Assembly: GCA_003153775.1 (NCBI GenBank)
Contig: PMBI01000011.1
Location: 86,303-150,302, forward strand
Origin: Syntrophaceae bacterium
Lineage (GTDB): Bacteria; Desulfobacterota; Syntrophia; Syntrophales; UBA2185
DNA length: 64,000 nucleotides
Direction of reading: 5' to 3'
Shown: positions 1 to 64,000 of the stretch, in pieces
How positions within the stretch are numbered: the first letter of the stretch is position 1
Layout of the letters: every line of letters begins with the position of its first letter
Notes under the pieces: model-generated
What the model was told of the DNA's origin: nothing
The model's input: the letters and a program-made list of their open reading frames with translations, nothing else
Databases searched by the model: none
Program-made: the position numbers and the translations under genes

Positions 1-290
1 CGAAGCCTGCGGTAATGTCCTCCGTGCTGAAAATGGTGGTTAGGGAAAGGCCTCAGCTGGACTTGGCAGACCATGATCTTTTCTTCAAGATTGTGAAAAC
101 AGCTTTTGCCAAGAGACGAAAAACGTTGTTGAATAACCTCAGGAGCCTCGGTTTGTCGGGTTATTCAGAAATGGATATCGCAGGTGCACTCAAGAATTCA
201 GGGATCGATTGCGCAAGAAGGGGTGAGACACTGACGGCGCACGAAATCGGAACATTATCGAATGCCCTGCATTCAATAAAAATGCCTTGA
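1..290 (+). CDS. rsmA: 16S rRNA dimethyladenosine transferase RsmA/KsgA, C-terminal part (gene runs off the left edge)
   Basis: ORF 15..290 VVRERPQ...FFKIVKTAFAKRRKTLLNNL resembles the KsgA/RsmA C-terminal domain. Confidence 0.8.
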   Translation, partial: KPAVMSSVLKMVVRERPQLDLADHDLFFKIVKTAFAKRRKTLLNNLRSLGLSGYSEMDIAGALKNSGIDCARRGETLTAHEIGTLSNALHSIKMP

Positions 291-346
291 CACGATTCTG
301 TTATTCTGTTAGGCACTATCGGCCGCTTGGATCCGGTTGCGGACTG

Positions 347-422
347 AGACGGGAGGCAAAACGAAGGCAAACTGCACGGTGTATATGTAAAGCCTCGCGT
401 CTATGACGTTGAGGCTTTTTTT
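347..422 (+). promoter_or_regulatory. Putative attenuator/structured leader of panCD; possible pan RNA motif
   Basis: AGACGGGAGGC (347-357) can pair with GCCTCGCGTCT (392-402), 10 of 11; the same GCCTC also pairs with GAGGC (411-415) in a terminator hairpin followed by T7, just before panC. Confidence 0.5.
389..422 (+). terminator. Intrinsic terminator hairpin upstream of panC
   Basis: AAGCCTC-GCGTCTATGACGTT-GAGGCTT followed by T-tract. Confidence 0.65.
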
Positions 423-433
423 GTGGATGCGGG

Positions 434-1297
434 ATGGAGATGAAGACCATTAGTTCCATCAGAGAAATGCAGTTGTTCTCGGAAGCAGCGAGGAACGCGG
501 GACAGAAGATATCCTTTGTTCCCACTATGGGCTATTTTCACGACGGACATTTGAGTTTGATGAGAGAAGGAAGGCAGCGGGCGGACTGCCTGGCTATCAG
601 CATCTATGTAAACCCGACGCAATTCGGTCCGACGGAAGATTTTGAGAACTACCCGAGAAATTTGGAGAGAGATAAGGCCCTGGCGGGAGATGTAGGCGTA
701 GACGTGATCTTCTATCCTGATAATAAAGAGATGTACCCTGAACATTATCAGACTTATGTCGATGTTGAGGGCGTTACGGAGAACCTCTGTGGAATGTCCC
801 GGCCGGGGCACTTCCGCGGCGTTACAACAGTATGCGCCAAACTTTTCAATATTGTGAAGCCGCACTGTGCGATCTTCGGCAAAAAGGACTTCCAGCAGCT
901 TGCGGCCATTAAAAGAATGGTTCTGGACCTCGATATGGACCTCGATATCATCGGGATGCCGATAGTCAGGGAACCTGACGGGCTCGCCATGAGCTCGCGG
1001 AACGTCTACCTGAAAACAGACGAAAGGGAGGCCGCCCTGAGTCTGAGCCGTTCCTTGAAAATAGCCAAGGAGATGTATGACAAGGGAGAGAGGGATGTCG
1101 CTGCTATCCTCTCTGTCGTGAGGAAGTATATAGAACGCCATCCCCATACAAATATCGATTATGCTAAAATATGCGATACGACAACCCTTAAGGATATCGG
1201 ACATATTGCGGGGGAGTCCGTTTTGGCCCTTGCTGTCAAAATAAATCGGACGAGACTAATAGACAATTATGTATTCGGGAATCGGCTTGAGGTTTGA
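434..1297 (+). CDS. panC: Pantothenate synthetase (pantoate--beta-alanine ligase)
   Basis: PTMGYFHDGHLSLMREGR, SIYVNPTQFGP, GKKDFQQL motifs. Confidence 0.97.
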   Translation: MEMKTISSIREMQLFSEAARNAGQKISFVPTMGYFHDGHLSLMREGRQRADCLAISIYVNPTQFGPTEDFENYPRNLERDKALAGDVGVDVIFYPDNKEMYPEHYQTYVDVEGVTENLCGMSRPGHFRGVTTVCAKLFNIVKPHCAIFGKKDFQQLAAIKRMVLDLDMDLDIIGMPIVREPDGLAMSSRNVYLKTDEREAALSLSRSLKIAKEMYDKGERDVAAILSVVRKYIERHPHTNIDYAKICDTTTLKDIGHIAGESVLALAVKINRTRLIDNYVFGNRLEV

Positions 1298-1349
1298 TGA
1301 TAACTTAGAATGTTGAGGCTTGGCTTTTCTGGAGGTGGGAAGACACAAC

Positions 1350-1706
1350 ATGCAAAGGTTTATGCTCAAATCAAAATTGCACAGGGCGACAGTGACAGAT
1401 GCCAACCTCCACTATGAAGGGAGCATCACAATCGATAAGAGGTTGCTGAATGCTGCGAATATAGTGCCCTATGAGAGGGTTGACATATACAACGTCTCCA
1501 ATGGGGAGAGATTTTCCACTTACGTGATAGAGGGAGAACAGGATTCCGGCGTCATATGTCTCAACGGCGCTGCAGCGTGGAAAGCATCCAAGGGAGACAT
1601 TGTTATTGTCGCGAGTTATGCCATGCTTGATGAGCCTACTCCCAAGAAGTGGCGTCCTAAATGCATTTTCCTGGACGATAAGAACAGGGTCAAGAAGAAT
1701 AAGTAG
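1350..1706 (+). CDS. panD: Aspartate 1-decarboxylase
   Basis: [29 protein letters not shown]; Gly-Ser pyruvoyl processing site; ATG at 1350 preferred over TTG at 1320. Confidence 0.96.
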
Positions 1707-1756
1707 CATTCGCAGGAGCTGTCTCCATAAGCAATAATTCGGGGTCGGAATTCTTG

Positions 1757-1792
1757 AAGGGGTTTTGGTGTAGCTGCACCTGGCCCCTTTTT
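1757..1792 (+). terminator. Intrinsic terminator after panD
   Basis: AAGGGG...CCCCTT stem with inner GGTG/CACC followed by T-run. Confidence 0.55.
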
Positions 1793-1866
1793 AAATAGCA
1801 GTTGAAAATACCTGAGCTTTTTGTTAAACATGTTTTTTTTGCAAATGGCATGAAGGTCGTCTATCA

Positions 1867-2508
1867 TTGAAGAAGAAACTGAAGCAGATTTTTTTGACGG
1901 GTCTTGCTGTTACCGTCCCGATAGGATTAACGCTTTATATCCTTTTCTTTCTCATAGATATAATGGATAGTCTGCTCAGGATTATCCCCTTGAGGTATCA
2001 TCCTGACACACTCTTGGGTGTCCATATTCCCGGCCTGGGCACTATTGCAACGGTAATCTTGATCTTCATCTGCGGCCTCATCACCACGAGTTATGTTGGC
2101 AATAAAATAGTCCAATCCGGGGAAGACCTTCTCTATAGGATACCGTTTGTAAGGAATATCTATCAGGCTATCAAGCGATTCTCCGATACGATGGTCATGG
2201 ACAGGAGAAGCAGTTTCAAACAAGTTGTGCTGGTAGAATTTCCCAGGAAGGGTTTATACACAATCGGCTTTGTGACAGGCAAACCAAATTGGGAGATCAA
2301 GAAGGAAACCGGGGAGAATCTGATCAGCGTTTTCCTGCCGACGACACCCAACCCGACATCAGGCTATCTCATTATATTGCCTGCAGATGAATTGGTTGAG
2401 GTGGGCATGTCAGTCGAAGAAGCATTAACGTATATTATTTCCGTCGGTATCGTAACTCCGACTGAGCGGACGAGGAGGAAGGACAGGATTGTACAGCGGG
2501 AAGGATAA
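1867..2508 (+). CDS. DUF502 family membrane protein
   Basis: Two N-terminal TM segments; PLRYHPDTLLGVHIPGLG, RIPFVRNIYQAIKR, FVTG, VFLPTTPNPTSGYL. Confidence 0.85.
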   Translation: MKKKLKQIFLTGLAVTVPIGLTLYILFFLIDIMDSLLRIIPLRYHPDTLLGVHIPGLGTIATVILIFICGLITTSYVGNKIVQSGEDLLYRIPFVRNIYQAIKRFSDTMVMDRRSSFKQVVLVEFPRKGLYTIGFVTGKPNWEIKKETGENLISVFLPTTPNPTSGYLIILPADELVEVGMSVEEALTYIISVGIVTPTERTRRKDRIVQREG

Positions 2509-2574
2509 GGTAGGCGAAATTGAATTGGGTTCAATAACACGAATAATTAATTCTGAAATAAGAGGCGAGAACAT

Positions 2575-3753
2575 ATGTTGATAACATCTGAAAGCGTTAA
2601 GGTTGGACATCCGGATATAGTATGCGATTCGATAGCGGCGAACATCATCGCGACGATTCTGGATGAGGAACATAAAATCGGGGTTACTGCAGATACGATG
2701 CCGCACTGCGGCATTGAGATATTCCTCGGCAAGGGCCTGTGTATAGTCGGGGGAGAAGTTGCCACACGGGTTTATGTGGACGTGGAGAAGATTGTCCGCG
2801 ATACGGTTCTTTCCATAGGCTACGTCGATTATCGTCTTGGTCTCAACGGAAATTCAATGGGTATACTAAATACCATTATAGAACAATCTCCGGACATCAA
2901 TATCGGCACCAGGGCGGATATGGGCAAGCACAAGGAAATCGGTGCGGGGGATCAGGGCATCATATACGGATTTGCCTGTGATGAGACACCTGAGCTGCTA
3001 CCTCTTCCCTACGTACTTTCCACCAGGATGATGAGGACTTTTGAGAATTGCGGGAATCCGATATTTGCTCCGGACGGCAAAGGACAGATAACGGTGGAAT
3101 ATAACGACAAGGGTGTTCCGCTACGAGTGGCGACGGTACTCATGTCCAATGCAATCGACTATCGCGAAGTGCCTGATAATGCGAAAGCCGGTGTGGAGCC
3201 CCAGGCGAAACGTCTTGCTATGGAATGCCTCAAAGGCTGGGTCGATGAAAAGACGGAATTCCTTTTCAATCCAACCGGGGAGTGGCAGGCGATCAATTCG
3301 TGCAGTGCGGCGGATTCAGGAGTGACGGGACGGAAGCTTGTCGTTCAGCTTTATGGAGGATATCCCGGCGCTCAGATCGGGGGCGGTTCCATTGTCAATA
3401 AATCGCCGGAAAAGGTGGATTGCTCGGCAGTGCTCGGTGCCCGCTATGTGGCAAAGAATATTGTCGCCGCGGGGCTCGCGAAAAAATGCGCCATACAAGT
3501 TGCGTATGCCATCGGAATGGCTAGGCCGATTTCCGTCTACGTAAATACATTTGGTACGGGAATTATTTCCGACGCCAAAACCAATATGCTCATTAAAGAA
3601 TATTTCGACTTGTCACCAAGAGGCATGATTGAAAAATTTAAGCTTCTTGACGGTAACATTTATCGAAAACTTCCCAAGACATTTTTCCTCGATGATTATA
3701 CCTGGGAAAAGGCGGACATGGTTGAAGCCTTAAGGCAGGCTGCGTCGATATAG
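2575..3753 (+). CDS. metK: S-adenosylmethionine synthetase (divergent)
   Basis: TSESVKVGHPD, GAGDQGIIYGF, TGRK, KVDCSA...ARYVAKNIVAAGLA; several canonical positions altered. Confidence 0.9.
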   Translation: MLITSESVKVGHPDIVCDSIAANIIATILDEEHKIGVTADTMPHCGIEIFLGKGLCIVGGEVATRVYVDVEKIVRDTVLSIGYVDYRLGLNGNSMGILNTIIEQSPDINIGTRADMGKHKEIGAGDQGIIYGFACDETPELLPLPYVLSTRMMRTFENCGNPIFAPDGKGQITVEYNDKGVPLRVATVLMSNAIDYREVPDNAKAGVEPQAKRLAMECLKGWVDEKTEFLFNPTGEWQAINSCSAADSGVTGRKLVVQLYGGYPGAQIGGGSIVNKSPEKVDCSAVLGARYVAKNIVAAGLAKKCAIQVAYAIGMARPISVYVNTFGTGIISDAKTNMLIKEYFDLSPRGMIEKFKLLDGNIYRKLPKTFFLDDYTWEKADMVEALRQAASI

Positions 3754-3795
3754 ACGTGCAGGCATTGAACCTGAGGATAGGGACTGGAGGGCCTT

Positions 3796-5220
3796 ATGAC
3801 ATATCTGAAACTTGTCAGGAATTTACCATACAAAATATCGGACATCGGACTTGCCGGCTGGGGACGCAAAGAGATCGAACTTGCCGAGAATGAAATGCCC
3901 GGACTTATGGCGGTGAGGGCGAAATATGGTTCCAAGAAGCCGCTTAAAGGCTTAAAGATCGCAGGCAGTCTGCACATGACAATCCAGACGGCCATGCTCA
4001 TAGAGACGCTTAAAGAGCTTGGCGGGGACATCAGATGGGCATCGTGCAATATTTTCTCGACGCAAGATCATGCGGCCGCGGCAATAGCGAAAGCCGGATC
4101 CGCAGCCGTTTTCGCCTGGAAAGGTGAGACACTTGAAGAATACTGGTGGTGCACGGAACAGGCGCTGACGTGGCCTGACGGTTCCGGCCCGGACCTCATT
4201 GTCGATGACGGAGGCGACGCAACGCTTTACATTCATCAGGGCGTTAAATACGAAAAAGCTCCTTTGCTGCTCGACCAAAAATACAATCACAAGGAATTGC
4301 AGATTATTGTGGATCGCATGAGGCACTCGCTGCAGCGTAATCCGAAACATTGGCAAGAGGTCGCTTCAGGAATTATCGGCGTGTCGGAAGAGACGACAAC
4401 GGGCGTTCACAGGCTTTACCAGATGGCGCAGGCGGGGGAGCTTCTCTTCCCGGCCATCAATGTCAATGATTCGGTGACCAAGTCAAAATTTGACAATCTG
4501 TACGGCTGCCGGGAATCACTCGCCGACGGTATTAAGCGGGCAACGGATATCATGGTTGCTGGCAAGATGGTTGTCATCTGCGGATACGGCGACGTCGGTA
4601 AGGGATGTGCGCAGTCAATGAGGGGTTTTGGTGCGCGGGTGGTCATCACCGAGATTGATCCGATCAGCGCTCTGCAGGCTGCCATGGAGGGCTATGCCGT
4701 CATGACGCTTGACGATGTCGTCGCGAAGGGCGATATTTTTATCACGGCTACGGGCTGCTGCAAGGTCATCACCGGCAGGCATATGAACAGGATGAAGAAC
4801 GAGGCCATTATATGCAATATAGGCCACTTTGACAGCGAGATAGACATGCAATATTTGGAAACAGGCAGCGGCTGCAAAAGGGAAAACATAAAACCCCAGG
4901 TGGATAAATGGACTCTCAAGTCCGGGCGTTCAATTATCGTCCTTGCGGAGGGAAGACTGGTAAACCTTGGCTGCGCCACCGGTCATCCGAGCTTTGTCAT
5001 GAGCACCAGCTTTACCAATCAGTGCCTTGCGCAAATTGAACTTGCATCCGGGAAATATGAAGTTGGTGTTCACACCCTGCCCAAAAAGATAGACGAAGAG
5101 GTGGCAAGACTGCATTTGAGAAGATTGGGGGCGAAACTGTCAAGACTAACCAAAGAACAGGCCGATTATCTTGGCATTCCCATAGCCGGACCTTTCAAGC
5201 CGGACTATTACCGTTACTAG
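3796..5220 (+). CDS. ahcY: S-adenosylhomocysteine hydrolase
   Basis: [37 protein letters not shown]-terminal KPDYYRY. Confidence 0.97.
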
Positions 5221-5242
5221 GAGCACGAATCAGGGATCTGAC

Positions 5243-6322
5243 TCAGGTCTTGACGCGCAGGAACATGATAACCGATGCGACTCCGAAAATAATATTTGCA
5301 AGCCATGCAGAGATAATCGGAGGTATTGAGCCGGAGCGGCCGAGGGACATGGAGAAGGCATGAACAATCCAATAGGAGAATCCTATGACAATGCCGACAC
5401 CGATGCTCTGCGTGACGCCGCCGCTTCGCTCGCTCCTTATGAGTGAGAAGGAAATACCAATCGTAATGAGAATCATAATGACGAGGGTAAATGCGATCTT
5501 GCCGTGCATATCAACTAAATATCGCGTGGCATCGTACCCCTCAGATTGAAGCTTCCTGACGTAGTTTCTTAGTTCACTAAATCCCATCTTTTCAGCTTCT
5601 TTTTGAACGATGTTGAAATCCTCTGGTTTCTCCGGGAGGTCTATCACCTTAGAGGAAGCCCACTCAAGAGCGGGGAATTCTCCGCCAAAACGCGTTGTCA
5701 AGAGGTTGTAAAATATCCACTTGTCATCTTTCCATTCCGCTTTTTCCGCGTCGACACGCGCCGTCAGCGTAAAGTTCTTATCCAGATAATTTATCGTAAT
5801 TCCCTGTATAACATTCGTTTTAGGGTCATAAAACCGGAAATTGTATATGGCGTTTTGCCCTCGGTACCAGAGTTGATTTTGTTTGAATGTCCCTAGGGCT
5901 TCTCGCTTTTGTACTTCCACGTATACAATGTTGTCCGCTTTCTGGTTACTGTATGGTGTAACAAGTTCACTATTGAGAAAGGCGAATATACAGATGAGCG
6001 CTGATATGATAAACACTGGCATGGAAGTCCTGTAGAGACTGATGCCGTTTGCCTTCATGGCCAGGACCTCGGAATTCTTCGCAAGGGTGCTGAAAGTCAA
6101 AAGGGATGCGAGGAGCGCCGTGGCGGGTATAGTCTGTGAAATCATCATGGGGATCATGTAAAAGAAATATGAAAGGATCTGCGGCATAGATGCATTATTG
6201 CTAAGGAACATTCTTATGCGTTCAACAAATTCAACAATCAGGAAGAGCGACGTGAAGAGCGTCAGCACGAGGACAAATAGCCGGATAAACTCTTTCGTTA
6301 CGTATCGATCTAATATGGTCAT
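5243..6322 (-). CDS. lptG: LPS export ABC transporter permease LptG
   Basis: YjgP/YjgQ family; follows lptF with 4-nt overlap. Confidence 0.9.
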   Translation of the reverse strand: MTILDRYVTKEFIRLFVLVLTLFTSLFLIVEFVERIRMFLSNNASMPQILSYFFYMIPMMISQTIPATALLASLLTFSTLAKNSEVLAMKANGISLYRTSMPVFIISALICIFAFLNSELVTPYSNQKADNIVYVEVQKREALGTFKQNQLWYRGQNAIYNFRFYDPKTNVIQGITINYLDKNFTLTARVDAEKAEWKDDKWIFYNLLTTRFGGEFPALEWASSKVIDLPEKPEDFNIVQKEAEKMGFSELRNYVRKLQSEGYDATRYLVDMHGKIAFTLVIMILITIGISFSLIRSERSGGVTQSIGVGIVIGFSYWIVHAFSMSLGRSGSIPPIISAWLANIIFGVASVIMFLRVKT

Positions 6323-7503
6323 GTATCAATTCTCTTTGTGCACTTGCCTATCAGGTTCTTCAAATAGGGTCCGATGGGGATGTCAATGCGGAGGGGCCTG
6401 TCATTTGCCGCCCTGACAAGGAGATAAACGCCGACGATACAAAATACGATATTGGGAGACCAGGTTCCGATGAGCGGTGAGAGTCTTCCTGTTTCCACAA
6501 GGGCCTCGCCGCCGAGGCGTATGATGTAATAAATAAAGACTATGACAAGGCCGAGGGTAAATCCTCTTGATCGTACGGCCCTGTGCGCCCTGATACTCAA
6601 GGGAATGCCGAGTATGCCGAAGACGATGCATGAAAGAGGAGTTGTAATCGTCTTGTAAAATTCAATAGCCATTTCCCGAAAAACCGCGTCTTCCAAACCG
6701 GCCGTCTTAAGTTTCTGAGACAATTCCCAGACCGTCATTTCGGTGCTGTCCTTTGCGCTGGCTTTTTTTGCTTCGGCGATGGACGACTCAATATCGAGAT
6801 TTACGTCATACGAGCTGAAATCCATTTTTCGATAGTTCTTCAGCATTTTATCGACTGTATGCGTGCTGCCGTTTTGCAGCCGCAGGGTGACTGTCATCAG
6901 TGCAGGGTCTGATACAAGGTAGGCTGTCTCCGCTATAATGGTGCTGGGTTCCTTGCTGATCCTTGTGTCTGAGATGATGACCCCCTGCATGGAATCACCG
7001 TGAACAGGAATAGTTTCTGCGTAAAGAAGGATTCCTCTGAAATCGTCGTTGAACACCTTTTCCTTAATACCTATGCTCGCCTTTTTCTTTGCGACGTTAA
7101 AGAGCAAATTCTTTGTCGCGTATTTGCTGTGGGGAACCAAAAAAAGACTCGTGACGGCGGTTATGGTAAAGGCTATCAGTGAAGCAACGGCAACAGGGCC
7201 TACGAGTTTATATAAACTCATTCCGGACGCCTTTAGGATAGTTAGTTCGTTGTCACCGGATAGCCTCCCCAATCCGATGAGTATCGAGATCAGGAGCGAT
7301 ATGGGGATGGTCAATATCAGAAACGACGGTGTTAGCAGCAGAAACAGTTTAGAGATATCGACAAAACTAACACCCTTATTTACCATGAGGTCCATGAGTT
7401 GGATGATCTTACCCATGAGAAGAACGAATGTCAGAACAAAAAGGATAAGGAAAAATGGATAGGCAATCTCCTTAAGGATGTATCGATCGATAATCTTAAA
7501 CAT
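6319..7503 (-). CDS. lptF: LPS export ABC transporter permease LptF
   Basis: YjgP/YjgQ family; IIDRYILKEIAYPFFLILFVLTFV. Confidence 0.9.
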   Translation of the reverse strand: MFKIIDRYILKEIAYPFFLILFVLTFVLLMGKIIQLMDLMVNKGVSFVDISKLFLLLTPSFLILTIPISLLISILIGLGRLSGDNELTILKASGMSLYKLVGPVAVASLIAFTITAVTSLFLVPHSKYATKNLLFNVAKKKASIGIKEKVFNDDFRGILLYAETIPVHGDSMQGVIISDTRISKEPSTIIAETAYLVSDPALMTVTLRLQNGSTHTVDKMLKNYRKMDFSSYDVNLDIESSIAEAKKASAKDSTEMTVWELSQKLKTAGLEDAVFREMAIEFYKTITTPLSCIVFGILGIPLSIRAHRAVRSRGFTLGLVIVFIYYIIRLGGEALVETGRLSPLIGTWSPNIVFCIVGVYLLVRAANDRPLRIDIPIGPYLKNLIGKCTKRIDT

Positions 7504-7791
7504 AGGCGTAGATGGTGAATTAAATACTTATTTAATGACAGAGACTAACATGGAGTTAAAGAGGTTTGTCAAGGAAAAGATTGACCGTGCTGCCTTGAGG
7601 TGCATTGCGCATGCGCAGCAACAACGATGAGTCTCGCGTTTAACTTCGCTCCGAGGGACTAAGCGCCCCTTGATTCGTATCAGGTTATCCATATCGTTTG
7701 TTGACCGCATCTCACAAATTTGCTAAGTACTAAACCTTCCCGGACCAAAGGAAATGACGCTGTTCTTAACATACCCGTGAGGTAACGTCCT

Positions 7792-8445
7792 GTGATAGAC
7801 CTGCATACGCATTCAATTTTTAGTGACGGTGAGCTGATTCCTTCAGAGCTGGCGAGGAGGGCGAAAGTAATGGGATACAGCGCCCTCGCCATAACCGATC
7901 ATGGTGACCATTCCAATTTCGATTTTATTATTGTCCGCCTTGTGAAAGTCTGTGAGAAATTGACAGATGCCCTTGACATGCAGGTGATTCCGGGGATAGA
8001 GCTGACCCATGTTCCTCCGGAATATATTTACGATCTTGCAGTAGAGGCACGACATGCAGGGGCGAAGATCATTGTAGTTCACGGCGAAACGATTGTTGAA
8101 CCGGTAGCGGCAGGCACGAATGCGGCCGCCCTTAAGGCGCCTATCGACATACTTGCGCACCCCGGCCTGATTACGGAGGGAGAAGCTCGGGAGGCTGCAA
8201 GGAATGCAATATATCTCGAAATTACGACGAGGAAGGGCCACAGTTTGACGAATGGACACGTTGTAAAGATGGCCCGCCGGGCGAAAGCTCCTGTCATTCT
8301 AAATAGCGACAGTCATGCACCCCGTGATCTCGTTCATAAGGATATGGGTCGGATAATCGCACAGGGCGCAGGTTTGACCGAAGTGGAAACAGAAGTGATG
8401 TTTCGCAATTCGCAAGTCCTGGTTAAGAAGTCATCGACAAAATAA
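7792..8445 (+). CDS. PHP-domain histidinol-phosphatase-like protein
   Basis: IDLHTHSIFSDGELIPSEL...ITDHGD...HPGLI...NSDSHAPRD PHP motifs. Confidence 0.9.
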   Translation: MIDLHTHSIFSDGELIPSELARRAKVMGYSALAITDHGDHSNFDFIIVRLVKVCEKLTDALDMQVIPGIELTHVPPEYIYDLAVEARHAGAKIIVVHGETIVEPVAAGTNAAALKAPIDILAHPGLITEGEAREAARNAIYLEITTRKGHSLTNGHVVKMARRAKAPVILNSDSHAPRDLVHKDMGRIIAQGAGLTEVETEVMFRNSQVLVKKSSTK

Positions 8446-8820
8446 GGTTGAACGATTCGGTGTGATACATGCGAGGCATGTCGCTGCCGGAAAAGTTTTG
8501 CAGGCCTGCGTAGGATGTTCACTGCAGCTATTACCGGCTACTTGTGAGTTTCGGCTGTGTGCCGCATTTCTTCTCTTTACCCCGCCAGTTCGTAAGATCA
8601 CCATGCGTCAATGGTCATAAAGAAGGCTCGAGAGAAGGCTGATCATGGATGTCCATGACATGTTGTGATGTCGTTGGTCAGACTCAATTTGTGGCGGTCC
8701 GCTTACTTGCGGACGGTACTGTTTATGATTTGAATCATTATTATCCCATTATTTCATGTACTTGACGGTCGATTAAGGGAGGAAATCGGACAGAAAAAAA
8801 CCTTTTTTTTGTCTTGCGTA

Positions 8821-8836
8821 TATCAATATATAGTAG
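8821..8836. promoter_or_regulatory. Putative NrdR box 1
   Basis: CAATATATAGT matches the core of ACACWATATATWGTGT. Confidence 0.65.
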
Positions 8837-8851
8837 TATGATCATTTCCTA

Positions 8852-8867
8852 CCCCAATATATTGGGT
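8852..8867. promoter_or_regulatory. Putative NrdR box 2
   Basis: CCCAATATATTGGG palindrome, start-to-start 31 bp from box 1 (three helical turns). Confidence 0.65.
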
Positions 8868-8921
8868 AAAATGATCGTACTGAGACCACACTTTCGTTGT
8901 GGAGCCAAGGGAGAGCATCTT

Positions 8922-11012
8922 ATGCATGAAAAGATAAAAAAGAGAGATGGCCGGTTAGTAAAATTCAATGCAGAGAAGATAACCAATGCCATTGAGAAGG
9001 CCGGGGCCGCGACGGGTGAATTTGATGGCGCCACAGCGAGAAAACTCACGATAAAGGTTCTCAGCTTGGCGGAGAAACTCTTCGACGACAAGGTTATGAC
9101 AGTGGAAGAGTTTCAGGATATCGTGGAGGAAGTCCTTTTATCTTCTCCTTATCGTCGGACGGCTAAGGCATATATTATATACAGGGAGCAGCATGCCAGA
9201 TTAAGGGAAATTACCAACAAGATGGAGGTTGATCTGGTCGATCAGTATCTCAAGAAAAAGGACTGGAAGATTAATGAAAACAGCAATATGGATTATTCCT
9301 TGCAGGGTTTGAACAACTATATATCTTCCGAGGTCAGTAAGGTCTACTGGTTGAATGAGATTTATTCGCCGGAAATCAGAAAGGCGCACACAGACGGTGA
9401 TTTTCATATTCACGATTTGAGTCTTCTTTCCGTATACTGTGTGGGATGGGATCTGTATGATCTTCTTCTGGAAGGTTTCCGAGGAGTGTCGGGTAAAGTT
9501 GAGAGTAAGCCGGCCAAGCACCTTCGCAGTGCCCTGGGGCAGGTGGTTAATTTCTTTTACACCCTTCAAGGGGAAGCGGCCGGCGCTCAGGCTTTCTCCA
9601 ATTTTGATACCCTGCTCGCGCCTTTCATAAGGTACGATCGGTTGAGTTACAGTGAAATTAGGCAGGCTCTGCAGGAATTTATTTTTAATATTAACGTACC
9701 TACGAGGGTGGGTTTCCAGACGCCGTTTACAAACGTTACCCTCGATGTGACAGTGCCGAAGTATTACGCGGAACAAAATGTAATTATCGGAGGTAAACCG
9801 CAGAAAGAGACATACAAGGATTTTCAGGAGGAGATGAATCTCTTCAATAAGGCTTTCCTTCGCGTCATGGCTGATGGAGACGCCAAGGGCAGGGTCTTCA
9901 CATTTCCCATACCGACATATAACATAACAAAGGAATTCAAATGGGACGATCGTAATCTTGACGACTTATGGGAAATGACGGCGAAGTATGGAGTGCCCTA
10001 TTTTTCGAATTTTATAAACTCAGACATGAACCCGGAAGATGCGAGGAGCATGTGCTGCAGACTTCGTATCGATAACAGGGAATTGGAAAAAAGGGGAGGT
10101 GGGTTATTCGGCTCGAATCCCTTAACTGGTTCTATTGGCGTGATTACGATGAATATGCCGAGAATAGGCTACCTCGCCAAGACGGAAGAGGAATTTGTGG
10201 AACGTCTCGAAAAACTCATGATCACTGCCAAGGAGAGTTTGGAGACCAAGAGAAAAGTCTTGGAAAAATTTACTGAGGGAAACCTCTATCCCTACACAAA
10301 ATATTACCTGAGAAATGTGAAGAAACGTTTTGGCGAATATTGGAAAAATCACTTTTCAACAATTGGACTTGTCGGCATGAATGAAGCCTGTCTCAATTTT
10401 TCGGGCAAGAATATAGCCTCTGAGGAAGGGCAGAAATTCACATTGAAGATACTGGATTCCATGAGAAGAATGTTAATAGACTTCCAAAAGGAAACAGGGA
10501 ACAACTATAATCTTGAATCGACGCCTGCGGAAGGCACTTCATACCGCCTTGCGAAAATTGATAAGGTGAAATATGCAGACATCATCTGTGCGAATCAGGA
10601 TATACATGCGGAGCAAGAAGGAGAACCTTTTTACACTAACTCTACACAGTTGCCTGTGAACTTTACGGACGATATATTTGAAGCCCTGGATCTGCAAGAT
10701 GAAATCCAGGCGAGGTACACGGGAGGAACAGTTTTTCACACATATGCAGGAGAAAGAATTAATGATGCGTCAACCGTAAAGGCATTTGTACGTAAGGTAT
10801 GCACTCAGTATCACTTACCCTATGTTACGTTCACACCGACCTTCAGTGTCTGTCCTTCGCACGGCTATTTGAGCGGCGAGAAAGAGACATGTCCCATTTG
10901 CATGGAAGCCTGTGAGATATATTCGCGTGTGGTCGGTTATCTGCGACCTGTTAAACAATGGAATTTGGGAAAGCAGGAAGAGTATAAAGGGAGAAAGGTT
11001 TTCAGTTTTTAG
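8922..11012 (+). CDS. nrdD: Anaerobic (class III) ribonucleoside-triphosphate reductase
   Basis: ATP-cone KKRDGRLVKFNAEKI; C-terminal CPICMEACEIYSRVVGYLRPVKQWNLGK glycyl-radical-type region; ATG at 8922 preferred because upstream DNA carries NrdR boxes. Confidence 0.95.
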   Translation: MHEKIKKRDGRLVKFNAEKITNAIEKAGAATGEFDGATARKLTIKVLSLAEKLFDDKVMTVEEFQDIVEEVLLSSPYRRTAKAYIIYREQHARLREITNKMEVDLVDQYLKKKDWKINENSNMDYSLQGLNNYISSEVSKVYWLNEIYSPEIRKAHTDGDFHIHDLSLLSVYCVGWDLYDLLLEGFRGVSGKVESKPAKHLRSALGQVVNFFYTLQGEAAGAQAFSNFDTLLAPFIRYDRLSYSEIRQALQEFIFNINVPTRVGFQTPFTNVTLDVTVPKYYAEQNVIIGGKPQKETYKDFQEEMNLFNKAFLRVMADGDAKGRVFTFPIPTYNITKEFKWDDRNLDDLWEMTAKYGVPYFSNFINSDMNPEDARSMCCRLRIDNRELEKRGGGLFGSNPLTGSIGVITMNMPRIGYLAKTEEEFVERLEKLMITAKESLETKRKVLEKFTEGNLYPYTKYYLRNVKKRFGEYWKNHFSTIGLVGMNEACLNFSGKNIASEEGQKFTLKILDSMRRMLIDFQKETGNNYNLESTPAEGTSYRLAKIDKVKYADIICANQDIHAEQEGEPFYTNSTQLPVNFTDDIFEALDLQDEIQARYTGGTVFHTYAGERINDASTVKAFVRKVCTQYHLPYVTFTPTFSVCPSHGYLSGEKETCPICMEACEIYSRVVGYLRPVKQWNLGKQEEYKGRKVFSF

Positions 11013-11015
11013 AAG

Positions 11016-11705
11016 ATGCAGATAGGCGGGTTGCAGAAGGTATCATTGAATGAATATCCCGGGATGATAAGTGCAATTGCATTTACACAGGGCTGTAACT
11101 TCAGGTGTCCCTACTGTCATAATCCGGAATTGGTGGATCCTGATCTCTTCGGGGATTGTCTGCCGGAGGAAGGCGTGCTTTCTTTCTTAGAGAGACGCAG
11201 GGGAAAGCTTGATGCCCTGACGATTACCGGCGGCGAACCGACGATACAGCTTGACTTGATCGACTTTATAAAGCGTGTTAGAAAAATCGGGTATTTGATT
11301 AAATTAGATACGAACGGTTCCTGTCCTGAGGTGTTGGAACAACTGGTCGGCGGCCGGCTTCTTGATTATATTGCCATGGATATGAAGGGACCTTTCCAGA
11401 AGTACAGGACGGTGACGAGGTCAAAGATTGATGAGGATAAAATACGACAGAGCATGGAAATAATCATGAAATCTGGTAAGCCTTATGAATTTCGCACAAC
11501 CGTTCCCAAGAAACTGCTTCAGGAAGAAGATCTCTTGGAGATGGGGAAGCTGCTGAGAAATGCGAGTTGTTACATATTGCAGCAGTTTATTCCCACCAGG
11601 ACTCTTGATAAACAATTTCAGAAGTATGAAGCATATTCGCAGGAAGAGATGGAGTATCTCAGAGACAAACTGAAGAAAGATGTGCCTGTTGTTCGAATAC
11701 GATAG
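11016..11705 (+). CDS. nrdG: Anaerobic ribonucleoside-triphosphate reductase activating protein (radical SAM)
   Basis: CNFRCPYC, TGGEPT; directly downstream of nrdD. Confidence 0.94.
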   Translation: MQIGGLQKVSLNEYPGMISAIAFTQGCNFRCPYCHNPELVDPDLFGDCLPEEGVLSFLERRRGKLDALTITGGEPTIQLDLIDFIKRVRKIGYLIKLDTNGSCPEVLEQLVGGRLLDYIAMDMKGPFQKYRTVTRSKIDEDKIRQSMEIIMKSGKPYEFRTTVPKKLLQEEDLLEMGKLLRNASCYILQQFIPTRTLDKQFQKYEAYSQEEMEYLRDKLKKDVPVVRIR

Positions 11706-11927
11706 ATGATACAGTAAGATGAATTCCATGAAAGGACCTGCAGCAAATTACGCCTGTGGTGTCTCCTTCTTTTCTCCCCGGGCTCACGTCAAATTATGCA
11801 GTTTATTTTTTGTGTCTCATTCCCTGATGAGTCTATCCTGATATGGTCGAAGGGCGCGCTTCGAATATTGTATTCTCTTAGGGCGTAGATTCTCCACTGA
11901 GCATTTGAATTTCTTTGAGGGTGACAT

Positions 11928-13592
11928 ATGGGCAAAGATAAGAAAGCGAAGCCTGTTTGTGAAAGTGAACATATCAGTACGTTATTGCGCAAACTGTCTC
12001 CGGAAGTTAAAGGATTTATGGAAAAACAGCTTGATCAGATCAGGCGGTTAAATCAGATAGGGACGGCTCTGTCGGCGGAAAAGAACCTGGACAGACTGTT
12101 GGAAATGATTGTGGATGAAGCGAGAGAGTTTACAAATGCGGACGGCGGCACGCTGTATATCATGTCTGACGATGAAGAGGAACTCCACTTCGCCATAGTG
12201 CAGAACACTTCTTTGAATATTCGTATGGGGGGCACCGGCGGAAGGATCACCTGGCCGTCCGTAAGACTAAAGAACGTCGATGGGAAGCCCAATCATGCCA
12301 ATGTTTCTGCATACGCCGCCATTACAGGTCAGGTAGTAAATATTTCTGACGTCTATCATGCAGAGGGATTTAATTTTGAGGGCACCAGGCGATTCGATGC
12401 GGAAACGGGATACCGCTCCAAGTCCATGCTGGTAGTTCCCATGCGAAATCACGAAAATGATATTATCGGCGTCTTGCAGTTATTGAATGCGCAAATTGAA
12501 GGGCAGGCAGAAGTCATCTCATTTTCAATGGAAAATCAAAAGATGACAGAGTCATTGGCATCGCAGGCTGCTGTTGCCATTTCCAATAAACGACTGATTC
12601 ATGATCTGGAAAACCTGTTGGAGTCTTTCATCAGAACGATTGCTACTGCGATTGATGAGAAATCTCCTTACACGGGCGGTCATGTTCGTCGCGTTTCGGA
12701 GTTGACAATGGCAATTGCGGAAAAGATAAATAATAGCGTGGAGGGGCCGTATGCGGACATCCGCTTTGATGAAGATGAATTGAAGGAACTCCACATTTCG
12801 GCTTGGCTCCATGACGTTGGCAAGATAACTACGCCGGAATATATTGTCGACAAGGGGAAGAAACTTGAAACGATATATAACAGGATTGAAGCCTTGAAAG
12901 CGCGGTTTGAGATTCTAAGAAGGGACTATGCAATTGAAGCTCTGAAGAAAGGAAGTAGACAAAGAGAAGAATATCGTGCGGAAAAGTCAAATTGCGACGT
13001 TGGCGAAGATGAAAGGGATTTGGATGCGGATTACGATTTTCTCGCAGATATTAATATGGGAACAAAATTCATGGACAAAAAAATGCTTGACCGGCTGAAG
13101 GGCATAGCAGACAGGAAATGGATTCTCGGCGGAGATTCGCAAAGTTTTCTGAGCGATGAGGAGGTATACAATCTTAGTATTCCCGTGGGTACTCTTACAG
13201 ACAAGGAGAAAGAGATTGTTAAGAATCATGTTACTGTTACGCATAAGATGCTCTGTCAGCTCCCATTTCCTAAGAAGCTGAAGAATGTGTCTCATTATGC
13301 TTCCTCCCATCATGAAAGGATCGACGGCGCCGGCTATCCCTTCGGGCTAAAAGGCGACGAGATTCCTCTTCAGGCTCGAATCATTGCGCTTGCAGATGTT
13401 TTCGACGCATTAACGGCAAAGGATAGACCGTACAAGAAGGACAAAACTCTATCGGAAGCCGTTAAAATAATGCGATACATGGTGAACGATAATCACATTG
13501 ATAGAGACCTGTTCGAACTGTTTATCAAGGAGCGGATCCATCTCGACTATGCAGAGAAGGAGCTGACATCGAGTCAGATTGATATGTCTTAA
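11928..13592 (+). CDS. GAF domain / HD-GYP domain protein (putative c-di-GMP phosphodiesterase)
   Basis: GAF-like N-terminus; HDVGK and HHERIDGAGYPFGLKGDEIPLQARIIALADVFDAL. Confidence 0.9.
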   Translation: MGKDKKAKPVCESEHISTLLRKLSPEVKGFMEKQLDQIRRLNQIGTALSAEKNLDRLLEMIVDEAREFTNADGGTLYIMSDDEEELHFAIVQNTSLNIRMGGTGGRITWPSVRLKNVDGKPNHANVSAYAAITGQVVNISDVYHAEGFNFEGTRRFDAETGYRSKSMLVVPMRNHENDIIGVLQLLNAQIEGQAEVISFSMENQKMTESLASQAAVAISNKRLIHDLENLLESFIRTIATAIDEKSPYTGGHVRRVSELTMAIAEKINNSVEGPYADIRFDEDELKELHISAWLHDVGKITTPEYIVDKGKKLETIYNRIEALKARFEILRRDYAIEALKKGSRQREEYRAEKSNCDVGEDERDLDADYDFLADINMGTKFMDKKMLDRLKGIADRKWILGGDSQSFLSDEEVYNLSIPVGTLTDKEKEIVKNHVTVTHKMLCQLPFPKKLKNVSHYASSHHERIDGAGYPFGLKGDEIPLQARIIALADVFDALTAKDRPYKKDKTLSEAVKIMRYMVNDNHIDRDLFELFIKERIHLDYAEKELTSSQIDMS

Positions 13593-13608
13593 GCATCGAT
13601 GCTGGGCT

Positions 13609-15006
13609 TCACCTTTTTATTGACTTGATCTCTTTTTCTATTTCCCGAGATCTGTCATCTTGTGCGGGAAGATATTTCAAGGCCTCCCTGAAGTGAAAAA
13701 GGGCACTGTCCATCTTCTTTTTTTTCTTGAAGTAGATGCCGAAATAGTAGTGGGAGTCGCCGGGATTGTTTGTCTTGCCGTAGGCCATAGCGATACTGTA
13801 ATATATGTCTGCATCATTTATATCTTTCTTTCCGATTCTCTTATAGAGATTCAGGGCTGCCGTGTAATCACCCTGCAATTCGTAAGACCTGCCAAGGTAG
13901 AGCAAGGTGTCGAGATCGTCCTCCTTAAGGCTCAATGCTTTGCTGAGGAAGGCAATTGCGTCTGCCGACCGACCGAGCTTGAAATAAAGAATCCCGAGGT
14001 CCCTGGTTATGTCCTGGTCGTCCGGCGACAGGCTCAAGGCTTTACGAAACTCGATCAGGGATTCGTCAGTTCGGCCAAGCTTTTCTTGAGTTACCGCCAT
14101 CCCATAGAGCGAATCGACGTCATTCGGGTTTTTTTGCAGATCATTCTGAAAATAGTGAAGACTCGAATCGAGGTTCTTCTCTCCGAACATAAGGACTGTC
14201 TGTATCCTTTTTAAATTCCCTACTAAAGTATCGCGTCCCTTTTGGGTATAGGTTGTCTGAAGAAGGGCATCTATATAACCGATCCTTTCATCGGTCCCCG
14301 GGTGGGTGAGGAAATATGATGGTATATTGCTGGAATAAAACTCATACCTTCTCATCAACTTCATAAAATCCAGCATGGCTTTGCCGTCGTATCCCGCACC
14401 GACTAGGTAGGACATACCGAGCCTGTCTGCCTCTTCCTCGTGTTCCCGGCTATACTTTAGACTTAGGGTTGTAGCAGTCGCCAAAGAGAAGCTGGCTACA
14501 GCGGCTGTGAGATCCCCTCCGCCTCCAAGAAATGCACCGGCAAGAACTGCGGCAAGCGTGGCGATTCCAACCTTCTGCGATTTTTCTATGATACTGGCCA
14601 CGTGTCTCTTGTTTATATGCGCTATTTCATGTGCGAGTACTGAGGCCAGCTCACTTTCAGTTTCAACGAGGGTGATCAAGCCTCTATTGACATATACATA
14701 GCCGCCCGGCGTGGCAAAGGCATTGATTGCCGAACTCTTGATGACCGAGAAGTGGAATTCAAATGGAGCCTTCTCACTTTGAGCGAGTACTTTATTTCCC
14801 AATTGATTGATGTACGCGTCTATCTTCTCGTCATGAATTAAAACACCACTCTTATCGAGCCTCTCATAAAATTCCTTGCCGAGTTTCTTTTCATCTTCGA
14901 TGGTAAAAGAAGCATGCGCTAATCCGGCGGTCTGAAAGATTATAAAGACAATTACGGCAGGGATGATTCCCGTCCGGCTTCTTTTAAAGATGGGGAATTG
15001 ATTCAA
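13609..15006 (-). CDS. M48 family metalloprotease with TPR repeats (BepA-like), N-terminal signal/TM segment
   Basis: HEIAHINKRH zinc motif, EEEADRLGMSY, C-terminal TPRs. Confidence 0.9.
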   Translation of the reverse strand: MNQFPIFKRSRTGIIPAVIVFIIFQTAGLAHASFTIEDEKKLGKEFYERLDKSGVLIHDEKIDAYINQLGNKVLAQSEKAPFEFHFSVIKSSAINAFATPGGYVYVNRGLITLVETESELASVLAHEIAHINKRHVASIIEKSQKVGIATLAAVLAGAFLGGGGDLTAAVASFSLATATTLSLKYSREHEEEADRLGMSYLVGAGYDGKAMLDFMKLMRRYEFYSSNIPSYFLTHPGTDERIGYIDALLQTTYTQKGRDTLVGNLKRIQTVLMFGEKNLDSSLHYFQNDLQKNPNDVDSLYGMAVTQEKLGRTDESLIEFRKALSLSPDDQDITRDLGILYFKLGRSADAIAFLSKALSLKEDDLDTLLYLGRSYELQGDYTAALNLYKRIGKKDINDADIYYSIAMAYGKTNNPGDSHYYFGIYFKKKKKMDSALFHFREALKYLPAQDDRSREIEKEIKSIKR

Positions 15007-15291
15007 TGGGTAACCTCTCCGATTAAGAAATTATCATCTGATTATAGGGGCCTTGTTAGGGTCGAGTGATGACATGTGGTTAATTATTATCTCTTTTGGC
15101 AGTCAGAAGCAAGTCATGGTTTATGCGGTGTCATCTGAAATGTGAAGCCGACAGCTGTTGGCGGGCGTTACTATTTAATATTGTTAAGGGTTGACCAATA
15201 TGCTATAGCACAGGCGCTTAACATCGGTGTGATGCTGGACGTGTGTTCGTCTACAATGATGGGGCAAAGTGTTTCAAAGGGGCGCTTAACC

Positions 15292-15960
15292 GTGAAGGAA
15301 AAACTCGTTATTACCATTGACGGCCCTGCCGGTGCAGGGAAGAGCACAGTCAGCAAGGCCTTGGCGAGAAGGCTATCATATCTCTATCTGGATACGGGCG
15401 CTCTCTACAGGGCGTTTGCCTATAAAGTTATCGAGGACGGGATTTTACCGGGCGACGAAAAGGCTCTTGCAGCCTTATGCGCCCGCATAGAGTTGCATCT
15501 CGACAACATAGATGGCAGCTTGAATGTCTTTGTTGACAGTGTAAATGTGACGAAGATGATCAGATGTGAGGAAGTAGGTCTTGTTGCGTCGAGGGTTTCG
15601 GCTGTTTCCGCAGTCAGGGAGAGACTGCTCGCGATTCAGCGCCAGGCAGGGGACAGAGGGGGTGTCGTGGCCGAAGGCAGAGACATGGGGACAGTGGTTT
15701 TCCCAATGGCCGATTATAAATTCTATTTAGATGCGAGCGTGGAGGAAAGAGTTAGAAGACGCTACGCCGAACTGCGCTCGCAGCGCGGCAGTGTGGACTA
15801 TAAGAAAGTTGCAGAGGACCTGGTTGTCAGAGACAGGCAGGATAAGGAGAGAAAAATAGCGCCTTTGAAGGCTTCCGAAGACGCAACAATTGTGGATTCT
15901 ACGAAGATGAGCGTCGCAGAAGTTGTTGAGAAGATGATTTCTATAATTAGAGGTGCCTGA
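15292..15960 (+). CDS. cmk: Cytidylate kinase
   Basis: ITIDGPAGAGKSTVSKALARRLSYLYLDTGALYRA; AEGRDMGTVVFP; GTG start at 15292 preferred. Confidence 0.95.
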   Translation: MKEKLVITIDGPAGAGKSTVSKALARRLSYLYLDTGALYRAFAYKVIEDGILPGDEKALAALCARIELHLDNIDGSLNVFVDSVNVTKMIRCEEVGLVASRVSAVSAVRERLLAIQRQAGDRGGVVAEGRDMGTVVFPMADYKFYLDASVEERVRRRYAELRSQRGSVDYKKVAEDLVVRDRQDKERKIAPLKASEDATIVDSTKMSVAEVVEKMISIIRGA

Positions 15961-16144
15961 GCCGTCAGTCAGGAGCGTAAATGGCTGATGCAGCGTTATT
16001 TTTAACTGCCCTCAGCTTATTGAATATTCTATGCCGATTAACCTCATGCGGGAACTTTTGAATTCTCTTGATATTTCATAACCAGTATGTTACTTGACTT
16101 TTTTCTTACGAGATTTTTTATAAAATTCAGGGGGTAACGGTTTA

Positions 16145-17929
16145 ATGGTTAACAGCAATAACTCAATTTCTAAAGAACGAAATAGCGGTGAGAAGATTGA
16201 CGAAAAAGCGCCAGCCGAAAAAGCACTTCCTCAAAAGGTAGCCGGTAAAGAAGAGGATGTGGGGTTCAGGGAATTATATGAACAGAGTTTACAGAGCGTT
16301 CAGCTTGGCCAGATCGTGACAGGTAAGGTCGTTCAGATAAATAGTGACGTTCTTATGGTAGATGTCGGCTGGAAAACGGAAGGTTATATCCCGGCAAGGG
16401 AATTGAAGGATGAAGAAGGGAATATTCCGTTTGCAGTTGGTGATGAATTGGAAGTCTTGGTCGACAGAAGAGACCCGGATGGTAATCTCGTCCTGTCGAG
16501 GGACAAAGCGGTAAAGATTAAAGTATGGGATGATGTTAAAAATGCGTGCGAACATAATATTCCCGTAAAGGGGACGGTTATAGAGAGAGTGAAGGGTGGA
16601 CTCTCTGTAGATATTGGAATTTTGGCCTTTCTCCCAGGTTCTCAGGTGGACGTCCGTCCGGTGAGAGACCTCGATAAATACGTCGGGCAGACGTTGATGT
16701 TCAATGTCCTCAAGTATGACAGGAAGAGAAACAATGTCGTACTCTCGAGAAGATCTATATTGGAGCAGGAAAGGGTTGCGGCAAAGAAGGAGACGCTCGA
16801 GGGAATCGAGGAAGGAAAGATTATGGAGGGTGTCATCAAGAACATAACCGATTACGGCCTCTTCATAGATTTAGGCGGAATTGACGGCCTTCTCCATGTT
16901 ACCGACATATCTTGGGGAAGAATTACGCGACCGTCGGATAATTTTTCCAAGGGCGATAGGATAAGGGTTAAGGTCCTTTCTTTTGATAGAGAAAAGGAGC
17001 GGGTTTCCCTTGGTCTTAAGCAATTGATGGATAATCCCTGGGAGATGATCGAGAAGAAATACGCCGTGGGTTCTGTCATTGAGGGTAAAGTAGTGAATCT
17101 CACGGATTACGGCGTCTTTGTGGAAATGGAACCGGGCGTGGAGGGTCTTGTGCATATAACAGAAATGTTCTGGACAAGAGAGATTAAACATCCGTCTAAA
17201 GTTTTGTCTATGGGCGATATTGTGAAAGTCATGGTTCTTGACGTCAATCCGGAGGTGAAGCGTATCTCACTCGGACTAAAACAGACAACCGAAAATCCAT
17301 GGGAGGCGCTTAAACAGAAATACCCCGAGGGCAGTATCGTCAAAGGTGTTATACGGAATATCACAAACTTCGGTTTTTTCGTCGGCATTGAGGAAGGAAT
17401 AGACGGCCTCGTCCATGTATCTGACATTTCGTGGAAACAGAATATAAAACATCCATCAGAATTGTACAAGAAAGGTCAGGAAGTCGAGGCAATGGTCTTG
17501 AACATTGACGTGGCGAACGAAAAATTCTCCTTGGGAATAAAGCAGGTCGACAAGAACCCCTGGGACGAAAAGAATTTCATTTATGCGGCTGGATCGGTCA
17601 TAAACGGAAAGGTCACTAATGTAACTGACTTCGGCATTTTTGTAGAACTGGAAGAAGGAGTCGAAGGCCTGGTTCATGTATCGGAATTGAGCCATAAGAG
17701 AGTAAAGGCCGCATCAGAGATATATGCTGTAGGTGATGTTGTATCGGCAATCGTTAAGAGTGTGGATTTGCAGAATAGAAGGATCAGACTGAGCATAAAG
17801 GACTACGAATCGCCGCCTGAGGCATCTTCTTCTTCAGTCACACAGTATTTGAATAATAAAGAAAATGTCGGATCGAATCTCGGCAAGGTCTTGGCCGATG
17901 TAAAAATGGCAGAGAATGACAAGGGATAA
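16145..17929 (+). CDS. rpsA: 30S ribosomal protein S1 (six S1 domains)
   Basis: Repeated G-V...DYGxFVxxxxGxxGLVHxS modules; follows cmk. Confidence 0.96.
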   Translation: MVNSNNSISKERNSGEKIDEKAPAEKALPQKVAGKEEDVGFRELYEQSLQSVQLGQIVTGKVVQINSDVLMVDVGWKTEGYIPARELKDEEGNIPFAVGDELEVLVDRRDPDGNLVLSRDKAVKIKVWDDVKNACEHNIPVKGTVIERVKGGLSVDIGILAFLPGSQVDVRPVRDLDKYVGQTLMFNVLKYDRKRNNVVLSRRSILEQERVAAKKETLEGIEEGKIMEGVIKNITDYGLFIDLGGIDGLLHVTDISWGRITRPSDNFSKGDRIRVKVLSFDREKERVSLGLKQLMDNPWEMIEKKYAVGSVIEGKVVNLTDYGVFVEMEPGVEGLVHITEMFWTREIKHPSKVLSMGDIVKVMVLDVNPEVKRISLGLKQTTENPWEALKQKYPEGSIVKGVIRNITNFGFFVGIEEGIDGLVHVSDISWKQNIKHPSELYKKGQEVEAMVLNIDVANEKFSLGIKQVDKNPWDEKNFIYAAGSVINGKVTNVTDFGIFVELEEGVEGLVHVSELSHKRVKAASEIYAVGDVVSAIVKSVDLQNRRIRLSIKDYESPPEASSSSVTQYLNNKENVGSNLGKVLADVKMAENDKG

Positions 17930-17938
17930 TGTCAAGCC

Positions 17939-18841
17939 GTGAGAAAACACCCTGTTATATTAGGCGTCTTCCTTTTATTTCTGATCGTTGTAGTATTTTT
18001 TTTGCTGGTTTATGTTTTAGGGTCATCGACGGAAGACAGGCGTTCATTTGCCCTTGACAACAAGGTGGGTGTAGTAAAAGTCGAAGGATTCATCGGCGAT
18101 ACACGTGATGTTCTCGAACAGTTGAATCAATTCGGTAAAGACGATGCCATCAAGGCAATTGTGCTGAGAATTGATTCACCGGGAGGAGGGGTCGCTTCCT
18201 CGCAGGAGATCTATGAGGCTGTGACGGAACTCAAGAAGAAGAAGAAAGTTGTAACATCCATGGGGTCTCTCGCAGCATCCGGAGGTTACATGATTGCATG
18301 TGCCACGGACAAGATTGTAGCCAATCCGGGAACTCTCACCGGCAGTATTTCCGCTGTCATGCACTTTGCCAATGCGGAGGAGCTGCTGAAGAAGCTGGGC
18401 CTTAAAGCGTCAGTCGTTAAGAGCGGAAAGTTCAAGGATATAGGCTCACCTGTAAGGGAGATGACGCCTGAAGAAAGGGCGCTGATTCAGGAACTGGTTG
18501 ATGATATATACGATCAGTTTCTTGACATGGTAGCCCGCGACAGAAAAATACCTAAAGAGAACTTACGAAAAATCGCTGATGGGAGGATCTTTACGGGAAG
18601 ACAAGCTCAGAAATTGGGCCTTGTCGACTATTTAGGTGACATGGGATATGCGGTCACGCTTGCCGGCGAGCTTTCGGGTATAAAGGGGAAGCCTGAGGTT
18701 GTACACCCGAAGAAGAAAGGACCAAGATTCTGGGATTATTTTTTTCGGGAGATGTTTACGGCCCTTGAGCTTCAGATGCGTGGAAGAACCGAACAGTTAA
18801 ATGGCATTCTGTATTATTCGCCCGTTGCAGATCACAATTAA
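17939..18841 (+). CDS. sppA: Signal peptide peptidase SppA
   Basis: RIDSPGGGVASSQEIYEAV, GSLAASGGYMIACATDKIVANPGTLTGSI. Confidence 0.93.
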   Translation: MRKHPVILGVFLLFLIVVVFFLLVYVLGSSTEDRRSFALDNKVGVVKVEGFIGDTRDVLEQLNQFGKDDAIKAIVLRIDSPGGGVASSQEIYEAVTELKKKKKVVTSMGSLAASGGYMIACATDKIVANPGTLTGSISAVMHFANAEELLKKLGLKASVVKSGKFKDIGSPVREMTPEERALIQELVDDIYDQFLDMVARDRKIPKENLRKIADGRIFTGRQAQKLGLVDYLGDMGYAVTLAGELSGIKGKPEVVHPKKKGPRFWDYFFREMFTALELQMRGRTEQLNGILYYSPVADHN

Positions 18842-18852
18842 AGCGTTGTTTT

Positions 18853-19137
18853 ATGACGAAGAAAGAGCTGATCAAAAGGGTTCAGGATAAAGTTGGGGAG
18901 TATCCTCCCAAAGATATAGCCTACGTGGTTCATCTTATTTTTGAAGCAATGAGCGCCGCCCTGAAGAGAGATGAACGGATAGAGATCAGGGGTTTTGGAA
19001 ATTTCACGGTAAGAAACCGGAAGCAGATCCTGGGGAGAAATCCGAAAACTTCTGTTGCGATAAACCTTCCCGCAAGAAAGGTGCCTTTTTTTAAGGTCGG
19101 TAAAGACCTCAATGATATGGTAAATCGACAAAGATAA
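18853..19137 (+). CDS. HU/IHF family DNA-binding protein (IHF beta-like)
   Basis: IEIRGFGNFTVRNRKQILGRNPKTS...PARKVPFFKVGKDL. Confidence 0.93.
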   Translation: MTKKELIKRVQDKVGEYPPKDIAYVVHLIFEAMSAALKRDERIEIRGFGNFTVRNRKQILGRNPKTSVAINLPARKVPFFKVGKDLNDMVNRQR

Positions 19138-19145
19138 ACTGCGGC

Positions 19146-19439
19146 TTATATAAAATCCCAGTCACTGTCCGGTGACGCAAAATCCTTCAGTTGTTCTCTT
19201 CTTTTCTTGTGCTGAAGTTTCTTTAGAGCTTTCGCCTCTATTTGCCTTATTCTTTCGCGGGTTACGCCCATCATCTCACCTACTTCCTCAAGTGTAAAGG
19301 GCCCATAATTGCAGGCAACCCACGTGCAGTTCAAAAAAGTTTCGTTCTTAAGCCGCCATTCGCAGGTCCCATCCTGGCAGGCCTCTGATATTAAGTGCCC
19401 CTTTTTCTTACACCTGTAAGTGTTTATCAATTTGCTCAA
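19146..19439 (-). CDS. Stand-alone sigma-70 region 4 domain protein with Cys-rich N-terminus
   Basis: [31 protein letters not shown] is sigma-70 region 4.2; no region 2; Cys at CKKKGH, CQDGTC, CTWVAC. Confidence 0.85.
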
Positions 19440-19589
19440 TCTTACACCCCGAAACGCATTATTGTTTGAGACTGCCTACGAAGCCGCATCTTCAGACGAC
19501 AAGGAAGTTGTATAGTAATCTAAGCGCTCGTCATTTATTTGTCAATAATAATTGATTAAAAATATGCGGAATTTCGGCGAATTACTGTT

Positions 19590-20897
19590 CTATTCCTCAT
19601 TAAGGCAGCCGGCACGGGTCTTAAGGCGCCTGAGGCGGTAAAGTAATGTATCCCTTTCCAAAGCTGTTCGGGGATTGGGAAGGCTGAGAGCTTGGTTTAT
19701 TATTTGGATGGCTTTCTGAAAATCACGCCGTCTATGCTCAAGATATTTGGCCATCTCTTCCACGGCAAAAAAATTACCGGCATTACAGAGAAGCATTGTT
19801 TCCCATATCTGGATGGCTTCTACCCAGCGACCGTGGCGCTTGTGCATGAGAGAAAGGCTTTTCCTCGCTTCATAGGCTGCATGAGGATCATCTGACTTTG
19901 ATAGTGCTTCGAGGAGACTCCGCGCGCCTGACGAGTCCCCGCGGTCAGCGAGGAGGCGGGATGCTGCCAGAAGGTCAGCATGGTCGTTCCGTACGATATC
20001 GGGTTTGGAGTCCAACAATTCCGCAAGGTGAATGGAAAGGGCCGCCATGGAAACGACGTCAAGGCGGTTGTGTTCAAAGACATCGGCCAAGAGGTGGGGA
20101 TCGTTGTATCTAAGCCAATCGAAGTAGCGCTGAGGAATCTCACTTCCCGGTATATCGCCGTAACGATGAAATCCGATGATGTCTTTCTCCATGGTGGCCA
20201 GACGATTATTTTCCAGCCGATGCCCGAAGAGGCGACGGGCGGGGTGAAGGAGATCAAGATTGGGCATGGCGGTCAGGCCGTCCGGGAGACGGTTAAGGAT
20301 GAAACGAGCCGCTAGAAGACCGACATCGAAGGTCTTGCCGTTGTAGGTTACGAGAAAGCCCTTTTCCTGTGCCACTTCGAGCAGAAAGTGGAGACAGGCC
20401 TTTTCTTCGGAGAAGTCACGGGCAAAAAGCTGCTGCGTACGGAATGTGTCATCTACAAACCAGCCGAGACCGATGAGGAAGGCAAACGTGCCAGTGCCGC
20501 CTGCCAGTCCGGTGGTTTCCGTGTCAAGAAATAAAGCATCTTTGCAGTCAAATGATGCTATATCTGCGTTATTGGCGAGAATGGCCGCGGCCTTCATATC
20601 AAGGGCCGTCATTTCTCTGATACTGCGGCTTCCGTGCTTCGAAGAACCCGCGTAGTGTGCATGGACGATAAGGAATTTTCCAAAGGCGTTGGCAACCTCT
20701 TCGCCTCGAATCACGTCCTGAAGCTGGAGGTGGCTTTTGTACAACCCGGGAGCGGCCTTCTGCGTACCGGCGGGCCGCCGCGACGTGACGGCTTCGATGC
20801 GCCTCCGCAGTTCGCTGATCTCATCAGCCCTTGGGGATTTCTTTTGCTTCGGTGAGTTCTCGCCTGTCAGGCGCTGCAACCGTTTAATTGTGCTCAT
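19590..20897 (-). CDS. RNase H-like exonuclease with TPR-like tail (YprB/MrfB-like)
   Basis: LFLDTETTGLAGGTGTFAFLIG; overlaps the helicase gene by 4 nt. Confidence 0.8.
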   Translation of the reverse strand: MSTIKRLQRLTGENSPKQKKSPRADEISELRRRIEAVTSRRPAGTQKAAPGLYKSHLQLQDVIRGEEVANAFGKFLIVHAHYAGSSKHGSRSIREMTALDMKAAAILANNADIASFDCKDALFLDTETTGLAGGTGTFAFLIGLGWFVDDTFRTQQLFARDFSEEKACLHFLLEVAQEKGFLVTYNGKTFDVGLLAARFILNRLPDGLTAMPNLDLLHPARRLFGHRLENNRLATMEKDIIGFHRYGDIPGSEIPQRYFDWLRYNDPHLLADVFEHNRLDVVSMAALSIHLAELLDSKPDIVRNDHADLLAASRLLADRGDSSGARSLLEALSKSDDPHAAYEARKSLSLMHKRHGRWVEAIQIWETMLLCNAGNFFAVEEMAKYLEHRRRDFQKAIQIINQALSLPNPRTALERDTLLYRLRRLKTRAGCLNEE

Positions 20898-23266
20898 GTC
20901 TTCTCGATAATCAAATCAAGTATGGCAAGGACCGTTTCCTTGGCAGTAGGACCTACCTCGAGTGTAGGTCCCACGCAACTTGGGCAGCCGTGTCTGCAAG
21001 GGCAGCTCCGAATGAGACTCAGTGCTGAGGCCAGGAGGTGGTCATGTTCTTGATAGAGGAGGTCCGAAAAACCGATCCCTCCCGGGTAGGCATCAAAGAT
21101 AAACACAGTTGGGTCAAAGGCGTCCGCCATCACACCGGTTGCATCCGTGGCGGTCTGAGACGATGTTGTGATGTAACGCGACCCAGCGCCGTGGCGGACA
21201 AACCATTCACCGCTCTTATCGCCGATGCATCTGTCAATATCGTGCGCGTCGGACATGAGGAGCATCGATGCAAGGTGGTGAAGGCTGTAAGCGAGGCCGG
21301 CAAGTCCGTCAATGATTTCCGACTGAGTATAGGAGAGATCGTTCAGCATGTCCCTGGGTATGGTGAACCAGTAACTCGTGGTGTGCATATCTTTTTCCGG
21401 GAGCGTAACATCGCCGTAACCGAGATTCTCGGAAGTATAAAATTTAATCTTCTTATATCCCACAACCTTTCGCACCACCTGCACCTCACCATGTTCAACG
21501 ATGATCTTTTGCCGGAACTTCTGCGCGAAGCTGTCGATAACCCGGACATTTGTATATGTCATGGCATCGGTGTAATAATCCACATCGACCTTGTGGACGA
21601 ACGCCGTCTTGCGTTCGAGGTCGAGCTTGTCCACATAGAACTGCTGGGATTCCATCATGTAGATGGCGTCATCATGAACCATGGAAAAGGCGCTGTCCCA
21701 GTCTATCTCGGCGATTACCTTGTGCGCCCCTGCCTCCGTGGCGTCCACGACCACGACATTTTCAGGATTGATGCTCCGGAGGCTGACTTCATCGGCGGGA
21801 TAGCTCTCTGCTGTCCAGTGCCAGCGGTCATCGACCTTGTGCAGGACGCCTTTCTCTTCAAGATAGTTAAGGAGCTCCTCGAGATTTTCGCCCCCGAAGC
21901 GTTCTCCTTTTTCGAAGGGAAGTTCAAAGGCGGCGCTCTTCAGGTGGTGAAGGAGTATGAGGAGATTTTCGGGATTGACCCGGCAGTGCTCGGGTGACCG
22001 GGAAAAGAAGTAATCCGGATTCTCCACGATGAACTGATCCATCGGGTTACTCCGGGCAATGAGTATAGCGAGGCTGTGCCCCATCCGCCTTCCGGCACGG
22101 CCGGCCTGCTGCCATGTGCTCGCGATAGAGCCAGGGTATCCGACCATGATGCACGATTCCAGGTCGCCGATGTCAATTCCGAGCTCGAGGGCGTTAGTGC
22201 AGACCACGCCCATTACCTCCCGGTCACGGAGTCCCTGTTCTATTTCCCTCCGTAGATTGGGCAGATAACCGCCGCGGTAGCCCGTAACAAAATGTGTATC
22301 GAGGGCCTTACCTTTGGCAAATTGATCCTTGAGATACTTTGTGAGTATCTCCACAGTGAGGCGGCTTGTGGTAAATACGATGGTCTGGATTTCATTTTGG
22401 ATAAGTTCTATCGCCAGCTTTCTCGCCGGTGTCATGGCAGATTGACGGATTCCCAGTTCACGGTTGACGATGGGCGGGTTGTACATGATGAACGTCTTGG
22501 AAGCCATCGGAGCGCCGCTCCTGTCGATCAGTTCCACGGGCCGCTCCAGCAGACGCTCAGCATGCTCCTTCGGGTTTGCAACAGTTGCCGAGCAGCAGAT
22601 GAAGACAGGGTCCTGGCCGTAGAAACGGCAAATCCTGACGAGGCGCCTGATAACGTTTGTAAAATGCGAGCCGAACACTCCCCTGTAGACGTGAAGCTCG
22701 TCGATGACTATGTATTTAAGATTAGCAAAAAGTTTCTGCCACTTCGTATGGTGCGGGAGTATTCCGGCATGGAGCATGTCCGGGTTAGTGACTACGACAT
22801 GTCCCTGCTTGCGGATGGCCTGGCGGGCGTCGTCCGGCGTATCGCCGTCATACGTATATGTCTTTATGTCCGCCCGCAGGGCGGTGATCAGACTGTGCAC
22901 CTCTTGCATCTGGTCCTGGGCGAGGGCCTTGGTGGGAAAGATGTAGATGGCGCGTGTTTCCGGCTCTTCAATAATTTTGTGGAGTACGGGAATGTTATAA
23001 CAAAGGGTCTTCCCGCTCGCTGTGGGTGTGATGATCACCACATCACGGCCTCTTCCTATGAGATGCACGGCCTCGGCCTGATGGCTGTAGAGCTGATATA
23101 TCCCTCTTGCCTTGAGGACGGATTGAATGCTCGGGTGAACCCAATCGGGAAAGGGGGAGAATTTGCCCTGAAAAGCGGGCAGCTTCTTCATCGCCCGGAC
23201 GTTTTCCATGAAGCTCCGGTCGTTTTCCTTCCGGGAAAGCAGTTCTTTTATGGTCAAGGTGGGCAT
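20894..23266 (-). CDS. DEAD/DEAH box helicase with Cys-cluster C-terminal domain (YprA/MrfA-like)
   Basis: TPTASGKTLCYNIPV, DELHVYRGVFGSH, QQAGRAGRR, SCPCRHGCPSCVGP. Confidence 0.88.
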   Translation of the reverse strand: MPTLTIKELLSRKENDRSFMENVRAMKKLPAFQGKFSPFPDWVHPSIQSVLKARGIYQLYSHQAEAVHLIGRGRDVVIITPTASGKTLCYNIPVLHKIIEEPETRAIYIFPTKALAQDQMQEVHSLITALRADIKTYTYDGDTPDDARQAIRKQGHVVVTNPDMLHAGILPHHTKWQKLFANLKYIVIDELHVYRGVFGSHFTNVIRRLVRICRFYGQDPVFICCSATVANPKEHAERLLERPVELIDRSGAPMASKTFIMYNPPIVNRELGIRQSAMTPARKLAIELIQNEIQTIVFTTSRLTVEILTKYLKDQFAKGKALDTHFVTGYRGGYLPNLRREIEQGLRDREVMGVVCTNALELGIDIGDLESCIMVGYPGSIASTWQQAGRAGRRMGHSLAILIARSNPMDQFIVENPDYFFSRSPEHCRVNPENLLILLHHLKSAAFELPFEKGERFGGENLEELLNYLEEKGVLHKVDDRWHWTAESYPADEVSLRSINPENVVVVDATEAGAHKVIAEIDWDSAFSMVHDDAIYMMESQQFYVDKLDLERKTAFVHKVDVDYYTDAMTYTNVRVIDSFAQKFRQKIIVEHGEVQVVRKVVGYKKIKFYTSENLGYGDVTLPEKDMHTTSYWFTIPRDMLNDLSYTQSEIIDGLAGLAYSLHHLASMLLMSDAHDIDRCIGDKSGEWFVRHGAGSRYITTSSQTATDATGVMADAFDPTVFIFDAYPGGIGFSDLLYQEHDHLLASALSLIRSCPCRHGCPSCVGPTLEVGPTAKETVLAILDLIIEKT

Positions 23267-23589
23267 AGAAGCTCCGTATTATTTCGCGCCCGTTGGTTTG
23301 CTGGAAGTAGATTCCGAGAGATAGATAATATAATAATTCACGATGCCGCCGGAATTTCTATCGATGGGGGAAATCCTGTTATTTGTCTTTCAGATCCGTC
23401 ATCTATTTACCCCCTTTCTCATTCTTCCACAACATATTTTTATAGATGTGAAATCCAGGTTGGCTTCGCGCGAGATTTGTGTTTAATAATATATTGACTG
23501 TTGAGAAGCAGACAAACCATTCTTAACAGTGAAGGGCAAGTTCGGTTCAGACGCCGTAAGAATGGGATTCCTGGTCAGTAGCATGGGGG

Positions 23590-24168
23590 ATGCTTTTGAA
23601 AATTCGCCGTTGTGGGTGGGCTAATAACGTTGCACTGATAGAGTATCACGACCTTGAATGGGGAGTGCCGATCCACGACGATCGAACCCTGTTCGAATTT
23701 CTCATTCTCGAGGGTATGCAGGCAGGCCTGAGCTGGGAGACTGTCCTAAAGAAGCGGGCAAGCTACCGCACTGCATTTGATAACTTTGACCCCGCAGCCA
23801 TAGCAGCTTACAGGCAAATTAAGATCAGGCAACTGCTTGCGAATGATAATATCATCCGAAATAGGTTGAAGATTGAGGCTGCCGTCGGCAATGCGAAATC
23901 GTTTCTTGTCCTGCAACAAGAGTTCGGCACGTTCGACGAATATGTCTGGAGATTCGTTCATGGCCGGCCGAAGCAGAATAAATATCGATCGGGGGATGAT
24001 ATTCCGGCGCAAACAACAGAATCAAATGATCTGAGTAATGACCTGCGGCGATACGGGTTTAAGTTTGCGGGTCCGACAATCTGCTATGCTTTCATGCAGG
24101 CAGTGGGGATGGTCAATGATCATCTCGTGGATTGTTTCCGTCATAAACAGGTCGGTTCATTGGCTTGA
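23590..24168 (+). CDS. tag: DNA-3-methyladenine glycosylase I
   Basis: RRCGWANN...YHDLEWGVPIHDDRTLFEFLILEGMQAGLSW...KRYGF-like FKFAGPTICYAFMQAVGMVNDH. Confidence 0.95.
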   Translation: MLLKIRRCGWANNVALIEYHDLEWGVPIHDDRTLFEFLILEGMQAGLSWETVLKKRASYRTAFDNFDPAAIAAYRQIKIRQLLANDNIIRNRLKIEAAVGNAKSFLVLQQEFGTFDEYVWRFVHGRPKQNKYRSGDDIPAQTTESNDLSNDLRRYGFKFAGPTICYAFMQAVGMVNDHLVDCFRHKQVGSLA

Positions 24169-24209
24169 CTACACGGGCCGACGGAGATCGCCAGGAATTG
24201 TAAAGTTGA

Positions 24210-24238
24210 GACGGGACAGGCGAGATGTCTGTCCCGTC
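24210..24238. terminator. Hairpin between convergent tag and hcp
   Basis: Perfect 10-bp GACGGGACAG / CTGTCCCGTC, 9-nt loop; no clear U-tract. Confidence 0.4.
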
Positions 24239-24253
24239 GGGCAGGTTTATATC

Positions 24254-25882
24254 TTAACCGAGGATGGCCTTCAAATCCGCCTCCGGCGTTGTGATAGGCT
24301 TGATCTCGAATCTCTTGACGAGAAAATCGAGGACATTGGGCGAGGTAAACGCCGGAAGAGACGGACCCAGACGAATATTCTTTATGCCGAGGGCGAGCAG
24401 TGTAAGGAGAATTGCGACCGCTTTCTGCTCGTACCATGAGAGTACCATAGAAAGAGGAAGCTCATTTACACCGACACCAAAGGCCTTGGAAAGCGCCAAG
24501 GCGACCTGAATCGCTGAGTAGGCGTCGTTGCACTGTCCGACATCGAGCAATCTCGGAATCCCTCCAATGTCTCCCATGTCTTTATCAAAAAAGCGGAACT
24601 TGCCGCAGGCGAGCGTAAGGACTACGCAGTCCTTCGGAATCAGCTCGACGAATTTGGTGTAGTAGTTGCGGCCGGGTTTTGCACCGTCGCAGCCGGCAAC
24701 AAGGAAGAAATGGCGAATACTCTTATTCTTGACGGCTTCAATGATCTTATCGGCAACGCTCAGTATGGCATTCCTGCCAAAGCCCACGGTGACGGATGCT
24801 TTTTCCATATCTGCAGTGAAGCCGGGCAGCGCCAGCGCCCTCTTGATCACCGTTGTGAAATCACGGTTTGTAATATGGTTGACGCCGGGCCAACCTACCT
24901 GGCCGGAAGTAAAGATATTCGACAAATATGATGACTGCGGTTTCTGGATGCAGTTTGTCGTCATAAGAATAGCCCCGGGAAAGTCACCGAACTCCTTTGC
25001 CTGATTCTGCCAGGCCGTGCCGTAGTGACCGTAGAAACGTTCATACTTCTTCAGGCCGGGATAGCCGTGGGAAGGCAGCATCTCTCCATGGGTGTACACA
25101 TAGATGCCTTTTCCCGCCGTCTGCTTCAGGAGTTCTTCCAAGTCTTTAAGGTCATGCCCCGAGACAAGGATCGCCTTGCCCTTCTTTACGCCAAGGGGAA
25201 CCTTGGTAGGTACGGGGTGGCCGTAGGCGCCCGTATGTGCGGCATCAAGGAGTTCCATCGCCCTGAGATTCATTTCGCCGCACTTGAGAACCAGATTGAT
25301 CCCTTCGTCGAGCGTCATATTCTCATTGGCAAGCTCGGTCAGGCCTTCCTGAAGAAACGCATATAACGCAACATCCTCCTTGCCGAGAATCGCAGCGTGG
25401 TCTGCATAGGCCGCAATTCCGCGCATGCCGAAGAGGGCTATGTGCTTGAGGGAGAGGACATCATCGCTCACGGCGGGATAGGATTTCAATCCTGTTTTCT
25501 CGCCCTGGGCGACCAGTTCATCGGAGGTGGGAGCCGGTTTGAAGCGGACGGAATCGTGTGCAAAACGGACGTTGCCGCCGGCTCCTTTGACCTTGATAAT
25601 CAAGGCGTCTCTGTACTGAACACATTGCCGGAGCATGGTTGTAAATCTTTCTGGGTCAAAGTTGACATTGGTTAGCGTGGCAAAAAAAGAGCCGCAGATA
25701 AACAGGTCAATGTCGCGGTCAACAACACCAACCTTCCTCCCTTCGACGGTAACAAGAGAGAGCCCTGTCAGGGCATATGTCAGCAGGTCCTGTAATGCGG
25801 CAACGTCTGCCTGCTTGCCGCAGACGCCGGCCTTGGTACATGCCTCACCTTTTGCGGTTTGTTCACATTGGTAGCAAAACAT
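24254..25882 (-). CDS. hcp: Hydroxylamine reductase / hybrid cluster protein
   Basis: MFCYQCEQTAKGEACTKAGVCGKQADVAALQDLLTYAL; GHDLKDLEELL. Confidence 0.97.
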   Translation of the reverse strand: MFCYQCEQTAKGEACTKAGVCGKQADVAALQDLLTYALTGLSLVTVEGRKVGVVDRDIDLFICGSFFATLTNVNFDPERFTTMLRQCVQYRDALIIKVKGAGGNVRFAHDSVRFKPAPTSDELVAQGEKTGLKSYPAVSDDVLSLKHIALFGMRGIAAYADHAAILGKEDVALYAFLQEGLTELANENMTLDEGINLVLKCGEMNLRAMELLDAAHTGAYGHPVPTKVPLGVKKGKAILVSGHDLKDLEELLKQTAGKGIYVYTHGEMLPSHGYPGLKKYERFYGHYGTAWQNQAKEFGDFPGAILMTTNCIQKPQSSYLSNIFTSGQVGWPGVNHITNRDFTTVIKRALALPGFTADMEKASVTVGFGRNAILSVADKIIEAVKNKSIRHFFLVAGCDGAKPGRNYYTKFVELIPKDCVVLTLACGKFRFFDKDMGDIGGIPRLLDVGQCNDAYSAIQVALALSKAFGVGVNELPLSMVLSWYEQKAVAILLTLLALGIKNIRLGPSLPAFTSPNVLDFLVKRFEIKPITTPEADLKAILG

Positions 25883-25966
25883 AACTGGTCTCCTTCAAAT
25901 CATTTTTGTCCGGTTCAGAGAGATAACCGATATAGTACGAAGCTTGGCACAATAATTTGTGACGGT

Positions 25967-25984
25967 CATTGACTTATGTCAATG
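25967..25984. promoter_or_regulatory. CRP/FNR-type (HcpR-like) operator upstream of hcp
   Basis: Perfect palindrome CATTGAC-TTAT-GTCAATG, 85-102 bp upstream of the hcp start. Confidence 0.65.
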
Positions 25985-26039
25985 GACCTTGATATTCGCT
26001 GCTCGAAAATATTTCTTTCGCACAGACCGAGCGCAGGTG

Positions 26040-26324
26040 CTATTTGAAAAGATCATCGAGTTTCTTTCTGGTAAAGTCCTTATCGTCTTTTGCCGTTCCT
26101 TCGGATGCGTTATCTTTGAATTTGAAGTAATCGCAGAAGTTGGCTCGCTCCTTATCAATGACCCTCTCCGCCTGAGACTCACGGCATTGATTGTAATACT
26201 TCGGATCGTAGTGGCGGCAGTTGCGGCAGCAGCGAAGGTCCGCCTGGCACATAGGGCATGTGTCTTTCCGTCCTACTGTTTTGGGAACATCAATTTCCTT
26301 CTTGCATTTGTGACACAGCATCAT
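26040..26324 (-). CDS. Small zinc-ribbon protein
   Basis: CHKCKKEID...CPMCQADLRCCRNCRHYDPKYYNQCRESQAERV...ANFCDYF Cys-rich pattern; ATG at 26324. Confidence 0.75.
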   Translation of the reverse strand: MMLCHKCKKEIDVPKTVGRKDTCPMCQADLRCCRNCRHYDPKYYNQCRESQAERVIDKERANFCDYFKFKDNASEGTAKDDKDFTRKKLDDLFK

Positions 26325-26712
26325 AAACAAGGTGATGTTCTAATGGCTATCTTCTGTTGTAAATCTGCGCAAAGGCGAAATTCGCCGTCGATCCTGCAAG
26401 TCACTGTTTCTAAGTTTAGATTAAGTGTACAACGGATTCAATAACTTTTTGCGGTGCAGTAGATTGTGAGAGAAGACGGATCTGATGGAGAGGGCTTCTT
26501 CCGGGACGGGTGCAGAAACCGCGCTGTGGTGTTTCCGATAATGACTAAAGAAAAATTCTTATTGATAATGAGGGGCTTTAGTGGTAATAGACGGCTCCGG
26601 TGGCGTCATGAACGGTTTCATGACCCCGCTGACATCCTCAGTCTATAAAGATCAGGATGAAAGAAGGCTTTTCTATCCCGGTTGACGAAATGGAATTAAG
26701 GACGGAAACCGC

Positions 26713-26786
26713 TGGGGGATCGTTCAATGGTAGGACAACGGACTCTGACTCCGTATATCCAGGTTCGAATCCTGGTCTCCCAGCCA
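26713..26786 (+). tRNA. tRNA-Gln (anticodon CUG), CCA encoded
   Basis: TGGGGGA acceptor pairs with TCTCCCA; CTCTGAC anticodon loop; GGTTCGAATCC T arm; discriminator G + CCA. Confidence 0.93.
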
Positions 26787-27122
26787 AATGAACCGGACAA
26801 TTAGCTGCCTCACCCCGTTACTGATATCCGAGAAGAACTCAATTCGCCCAATTCTCTGACTCATCGAGCTTTTTTGCACTTCTCCCTCATTCTTTGCGCT
26901 GCAGGTATGAAACAGCTGTGACATGCTATTTCATGTCTCGTAAAATGTGCCGTCTTCAATACGTAGTCGCATGCGTATATGTCGTGTCAGATTGGACTTT
27001 ATATCTCCAAGTTATAATTATGATTATTTTATTGATGCGAAGATTCAAATCGGATATATACCATCCGTAGTTTGCAATCCGAGCCCGATTTGATAGCAAC
27101 CAGAAGAGGATAGGGAGGTCCA

Positions 27123-27776
27123 TTGTCGATGCAGAGATATACTCTTCGTGTAATCATTATTGTTATGTTGACAGTCGCCGCGTATGTCTCGTATTGTTCA
27201 GCATATATTTTTGATGAGCGTATGTTGAATATCGCCACGTTCTTGGTTCTCACCCTGACACTTGTTGCCTTGATCATTTATGCGTATGACACGAATTTGA
27301 TTGCATCCATGGCCCGTGCAAGATGGGAGCGGGAGCATATTTTAGAATCTTACTATTCAATGACTCTTGTCCCCCGGAAAGATAATGACAGAGGGCGCAC
27401 TATATTTCTCATCGGTAATCCGTCCACCCTGATGCTTCGCGCAAAAGTCTGGTGTCATCTTCAACTCAACGGCGAGTCGGTTGAGATCGACGATGATTAT
27501 AACGGTCAGAATACCTGGTACATATTCCCCCAGCAGATCAGTCAGGGATGGTTTGAAATCGCGGATATCCTTGCAAAGAAAGGCAAGACAATAGAGTCGA
27601 TGACCATTGAAGCGTCTGAAGCCGATCATAGCAAACAATTAACTATGGATCTTGAGATAGAATTCAGAAATGAATTGGACATCCGCAGAAGGTTGCCCCT
27701 GCGGAGGCACTGTTTCGATTGTAAAGACTGGCAGTGGATTCCCGATATTACCAAGCAGGACGAGTGGAAGGCCTGA
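27123..27776 (+). CDS. Hypothetical protein with two N-terminal TM helices
   Basis: Open 217-codon frame; hydrophobic VIIIVMLTVAAYVSYCSAYIF and ATFLVLTLTLVALIIYAY. Confidence 0.65.
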   Translation: MSMQRYTLRVIIIVMLTVAAYVSYCSAYIFDERMLNIATFLVLTLTLVALIIYAYDTNLIASMARARWEREHILESYYSMTLVPRKDNDRGRTIFLIGNPSTLMLRAKVWCHLQLNGESVEIDDDYNGQNTWYIFPQQISQGWFEIADILAKKGKTIESMTIEASEADHSKQLTMDLEIEFRNELDIRRRLPLRRHCFDCKDWQWIPDITKQDEWKA

Positions 27777-27807
27777 ATGAGCACTTCGGACAGCGCAAGG
27801 GGATAGA

Positions 27808-28185
27808 ATGATCCGTAGATATTACAAGAAAAGAAGCGAGCGGGGCTTCACGATCATCGAGTTGCTCTTTATTGTTCTTATTCTTAGTCTCTTGGCAGCA
27901 ATTGCCATACCTCAGTTCGTGGCGTACAGAACAAGGGCTTACAATGCGGCAGCGAACGTGGGTGTGAAGAGTGCGTACCAGGCGTCGCAGGCTTTCTTCA
28001 GCGTTTCACCGGGAGGGATGGTCTCGGTAGCCCTTCTATCGGTCTATGGATATAACGCTAACGTGCCCATAATATTAACATTGGGCGGCACCGGCCATAT
28101 AACTAACTTCACGTTGCAGGCAGTCCATAGTGGCGGCAGCTCAACCTTTACTGTTGATGAAAGAGGTGATGTCACACGAAGTTAG
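27808..28185 (+). CDS. Type IV pilin-like (prepilin) protein
   Basis: ERG|FTIIELLFIVLILSLLAAIAIPQFVAYRTRAYNAA prepilin signature. Confidence 0.88.
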   Translation: MIRRYYKKRSERGFTIIELLFIVLILSLLAAIAIPQFVAYRTRAYNAAANVGVKSAYQASQAFFSVSPGGMVSVALLSVYGYNANVPIILTLGGTGHITNFTLQAVHSGGSSTFTVDERGDVTRS

Positions 28186-28314
28186 CAGTCTCTGCTATTG
28201 TTCGATGAAACGGAGTCGATAATAATATTTGGTCAGAGACGATAACAGCCGCCAAATACCACACGGAGATTCCTGTCAGGCACATCGAGATTCTGATTTT
28301 ATACTGCCTGCGGA

Positions 28315-30006
28315 TTACTTCCCCTTCTCCGTGATTTTTGCCCAGGCATCGCGCAATGTAACTGTGCGGTTGAATACCAGGGCTTTATCTGAAGAATCAA
28401 CGGAATCCACACAGAAATAGCCGACCCGTTCAAACTGGTAGAGACTTCCGGAGATGGCAGCTGCCATGCTTGGCTCCACTTGGCACGATCGGAGAATCTC
28501 CAGCGATTTCGGATCGAGTGAGAGAGTCATGTCTGATTCCTTCGTCAGAGGATCGGCGACGCGGAAAAGGCGATCATAGAGACGGACTTGAGCCGGAAGA
28601 GCATGCAGCGCCGAGACCCAGTGTATGGTTGCGTCCACCTTCCGTCCGTCGGGGGCAAATCCGCTTCGTGTCTCCGGGTCGTATGTACAGCGCAATTCGA
28701 CTACCTCTCCCGTACGCTCATTCTTAACAGCACGCACACACTTAATAAAGTAGCCGTATCGCAGACGAACCTCCCTGCCGGTGGAGAGCCTGTAAAACTT
28801 CTTGGGCGGATTCTCCATAAAGTCATCTGCGTCGATGTATAGCTCGCGAGAGAAGGGGACTTTCCGGGAGCCCATGGCGGTATTTTTAGGATGATAGGGG
28901 CATTCGAACTCCTCAACCCGCCCTTCCGGGTAATTGTCAATTACAACGCGCAGTGGTCTGAGAACGGCCATGACGCGTGGGGCCCTTTCATTTAAATCCT
29001 CCCTCACACAGTGCTCAAGCAGCGCCATATCCACGATGCTGTCATTCTTGGCCACGCCGATGCGCTCGCAGAAGCTCCGTATGGCCTCCGGAGTGTAGCC
29101 CCGTCTGCGCATGCCCGAGATGGTGGGCATCCTGGGGTCATCCCACCCGTTGACAAGCTTTCTTTCAACCAGTTCCAGAAGCTTGCGTTTGCTCATTATT
29201 GTATAGCTGAGGTTGAGACGGGCAAATTCGATCTGCTGCGGTTGATGTTCGACTTCCAATTCGTCAAGGAACCAATCATAGAGAGGACGATTGTTTTCAA
29301 ATTCGAGAGTGCAGATGGAATGTGTAATTCCTTCGATGGAGTCAGAGAGACAATGTGCGAAGTCATACATGGGGTAAATGCACCATGCGTCACCGGTTCT
29401 ATAATGTGTCTCTTTCTTAATGCGGTACATGACCGGGTCACGCATGGTAATATTCGGCGATGCCATATCAATCTTTGCGCGAAGGACATGTGTTCCGTCC
29501 GGAAACTCTCCGGCACGCATGCGTTCTAAGAGATCGAGGTTCTCTTCAATTGTCCTGTTTCGATATGGGCTTTCTTTCCCCGGTTCTGTGAACGTGCCGC
29601 GGTACTGACGAATCTCATCGGCACTCAGACTGCAAACAAAGGCCTTGCCCATCTTTATAAGCTGCAGGGCGTATTGGTATAGTTTTTCATAGTAATCTGA
29701 TGCATAGTATAATCGCTCTTCCCAGTCGAAGCCCAGCCACTTGACGTCCCGAATGATGGCATTCACATATTCCATGCTCTCGCCGGTTGGGTCTGTGTCA
29801 TCCATGCGCAAATTGCATGTACCTCTGTATTGGGCTGCGATACCAAAATTAAGGCAGATGGACTTGGCGTGCCCGATATGGGGATATCCGTTAGGCTCCG
29901 GCGGGAATCGGGTAGCCACACGTCCCTGATACTTGTTCGTTTTCATGTCGTCTTCTATGATATCCCTGATAAAATCGGAGGGAAGCGATGAATTGGTTTG
30001 GACCAT
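28315..30006 (-). CDS. glnS: Glutaminyl-tRNA synthetase
   Basis: [35 protein letters not shown]. Confidence 0.96.
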
Positions 30007-30317
30007 ATTGCGTATTTCCTTTCTCCAGCTTTCAATCCATATGGGGCTCTGTCATTGCGCTCGACTGTACCACATTTTGCTTCAGACTTCTGCCATTTTT
30101 ATTCGTCGAGGAGAGACTATCTTGACAAGGGAAAATAAATTGATGAATTGACGGGTACTGAACATCACAATGGAACACAGGAGACCGGAAAGATGACGGG
30201 GAGGTTCTTTTGGGGGAATAAAGGGACGATTCCGGCAATGCTACCTTTCGGGGAGTCGTTAGCGCCGGCGGCGAGTTTAATAATTATGTTGCGACGGCTC
30301 CAAATTCGCCTGTCCTG

Positions 30318-31163
30318 CTACTTCATTTCCGTGAGCTTTGCCCTTGCCATTCGGGCCTGACTGGTGCCGGGATAATTTTTCGCCACCTGATCGAGAAGGA
30401 GCTTTGCGCTTGACTTGTCGCCTAGATTCAGAAAAGAAAATCCCTGCTTGAGCAAGGCGTTAGGCACCTTGTTACCCTGTGGATAATTCTTTATAACCTT
30501 CTCGTATTCGAGGATCGCCTGTTCGTATCTCCTTTCAAAATAATAACTCTCGCCAATCCAGAATTGGGCGCTATCAGAATACTCCCTGTTTGGATATTTT
30601 TTCAGAAAATCCTGAAACCCTTCTCGGGCCTTCTCATACTTTTCTTCCTTAAAGGCTTCATAGGCAGAGTCGTATGCCAATTCTTCCTCTGTCTTTACAG
30701 TTGTGGTCTTTTTCGTATTGTCGCCGGCGCCTTCTTCTATCTTTGGCGCCCGACTGGCGCTATTCCCAATCTCGAGCAGGTTTTCTATGGCGCTCATCCG
30801 TGATGAAAGTTGCTCAAGCAGGTTCTTCATATCGCCGAATTCCTTTTCCCTGCGGAGAAACTCAGCTTTTATGTCAGACTCGCCTTTCCCGAGGACTTCA
30901 CGATCTCCCTTTAGACTCTCCATGTCTTCTCTGATTTCGGTGATGTCTGCTGCAACGTCGGCGATCCTCTCGCGCAATTCCATCATTGTCTGATCATTCT
31001 TTTGTGCATTCTTGCGAACGACGGCGTTGTCGTCCTTCAGGCCGCGAATTTCCGTGTCGAGCTTTCCCTGCGTCTCTTGGAGGTCAAGCGTTGTCGCACA
31101 GCCTGCGTAGGACAAAGAATAAAGCATTAGAATTAGGAAAAGGAATCTATTCAATTGCCGCAC
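30318..31163 (-). CDS. Cell-division coordinator CpoB / YbgF-like TPR lipoprotein
   Basis: Lipobox SYAGC, coiled coil, AYEAFKEEKYEKAREGFQDFLKKYPNREYSDSAQFWIGESYY. Confidence 0.87.
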   Translation of the reverse strand: MRQLNRFLFLILMLYSLSYAGCATTLDLQETQGKLDTEIRGLKDDNAVVRKNAQKNDQTMMELRERIADVAADITEIREDMESLKGDREVLGKGESDIKAEFLRREKEFGDMKNLLEQLSSRMSAIENLLEIGNSASRAPKIEEGAGDNTKKTTTVKTEEELAYDSAYEAFKEEKYEKAREGFQDFLKKYPNREYSDSAQFWIGESYYFERRYEQAILEYEKVIKNYPQGNKVPNALLKQGFSFLNLGDKSSAKLLLDQVAKNYPGTSQARMARAKLTEMK

Positions 31164-31335
31164 CTCCCGTGAGCATAATCCTTTCAGGCCGAAATGATAT
31201 GGCGCCGTCTGCGTAAATATAATCTTGATTCGTTCATATATTAATTATCATATATTTGCTTTCTTTCACACAAGGAATCGCAATTCCGGCCTGCAAAAGA
31301 TCCGATCTGCCGCGTTCCGGAGAGCTAAGGAATAT

Positions 31336-32322
31336 TTATCTATCCACGGAAACTGCCCCGGGCCAAAGATAATAAAAACCGGTCTTAAGGACGAGCATTT
31401 CAGGCAGTTCAATGTTGACAGCCGGGACGTTGACACCTTCTGATGCGGCAGTCGACGTATTATAGTAGGTGTCATCAGGAAACTCCGTCCTTCGATATAC
31501 AACAACTCTCGCATCGGCGGAGAGTCCTGCCAATTGTTTTGACTCTCTCATTGCATCGCTCAAATAGTAAACCTTATCCACCAACCCCAGTTTCAGTGCC
31601 TCGTCGGCCAAAAAAATGCGCGCAGTCGAAATTTCAGTTAGTGCGTGCTGGTCAGGCTTGCGATGTTTTTGCACAAGGCGCATAAAGCGCTCTCCCATAT
31701 CATCGACCAATTTCTGCAAGAGTCGTTGCTCTTCTTCGCTGCTCTCTCTAAAAGGAGTGCCCATATCCTTGTTCTTTCCGAATTTTTTCACGTCCACACT
31801 GAATCCAATTTTCTCCATGAGGCCTGCTATCTTCGGCTGAAGGAAGAGGACACCTACAGAGCCCGTGACTGTTGTGGGGTGTGCGGTGATGAGATCCGCA
31901 GGAAGAGACACGTAGTAGGCGCCGGAAGTCGCGATATCCAGCATGGAAACTGTAATCTTCTTGCCCGTCCGTTCTTTGAAAGAGGAGATTTCATGGTAAA
32001 GAATATCACTCGCGGTGATTGTGCCGCCCGGCGAATTGATCTCGAACAAGACAGCCTTAATGCGGTCGTCCTTTTCGGCTTTCCGCAATTGCGATACAAC
32101 ATTCTCGACCATACTTTGCGACTGGGCGAGAAACCTTTCCTTGGGCGTGTCAGTAATCATTCCGTGCACGGGAATCAGCAGTATCTTATCCGAACCTTTG
32201 CCTTCAAGAGTGTATTCCTTTAGGGGGTCTCCTGCATCGCTGAAGAGTTTAACTCTGGGGCCTCCGCACGCAGTGACAAAAATCAACACAAATAGTGCTA
32301 TTACGAGGTAATGTCTTTGCAT
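31336..32322 (-). CDS. SppA-like S49 peptidase, predicted lipoprotein (second paralog in the window)
   Basis: FVTACGG lipobox; FEINSPGGTITASDILY; DIATSGAYYVSLPADLITAHPTTVTGSVG. Confidence 0.85.
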   Translation of the reverse strand: MQRHYLVIALFVLIFVTACGGPRVKLFSDAGDPLKEYTLEGKGSDKILLIPVHGMITDTPKERFLAQSQSMVENVVSQLRKAEKDDRIKAVLFEINSPGGTITASDILYHEISSFKERTGKKITVSMLDIATSGAYYVSLPADLITAHPTTVTGSVGVLFLQPKIAGLMEKIGFSVDVKKFGKNKDMGTPFRESSEEEQRLLQKLVDDMGERFMRLVQKHRKPDQHALTEISTARIFLADEALKLGLVDKVYYLSDAMRESKQLAGLSADARVVVYRRTEFPDDTYYNTSTAASEGVNVPAVNIELPEMLVLKTGFYYLWPGAVSVDR

Positions 32323-32597
32323 ATGGTTCCTCCCTTACAACCAAGCGTGAGAAATAACAAGAATTCCGGGGTCACACTGCCGGCGCAACTTTTCCACAGG
32401 CACTTCAAATATTTTCATGTCTATACGGAAAATCCTTAAGTTATCGGGGAACAGTCCTTGAGCGCGAGATGTATCAAAAATAATAAAGAAATGGTGATTG
32501 TCTGTCAATAACAAATGACCGCTCTGCTTTGACAGAGCAAAGAGAAATGTCATTTACGAGGATCAAAATTCTATGGGGCATCGTACATGAAACGTAT

Positions 32598-33041
32598 TTA
32601 AAAGATGAGAGGGATGAGTCTTTTTGTTGTTTCCATGTAGGCCTCGTATTCGGCAAACCGTTCTTTCAGAAGGCTCTCTTCAAATGGCATTTTTACTATC
32701 AAATCGATGGTGAGAATAATTCCTGCGGCGATGCGCAGCAGAGAGAAGTACTCAATAACGACCGGCCAGATGACGAGCAATACGGCCAGATACATGGGGT
32801 GTCTGATGAGTCTGTAAGGCCCGCTCGTCACCAGCGTCGCGCCATCTTTCACGAGCGGCGAGATATTCATATTGCCAATGCCCATGGCGGCAACGGCCCA
32901 GATCCCGATTGCCATCCCAGCAGCCTGCATAAGAATAAACAGAAAGTGGTTTGCCAGTGGAGTGCTTGATGCAAAAATATAAACGATACAAGCTAATTGT
33001 ATAAAGACGAGAATACGCCCTTTTAATTTATCCGCTGTCAT
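32598..33041 (-). CDS. Isoprenylcysteine carboxyl methyltransferase-like (ICMT/PEMT) membrane protein
   Basis: LVTSGPYRLIRHPMYLAVLL; EESLLKERFAEYEAYM. Confidence 0.82.
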   Translation of the reverse strand: MTADKLKGRILVFIQLACIVYIFASSTPLANHFLFILMQAAGMAIGIWAVAAMGIGNMNISPLVKDGATLVTSGPYRLIRHPMYLAVLLVIWPVVIEYFSLLRIAAGIILTIDLIVKMPFEESLLKERFAEYEAYMETTKRLIPLIF

Positions 33042-33048
33042 TTCGCGA

Positions 33049-33543
33049 TTAAGAAGGCCTCTTGGAGCGGTAGTCGATCATGAAAAGGGCGTCTGCCGAC
33101 GTGAAGCGGCCAATCGGTCCGGTACTGTATACGGCTTCATCAATTACGCCGTCCGGTCGGAGGATAAAGCCCGCCGCATGGATGTAACCCGTTACATCAT
33201 CAAAGAAGGCCCCTGTCGCGGTGGCAAATGCCCTGGCATCAAGCCCATAGGCAATGGGGAAGGTCAGTTTCTTTCTCTCCACGGATTTCTGTGCAGTCTC
33301 GAGACTGTCCGTTGAAGCCGCAATTACCTTAATGTTCCTACTGTCGTAATCAGAGATGCGTGACTGAAATTCAGCTAACTGCTGACGACAGAACGGTCAC
33401 CATGCTCCCCTGTAAATCAGGAGGACAGTCCAGCAGCCTCTTAAGATATCAGGAATGCTTATGGACCTGCCGTCTGTTAATCTGAACTCCATCCGCGGAA
33501 ACAAATCACCACTGTCGAGTTTTCTGCCCTCCGCCTGCGCCAT
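33049..33543 (-). CDS. Predicted selenoprotein: peroxiredoxin-like/redoxin-domain protein with Sec at UGA 33399-33397
   Basis: Minus-strand translation MAQAEGRKLDSGDLFPRMEFRLTDGRSISIPDILRGCWTVLLIYRGAW-U-PFCRQQLAEFQSRISDYDSRNIKVIAASTDSLETAQKSVERKKLTFPIAYG...; ATG 33543 has GAGGTG upstream; one in-frame TGA. Confidence 0.85.
33371..33385 (-). promoter_or_regulatory. bSECIS-like hairpin of the redoxin selenoprotein
   Basis: UCAGC-AGUUA-GCUGA; apical loop starts 16 nt after UGA, G in first two loop bases. Confidence 0.6.
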
Positions 33544-33766
33544 AATCACCTCTTGCTTGAGCCTGCCAGCAGTGGAATTCGATGAATGAACCGTTCTGTG
33601 AATGAGGAAAGGATCTGAATAAATAATTATGGATTAACCGGATATTCGTTCGGTCTCGTCTTTACGAAGACCACTCGCTGTCAGATGATTGCTTGTCAGC
33701 TAGCCTCATGTTATTTATTTAACGGCCTTATATCCCTAAGTGCCGCGTAAATAGTCTTCAGGAGAA

Positions 33767-33964
33767 TCAATCTTTTTTACTTTCGGTTTTATCGGCGTTT
33801 ACTGCACCCTCAATTTTCTCTTTCGTGTCTTCCATGGAACGTTTGAAACCCCTTAAGGCTTTGCCTATAGCGCTTCCGAGCTCAGGAAGTTTTCCAGGAC
33901 CAAAGATTATGAGGACAATCACCAATATTACCAGGATATGCATTGGCTGGAGAAGACCTCTCAT
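33767..33964 (-). CDS. Twin-arginine translocase TatA/TatE family subunit
   Basis: HILVILVIVLIIFGPGKLPELGSAIGKALRGFKRSM. Confidence 0.92.
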   Translation of the reverse strand: MRGLLQPMHILVILVIVLIIFGPGKLPELGSAIGKALRGFKRSMEDTKEKIEGAVNADKTESKKD

Positions 33965-34219
33965 TGTTTTTGCCTCCTAAAATTTATAACTGGCAATAGA
34001 GTATAACAATTTTGCTAAATAGTCAATCATCATCTTCCGTTGGCCGTGATCAGGGCTTCGTATTAATTGAATGATACATGAACGATAAAATGAAGGGCGC
34101 AGAATGATCGGCCTGGGGGGATATACGGATTTAAGCCTAATATTGTCTCGATTGGCGTGTTTCGATTGAGAGCGATTTATCGGGTTCCCCGTAAACGAAC
34201 ACTAATTGTCCTCAAGTTA

Positions 34220-34330
34220 TCAAAAGCTTCTTATAAATCTCACGAAGATCAAGAGCAGAAGGAGGACTAAATAAAATTTCAAAAAGTACAGCGCCACCTT
34301 GGTAGTTTTGGTCATTTGTATGCGGGGCAT
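34220..34330 (-). CDS. Unannotated 36-aa single-TM microprotein
   Basis: ATG 34330 preceded by AAGGAGG; MPRIQMTKTTKVALYFLKFYLVLLLLLIFVRFIRSF, TGA stop 34222-34220; lies 10 nt after the PRC/MgtE_N/CBS gene. Confidence 0.6.
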   Translation of the reverse strand: MPRIQMTKTTKVALYFLKFYLVLLLLLIFVRFIRSF

Positions 34331-34340
34331 CCGATCCTCC

Positions 34341-35636
34341 TTAAATTTTGATGCGGGTTTCAACGCCTTTCATAATATCATTATAACGGATTACGCCCAA
34401 AATATTGTCCTGGCTGTCTACAACAGGTATCATCCTGTAGTGATACTTGGCGAACATTTCCGACAGGTCGTCCTGAACATCATCTTCCTCTGCGGTTACC
34501 ACGGGCTCCACCATGATATCGCCAAGCTTCATGTCGTCTGCGGCAAGAATGAGTTCACGGAGATCTATGACGCCGAGGAGGGGCTGGCCGTTTTCGCCTA
34601 CCACATAGATATAGGAAATACTTTCCGGCTCCAGGTAGGATTGCCTGATCTTCGTCATGGCTTCGCTGACTGTTGTTTCCCTTGACATGGTGAGGAAGTC
34701 AGAGGACATCATGCCTTTAGCCGTTGCTTCGCGTTCGGAGAGGATACCGCGAACGCGATCCGCCTGATCCTTCGTGAGCAATGCCATCAATTCGGAGACA
34801 TGGTCGTGGGGAAGTATGGAAAACAACCCGGCCAATTGCGGGATCGTCATTTCCGTAAAGATGTTCCGCGCACGTTCCTTGCGGAGAGCGGCGATGATCT
34901 GACGCTGCGTCCGGGGCTCTGCTTCCGCGAGGGTTTCAGCGGCCTTCTCCGAATCGAGGGCCGAAAAGAGGGCGTCCTTTTCCTCTTTGCCGAGTTCCTC
35001 TAGCATATCTGCCAGATCTTCGCTGGGTAGTTCATGAATCTGTCTGCGGGTTACCGAGAGAGATACTTTGTCGGTGGAGACGGCATCTTCAACCGAGAGA
35101 GGCTGAACGTACTTCCAGGAAATCAGGTCATCCTTCATCCAGTTGAGCTTCCCCAATCCCCAGCGGCGCAGGAAGCCATTGAAGGAAATATCGACGTGTA
35201 TAAGGAGAAACCGCCCCTTTGCTTCAAGGAGATGAACATCGTTGACTACCTCGACGCGCCTGTCATCCATGTCCACGATAGTGCGCCCCATAAGATGCTT
35301 ATCCATGAGTATCCAGCCGGGCTGGTCGACGAAGGGAGGGTAGTCGTTTCCCTCGTCAGGAGGTTGAACAAAAATTGCATCGTCTTCTACCCTGAGCACC
35401 CTGTTCCAGGGGATGAATGTGGTGGGTTTGCCCCATCCATGCTCGATATAAATGCCGACAGCGTCAGGGTAAGGCTCAGCTACGGCAAAAACGAGATCAG
35501 TAAGTCTGCCGATTCGGTTTCCGATCTTCCCGATGCAGACGGGTTTCTTCAAGAGCTCCGAGAAATAGATGAACCGATAACTGCCTATTCCATGCGGCAG
35601 GTCCGGAACTTTTAGTTTTTGATTCATCTCTGCCAT
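34341..35636 (-). CDS. PRC-barrel + MgtE_N + tandem CBS domain protein (no MgtE membrane domain)
   Basis: LPSEDLADMLEELGKEEKDALFSALDSEKAAETL...LPHDHVSELMALL then CBS pair MSSDFLTMSRETTVSEAM...VIDLREL and IMVEPVVTAEEDD...VIPVVD-like. Confidence 0.88.
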   Translation of the reverse strand: MAEMNQKLKVPDLPHGIGSYRFIYFSELLKKPVCIGKIGNRIGRLTDLVFAVAEPYPDAVGIYIEHGWGKPTTFIPWNRVLRVEDDAIFVQPPDEGNDYPPFVDQPGWILMDKHLMGRTIVDMDDRRVEVVNDVHLLEAKGRFLLIHVDISFNGFLRRWGLGKLNWMKDDLISWKYVQPLSVEDAVSTDKVSLSVTRRQIHELPSEDLADMLEELGKEEKDALFSALDSEKAAETLAEAEPRTQRQIIAALRKERARNIFTEMTIPQLAGLFSILPHDHVSELMALLTKDQADRVRGILSEREATAKGMMSSDFLTMSRETTVSEAMTKIRQSYLEPESISYIYVVGENGQPLLGVIDLRELILAADDMKLGDIMVEPVVTAEEDDVQDDLSEMFAKYHYRMIPVVDSQDNILGVIRYNDIMKGVETRIKI

Positions 35637-35654
35637 ATCGTTGCACCTCTGCGC

Positions 35655-36980
35655 CTATTTGAATAAGTCCGGGAAAAGAGTGCTGATGCCCATCAGGGAG
35701 GACATTATAATTACGAGAACGACTATCGAGCAGTTTATAATATTCTGCGAGCGGGTATTGACATGCTCACCCATGAAGGATTTATCATTTAGTAGTAAAA
35801 GTAGGAAAATAAGCAACGCGGGAAGGAGCGTAACCGCGACAACCTGCACGAACATCGTAATGGTGATCAAAGGAGCGCCGGGTATCAGGACCACAGCCCC
35901 GGAGGTGAGGAGCATGGCAAGATAAATCAGATAGAACCAGGGCGCGTCTTTGACTTTTTTATTCAATGAGTGCGCCCAGCCAAATACCTCTCCCACAGCC
36001 CATGAGGTGGAGAGAGAAATGCAAAGGGCTCCCAGGAAACCCGCGTCAAATAAGCCGATGGCGAATAGTTTCCTGGCCAGACTGCCCTGTGCGGCGGGCA
36101 GAAAGGGCACAATGGCCTCAGCCGTCTGGGCTGCATCCTCGATGATAATGGACGGCTTGTGGAAATAGAAAACCGCCGCGGTGGCGATGATGATGAAGAC
36201 CGCAACAATGCATGTTGAAAAGGAGCCTATGAGAGTTTCCAGTTTGCCGTATTTGATATCATGGATGTCGAGGCCCTTATCTACGACGGCGCTCTGTTGG
36301 AAGAAAAGCATCCACGGGGCGATAGTTGTTCCTATATTGGCGAGTATGATGAAGATCAGATCTGCGTTAAAGCCGCCGAGATCAGGACTGTAGAAGCCTC
36401 TGAATACCTCGTTCCATGTGGGAGCGGTCGGCGTTTCCATGGCCCAGAGGGCGGCGGGGATGTAAACGAGATTGAAGCAGCAGAAAAAAAGCGTTATCTT
36501 TTCAAATGTCCAGTATTGACCGGAAACGATCACAGTAAAAAGAATAGCCGTGACCACGATGACGGTCAGCCACGGCGGCACTCCGAAAAGACTCATGGCT
36601 GCAGTCATCCCAACGTATTCAGTTATCAGGGTAAGCCAGTTAATGATAGTGAGATCAATCAGGGAGAACCAACCCCAGAAGGGGCCGAAACCCTCAAAGA
36701 TTGCCTCTGCGTGGCCGCGCTTGGTGACAGCCCCGAGACGGACGGTCATCTCCTGAATGTAATAGGCCATCGGAAGAAGAATGATGAACATCCAAAGCAG
36801 GGAAAAGCCGTACTTGGAACCCGTCACGGCATAGGTTGATATTCCTCCTGCATCGTTATCGGCAACCATAACAATAATACCCGGGCCGAGAACGGAGAGA
36901 AATATGATGAACTGCCTGCGAAAGCGATTCAGGATGTGAATACTCTTGCTTACCCAGAACATAAGACGCGCCGCCATCAA
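35655..36980 (-). CDS. NRAMP/SLC11-family transporter with non-canonical metal site
   Basis: GPGIIVMVADNDAGGISTYAVTGSKYGFSLLW; GTTIAPWMLFFQQSAVVDKG; about 11 hydrophobic segments. Confidence 0.88.
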   Translation of the reverse strand: MMAARLMFWVSKSIHILNRFRRQFIIFLSVLGPGIIVMVADNDAGGISTYAVTGSKYGFSLLWMFIILLPMAYYIQEMTVRLGAVTKRGHAEAIFEGFGPFWGWFSLIDLTIINWLTLITEYVGMTAAMSLFGVPPWLTVIVVTAILFTVIVSGQYWTFEKITLFFCCFNLVYIPAALWAMETPTAPTWNEVFRGFYSPDLGGFNADLIFIILANIGTTIAPWMLFFQQSAVVDKGLDIHDIKYGKLETLIGSFSTCIVAVFIIIATAAVFYFHKPSIIIEDAAQTAEAIVPFLPAAQGSLARKLFAIGLFDAGFLGALCISLSTSWAVGEVFGWAHSLNKKVKDAPWFYLIYLAMLLTSGAVVLIPGAPLITITMFVQVVAVTLLPALLIFLLLLLNDKSFMGEHVNTRSQNIINCSIVVLVIIMSSLMGISTLFPDLFK

Positions 36981-37449
36981 AAGGAAAACGAACTATCCCT
37001 GATAGGACTAAGTAAATCAAAAGATTTAGAAAGTCGGGTTAATCAATATTAGGAGATAGAGGTATGAGGAGCGGCAGTGATTTCCGGTGCAAACATATAC
37101 CCCGGAAATCTGCGGAGGACTGGCTAACAGACGGGTGATGTAAATACTTCCGGGATAAGACTTCTATTTTGTTTTACCGGGAACCACGGTCGGGCAATCG
37201 TCAATCCCTCTACAACCAGGAGGCTCCATATAATTTGGTTTACTCCAACAAAAGAATTTAAATTAGGCATCAAGATTCTAATTTCTTCTGTTATACAAAA
37301 AATAAATTGACGTCAAGGTAAAAAGTTCGTGGATGATTTCTGGGCGTAATGAATTTGGCATGCGGCACCGCGGAAGCGTGTTTGTCTGTTAGTCGAAGGA
37401 TGCTGGGAAGCGGATCCCCTCCGGGGTCGTTTAGCCATAATACGTTGTC

Positions 37450-38073
37450 TTACGGCAGTACTAACCCTATGAGGGACAGGATCAGCCATCGGAAGAGAGC
37501 GATCAGCGGATCTAATGCTCCAAGATAGAGGAGTCCGATGATAATAAAGAATCCGTAAGGCTCGAGACGGGAAAGGGTGTATTGGAGCCTTGCCGGCGCA
37601 AATCCCATGAGGATTCTTGATCCGTCGAGAGGTGGAATAGGAATCATGTTGAAGGAGGCCAGTATGATGTTGATCTGCGCCAGATAATAAAGGAGAGTAG
37701 ATAAGACTCCTCCAGGCTCCGGCGACAAGAAGCGATAGAGAAAGAAGGCGATGAAGGCGAGAAACATATTCATGATGATCCCCGCCGAGGAGACGAGTAT
37801 CAGCCCTGTACGCATGTCGCGCAGGTTGCTGAAATTTACGGGCACGGGCTTCGCCCAGCCGAACCCGAAAAGAAAGAGCATGAGGGTGCCGAGAGGGTCG
37901 AGATGCCTCAGCGGATTAAGGCTGAGCCTGCCCTGCCATTTGGCCGTCGAATCGCCCATGCGGTAAGCGACCCAGCCATGAGCAAGTTCGTGAAGAATAA
38001 CGGAATATAAAAGCGGTATGGCAAGAAGGATGAATGTAAGAGGATCGTTTATGAGAAGTTTGAGCAGGCCCAT
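37450..38073 (-). CDS. Site-2 protease (M50) family membrane protease
   Basis: ILHELAHGWVAYRMGD; NMIPIPPLDGSRI. Confidence 0.92.
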   Translation of the reverse strand: MGLLKLLINDPLTFILLAIPLLYSVILHELAHGWVAYRMGDSTAKWQGRLSLNPLRHLDPLGTLMLFLFGFGWAKPVPVNFSNLRDMRTGLILVSSAGIIMNMFLAFIAFFLYRFLSPEPGGVLSTLLYYLAQINIILASFNMIPIPPLDGSRILMGFAPARLQYTLSRLEPYGFFIIIGLLYLGALDPLIALFRWLILSLIGLVLP

Positions 38074-38132
38074 TTATTTGTCCGTCGCGCGTGTCGGCGG
38101 TCTTTTCCGTCTGCTTTCGGACGGAGACCAAA

Positions 38133-40052
38133 TTAATCTTTTCTTTCAGCAATGACGGCGCTAAATGTCATTGGCCGGCTATCGCGCACGACCTTGACAA
38201 TCGCTTTTTCGCCGACAGAAAAAGATGCGATAAGAAGTAGAAGCTGACGGGTATCCTTAATTTTCTTTCCGTTGACCTCGACAAGTATATCACCTGTGCG
38301 AAGACCGGCCGTATCCGCCGGACCTTCCTTCACTACCTCAACGACCAGGACGCCGTTTTTCTGCGTGAGTTTCAAGGTACCGGCGAGTTCGGGTGTTATG
38401 TCCTGAACGCCCACGCCGAAGAAGCCTCTCGTGAACCTTCCTTTTGTCTTGAGTCCCGGCAAAATTGTTTTGACTGTATTGATGGGGACGGCGAAACCGA
38501 TCCCCTGTGTTTCTGGCGAAATTGCCGTACTGATGCCGATTACTTCGCCTTCCAGGTTGATGAGAGGCCCGCCGCCGCTTCCCGGGTGAAAGGAGAAGTC
38601 TGTTTGAATGAAATCATCGGTACTTCTGGCACTGATGGCGCTGACAATGCCGGAGCTTACTGTCTGTTCCAGTCCCCACGGATAACCAACGGCTATCACC
38701 CGCTCCCCAACTCGAAGTGTTTCGGAGTTGCCGAGGTGAGCCGGGGCGAGGCTTTCGGCCGTTTTAATTCTTAGAAGTGCAATGTCCGTCACTGTATCTC
38801 TCCCCACGACCTTGGCATCGTACTCGGTTCCAGCTTGGAGTGTAACCTGAATGCTCTCAGCCTGGTCAATAACGTGACTATTTGTCAGAATGTAACCGTC
38901 GCTGCTGATGAGAAAGCCAGACCCCATACTCTTGGCCTTCGATTCTCGCTTCTGGGGCGGAGGCGCGTTCTTAAAGAATTTATCAAAAAAATCATCACCC
39001 TTGAATGGTGTCTCTTGCCCTGCTGCATGCGTGACAGTGATTCTGACAACTGCGCTCTTTATCCGAGCTACGAGAGAACTGAGATCAGGGCCGATTGTCA
39101 AATCTCGCGGGTGCTCGGGTGCCGTGCGTTCGGGTCGGCCCGTGATTGTGTCTATCTTACTTGTCGGCGCATCCTCTGCCGGCGGTGCTGCCTTGGTAAG
39201 AACAAAAACAAACTCTCCTTCGCCATCGATGCTGCCGTATTGCGGAACCTGGGAATTGTGAGTCATCCGCGTCACCTTCGGCTTCACATATGAGGCGAGG
39301 TCGCTGAATGTGACATAGCCTTTATCATCCCGGTCTGCCGAACCATCGAGTCCCTCGAGGATATATCTTGTGAACACCCCATGACCATCCTCTTCATGCG
39401 CCTGTTCGCCCTTACCGCCTGCAGTCAGCATCTGGTGCGCCTTCCGTGTGGTTATCTTGTTGAGATAGTCACGGTCCATCGGGGGTATGCCTCCTGACCG
39501 GGTAAGCCCCAGACCGGAGTAGCAGGTGTCGATTAAGTAGAGGACATGCTTGGCCGGCAGGCGCCTGGAAAACTGCCGCACCTGATCCATGGATATGGCA
39601 GTGGAGAAGATGTTCCTGGTATCGCTGTCTACGGGGACGAGGTAACCCATCTGGCTGCCGTCCGCGAGTTCCTCCGTTTGACCGTGGCCGGCAAAGAAGA
39701 TGATTACGCGGTCGTTCTTTTCCACCTTTTTCGGCAGTTCATCTCCGAGAACTTTAAGGATGTTCTCCCTCGTGGCATAGTTGTCGAGAAGGGTGATGGT
39801 ATCGAATCCCATTTCTTTGAATCGCTTCTCGATCGACCGGGCATCATTTACGGCATATTCGAGGATAGGCCATTTGTCATAGGCGTTGATGCCGATAATA
39901 ACGGCGTAGCTGTGATTATAGAGGCTGTCGAGGGAAGGGGAGGGCCTGGAGGTGATCTGAACCCCACGCTTCGCTTTGGAGGCTGCGTCGACGGGAGTAG
40001 AGGCCAGCAGTGAAAGCACGCATATGAGCATTATAGCACGAATGGCGTTCAT
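38133..40052 (-). CDS. Secreted caspase (C14)-HtrA-like-PDZ fusion protein
   Basis: Signal peptide from ATG 40052; caspase FFAGHG and LIDTCYSG; HtrA-like TNSHVIDQ, DIALLRI, HPGSGGGPLINLEG; PDZ GPADTAGLRTGDILVEVNGKKI. Confidence 0.9.
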   Translation of the reverse strand: MNAIRAIMLICVLSLLASTPVDAASKAKRGVQITSRPSPSLDSLYNHSYAVIIGINAYDKWPILEYAVNDARSIEKRFKEMGFDTITLLDNYATRENILKVLGDELPKKVEKNDRVIIFFAGHGQTEELADGSQMGYLVPVDSDTRNIFSTAISMDQVRQFSRRLPAKHVLYLIDTCYSGLGLTRSGGIPPMDRDYLNKITTRKAHQMLTAGGKGEQAHEEDGHGVFTRYILEGLDGSADRDDKGYVTFSDLASYVKPKVTRMTHNSQVPQYGSIDGEGEFVFVLTKAAPPAEDAPTSKIDTITGRPERTAPEHPRDLTIGPDLSSLVARIKSAVVRITVTHAAGQETPFKGDDFFDKFFKNAPPPQKRESKAKSMGSGFLISSDGYILTNSHVIDQAESIQVTLQAGTEYDAKVVGRDTVTDIALLRIKTAESLAPAHLGNSETLRVGERVIAVGYPWGLEQTVSSGIVSAISARSTDDFIQTDFSFHPGSGGGPLINLEGEVIGISTAISPETQGIGFAVPINTVKTILPGLKTKGRFTRGFFGVGVQDITPELAGTLKLTQKNGVLVVEVVKEGPADTAGLRTGDILVEVNGKKIKDTRQLLLLIASFSVGEKAIVKVVRDSRPMTFSAVIAERKD

Positions 40053-40310
40053 CTGTATGGTCCTCCCGTAAAGAATCTGGGGATTTTTATACACCAAACC
40101 CGGCAAAACCACAAGCGATGTTCTTCGTTACACATGACATCTTTCACAAGATCGCTGCATCCGCAAAAGAGCAGAGAAGTGCCCAGTCAGCATCTCCGCA
40201 TGGGACCCAGGTCATGAGCATGGTCGAGCAAGAGCCACTTCTATACGGGATTTTGTTGTAAATCTAAACCTGTTGAGGTATTAAATAGGAAAAGGCCAAG
40301 GAGGGATAAT

Positions 40311-40772
40311 ATGAGCGAAGTCGTTCACACATCTAAAATAAAAATCGTCAGGGAAAAGGGGCCGACACGGAGAGCCATGATAGAGGGGTTCTCGGAACCT
40401 GTCTATTACGGAGTCCATGGCGGCATCATGAAATTTTACAAAGTGCAGCCGGAAGAGGAGCATGCGGCCACTCTCGACCACATTGTTGCCGCGACAGCGG
40501 GTTGAATGATGGGCACACTGGCCACGCTGATGGCCGGAAAGAAGATTCCTACCCCGGAAAGTCTTTACTGGGCCGATGTGGAAGGCGACATCGAGAATGT
40601 TAACGGAGTACTCAAGATCACCACCATCCGCGTCAAATACCACCTGAAGGTTCCTGAAGATAAGATCGCAGACGCGAAGGAGAGCTTCGCAAACTATATC
40701 ACCCGCTGTCCGGCCGCACAGAGCGTCAGTGGTTGTATTAAACTCGAGGATGAATTGTTATTCGAGAAATAG
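40311..40772 (+). CDS. Predicted selenoprotein: OsmC-family protein with Sec at UGA 40503-40505
   Basis: ORFs 40311..40505 and 40506..40772 share one frame split only by TGA: ...TLDHIVAATAG-U-MMGTLATLMAGKKI...DVEGDIENVNGVLKITTIRVKYHLKVP...CPAAQSVSG; RBS AAGGAGG. Confidence 0.87.
40518..40537 (+). promoter_or_regulatory. bSECIS-like hairpin of the OsmC selenoprotein
   Basis: CUGGCCA-CGCUGA-UGGCCGG, loop starts 19 nt after UGA, G in second loop base. Confidence 0.65.
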
Positions 40773-40939
40773 ATTTCTGATAAGGCGGGCAATAGCGATG
40801 CCGGGGCGGCTGCCCTGCCTCTCTTTGATCTGCTTTGAACGTATTAGCCCTGATCTTTTCACAATTAGTAAATTCGGATTCCCTTGACTGATTAATATAG
40901 CAGAAAATGCAAGCTCCCGGGGAGCGAAAGGAGGACTTT

Positions 40940-41566
40940 ATGAAGTGGATTTGCCTTATCGTATTTGTCGTTGCTATCGGTATGCAATCGGACAGTGTTT
41001 TTGCACAGGACAGAATGCCCGGCATGCCCCTTGAGAAGATGACCGATCTTCAGAAGAAGTATGCAGAGGAGATTATCAAAGGCCCCCGCGGCGCTCTTTA
41101 TGGGCCTTTCGTGCCCTTGATTCGCAGCCCGGAGCTCATGGATAAGGCGCAGCGTATGGGGGAGTACTTGCGCTACAAGAGTGCAATCGGGACAAAGTTG
41201 AGCGAACTCGTCATCCTGATCACGGCTCGCCAATGGACTCAGCAGGTGGAATGGGCTATCCATGAGCCCATAGCCATCAAGTCAGGCATAAAGGCAGATA
41301 TTGTAAGAGCGATCGCTGACGGTCGCTACCCCACGGGCATGAGCGAAGATGAGGGTATCGTGTATGACTTCTGCACCGAGCTTCATGTCAACAAGAGCGT
41401 TGCGGATGCGACTTATGAGCGCGCCGTGAGGCGGTTCGGTGAGCAGGGGGTCATCGACATGCTCGGGATCAACGGCTATTATACATTTCTTGCGATGATT
41501 ATGAACGGCACGCGCACGGCCGTGCCGGATGGCAAGCCCGCACCTTTGAAGGCATTTCCGAAGTGA
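40940..41566 (+). CDS. Carboxymuconolactone decarboxylase-family protein with N-terminal signal peptide
   Basis: MKWICLIVFVVAIGMQSDSVFAQ signal; RSPELMDKAQRMGEYLRYKSAIGTKLSELVILITARQW. Confidence 0.85.
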   Translation: MKWICLIVFVVAIGMQSDSVFAQDRMPGMPLEKMTDLQKKYAEEIIKGPRGALYGPFVPLIRSPELMDKAQRMGEYLRYKSAIGTKLSELVILITARQWTQQVEWAIHEPIAIKSGIKADIVRAIADGRYPTGMSEDEGIVYDFCTELHVNKSVADATYERAVRRFGEQGVIDMLGINGYYTFLAMIMNGTRTAVPDGKPAPLKAFPK

Positions 41567-41703
41567 GAATGACGTAGATCCGAACTGCGTTTATCTGAAC
41601 TGGTTATTGAAATGTATAGGAGAGCTTTCTGGGTGTGCTGCCGGCGGCGATCCATTCCTCAACCGCCGCCTACTCGTGCGAGTGGAGAGTGAAAAATATC
41701 TGT

Positions 41704-41943
41704 TCAGTGATTCTTTAGCGCTTCGGAGAGGATGAGAAAGATAAGCGTGAGAATGGCCATAAGGATGGCCATCAATCCCGGCATTAACCTGGCCCATTTT
41801 ACGGACAGCGGCGCTGTAACACGCAACTCGTTTTTGGGAATGTCGTTGTGATCGACATCAGAAGATGCGCCCTCATGTATTGCGTGAGAGCGTGTCTCAA
41901 GTTCCTGCATCTCTTTTTTATAATCGTTCAGATTCTTTTTCAT
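41704..41943 (-). CDS. Small hypothetical membrane protein
   Basis: 79-aa frame with C-terminal TM LMPGLMAILMAILTLIFLIL; weak start context. Confidence 0.4.
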   Translation of the reverse strand: MKKNLNDYKKEMQELETRSHAIHEGASSDVDHNDIPKNELRVTAPLSVKWARLMPGLMAILMAILTLIFLILSEALKNH

Positions 41944-41966
41944 CCGCGATCCGAATCGGTCATAAG

Positions 41967-41996
41967 AAAAGGGCGCCCGCTTGCAACGGGCGCCCT
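41967..41996 (-). terminator. Intrinsic terminator of the uspA-like gene
   Basis: Minus strand AGGGCGCCCG-TTGCAAG-CGGGCGCCCT followed by TTTTC. Confidence 0.8.
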
Positions 41997-42009
41997 CCAG
42001 TAAAACATC

Positions 42010-42513
42010 TTAGAGGCGGATTTCTCCCGCGCTGCACAATTTAGGATCTTTACTTTCCGGTCCTTCCTCGCCGGTAGGCATTACGGTCAGCACCGGGCAC
42101 GGGGAATAGTTAACAACCCTGTCCGCCGTACTGCCGAAGATTCTTCTGTTGTAGGCCATCTTACGGCTGTTGGTACCGATAACGATCAGGTCTATGTTGT
42201 TTTCCTTCTGGAATTTCAGGATTTCCTCGTCGGGGACCCCAGTCAACAATTTGTACTCGACATTTTTGTAGCCTCCAAGTCCCTGCGTACAGCACATGTT
42301 GAGCTCTTGCTTGGATTTCTCCTCCATGGCCTTCTTGAGCTCGCCCAGATTCACTTTCGGTGCATACCATTCCGTCATCTTGCCTACATCGTGAATCACA
42401 TGGACGATATATAATTTTGCTCCGTACCGCTGGGCAAGGTCCGCAGCGTAAGGCGTTGCCTTTACGGCGCCTGCCATGAAGTCTGTCGCTAAGAGAATCT
42501 TTTTTATTTCCAT
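42010..42513 (-). CDS. Universal stress protein UspA family
   Basis: ILLATDFMAGAVKATPYAADLAQRYGAKLYIVHVIHD; DLIVIGTNSR; GSTADRVVNYSPCPVLTV. Confidence 0.93.
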   Translation of the reverse strand: MEIKKILLATDFMAGAVKATPYAADLAQRYGAKLYIVHVIHDVGKMTEWYAPKVNLGELKKAMEEKSKQELNMCCTQGLGGYKNVEYKLLTGVPDEEILKFQKENNIDLIVIGTNSRKMAYNRRIFGSTADRVVNYSPCPVLTVMPTGEEGPESKDPKLCSAGEIRL

Positions 42514-42543
42514 AACGCCTCCTTTTTCGTTAGCATTAGGTTC

Positions 42544-44355
42544 TTATTCTTCTACCACTTCGAGAACGAGATCGCCGTATCGATCTTTAACCGGTATCGT
42601 GATCTGAAGAAGATCAAAACAGCGCTTAGCTGCCGCAATAAATATTATTATAACCAACACCATGACGATTACCGAGAGTATCGCGAGGAGATAATTCTGT
42701 TTCGGAAGATAGTTTAAAGTGATGTTCAGGTATCCCGCATAAAGAGTCGTAACGGCCATGATGATACCGGGAACGGCGGTCATCCACACATACTTCAATT
42801 TCCCCATCCTGATCAGCATGATTGTTCCGATGATCAGGGCGCAGGAGGCAAGTAGCTGGTTGCTCATGCCGAAGAGCGGCCAGATGGTCGTGATATCCCC
42901 TGTGTATACGAGATAACCCCAGGCGCCGGTGAAGAGGAAACTGGTTATGATGATGCCGGGCATCCAGCGTTTTTCAAGAAACTTCGGGAAGACCTTGCCT
43001 ACCATTTCCTGGAGGAAGAACCTTCCGACTCTTGTGCCTGTGTCGACGGCGGTGAGAATAAACACCGCTTCGAACATGATCGCGAAGTGGTACCAATACG
43101 ACATCAGTCCTTTCATAAACGGTATGGACGAAAAGATATAAGCCATGCCCACGGCGAGAGAGACTGCGCCGCCGGGCCGGCCCTGAATCTTTTCCTGGAC
43201 CTGTGCCGCAAGGTCGGGAAGGTTGACCGGAACCATGCCGAGCTTCGCGTAAACTGCGGGAGCCGCATTGATGGCGAAGTAGTCTGCCGGAACCAGGACG
43301 CAGGCGGAAACGAGAGCCATGATAGCCACGACTCCCTCCACGAGCATTGCACCGTAGCCGATAAACAAAACATCCCGTTCGTTTCCGATCATTTTCGGGG
43401 TCGTTCCGGACCCGATGATTGCGTGAAATCCCGATAAGGCGCCGCAGGCGATGGTGATCATGACAAAGGGATACACCGGGCCCGGTATAATGGGGCCGCC
43501 TCCGTAGATGAAGGGTGTAAGGGCCGCCATCTGGAAATCAGGACGGACAATGAAGATTCCTATAATAAGCATCGCTATGGTCCCTATTTTCAAGTACGTG
43601 GAGAGATAATCACGCGGACATAGAATCATCCAGACGGGAAGGACGGATGCCACGAATCCGTAGATGGGTATGAAAATAGAGATCTGTTTCTTCGTGAGTG
43701 TAAATATCGGGGCCCAGGTCGGACTTGCCGCGACATAAGGTCCGACAAGTATCGCTCCTGCAAGCAGGGCAACGCCCATGATGCTCGCCCCTTTCACGTC
43801 TCCGGGGCGTAGCACATGCAGCCAGATTCCCATCAGGAACGCTATAGGCAACGTGGCAAAGACAGTGAAAGTTCCCCAGGCGCTTTCAAACATGGCATTG
43901 ACGACTGCGATGGAAAGGCCGGCGAGGGTTAAGATGAGAATAAAAAGGAACGCAAAGGAAGCAACTGTTCCCGCGGTTTTCCCAATCTCGCTTTCAGCAA
44001 TCTTTGCCAGGCTGTGCCCTTTGTGTCTTACCGAAGCAAAGAGCACTACCATATCATGCACGGCTCCGGCGAGGACGCACCCTACAATGATCCAGATGGC
44101 GCCGGGCAGATAGCCGAACTGTGCTGCCAGCACCGGTCCCAAGAGCGGACCTGCAGCTGCGATGGCGGCGAAGTGGTGTCCGAACAAAACATACTTGTTG
44201 GTCTTGACATAGTCATGACCGTCTGGCATGGAAACTGCGGGAGTGGCACGTTCACTTTTCAGCTCCAACACCTTGTTGGCTATGAACAGCCCGTAAAACC
44301 GGTAGGCTATGGCAAAAATGCACAATGAAACAAATACCAAAGTTAGGGCATTCAT
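42544..44355 (-). CDS. CstA family transporter (peptide/pyruvate)
   Basis: Multi-TM; FGHHFAAIAAAGPLLGPVLAAQFGYLPG; GFHAIIGSGTTPKMI; ATG 44355 with GGAG RBS. Confidence 0.93.
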   Translation of the reverse strand: MNALTLVFVSLCIFAIAYRFYGLFIANKVLELKSERATPAVSMPDGHDYVKTNKYVLFGHHFAAIAAAGPLLGPVLAAQFGYLPGAIWIIVGCVLAGAVHDMVVLFASVRHKGHSLAKIAESEIGKTAGTVASFAFLFILILTLAGLSIAVVNAMFESAWGTFTVFATLPIAFLMGIWLHVLRPGDVKGASIMGVALLAGAILVGPYVAASPTWAPIFTLTKKQISIFIPIYGFVASVLPVWMILCPRDYLSTYLKIGTIAMLIIGIFIVRPDFQMAALTPFIYGGGPIIPGPVYPFVMITIACGALSGFHAIIGSGTTPKMIGNERDVLFIGYGAMLVEGVVAIMALVSACVLVPADYFAINAAPAVYAKLGMVPVNLPDLAAQVQEKIQGRPGGAVSLAVGMAYIFSSIPFMKGLMSYWYHFAIMFEAVFILTAVDTGTRVGRFFLQEMVGKVFPKFLEKRWMPGIIITSFLFTGAWGYLVYTGDITTIWPLFGMSNQLLASCALIIGTIMLIRMGKLKYVWMTAVPGIIMAVTTLYAGYLNITLNYLPKQNYLLAILSVIVMVLVIIIFIAAAKRCFDLLQITIPVKDRYGDLVLEVVEE

Positions 44356-44395
44356 TTTTCTAATTCTCCTTTCTTGGTTTGAGTATTTATATATA

Positions 44396-44422
44396 AAGTA
44401 GCGCAATCCATTCGCGCTACTT
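44396..44422. repeat. 9-bp inverted repeat in the cstA leader
   Basis: AAGTAGCGC-AATCCATTC-GCGCTACTT. Confidence 0.6.
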
Positions 44423-44464
44423 AGCACTAAAGGATTACAGGAATATATACAACCGCGAATTTGC

Positions 44465-44492
44465 TGGGCGGTTATATAATGTTCTGAACGGT
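44465..44492. promoter_or_regulatory. Putative LytTR regulator direct-repeat operator upstream of cstA
   Basis: Minus strand ACCGTTCA-N12-ACCGCCCA, 20-bp period. Confidence 0.45.
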
Positions 44493-44598
44493 TGATAACT
44501 GAAGTTAATCGGCCATAGGGAATGAACAAATTAGTGTATTGCGCTCAGTAAAATGTCAACATCGGGGGACTGGCCATCAACTATGGATAATGAGCGGT

Positions 44599-45309
44599 TC
44601 AGAAATTCCATTTTCCCCTGAGTTCTTTAAGATGTCTTCTGCTTACAGGTATGGTGCGGCCGGATTTCGTTTTGATCTCTGCCAGCATATTTTCGTGGAG
44701 AATGATCTCGTCTATTCTGTCGATGTTGACGAGGTACTGCTTGTGGCATCTTACAAGATTCGTCTTGTTCTCCAGCACTTTGAGCGTGAGGTCGGTAAAA
44801 TACTCGCCAGTCGGGCATACCACATATACTCCTGCCTCGTTCGACCTGACATAGTCAACTTCCGCAGTACTGATTAACTTTATCCTGGAGGAAAGGACAC
44901 AGGGTATCTTTTTGATATCCTGACTCGAATAAACCGGTTTCTCCCCAGCGTTCAGGGCCCTCCTCAGTTTCCGGACGGTCTTAGCGAGTCTTCCTTTCTC
45001 TACCGGTTTCAGAAGGTAGTCGAGCGTATTTTCCTCGAATGCCTTGAGGGCATATTCATCGTAGGCAGTGACGAAAACAACATTCGGCATGAGGCTCTCG
45101 TCAATCATACCAAGAAGCTCGAAGCCGTTTATCACCGGCATTTGTACATCAAGGAAGAGGGCGTCCGGCCTTTCTCTCTTCATCGCCTGGAGAGCTTCAA
45201 GGGCGTTACTGCACTTTCCCAAAATGGTGAATTCACCCGTCTCAAGGAGCAGAGCCTCAAGCTCGTCACGTGAGTGTATCTCGTCATCGACTATAAGGGC
45301 GCGCATCAT
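44599..45309 (-). CDS. LytTR-family response regulator
   Basis: ALIVDDEIHSRDELEALL receiver; C-terminal LytTR ISTAEVDYVRSNEAGVYV...CHKQYLVNIDRIDEI. Confidence 0.93.
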   Translation of the reverse strand: MMRALIVDDEIHSRDELEALLLETGEFTILGKCSNALEALQAMKRERPDALFLDVQMPVINGFELLGMIDESLMPNVVFVTAYDEYALKAFEENTLDYLLKPVEKGRLAKTVRKLRRALNAGEKPVYSSQDIKKIPCVLSSRIKLISTAEVDYVRSNEAGVYVVCPTGEYFTDLTLKVLENKTNLVRCHKQYLVNIDRIDEIILHENMLAEIKTKSGRTIPVSRRHLKELRGKWNF

Positions 45310-46982
45310 TGAACATGGCCTTCAAGAGGGATTTTTATGGTGACACGCGTCAGTTCATCCGGTACGCTGTATACGGCTGTTCCGAAATCCTTGCCAAATA
45401 GTGCCTTGATACGCTTGTCCACGATTTTGATTCCCAAGCCGTCGCCAGCATCAGCTTCCCGGAAGGCTCCGGCATTATCCTCGATCTCAATCAAAGCGTG
45501 GCCATCATTGCGGTATGCGCTAATCTTAGCTATTCCTTGTCCCAGCATGTTGGATATTCCATGTTTGATGGCATTTTCAATCAGAGGTTGGAGGGTAAAT
45601 GTGGGTATCTTCAATTTCAAAAGGGCTGGATCGATATCCATCTGAATTACCAGCCGGTCGTCAAACCTCGCTTTCTCGATCTGCAGGTAGGAATTAACCT
45701 GGTCAAGTTCCTCTTCGAGTGTTGAGAGGTCATTTCCGCGCTTCAGATTCTTCCTGAAAAAGTTGGAAAGATGGATAAGCAATTCTCTGGCCCTCATCGC
45801 GTTGTTCCGCGTGATGGAGATGATGGTATTCAGAGAGTTGAATAGAAAATGGGGATTTACCTGCGCCTGTAAGAGTTTTAATTCAGTCTGGACGAGGAGG
45901 TTTTTCTGCCGCTCATAGCGGGACAGCAGCAGTTGGTTTGACAGAAGATTCGTTATCCCCTCACCGAGCATTTTATTCATATTGAGAAATTGTTTGTTCC
46001 TTGGCTCATAAAGCTTGATCGTGCCTATCACATCATTATCGATATGCAGAGGGACCACCAGCACAGAGTTGAGTGGGCAAGTGGCGGATAAAGGGCATAT
46101 ATAACGCTCCCTTTCGCCATCGGCGAAGATGACTTTGTTTTCGGCAATTGCCGCTTTTGTCAATGATGAAACGATGGAGCTGCCCGGCGTATGGTGGTCA
46201 GAGCCATGGCCGATGAAAGCCATAACTTTATCCCTGTCGGTAATCGCCACGGCGCCTACGCCCGTCTCTTCGTGGATGATCTTTGCCAAATCCACAGCCG
46301 TCTTCTGGTTGATCCCGCTGCCCAGGAAATTCAGGGTTCTTTCCGCAATTTTGAATGCCTTTGCCGATGAGATGGCTGCCACCCTTTCGTACATATTCTT
46401 CTGGTCACGGCCGATACTCACGAACAGGGCGGTGCCCAAGGAACTCGACAGGATCATCGGTATAGCAATGACTTTTACGAGGGCAAGAGCATCCAGATAT
46501 GGCCGGGACACGATGAGAATAATGGCCATCTGGATCATCTCTGCGAAGAATGTGGTGGTAAAGGCGACTTTAGGGTCGAATACAAGATCCGTCTTGTTCG
46601 TTCTCTTCAGGTAGAGATGTACGAGACCGCCAATCATCCCTTCGACAGTTGTAGATAGACCACACGAGAAGGCGGTAAAGCCTCCCAGAGAATATCGGTG
46701 GAGCCCGCCTGTTAACCCCACAGCCGTGCCGAGAAGGGGGCCTCCGATTATACCAGCCAACACCGGGCCTATAGCCCTCGTATTTGCAATGGCATCCTGT
46801 ATCGCTATGCCAAGGTATGTGCCCAGTATAGAAACGGCTGAGAAAAAGAAGTATAAATAGATCCTGTCGCGCGTACGGAGGGAATGAGTGGTGAGCGGTC
46901 TGAACCACGGTGACTTGCAATATAAATAGGCGATAACGAGAAAAACCGACATCGCCTGGATCAAGCGAAACAGAAGTTCCAT
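45306..46982 (-). CDS. LytS/BtsS-like sensor histidine kinase (5TM-LYT, GAF, HisKA_7TM-type)
   Basis: GGLHRYSLGGFTAFSCGLSTTVEGMIGG; QAQVNPHFLFNSLNTI; LQPLIENAIKHGI. Confidence 0.93.
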   Translation of the reverse strand: MELLFRLIQAMSVFLVIAYLYCKSPWFRPLTTHSLRTRDRIYLYFFFSAVSILGTYLGIAIQDAIANTRAIGPVLAGIIGGPLLGTAVGLTGGLHRYSLGGFTAFSCGLSTTVEGMIGGLVHLYLKRTNKTDLVFDPKVAFTTTFFAEMIQMAIILIVSRPYLDALALVKVIAIPMILSSSLGTALFVSIGRDQKNMYERVAAISSAKAFKIAERTLNFLGSGINQKTAVDLAKIIHEETGVGAVAITDRDKVMAFIGHGSDHHTPGSSIVSSLTKAAIAENKVIFADGERERYICPLSATCPLNSVLVVPLHIDNDVIGTIKLYEPRNKQFLNMNKMLGEGITNLLSNQLLLSRYERQKNLLVQTELKLLQAQVNPHFLFNSLNTIISITRNNAMRARELLIHLSNFFRKNLKRGNDLSTLEEELDQVNSYLQIEKARFDDRLVIQMDIDPALLKLKIPTFTLQPLIENAIKHGISNMLGQGIAKISAYRNDGHALIEIEDNAGAFREADAGDGLGIKIVDKRIKALFGKDFGTAVYSVPDELTRVTIKIPLEGHVQ

Positions 46983-47081
46983 TTTCTTCAGAAGTGTCCT
47001 TTTAAATGGTTAAAGTATAATAAGGATGGCATCCAGTGTCAATGGCAAAGACCACTTGAGGCAAGTATCAGGATTCAGCCC

Positions 47082-47879
47082 TCAGCCTTTTACGAGATCG
47101 CTGATGAAATTGACCATCTCTGAAAATGCCTTTTCGCTCGCCTGTATGTGAGGTATGTGTCCGCAATTATCGATCATCGAACCTCTCGCCGGCCCCATGA
47201 CGTTACCTGCAATGGATTCAACCTGGGCAGGCGTACCGTATTCGTCATCTTTTCCCTGAATGGCAAGAAGAGGGCAGGTGATATACGGGAGGTAACTTTC
47301 TATGTTCCAATCGCGGAACTCCGGCGAAAGCCAGATATCCGCCCAACCCCGGAACATCAAATCGGTATTACTTCCATGAAATTTTCCCAGGCGCGTTCCT
47401 AAATCCGTGTTCTCATATACCTCAACGGCGCGCTTGATACCCTCCACGGTGACATGCTCGACAAAGACATGAGCCGCCTCCGTTATTATACCTGCGACCT
47501 TTTGCGGATATGTTCCCCCATATATTATGGCAATGGAGCCGCCGTCGCTATGGCCTATGAAAAGAGGTTTATCGATGGCGCATCGTTCGAGGACTTCGGG
47601 CAGAATGAGCAGGGCCTCGTCATGGAGGTAGCTTGCTGTTCTCGGTTCCGTCAGAGGATCGGAACCGCCATGACCCCAGCGGTCATAGACTAGGGCGGGG
47701 CAGCCCGTTGCGTCGCATAGTGTTTCAGGGAAGTCTCGCCATTGACCGATGCTGCCCAGTCCTTCGTGGAGAAACACAAGCACGGGTCGATTGCCTGTTT
47801 CGGCCTGCGGCTTGATATACTCAGCACAGAGGCGGTGTTTCAATGCATGGATGTCAACCCTGTCCTTAGTAATGGCCAA
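47082..47879 (-). CDS. Alpha/beta hydrolase
   Basis: VFLHEGLGSIGQWRDFP; FIGHSDGGSIA nucleophile elbow; NCGHIPH. Confidence 0.9.
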   Translation of the reverse strand: MAITKDRVDIHALKHRLCAEYIKPQAETGNRPVLVFLHEGLGSIGQWRDFPETLCDATGCPALVYDRWGHGGSDPLTEPRTASYLHDEALLILPEVLERCAIDKPLFIGHSDGGSIAIIYGGTYPQKVAGIITEAAHVFVEHVTVEGIKRAVEVYENTDLGTRLGKFHGSNTDLMFRGWADIWLSPEFRDWNIESYLPYITCPLLAIQGKDDEYGTPAQVESIAGNVMGPARGSMIDNCGHIPHIQASEKAFSEMVNFISDLVKG

Positions 47880-47953
47880 TCAGATCTACCTCCGGCATGT
47901 CGCAACAAGTGGGAACGGAAGTTAAATTGCTTACTCAACTCCCGCTATGCCTG

Positions 47954-48241
47954 TCATTTGATAAAGCATGAGAAACGCTGATCGTACTTGAGCGGTAGAA
48001 ATTCAATGAACCGATATTCCGCGGCACCGTTGATGTAGAAAGGGTCGTTTTCCATGATTTGGCGGGCTTCGTCAACGGTTCCTACGTTTGCCACGATCAC
48101 ACCGCCCACCCGCGGGTTTTGCGGGCCGGAACAAATAAATTTTGAATTCTTATAGAACAGATCCAGAAATATTCGATGGTCCGCGAGGAGGGTATCGATG
48201 ACCTCGAGAGGTTTCGTATATTTCCCTAAGATAATAACCAT
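47954..48241 (-). CDS. YciI-like family protein
   Basis: HRIFLDLFYKNSKFICSGPQNPRVGGVIVANV...ENDPFYINGAAEYRFIEF. Confidence 0.85.
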   Translation of the reverse strand: MVIILGKYTKPLEVIDTLLADHRIFLDLFYKNSKFICSGPQNPRVGGVIVANVGTVDEARQIMENDPFYINGAAEYRFIEFLPLKYDQRFSCFIK

Positions 48242-48259
48242 TGAATCCCCCCTTTCTTT

Positions 48260-48868
48260 TCAGTCAATGAGTATCTCCTCGATTTTCAATCTTCTTCTCG
48301 GCGCAGGTGATTCAGCGGGATATCCAACCGGCAGGAGTGCGACTACATGAATATTCCGGCCCCACCCAAAGATTGCCTTGATCGCCTTTTCATCGAACAG
48401 TCTTATCCAGCAACTTCCCAGACCGAAATCCAGCGCCCGCAAAACGATATGTTCCACGGCAATGGCGAGGTTTAGGGCTATTCTCGGGGTGAGTTCTTCT
48501 ATCTCAACGGGTGTGTAGCGCTCGGTCCTGTCGGCAATGATCTTCACTATCCTCCCTTCGACGGCCCCGATCCTGCCCAGGTCCTGTATGCCCGAAACAG
48601 TACCATCTATGAAACTCTTTAGATCGATGCAACAGATGAAGACAACGGGAGCTTCGGCAATGAATGCCTGGTTATGAGATGCCTGAGAGAGTTGCAGTCT
48701 TGTTTCGCGGTCGCGAACAACCTTGAAGCGCCAGGGCTGTGCATTGGAACCGGACGGTGCGAGCCTTGCGGAGTCCAAAAGTGCCGTTATGTGCTCCTCA
48801 GGAACGGGGTCCGGTTTGAACTTTCTTATGCTCCGTCTTTTTTCTATGGCTTCTTTGGTTGTTAACAT
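48260..48868 (-). CDS. Nitroreductase-family protein
   Basis: EAIEKRRSIRKFKPDPVPEEHI; SARLAPSGSNAQPWRFKVV; GLGSCWI. Confidence 0.92.
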   Translation of the reverse strand: MLTTKEAIEKRRSIRKFKPDPVPEEHITALLDSARLAPSGSNAQPWRFKVVRDRETRLQLSQASHNQAFIAEAPVVFICCIDLKSFIDGTVSGIQDLGRIGAVEGRIVKIIADRTERYTPVEIEELTPRIALNLAIAVEHIVLRALDFGLGSCWIRLFDEKAIKAIFGWGRNIHVVALLPVGYPAESPAPRRRLKIEEILID

Positions 48869-48967
48869 TCTTCCTCCTGAGATATGCACGGAAGACCACC
48901 CTTCATGAAATGGCGGCCAAGATTTCCCGCTTTACTGAAATAAGACTGCATGCACGGCTGCAGATTC

Positions 48968-49432
48968 TTACACAGCCGCTGCCCGCTCGATGATTTCCCC
49001 GACGAGCTTCGCGGTTCTGCCCGTCAATTTCCTGCAGTCCTGGTGCTTCTGGCCTTGCCGATATTCTTTGACCTGGTTCTGATCCATCCAGTTTACGTTG
49101 ACTATATCCCTGCAGAGGATGTTGCCGTTTGCAATTTCCCCCCTGAAGCGCTTCATTAGTTCGTGCGCATATTTCCACATCCTAAAATCGGCGAACTTGT
49201 CACCTGTACTTCTGCCGTACATTAAGCCAATTACGGCAAGGCCCCCGATGAGAGCGCCGCATGTCTCACCGTGCGCGCCTAATCCTCCGCCAAAGGCGTC
49301 CATGGCTTTGAGCATATCCTCATTGATATCCTTACCAAGCTTCTCTTGCCCGACCGCAAGAACGGCCTGGCTTCAGTGGAAATGCTTGTCAAACAGGGCA
49401 CCAGCTTTCTCTTCCATTTCTGAGGGGTTCAT
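48968..49432 (-). CDS. Predicted selenoprotein: C_GCAxxG_C_C-family protein with Sec at UGA 49375-49373
   Basis: Minus-strand translation MNPSEMEEKAGALFDKHFH-U-SQAVLAVGQEKLGKDINEDMLKAMDAFGGGLGAHGETCGALIGGLAVIGLMYG...; RBS AAGGAGG; single in-frame TGA where family members have Cys. Confidence 0.87.
49344..49361 (-). promoter_or_regulatory. bSECIS-like hairpin of the C_GCAxxG_C_C selenoprotein
   Basis: UCUUGC-GGUCGG-GCAAGA, loop starts 17 nt after UGA and begins GGU. Confidence 0.7.
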
Positions 49433-49689
49433 AAGACCTCCTTTTCATTAGCTGCGAGAGCATTTGATACCAAGCATGAACCGAAATCGACATCCGTCAG
49501 TGCTGCCGTGCATCTAATTATTTAATACAATACCTAAAGATATTTATCAAATCAAATGCGAGTACGATTTTGACTGCAGACCAGCTTTTTTAAATGTATA
49601 ATTGACGAATCCCGAGTAATGTGCAAAATTACAATCATGGATGAAATGCAAGTAGCTGCGAAAACGGAAATGCGGTAAGAGATGGAAAT

Positions 49690-49965
49690 ATGAGAGCACT
49701 GATAATGGCCATAATCGGATTGCTGTTGTTTGCAGGGGTCTGGTATTATTTCATGGAAGATGAGAAGACGATAGGTATCTATAAAGTTTATTATTATGCA
49801 ACGCGATGCAATCCTGACGAGTTTTCCTCAAGCTTTTCCGAGCTTACACTGACGCCTTGCGTAAACAAGATCATCTGGCTGGAGGAGATCAGCCCGAAGC
49901 TGTATAAACGTATGAGTTGGACCCCGGAATACGGCACCAAGGAAGGCACACTCGTGCGAAAGTGA
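49690..49965 (+). CDS. Small hypothetical protein with N-terminal TM/signal
   Basis: 91-aa frame MRALIMAIIGLLLFAGVWYYF; plausible RBS. Confidence 0.5.
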   Translation: MRALIMAIIGLLLFAGVWYYFMEDEKTIGIYKVYYYATRCNPDEFSSSFSELTLTPCVNKIIWLEEISPKLYKRMSWTPEYGTKEGTLVRK

Positions 49966-50046
49966 ATCTCCGTCCAAGAATAATTCCATTGAAGAATGCG
50001 GGGAGGTAATGTCTAACAAATCTCCCATATCTTTTCGCCCGAGCCC

Positions 50047-52362
50047 CTAATCCGCACCGCCTGTCAACTGAAATGAAGCCCAATAATACGGGTGGGGGTA
50101 TTTCTTCCGGGCGCTCAACTGCGCCTGCCGCAGAGCTTCCCGCTTACCTGTTTTCTTAAGCGCGTTATAAAACCCCGCCATGAGTTCCCCCGTGGCCTGG
50201 TCGTCCACCTTCCAGAGGCTCGACACAATGGAATTGCTTCCTGCATAGAGGAAGCCGCGCGTCAGACCTACCACGTCGTCGCCGTTTGCTACCTTTCCCA
50301 GACCCGTTTCGCAGGCGCTCAATGTCACGAGGTCGGCATCGATGTTCATAGAATAAAGCTTATCCACCGTCAGCCTGCCGTCGCTCCAATCATCACCGGC
50401 AAGGAGTAATGCCGACTTGAGAGGCATGTCGGAGTCAAACTGCCCGTGGGTGGCAAAATGGATATAAGTGAAACTCCGGCAGTATTTCCTGAACGCGGAC
50501 TCCGTCGCCTCCTTGCGCAGAAGCACGCGGGACTGAGGACGCGTGCGTGCTACCGCCTGCGCTTCTTCCTGGGCATAGGCGAGGTCATAACGCGAGTCGC
50601 CGAGGTCGGGATTGCCAAAGGCAAGGATCTCTCCAGGTTTGGAGGATTTCCTGGCATGGAGGTATCTGATAACGCTGGCGCTGGGAAGGATACGGATGCT
50701 GTACTGCTCAATCAGGTAGCCTCTGTCATTCAGCAAGGCATTGAATGGAAGATAGTGCAGGGCACCGTGCGGGACGATCACAAGATTGCGCTTGTCCAGC
50801 ATCTTTTCGAAGGGTTCAAAGAGCCGCTTGTAGAAACTCCGGGATAAGGTAAGATAATCGGAGGAACCCGCCGTCTCAAGAAGACTACGAAATTGCCGGA
50901 CATCCTCAAGAAGCTTATCGCCCTTGAGACGTATGGACTTCAAACTGTTTCGCGTCAGGACAAAGGCAAACATCTCACCCTCGCTGTAGTAGTACTCAAT
51001 AAGCGCTTCGTCAGGAGGCATAAGGGCCTGTATGTCGGAGGCGGAAAGTGACGTAACAGTCACAAGAGAGGCGAGTTCCGGGGACTTATCCCGCAGTTCC
51101 TGCTTCAGGCTGATAATGACACTGCGGGTCTTGGACTTTCCGGGTGATAGATCCTGCGCGATGACCTCCGCCTCGGCCTTTTTGTCCTCGGCCAAGAGAT
51201 TGCGGACGTCGCGCTCGTCGCCCGCCTTCACGGCGAAGTCCTGCTTAGAGGCCAGGAGATCGACGAGGGCGCGCGACTTTGACCGCTCCACGTAATCAAA
51301 GGCGGCGCCGTACTGGCCGTCCGCATAAAGCGACGCGATGAGGCGGCTGTAAACATTCTGCTTGTCGCCCACAAATCCGATCTTGCTTGCCTCCGTGTTG
51401 ATGGTCGAGCGCTGCTGTTCAACGAGGTCCACTGCGCGTCTGTAGAAATCTATTGCCTCTTTACGATTGCCTTCGGCATCGGCAATCTTTCCCCGATCAA
51501 ATAGTATCATCCAGTATATGTCCGTATTGTCCCGTGTCCGGGGCTCTTTCAGGAGGACGTCGTATCCGGCTTTCGCGTCGTTCAGGTTACCCGTTTCATA
51601 CAGACTCTTATTGAGGATGAATGCCTTGGGCAATTGACTGTAGGCAAATATGTCATCGCCTACGGGCATCGCGCCAGTCAGTATGACGGCGGCAGATGCC
51701 AGGGAGCGCGACCAGGAAATGCTTTCGTCTTCTCTGATGTAAGCCAGGCTCTTCTTAAAATCTCCCATGGCCATGTATATCCGTGAAAGCCCGTTGAGCT
51801 TATCGGTCTTGAGGAACGTAAAGGGATAATGGGTGCCGATGTCTTCCAGAAGTCTTGCGCATTCCATCGCCTTCTCGCGATTGCCGGAGAGTGCCTGCGC
51901 GAGGCCAAGTATGCTTAAGGCCTGAATCCTCATATACCGGTGAAGGTCTTTCTTTGTTACAATGTCATAAGCCTTTTGGGCCTCAATAACGGCCTTTCCA
52001 TAGTTTCCGAATTCTATATAGGCCTCAGCCCTAAGCAGACGCGGCATGATAGACATATCGAACATGTTTACGGTGATATCGCCCTTATCGATATTGGCGT
52101 CGAACTTATCGAGGCATGGAAAAAGTTTGTTATATTTTTTGAGCCTTGAGTAGGAGTAACAGAGATACATCAACTGTCGCGTTGAGGCCGAGTGCAGGTC
52201 TTTAACCTGGCTTTCCATGTAGGTCTCCAGTTCAGCGTAACGCGCGGCAGGCATCAACTGATCCTCCTTCGGTACCAGCATTCCCGCACATCCCGAGGTG
52301 CCCGCGAGGAGCATCAACAGGATTGATATAATGATTGCTCTGATAATGGATTCTCTCGGCAT
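50047..52362 (-). CDS. CHAT-domain (caspase-like) TPR lipoprotein
   Basis: Lipobox GTSGCAG; TPR region; YIHFATHGQFD and VTLSACETGLG catalytic motifs; SLWKVDDQAT. Confidence 0.92.
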   Translation of the reverse strand: MPRESIIRAIIISILLMLLAGTSGCAGMLVPKEDQLMPAARYAELETYMESQVKDLHSASTRQLMYLCYSYSRLKKYNKLFPCLDKFDANIDKGDITVNMFDMSIMPRLLRAEAYIEFGNYGKAVIEAQKAYDIVTKKDLHRYMRIQALSILGLAQALSGNREKAMECARLLEDIGTHYPFTFLKTDKLNGLSRIYMAMGDFKKSLAYIREDESISWSRSLASAAVILTGAMPVGDDIFAYSQLPKAFILNKSLYETGNLNDAKAGYDVLLKEPRTRDNTDIYWMILFDRGKIADAEGNRKEAIDFYRRAVDLVEQQRSTINTEASKIGFVGDKQNVYSRLIASLYADGQYGAAFDYVERSKSRALVDLLASKQDFAVKAGDERDVRNLLAEDKKAEAEVIAQDLSPGKSKTRSVIISLKQELRDKSPELASLVTVTSLSASDIQALMPPDEALIEYYYSEGEMFAFVLTRNSLKSIRLKGDKLLEDVRQFRSLLETAGSSDYLTLSRSFYKRLFEPFEKMLDKRNLVIVPHGALHYLPFNALLNDRGYLIEQYSIRILPSASVIRYLHARKSSKPGEILAFGNPDLGDSRYDLAYAQEEAQAVARTRPQSRVLLRKEATESAFRKYCRSFTYIHFATHGQFDSDMPLKSALLLAGDDWSDGRLTVDKLYSMNIDADLVTLSACETGLGKVANGDDVVGLTRGFLYAGSNSIVSSLWKVDDQATGELMAGFYNALKKTGKREALRQAQLSARKKYPHPYYWASFQLTGGAD

Positions 52363-52439
52363 GGCTGCCTCCCTATCCAGGTATCCGACGGGTTTACGTT
52401 TGTTTCAAAAGGCATTCGCAGGCGCCTTGGCAGATGCAA

Positions 52440-53345
52440 TCAGATTTCATCAGGAGCTGAGGTCAGATGGAATTTGCCTTCTTTGGTCTCCACCTTGCCA
52501 TTTCTGATTAATCGTTCGAGATGCTTCATTATCATTCCCCGTTCGGCGAACTCAAAGAAATACCGCGGCTGAAACTCTCTTCTGAAAATGATCCAGCGCT
52601 CGACAATCTCATCCGCAGTTCTTGGCCTTTCGAGGAATTCCAATATCCTTTTTCCCCTCGTGGTAATAACAGTAAGATAGGTCTCTGCCAATTCCGTAAT
52701 ATCACCGCGAATTATGCCGGTTTCGTGCGAGGTGATATAGATGTCTGCGGGGATCTCCAATAATCTGTGCATGGATTGTATGGTCTCGTCAATGTCCGAA
52801 ACCCTGTCGCCGTACCAGGGACCGAATCGGGAGAGGTCGAGATCCCCCATGAATAATATTCCCTGATCGGGAAAATAAAAACTGCAGTGTCCGGCAGTGT
52901 GGCCCGGGGTGTGGATTACACGCATTTTCGTATCGCCGAAAATGAGGACATCACCGTCAGCAAACTCGAGAGAGGGTGCGCGCTCCCGGAAGTGAAATCT
53001 ATTGAGAAAAAGATCGTCCCATTCCGCCTTGTACTGTGAATCGAGCAAGCCGCAGTAGTCGAGAAATGCGCTGTAGGATTTGAAGCAGGCGCCGATGTCC
53101 TCGTGCACATAAAGTTCGGCTTCAGGAAAGAGGTAATTAAAGGCGATATGATCCTCGTGGTAATGGGAGTTGATTATTAGATCGACCCGTCTTTCATCGG
53201 CGAGCTTCCTTAGAAACGTTTCGTCCGAAGCCGGATCGATGATCGCCTTTTTCTGGTCATCGATGTACAAGGAATTGCAAAAAGGGTATCTTCCGCCACC
53301 GGTTCCGGGAACAAAAACTATATTGCCGAACCTTGTCTCGTCCAT
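52440..53345 (-). CDS. MBL-fold metallohydrolase
   Basis: NSHYHEDHIAFNYLFP; HTPGHTAGHCSFYFP; GDLDLS; ATG 53345. Confidence 0.88.
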   Translation of the reverse strand: MDETRFGNIVFVPGTGGGRYPFCNSLYIDDQKKAIIDPASDETFLRKLADERRVDLIINSHYHEDHIAFNYLFPEAELYVHEDIGACFKSYSAFLDYCGLLDSQYKAEWDDLFLNRFHFRERAPSLEFADGDVLIFGDTKMRVIHTPGHTAGHCSFYFPDQGILFMGDLDLSRFGPWYGDRVSDIDETIQSMHRLLEIPADIYITSHETGIIRGDITELAETYLTVITTRGKRILEFLERPRTADEIVERWIIFRREFQPRYFFEFAERGMIMKHLERLIRNGKVETKEGKFHLTSAPDEI

Positions 53346-53483
53346 TTTTTTGTACCGCTTCGATACTGATGAAATGCAGAATGATGCACGTCGCATCAAT
53401 AAACGCAAAGCGATTTATTGTGTGATGGCTCTTTGCACAACTTTCCCTGGCTCATGCTTAGGTATTTGCCCCGGCGCCTTCTG

Positions 53484-53566
53484 GATTTCATTCATTTCCG
53501 ATATAATGTGCTTTTCGCTATTCCCAATTTCTTTGCAATCTCTATCTTTGGTATGTTACCCTTCAA
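53484..53566 (-). pseudogene. Relic of sigma54-activator C-terminus (Fis HTH)
   Basis: GNIPKIEIAKKLGIAKSTLYRK then 1-nt deletion/stop; near-identical to IPKREIAKKLGIARSTLYRKLNQI of 57337..59298. Confidence 0.75.
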
Positions 53567-53618
53567 CATGTGAAGCCACGGTCGTCTACGACCATAAACG
53601 AGAATACTTAGGAGGTCA

Positions 53619-55547
53619 ATGTTATATATGGCAAAGTTAAAACATCTTTTTAGTCCTATCAAGATAGGAAAAATGGAACTGAAGAACAGGGTGGAGTTCG
53701 CACCCGTAACGGACAATTTCGGTATTGACGACTACGTGACGGACCGCATGATTAAGTTTTATGAGGACCGTGCAAAGGGTGGCGTAGGTTTAATAAATAT
53801 AGGGTACTTTACCGTGAACTATCCCCATAATCCCCTCGGCATCGGAATGTACGACGACAAGTTCATTCCGGGGATCCGTAAACTTACGGATGCGTGTCAT
53901 GCGCACGGCGCAAAGGTGGGGGTGGAGCTCGCCTTTGAGGAGAATTATGCCAAACGGCGCGGCGGACCGTTTGAGTATATTGGGCCTTCTGATGTTGCGA
54001 CGCGGGCAGGAAAGCAAAGGCCCCGACCCCTCACAACCGCTGAGGTTGAGGAGATCGTGGAGCAGTTCGGCGACGCGGCCAGGAGGGCAGTCGAAGGAGG
54101 GTTTGATTTGATCCATATCCTTGGCTCTGCCGGTTATCCGATAGCTCAGTTTGCTTCACCGCTCACGAACAGGCGCACCGACAAATACGGCGGCAGCTTC
54201 GAGAAGAGGTTGCTACTGCATACCGAGATCATCCAGTCGATGAAGAAGAAGGCAGGCGATGATTGTATCATATCCTGGAGGATGGGCGGCCAGGACTTTA
54301 TGCCGGGCGGGAACACCTTAGAGGATTCGGTGAAGATCGCGCAGTGGCTGGAAAAGCAGGGAGTTCAGGTGATAAATGTTACAACGGGCTGGCACGACTC
54401 AGGCGTACCATTTATCCAGTACTTTGTCCCTAAGGGAAACTGGATTTTCATGGGAGAGCGCATAAAGAAAGGCATCAATATTCCGGTCATCGTTGGCACC
54501 AGGATTGTCGATCCGATAATGGCGGATAAGATTATCGGTGAAGGCAGGGCCGATATGATTTATTTAGCCAGACCGCTGATTGCCGATGCGGAGCTGGTAA
54601 ACAAAGCTAAGGAAGGGAGATTTGATGACATAGTGCCCTGCACGTCCTGCTGCCTGTGCTTTGACGCGTGGTCACGGACAGAACCTATATATTGCCAGGT
54701 AAACGCGAGAGCCGGCAGGGAGCTGGAGCTCAATATTATTCCAGCCAGGCAGAAGAAGAAGGTCTTCGTGGTGGGGGGCGGCCCCGGAGGCATGGAAGCC
54801 GCAAGGGTCGCCGGACTGAGAGGACACAAGGTAACCTTATTTGAGAAATCCGACAAGCTCGGCGGCGCCCTTAACGCGGCCGGCGCTCCCTCTGTGAAGG
54901 ACGGCGTCGGATATTTCCGTGAGTACCTGATCAAGCAAATGAAGAAAGAAGGTATTGAGATAAAACTCAATACCGAAGTTGAAAACACCATTATAGAGAA
55001 GGAACGTCCCGATGCAGTAATCGTGGCTACGGGCGCGACTCCTATTATCCCCGATATTCCCGGCGTCAGGGGCAAGAATGTTGTACTCGCGGCGGACGTC
55101 ATGGGCGGCAAGAAATCGGTCGGTAACAAGGTCGTCATTGTCGGCGGCGGGATGGTTGGCTGCGAATTGGCCGACTTCCTTCACGAGGAAAAGGGCAAGT
55201 CCGACATAACCATACTTGAAATGCTGCCCAAAGTAGCCGTAGATGTCGGGCCTACGCTCAGGTGGGTCGTCCGCAAGCGTCTCAATGAGTTCAAGATAAA
55301 AATAAAGACCAACGCGAGGGTCTCAGAGATAACTGACAAGGGTGTGAAGAGCGTGTGCGGCGGCGCGACCGAGGTTTTCGAAGCAGACACTGTGGTCATT
55401 GCGACAGGCTATGAGCCCTGGAACAAACTGGTCAGGGAAATTGAAGGCAAGGCCGGTGTATCCGTCGAGGCTGTGGGCGACTGCGATAAGATTGCCAGAA
55501 TCGCCGAAGCCGTTGAAAGCGGATTCCGGGCAGCGTTGAAACTTTAG
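53619..55547 (+). CDS. NADH:flavin oxidoreductase / 2,4-dienoyl-CoA reductase-like (OYE family with Fe-S and FAD/NAD domains)
   Basis: LFSPIKIGKMELKNRVEFAP; FASPLTNRRTDKYGGSFEKR; CTSCCLCFDAW...YCQVN; VVGGGPGGMEAARVAGLRGH. Confidence 0.93.
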   Translation: MLYMAKLKHLFSPIKIGKMELKNRVEFAPVTDNFGIDDYVTDRMIKFYEDRAKGGVGLINIGYFTVNYPHNPLGIGMYDDKFIPGIRKLTDACHAHGAKVGVELAFEENYAKRRGGPFEYIGPSDVATRAGKQRPRPLTTAEVEEIVEQFGDAARRAVEGGFDLIHILGSAGYPIAQFASPLTNRRTDKYGGSFEKRLLLHTEIIQSMKKKAGDDCIISWRMGGQDFMPGGNTLEDSVKIAQWLEKQGVQVINVTTGWHDSGVPFIQYFVPKGNWIFMGERIKKGINIPVIVGTRIVDPIMADKIIGEGRADMIYLARPLIADAELVNKAKEGRFDDIVPCTSCCLCFDAWSRTEPIYCQVNARAGRELELNIIPARQKKKVFVVGGGPGGMEAARVAGLRGHKVTLFEKSDKLGGALNAAGAPSVKDGVGYFREYLIKQMKKEGIEIKLNTEVENTIIEKERPDAVIVATGATPIIPDIPGVRGKNVVLAADVMGGKKSVGNKVVIVGGGMVGCELADFLHEEKGKSDITILEMLPKVAVDVGPTLRWVVRKRLNEFKIKIKTNARVSEITDKGVKSVCGGATEVFEADTVVIATGYEPWNKLVREIEGKAGVSVEAVGDCDKIARIAEAVESGFRAALKL

Positions 55548-55653
55548 CAATTCACATTACTGATGATGGTGAGTCTCTTCTCTTCGCGCCGGTTGCGTAC
55601 CGTTCGACGAATTCAAAGTACTTTAAAATTGATAATCCTCGTGAGGTGGAGCC

Positions 55654-57177
55654 ATGTACTCTTGTGATTTTACGATCTACGATATGATTGCCCGCAATGC
55701 CGCTTTATATCCGGGAAAAAGCGCGATCGTGTATGGTGACAACCGAATATCGTTCAGCGGGTTTCAAAAATTGTGCGACCGCTGTGCCGCTGGCCTCATG
55801 AAGGAAGGCATTGACTTTGGCGACCGGATTGCCGTTTTATCCAGCAACAATGACGATTTTCTGATCCTTTGCGGCGCGGCAGCGAAAATCGGCGCGATTA
55901 TAGTTCCTGTGAACTATAGGTTGGGTCAAGGAGAGGTCGAATACATCCTCAGGGATTCGGAGCCGAAATATATCTTCAGCAGCAAGGAATATAGGGATCC
56001 GGCCCGTGAAGCCTCGCTCTGTGCGGGCTCTATCAGAAAGCACTTCGTCTTTAAGGCAGATATGAACGAGGGTGATTTCATTCCATTTGAGACACTCCTG
56101 CTGAACGGAAAACTAACGGAGTCAGGAGTGGTGTCGGGTGGTCACGCGTATATGATCGTTCATGCCGCCGCCGTGGGCGGAAAGCCGCGGGGTTGTTTGC
56201 TGAGCCAGGCGAATATGTTGGCCGCCGGCCTTCAGATGGCCCACATGTTTAAGCTTATGAGCAGTGACTGCCACATAGGCACCTTGCCTCTCTTCCACAT
56301 CGGGGGATTTTCCTTTTTCATAGCAGTGATGCATCAGGGAGGAAAGAATGTGATCATGGACCGTTTCGATCCTTTGCTTGTTCTGAAATTGACCGACAAG
56401 GAACACGGCACATTTCTCGGGACATTTCCGCCAATGCTCGCAGCTATTCTGGATGCACAGGAGAAACAGTTCGTTGATACATCAAGTTTGAGGGTAGTCA
56501 CGGGTATGGACAGCCCTGATACCATTCAACGCTTTTTGGGAAAAAATCCCCAAGCGGCCTTTTGCAGCCTGTATGGTCAGACGGAGGCCATGCCGGTTTC
56601 GAGCTGCGATGTTGAGGAAAAAGCGGGGAGCATCGGGTTGCCGGCTGTCATGACGCGTGTGGCAATCTTTGACGCTCTCGATCGGGAAGTTCCCGTGGGC
56701 GGGCAAGGAGAGATATGCGTACGGTCGCCTTCCGTGTTCCTTGGCTATTGGAATCTGGAGACAGATACAGCCTACACCTTTCGCAATGGCTGGCATCACA
56801 CGGGCGACCGGGGGAGGATGGACGAGGAAGGCTATCTCTATTACAGCGGGCGAAATCCGGAAAAGGAACTAATCAAACCAGGCGGTGAAAACGTCTATCC
56901 CGCGGAAGTTGAAAAAGTGATCCTCAGTCACGGCTCTGTCGAAGAGGTCGCAGTCATCGGCGTTCCCGATGCAGAGTGGGGCGAAGCTGTCCAAGCTGTC
57001 TGTGTTCTCAAAAAGGGAAGCGTGGTAGGTGCGGCGGAATTGATCGAATTCGTGGCTTCCAAGATTGCCCGCTATAAGAAACCAAAGCACGTCCTTTTTG
57101 TCGAGAACCTGCCAAAAACGGCGAGCGGCGAAATCAACCGGGAGGAAGTAAAGAAGCTCTACTCGGGAACAAAATGA
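55654..57177 (+). CDS. AMP-forming acyl-CoA ligase/synthetase
   Basis: GQTEAMPVS; WHHTGDRGRMDEEGYLYYSGR; GGENVYPAEVEKVIL; LPKTASGEINR. Confidence 0.9.
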   Translation: MYSCDFTIYDMIARNAALYPGKSAIVYGDNRISFSGFQKLCDRCAAGLMKEGIDFGDRIAVLSSNNDDFLILCGAAAKIGAIIVPVNYRLGQGEVEYILRDSEPKYIFSSKEYRDPAREASLCAGSIRKHFVFKADMNEGDFIPFETLLLNGKLTESGVVSGGHAYMIVHAAAVGGKPRGCLLSQANMLAAGLQMAHMFKLMSSDCHIGTLPLFHIGGFSFFIAVMHQGGKNVIMDRFDPLLVLKLTDKEHGTFLGTFPPMLAAILDAQEKQFVDTSSLRVVTGMDSPDTIQRFLGKNPQAAFCSLYGQTEAMPVSSCDVEEKAGSIGLPAVMTRVAIFDALDREVPVGGQGEICVRSPSVFLGYWNLETDTAYTFRNGWHHTGDRGRMDEEGYLYYSGRNPEKELIKPGGENVYPAEVEKVILSHGSVEEVAVIGVPDAEWGEAVQAVCVLKKGSVVGAAELIEFVASKIARYKKPKHVLFVENLPKTASGEINREEVKKLYSGTK

Positions 57178-57254
57178 GCCAAGGAATGTTTGTCTGGACG
57201 CAGATTAAGTAATTATTGAGTGCAACCAAACAGCCTGGATGCGCTGCATGAACT

Positions 57255-57332
57255 ATCCCTTCGGCAAAAGGGGTACTTTCCAGAATCCGTCCCCGGTACA
57301 AGAACTAAACTGCCGAACCTTGTCTCTTCCAT
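57255..57332 (-). pseudogene. Relic of MBL-fold metallohydrolase N-terminus
   Basis: MEETRFGSLVLVPGTDSGKYPFC vs MDETRFGNIVFVPGTGGGRYPFC at 53345; frame degenerates afterwards. Confidence 0.75.
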
Positions 57333-57336
57333 TTAT

Positions 57337-59298
57337 TTACTCTGCCGCATGATTGTGGATTTGATTCAATTTCCGATATAATGTGCTTCTCGCTATTCCC
57401 AATTTCTTTGCAATCTCTCTCTTGGGGATATTCGATCTGATCATCTTCATTATCAAATCACTCTCTATCTTGTTTACGGGTTCAATTTTAGTAATGTCGT
57501 CCATTGACTTCATGTCCGTAATTTCTGACGGCAAGAGGTCAGCCGTAAGTATGTTGGTATGTGCAATATTGATCATTCTTTCGAGGACATTTTGCAACTC
57601 TCTCACATTACCCGGCCAGTTGTAATTCATGAATCTCTCGAAGACCTCAGCTTCGATTTTCTCGATCTTCTTCCCCATCGTCTTGCCGATATTACTTACA
57701 AAACACTCGACCAAAAGGGGAATGTCGTCTTTTCTTTCCCTGAGCGGTATGAGACGAATGGTGAATACGTTTGACCGATAATACAGGTCCTCTCGGAATT
57801 TGCCTTTTCGAACTTCTTCCTTCAGGTTCTTATTGGTTGCTGCAATGATTCTGACGTCTATCGTTGTTACCCTGGTGCCGCCGATCCTGATTATGGATTT
57901 GTCTTCAATCACCCGCAGGAGGGCTGTCTGCAGCTCCAAGGGCGTTTCCCCCACCTCGTCCAAAAATATTGTGCCGCCGTCTGCGAGCTCAAATTTACCC
58001 GGACTGCCGCCTTTTCTTGACCCGGTAAACGCCCCTTCGGAATAACCGAAAAGCTCGCTGGTTATCAGATCCCTGGGGATCGTCGTGCAGTTAATTGCGA
58101 CGTATGGGCCGTCGCTGCGACTGCTGCTGTTGTGAATTGCCTGAGCGAAAATATCTTTTCCTGTACCGCTTTCTCCCAGGAGCAGGACGTTCGATTTGAT
58201 CTGGGATGCTATCTTGGCCTGCCTGATCGTTTCCAGAAAGTTCGCATCCTGACCGATGATTTCCTCGAAGCGAAATTTCGCCTTCGCCCCCATCATTTTC
58301 ATTGCCAAGGTCCGGGCCCTTTTAATCTCATCCAGGATGATGACCTTGCCGATGACATCGTCCATGGACATTATAGGGTAACAGGACAGAGTGTAATCAC
58401 CCTGGACGCTCTTACAGGCGATTCTCACTTCCATATCCGTGAGAGTGTGGTTATTGTTTATCAGATTGAGCAGGTTCTTGTTATATTTGCTCCAGACCTC
58501 GGCTGTATTTTTCCCAAGAAACCTGTCTGCATCTTCTCCAAAAGCTTTTTTAGCGTTCTTGTTCATCATCGAAATACATCCGTCGTTATCCACGGTCATT
58601 ATGATTTCAGGAATAGAGGATATAACCGTCTTTTGAAAACTGTGCGCAATCCTGTATTCGGTCAATGCCTTTCTGAGCCGAATTTCGTTCTCTATGGCAT
58701 GTGCCGCGGCTGCAACCATCCCCAGCGTATGCGGATTGGCTTTTTGATATGGTCCCGTCATGTCAATGACGCCGATCAATTTGCCGTTTAAATCATGAAC
58801 CGGAGCGCCTGAACATGTCCACTTATGGGAGTTGATGCAATAATGTTCGCCGGCATAGACCTGAAAAGGCTTCCCTAATTTTATTACAGTTCCTGCGCCA
58901 TTGGTCCCTGCGACTTCTTCGGACCAGCAGCTGCCCACAATGAAATTCCCTCGTCTTACCCTCTCCATCACATCATCATCCCCAACAAGCTTCAACATGT
59001 ATCCATCAGCATCAAAGAGTGCAACTAAAAAGCCCGATCCTACGACAAGACCATAAAGGTTCTTCATGAAGGGGAGGCTGATGTCTATCAGCTCTTCATT
59101 TTTTTTCAAGATATCTGCAAGTTGAGAATCATCAAGAACCACAGGAACCCTGGTCAGATGCGGGTTGACATTCTTTTCCCTGCACCTGTCCCATGAATCC
59201 AGAATAGTCGAGGATATTATGAATTCGCTGACGGGAATTCCGCTTATATATTTTTTCCATTCCGCATAAAGCACATCAAATTTTTCTACAAAGTCCAT
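57337..59298 (-). CDS. Sigma-54-dependent transcriptional activator (GAF/PAS-AAA+-Fis HTH)
   Basis: GESGTGKDIFAQAIH; ELFGYSEGAFTGSRKGGSPGKFELADGGTIFLDEVGE; Fis-type HTH. Confidence 0.96.
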   Translation of the reverse strand: MDFVEKFDVLYAEWKKYISGIPVSEFIISSTILDSWDRCREKNVNPHLTRVPVVLDDSQLADILKKNEELIDISLPFMKNLYGLVVGSGFLVALFDADGYMLKLVGDDDVMERVRRGNFIVGSCWSEEVAGTNGAGTVIKLGKPFQVYAGEHYCINSHKWTCSGAPVHDLNGKLIGVIDMTGPYQKANPHTLGMVAAAAHAIENEIRLRKALTEYRIAHSFQKTVISSIPEIIMTVDNDGCISMMNKNAKKAFGEDADRFLGKNTAEVWSKYNKNLLNLINNNHTLTDMEVRIACKSVQGDYTLSCYPIMSMDDVIGKVIILDEIKRARTLAMKMMGAKAKFRFEEIIGQDANFLETIRQAKIASQIKSNVLLLGESGTGKDIFAQAIHNSSSRSDGPYVAINCTTIPRDLITSELFGYSEGAFTGSRKGGSPGKFELADGGTIFLDEVGETPLELQTALLRVIEDKSIIRIGGTRVTTIDVRIIAATNKNLKEEVRKGKFREDLYYRSNVFTIRLIPLRERKDDIPLLVECFVSNIGKTMGKKIEKIEAEVFERFMNYNWPGNVRELQNVLERMINIAHTNILTADLLPSEITDMKSMDDITKIEPVNKIESDLIMKMIRSNIPKREIAKKLGIARSTLYRKLNQIHNHAAE

Positions 59299-59389
59299 AT
59301 CTCGCTCTGTACCGTTCCTTCCTGGAGGTTATTCTTGATGAGGCCAGTTCCGTCGACCATATACTACTCGCTTGGGATAGAAACCTGAA

Positions 59390-59445
59390 TGTCTCATTAT
59401 GTCTCATTGTGTCCCGGAATGTCCGATGTGACCTAAAGTGGGACA
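59390..59445. promoter_or_regulatory. Phased direct-repeat array (putative enhancer for the sigma54 activator)
   Basis: TGTCTCATTA/TGTCTCATTG/TGTCCCGGAA/TGTCCGATG at exact 10-bp spacing plus inverted TGGGACA. Confidence 0.55.
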
Positions 59446-59544
59446 ATAATCTCAAAGCATGATTCCCCGACAATTGCAAGCTCATTTTCAGAATACATCG
59501 TGTTTTCAGATGATTGGTATATTATTTGATGAGCAATATAGACA

Positions 59545-59560
59545 TGGCACAACGTCTGCT
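59545..59560 (+). promoter_or_regulatory. Sigma-54 -24/-12 promoter
   Basis: TGGCACAACGTCTGCT, GG-N10-GC spacing, 69 bp upstream of the 59629 start. Confidence 0.75.
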
Positions 59561-59628
59561 TCATCGCAGTGCGAATATAACAAAGAGAGATAGCATCAGC
59601 TCTTAATTCAAACAAAAGGAGTCGGACA

Positions 59629-61146
59629 GTGCTGCGGACTAAAGATCAATATCACGATGATCTCTTCAAAATGAAGCGGAATGTATTCATAGGCGGAGAA
59701 AAAGTTGGCAGAGATGACCATCGCCTTCGGCCGGGCATCAACGTGCTTGACGTTACTTTCGATCTCGCCCGGGAGTCAAAATGGAAGGGGTTGATAACTG
59801 CAACGTCATCCATAACAGGCGAGGAGATAAACAGATGGTCCCATCTGCCTCAGAGCCCCTACGATCTCCTGCAGAAACAAAAAATGATCCGCTGTGTTGC
59901 ACGCCGGGTCGGGGGCTGCATACAGAGATGCATGGGACACGATGCCATCAGCGCATTGGCAATCTGCACGAAGGAAATAGATGAGGCCAAGGGAACAGAC
60001 TACCATAAGAGGTTTATGACCTACCTCAGGGACTATCAGATGAGGGACGGCGATGGCTGCTGTGCGCAGACAGATAGCAAGGGAGACCGCACGAAACGGC
60101 CGAGCGAACAGCCGAACGCTGATGCGTATGTTCACATCGTGGAAGAACGTAAGGACGGGATTGTAGTAAGCGGTGTAAAGATGTCCATCACTCAGGTGGC
60201 GTATGCTGATGAGATATTCGTGCTGCCCACCAGGGCATTGATGGAAGACGACCGCGACTTTGCCGTGGCCTTTGCACTTCCTGCGGATTGGGATGGCATT
60301 AAATTGATAACACGCCCCGTGTGGCTCCGCGAGAAGGATGACCCAGGCGCATCGCCCTTCTGCAGATACGGGGTATCGGATTCAGTTGTCGTTTTCGATA
60401 ATGTATTCGTCCCCAAAGAAAGGGTTTTTATGTGCCGGGAATGGGAATTCGGACGTCGGCTTGCCCTGCTCTTTGCGGACTCCCACCGCCACAGCTACAG
60501 TGGCTGCAAACCCGGTATGTCGGACGTGCTCTGCGGCGCCGCCATGCTCGCGGCAGAGGCAAACAATATTCAAAAAATATCCCACGTTCGCGAGAAGCTT
60601 TCGAGTTATGCGGGCGCCGCCGAACTCGCTTATGCGGCAGGAGTGGCCTCGGCCATATACGGTGAAAAGACATCGAGCGGCGTTTTCTTCCCGAATAAGA
60701 TTTACGCCAATGTCGGCAGAAGACTCACGGGGGAGCTGATCTATCATGAATACAACTTGCTTACGGAAATTGCAGGCGGCATTGCAGTTACGCTGCCCTT
60801 TGAAGAGGATTTCCATGCAGAAAGTACTAAGAAATATCTGGATAAATTTATTGTGAGGAATCCAAAACTTTCTCCGGAGGTTTCTCTCAAGATATGGAAA
60901 TTTGTTGAGAGCATTGGCGCATCGCCCATGTCGTCGTGGTATGAAATTGCAGGCGTACATGGCGGGGGATCTCCCATCATGGAAACGATTGCCCTTAACC
61001 TCGATTATGATTTCGATGAGAAAAGGCGCCTTGGGAGATACTTGTCCGGCATCGATGAGACATTCGATGATACGAAGGCGCTGGGGTTGGAGCCTACCTT
61101 CGGGACGAGTTTGGCGAGTGATGATGGGCAAGAACTGAAGAAATGA
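59629..61146 (+). CDS. 4-hydroxybutyryl-CoA dehydratase/4-HPA 3-hydroxylase family protein
   Basis: CIQRC (C97/C101) and HRHSYSGC match the C-x3-C and H-x6-C Fe-S ligand spacing of 4-hydroxybutyryl-CoA dehydratase. Confidence 0.85.
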   Translation: MLRTKDQYHDDLFKMKRNVFIGGEKVGRDDHRLRPGINVLDVTFDLARESKWKGLITATSSITGEEINRWSHLPQSPYDLLQKQKMIRCVARRVGGCIQRCMGHDAISALAICTKEIDEAKGTDYHKRFMTYLRDYQMRDGDGCCAQTDSKGDRTKRPSEQPNADAYVHIVEERKDGIVVSGVKMSITQVAYADEIFVLPTRALMEDDRDFAVAFALPADWDGIKLITRPVWLREKDDPGASPFCRYGVSDSVVVFDNVFVPKERVFMCREWEFGRRLALLFADSHRHSYSGCKPGMSDVLCGAAMLAAEANNIQKISHVREKLSSYAGAAELAYAAGVASAIYGEKTSSGVFFPNKIYANVGRRLTGELIYHEYNLLTEIAGGIAVTLPFEEDFHAESTKKYLDKFIVRNPKLSPEVSLKIWKFVESIGASPMSSWYEIAGVHGGGSPIMETIALNLDYDFDEKRRLGRYLSGIDETFDDTKALGLEPTFGTSLASDDGQELKK

Positions 61147-61173
61147 GAATGCTGGCATTAGTGGCAGAATAAA

Positions 61174-62124
61174 ATGAAAGAGGGAGTATCACTGATGAAA
61201 GAAGAAGACACGAAAAAATCGTTGGACAAGCGGATGACTCTCAGGGAGGCGATATCCAAGTATGTATTTGACGGATGTTCAATTGCCTTCAGCGGCATGG
61301 GTGGGGAGCAGGTTGTTGCCCCAACCTATGAGATCGTAAGACAGGGACAGAAGAATCTGACGCTAATGGGTGACAGTCCGTGCGAGGTCGGGGACTATCT
61401 TGTGGGGACGGGTCAGATAAGGAGGGTCGAGGTCGCGTGGTTAGCCTTCGCAGTAGCGGGTGTGAGCCCGAATTACAGGCGGGCCGTGGAAGAGGGTCTC
61501 CCTCATAAAATAGAGGTTCGCGAATTTTCAAATTACACCATGGGCCTGCGATTCTTAGCCGGCGCGATGGGTCTTCCCTTCATGGTGACAAGATCTCTCG
61601 CGGGAACCTCCCTTGAAAAGTATAACGACATGATCAAAGTGATAGAAGACCCGTACGGGGGCAAAAAGGTGGCGCTCGTTCCTGCCGCCAAGCCTGACGT
61701 AGCAATCATCCACGCCAACAGGGCCGATATTTTGGGGAATACGCAGTTCATCGGTTTTTCATCAAATGGAGAAAACATCGCAAGGGCGGCGGCGAGGACA
61801 ATAGTAACCTGCGAGAAGATAGTCTCAACTGATGAGATCAAGAAGGCGCCGACGCTTACCTCGGTGCCGCAGTATGCGGTGGACGCCGTGGTCGAGGTAC
61901 CGTTCGGCAGCCATCCGTGGAACATGCCCTATGCATATGCGTATGATTTACCGTTTCACATGAAGATGATGGCCGGGATAGACACAGCAGACGGTTTCAA
62001 GAGGTGGATGGATGAATGGGCGTTCGGTTGCAAGGACCATGAGGAGTATTGCGAGAAGGTAGGTTGGGCCCGTTTGAAAAAGCTGGCGCAGATTGAACGA
62101 AAGTTCTGCAAGAGCAAGTTGTGA
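61174..62124 (+). CDS. CoA-transferase subunit A (glutaconate CoA-transferase/IpdA-like)
   Basis: MTLREAISKYVFDGCSIAFSGMGGEQVVAPTYEIVRQGQKNLTLMG. Confidence 0.88.
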   Translation: MKEGVSLMKEEDTKKSLDKRMTLREAISKYVFDGCSIAFSGMGGEQVVAPTYEIVRQGQKNLTLMGDSPCEVGDYLVGTGQIRRVEVAWLAFAVAGVSPNYRRAVEEGLPHKIEVREFSNYTMGLRFLAGAMGLPFMVTRSLAGTSLEKYNDMIKVIEDPYGGKKVALVPAAKPDVAIIHANRADILGNTQFIGFSSNGENIARAAARTIVTCEKIVSTDEIKKAPTLTSVPQYAVDAVVEVPFGSHPWNMPYAYAYDLPFHMKMMAGIDTADGFKRWMDEWAFGCKDHEEYCEKVGWARLKKLAQIERKFCKSKL

Positions 62125-62173
62125 GCGCAGATCCGACAAACGAAAAGATCCGAACACGGGAGGAGAACGATTT

Positions 62174-63046
62174 ATGAGTACAACTGAAAAGAAATATGCT
62201 GAGGATTATACGCTTCAGGAATTGTTGGTTGCTGCAGCCGCAAGAGAGATCAAGGACAGGGAGGTGGTTTTTGTCGGCGTTGGCATACCTTGTCTGGGAG
62301 CGCTTGTCGCGAAATTGACGCATGCGCCTGATGTCATTTTGGCAGTGGAGTCGGGATGCATCGGTCCTTCGCCATACCGTCTCATGCTTGGTATAGGGGA
62401 CAATGCCTGCGTGGAGAACGCGATTTGTATAACTTCGCTGTGGCGGGCTTTTTCCGACCAGCAGCGCGGGTATTTTGACATAGGGATGCTGGGCGGCGCG
62501 CAGGTTGACAAGTACGGCAATTTGAACAGTACGGTGATATTCGGCGGCGGCAGTTACGAGAAACCGAAGACGCGTCTACCCGGAAGCGGCGGGGCGAATG
62601 ATATTGCGATTTCCGCGAAGCGGACCCTGATCATGATGAACCAGCAGAAGCGCCGGTTCCTGGAGAAGGTAGACTATATTACATCGCCGGGCTATCTGGA
62701 CGGTCCTGGTTGTCGTGAGAAATACGGATATCCGGGAGGGGGTCCTGCGGTGATCATCTCGAACATGGCGATTTTCCGGTTTGATGAAAAGACGAAGGAG
62801 GCATACCTTGATTCCGTGCATCCGGGGGTAACTGCTGAGGCTGTAAGGAAGGAAGTGTCATGGGACTTGCAGGTGTCTCCCGATTTAAAGACAACGCCGC
62901 CTCCGACGAATGAGGAGGCAAATATCATCCGGACGCTGGACTCTCAGAAGGTCTACACCGGCGGCGGACTGAAAAATCTTACATTCGAGAACTACATCAA
63001 GATGCTTAATTCTTCGCACGAGAAGATCAAGGTGATGTTCGAGTGA
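62174..63046 (+). CDS. CoA-transferase subunit B (glutaconate CoA-transferase/IpdB-like)
   Basis: FVGVGIPCLGALVAKLTHAPDVILAVESGCIGPSP; FDIGMLGGAQVDKYGNLNST; ATG 62174 with GGAGGAG RBS. Confidence 0.88.
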   Translation: MSTTEKKYAEDYTLQELLVAAAAREIKDREVVFVGVGIPCLGALVAKLTHAPDVILAVESGCIGPSPYRLMLGIGDNACVENAICITSLWRAFSDQQRGYFDIGMLGGAQVDKYGNLNSTVIFGGGSYEKPKTRLPGSGGANDIAISAKRTLIMMNQQKRRFLEKVDYITSPGYLDGPGCREKYGYPGGGPAVIISNMAIFRFDEKTKEAYLDSVHPGVTAEAVRKEVSWDLQVSPDLKTTPPPTNEEANIIRTLDSQKVYTGGGLKNLTFENYIKMLNSSHEKIKVMFE

Positions 63047-63064
63047 CATTCCAGGGGTGAGACA

Positions 63065-63844
63065 ATGAGGAAAGACCTGATTGAGAAGATTTTTTCTTTG
63101 GACGGGAAGACGGCCGTTATTACCGGCGGCTACAGGGGGATAGGCCTGGTGATCGCGGAAACCTGTGCGGAAGCCGGGGCAAATGTGGTATTAGTTGCAC
63201 GAAACTTATCCGCCTGCCGCGAGACGGCGGAAAAAATAGAAAAAACTTTTGGTGTCAAGACTGCCGGCAAATCCATGGACGTCCGCGACTCCAAATCTGT
63301 TGACCGCGTGATTCAGGAAATTTTCGATGAATTTGGCAGGATCGATATTCTTGTAAACAGCGCCGGGATCCCGGGAAGTGAAAAGCCCGTTTTGCGAATG
63401 ACCGACGAGGATCTGGATGAGGTCATGGGCGTGGATTTCAGGGGAACGTTCCTCGTTTCTAGAGCCGTCGGACAGATAATGGTGAAGCAAAAGAGCGGGA
63501 GGATTATCAACGTAGCTTCCATCCTCGGAAAGATTTCCGCACGCAACATGGCGGGATATTGTGCGAGCAAGGCTGCAGTTATCCAACTGACCCGGGTTAT
63601 GTCTTTGGAGTTAATGCGGGATAACGTGCAGGTTAACGCCCTCTGTCCAGGATACATCCTTACCGATTTTAACCGCGATTTCTTTGATTCGGAAATGGGC
63701 AAAGGACTGGTAAAGAAGATGATCCCTTTGAACAGGGTAGGGCGGTTGGAGGAATTGCAGTCAACGGCTCTTTATTTGGCCACATGTCCTGCTTTCCTGA
63801 CGGGAGCGGAAATTTACATCGACGGCGGCCATACGATTGTTTAA
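63065..63844 (+). CDS. SDR-family oxidoreductase (FabG-like)
   Basis: ITGGYRGIGLVIAE; NSAGIPG; YCASKAAV; CPGYILTD. Confidence 0.94.
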   Translation: MRKDLIEKIFSLDGKTAVITGGYRGIGLVIAETCAEAGANVVLVARNLSACRETAEKIEKTFGVKTAGKSMDVRDSKSVDRVIQEIFDEFGRIDILVNSAGIPGSEKPVLRMTDEDLDEVMGVDFRGTFLVSRAVGQIMVKQKSGRIINVASILGKISARNMAGYCASKAAVIQLTRVMSLELMRDNVQVNALCPGYILTDFNRDFFDSEMGKGLVKKMIPLNRVGRLEELQSTALYLATCPAFLTGAEIYIDGGHTIV

Positions 63845-63883
63845 CATTTAACACATAAATTAACATTAGGGAGCAAATTGAAA

Positions 63884-64000
63884 ATGAAAGATGTAGTGAT
63901 GGTGAGTGCATGCAGGACGGCGATCGGTGATTTTCTCGGCGCCTTGAAAGATGTGCCGGCGCGTCAGTTGGCGATGACGGCCGGGAAGGCGGCGATAGAA
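63884..64000 (+). CDS. Thiolase / acetyl-CoA acetyltransferase N-terminus (runs off the right edge)
   Basis: MKDVVMVSACRTAIGDFLGALKDVPARQLAMTAGKAAIE. Confidence 0.85.
   Translation, partial: MKDVVMVSACRTAIGDFLGALKDVPARQLAMTAGKAAIE

Follow-up and report, generated by a model that had tools for sequence, protein, structure and literature searches.

The minus strand of the 64,000-nucleotide stretch analysed here (the window) carries a gene that, with a probability which we put at about 0.95 from sequence evidence, encodes a 154-residue selenoprotein of the C_GCAxxG_C_C family. Decoding of its in-frame UGA as selenocysteine (Sec) would be, by inference, close to certain, because the genome holds the sel genes, homologues carry either Sec or Cys at the same residue, the codons past the UGA are frozen and a hairpin follows the Sec/Cys switches. 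An earlier note on this DNA had proposed that the UGA encodes Sec, and the sel genes, the TGA/TGC homologues and the recurrence of the TGA in other assemblies all support that proposal. In the mechanism that we propose, the hairpin just past the UGA would direct SelB and Sec-tRNA(Sec) to insert Sec at residue 20, where it would replace the first conserved Cys of the family.

The read-through gene

Standard ORF calling yielded a single frame at this place, 48968..49315 on the minus strand, whose 115-residue product is missing its N-terminus. When the sequence is translated from the ATG at 49432 to the TAA at 48970-48968, the reading frame crosses one TGA (49375-49373) and gives a protein of 154 residues which begins MNPSEMEEKAGALFDKHFHUSQAVLAVGQEKL... 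and in which the UGA corresponds to residue 20, in the motif FH-U-SQAVL. The sequence AAGGAGG is found 4 nt upstream of this ATG (Table 1). The earlier note had described a called ORF without its N-terminus, a longer protein obtained by read-through and a strong ribosome-binding site, and all three were recovered. On inspection, no signal sequence was apparent in the 154-residue translation.

Table 1. Positions in the window of the features of the predicted selenoprotein gene.
Feature	Position	Strand	Basis
Predicted selenoprotein gene, 154 aa with Sec20, C_GCAxxG_C_C family (PF09719)	48968..49432	-	Read-through translation, PF09719 and TIGR01909 matches; stop codon included
In-frame UGA, predicted Sec20, first Cys of the family	49373..49375	-	TGA or TGC in 35 order-level homologues
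AAGGAGG ribosome-binding site	49437..49443	-	Sequence; GGAG-type motif also upstream of many homologues
Apical stem-loop UUCUUGC-GGUCGG-GCAAGAG, putative bacterial SECIS core	49343..49362	-	RNAfold, homologue comparison, synonymous-site freeze
Both stems of the SECIS-like fold (apical and lower, 7 bp each)	49334..49371	-	RNAfold; z -3.97 (45-nt fold)
Cys58 codon (ETCGA)	49259..49261	-	Invariant column; one of four invariant Cys/Sec positions
Cys107 codon (ILCRD)	49112..49114	-	Invariant column
Cys133 codon (QDCRK)	49034..49036	-	Invariant column

Family membership and known relatives

The read-through protein matched PF09719 with 94.1 bits (cut-off 27) over residues 18 to 147, and TIGR01909 with 68 bits (curated cut-off 47.4). 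Both curated cut-offs of the C_GCAxxG_C_C family are passed, and its four Cys positions are all present, the first as Sec. In 34 homologues the columns of Sec20, Cys58, Cys107 and Cys133 were invariant as Cys/Sec. The UGA had been placed at the first Cys of the family from the sequence alone, and the close homologues, which carry Sec or Cys there, agree with this placement.

Sec-containing members of this family have been recorded before. The NCBIfam name of TIGR01909, 'C-GCAxxG-C-C family (seleno)protein', admits them, and the family appears as 'form 1' and 'form 2' in a published list of prokaryotic selenoproteins (PMC13188914) and again in a second list (PMC9312934). These entries are Sec-containing and belong to the same Pfam family; since the lists do not give the position of Sec, the likeness holds at the family level. 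Because of these records the gene is not new in kind: it is a new, well-supported example, and the novelty implied by the earlier note is weaker than suggested.

The protein belongs to a subfamily without an equivalog model of its own, and its match to the DVU_1555 family (NF045669), 71.8 bits, lies below the cut-off of 103. The N-terminal part of the HUGP/GUXX-star fusion selenoprotein (NF045501), which by its name has a His-Sec pair like the HU motif described here, aligns to residues 5-135 with 54.1 bits. However, the cut-off of this model is far higher (325 bits), and NF045501, in which a second Sec domain is fused on, has HUGP in place of HUSQ. Distant homology to the split-Soret cytochrome c (PDB 1h21, NF047622) spans Cys58, Cys107 and Cys133, but the score with this model is 26 bits against a cut-off of 400, the haem-binding CXXCH of that cytochrome does not occur in the 154-residue translation, and the protein described here is shorter.

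Selenocysteine machinery of the genome

The genome is a MAG (3.13-Mb assembly, 99% complete). In this genome we found selB (388 bits), selA (614 bits), selD (383 bits) and tRNA-Sec (76.6 bits, gathering 47), so that the complete selA/selB/selC/selD set, which the earlier note had recommended looking for, is present. The selD gene (L021:1501-2430) is itself interrupted by one in-frame TGA, located in the motif HGAGUACK, where SelD proteins usually have their Sec; for this reason the selD of this genome probably also encodes a selenoprotein.

Sec and Cys forms among homologues

The order-level set comprised 155 genomes, with close homologues of about 42-97% identity. At residue 20, the codon was TGA in 24 unique sequences and in L061 (25 in total), and TGC in 10. 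Further copies from a sample of the phylum had 23 TGA against 20 TGC/TGT codons (14 TGC, 6 TGT); as the pattern used for this search demanded Sec or Cys at the site, other residues could not appear, and their absence from the phylum set is not an independent result. Cys/Sec pairs, for which a search had been advised, were thus obtained at both levels. Furthermore, the same TGA was present in homologues with 97% and 89% protein identity whose genomes had been assembled independently, which speaks against a codon that is in truth TGC or TGT, a doubt raised when the gene was first noted. Sec was also seen in the distant paralogues L082, L084 and L085, at what is apparently the same first Cys.

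These data bear on the reading in which the UGA terminates translation, a new start at ATG 49315 yields 115 residues, and the upstream part is a decayed N-terminus or the result of a sequencing error. Gene callers deliver this 115-residue ORF by default, but the N-terminus is conserved as protein in order-level homologues with 25 TGA and 10 TGC codons, a strong ribosome-binding site sits before ATG 49432 and the freezing of synonymous codons past the UGA, described below, is limited to the TGA forms. We therefore regard a true stop as highly improbable.

Tandem paralogue pairs with one Cys and one Sec copy were observed in the phylum relatives L130, L131 and L132 (TGC+TGA, TGT+TGA and TGA+TGT), and one further phylum relative, L126, has two Sec copies in tandem. 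In L060 (2050-2523), a Sec form stands amid Cys forms from the same genus group, and has a GGUCG loop on an entirely different stem sequence. A Cys-to-Sec reversal is possible in this case; since the constraint forcing the Cys forms of the group into one clade was not rejected (p-AU 0.0965), it is not claimed.

The hairpin after the UGA

RNAfold predicted a 7-bp apical stem (UUCUUGC / GCAAGAG, with a closing U-G pair) carrying the loop GGUCGG, which begins 17 nt past the UGA; this stem is stacked on a second one, also of 7 bp. The hairpin announced in the earlier note thus exists, with its loop and spacing as described, but its stem has 7 bp and not 6. The 45 nt from the UGA fold at -21.2 kcal/mol (z = -3.97), and 0 of 200 dinucleotide shuffles were as stable. 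When synonymous codons were shuffled with the peptide fixed, about 16% of the draws matched the GU-loop stem of this single gene (p about 0.16). For this reason the hairpin of this one sequence is not proof of a SECIS, and the case for decoding of the UGA is carried by the comparative evidence. An Rfam scan of the window returned one tRNA and nothing else.

Selection on the RNA and Sec/Cys switching

In the 24 TGA genes, codons Q22, V24, L25 and A26 showed 0.00 synonymous variation, and V27 and G28 showed 0.16 and 0.09, versus 0.53 (same-residue comparisons) elsewhere in the gene. Residues 21-31 of the 10 Cys genes, by contrast, varied freely (0.54 versus 0.49 outside this stretch). The cells of the 7-bp stem were paired in 94% of cases in Sec forms and in 67% in Cys forms. 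Pair counts revealed no double-sided compensation in the closest set, because the stem hardly varies there; likewise, a shuffle control on pairing in the Sec set was uninformative, its columns being nearly constant. The hairpins of distant Sec genes retain a GU-bearing loop but differ in stem sequence, with stems of the UCCUGGCC/GGCCAGGA types, of the UCUGC-AGUU-GCAGA types and, in L060, GCGGC-GGUCG-GCCGC. The median GU-loop stem score was 15.7 for 47 Sec genes and 5.0 for 30 Cys genes (Mann-Whitney p 1e-9, a value that ignores relatedness); the distant Sec forms L116 and L127 had low scores.

The best tree of 74 rows, computed with residue 20 masked, requires a minimum of 14 changes of the Sec/Cys label, and a minimum of 8 when supported branches alone are counted. 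Among independent pairs, a mean of 5.8 out of 8 had the hairpin on the side of Sec, and 0.1 had the opposite pattern; the sign test gave modest values (median p 0.03, range 0.016-0.63), with a hairpin threshold that had been chosen after the scores were seen. The comparison thus revealed what is expected of a bSECIS stem-loop, namely a G/GU in the apical loop and conservation in Sec but not in Cys forms. From these comparisons of sequences, we strongly infer that the UGA would be decoded and that the hairpin would act as its SECIS.

Low-level read-through is common in bacteria, and relatives have Cys at this residue, as might be expected if the UGA were read without SelB as another amino acid, either by a near-cognate Trp or Cys tRNA or through a general reassignment of UGA. 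This seems very unlikely: the genome possesses the whole Sec apparatus, including a selD interrupted by a Sec-type UGA, and the SECIS-like hairpin persists in Sec forms of the gene while being largely lost from the Cys forms. Moreover, under table 11 long ORFs are read all along the region examined.

Gene neighbourhood

Nitroreductase, YCII-domain (YciI-like) and alpha/beta-hydrolase genes lie downstream on the same strand (47082-48889 of the window, minus strand). The trio also adjoins the selenoprotein gene in the genus relatives L053 and L055, and the nitroreductase gene does so in L054. A conserved operon was considered and rejected: the downstream genes are kept within the genus only and the neighbours differ across the order and the phylum, so that no function was drawn from the context. 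Among genes named by inspection, three order loci (L056, L064 and L069) have an arsenite-methyltransferase-like gene immediately upstream of the homologue, and five loci have a CoA-binding acyl-CoA-synthetase-like gene upstream of it. In L069, an AhpD-like gene (also named by inspection) with a Cys-rich tail follows the homologue. The window also encodes, at 50047-52362 on the minus strand, a 771-residue TPR and CHAT-domain protein, of caspase-like protease fold.

Structure and possible biochemical role

The structure model is nearly all-helical (pLDDT 94). A fold search of the PDB with Foldseek gave no match better than E 1 and did not return 1h21. In the sequence search, the sole match was the split-Soret cytochrome c 1h21 (E 2.7e-5), in which Cys residues stand opposite Cys58, Cys107 and Cys133; the aligned part starts one residue past position 20, so that the first Cys falls outside it. 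An in-genome paralogue aligned to 1h21 for a test of the fourth ligand gave no match.

We would guess that the protein is cytosolic and either serves in redox chemistry or holds a metal centre. These data weakly suggest that it is small, soluble and helical, with Sec20 acting together with Cys58, Cys107 and Cys133. The four residues might form a selenol-thiol redox group, or might be ligands of an iron centre as in split-Soret cytochrome c, for which a 'novel iron centre' is reported (Abreu et al. 2003, as cited in PMC5701242). That the four residues ligate an iron or Fe-S centre, and do not simply form an organic selenol/thiol couple, is a tentative proposal: the invariance of the four Cys/Sec positions and the homology to 1h21 point to it, and the position of the first Cys just beyond that alignment, together with the lack of 1h21 or any other significant match in the Foldseek search, counts against it. 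Spectroscopic data for the subfamily were not found. A bolder version, which we hold to be rather unlikely, is that Sec20 would be a natural selenolate ligand of an iron/Fe-S centre in a stand-alone protein, that the repeated Sec/Cys swaps would tune the potential of the centre and that the members of the tandem Sec/Cys pairs (L130, L131 and L132) would then be partners. With operon partners conserved within the genus only and no significant fold match in the PDB, any biochemical role proposed here is provisional, and our high confidence concerns the selenoprotein reading and not this role.

Significance

In a family of unknown function, this is a well-documented example of a gene cut short by standard gene calling. 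If the metal-centre reading were true, a small protein with a selenolate ligand would be available from nature. Because Sec and Cys forms of C_GCAxxG_C_C proteins switch often between close relatives, the family lends itself, as a natural experiment, to asking when bacteria retain selenocysteine and when they give it up.
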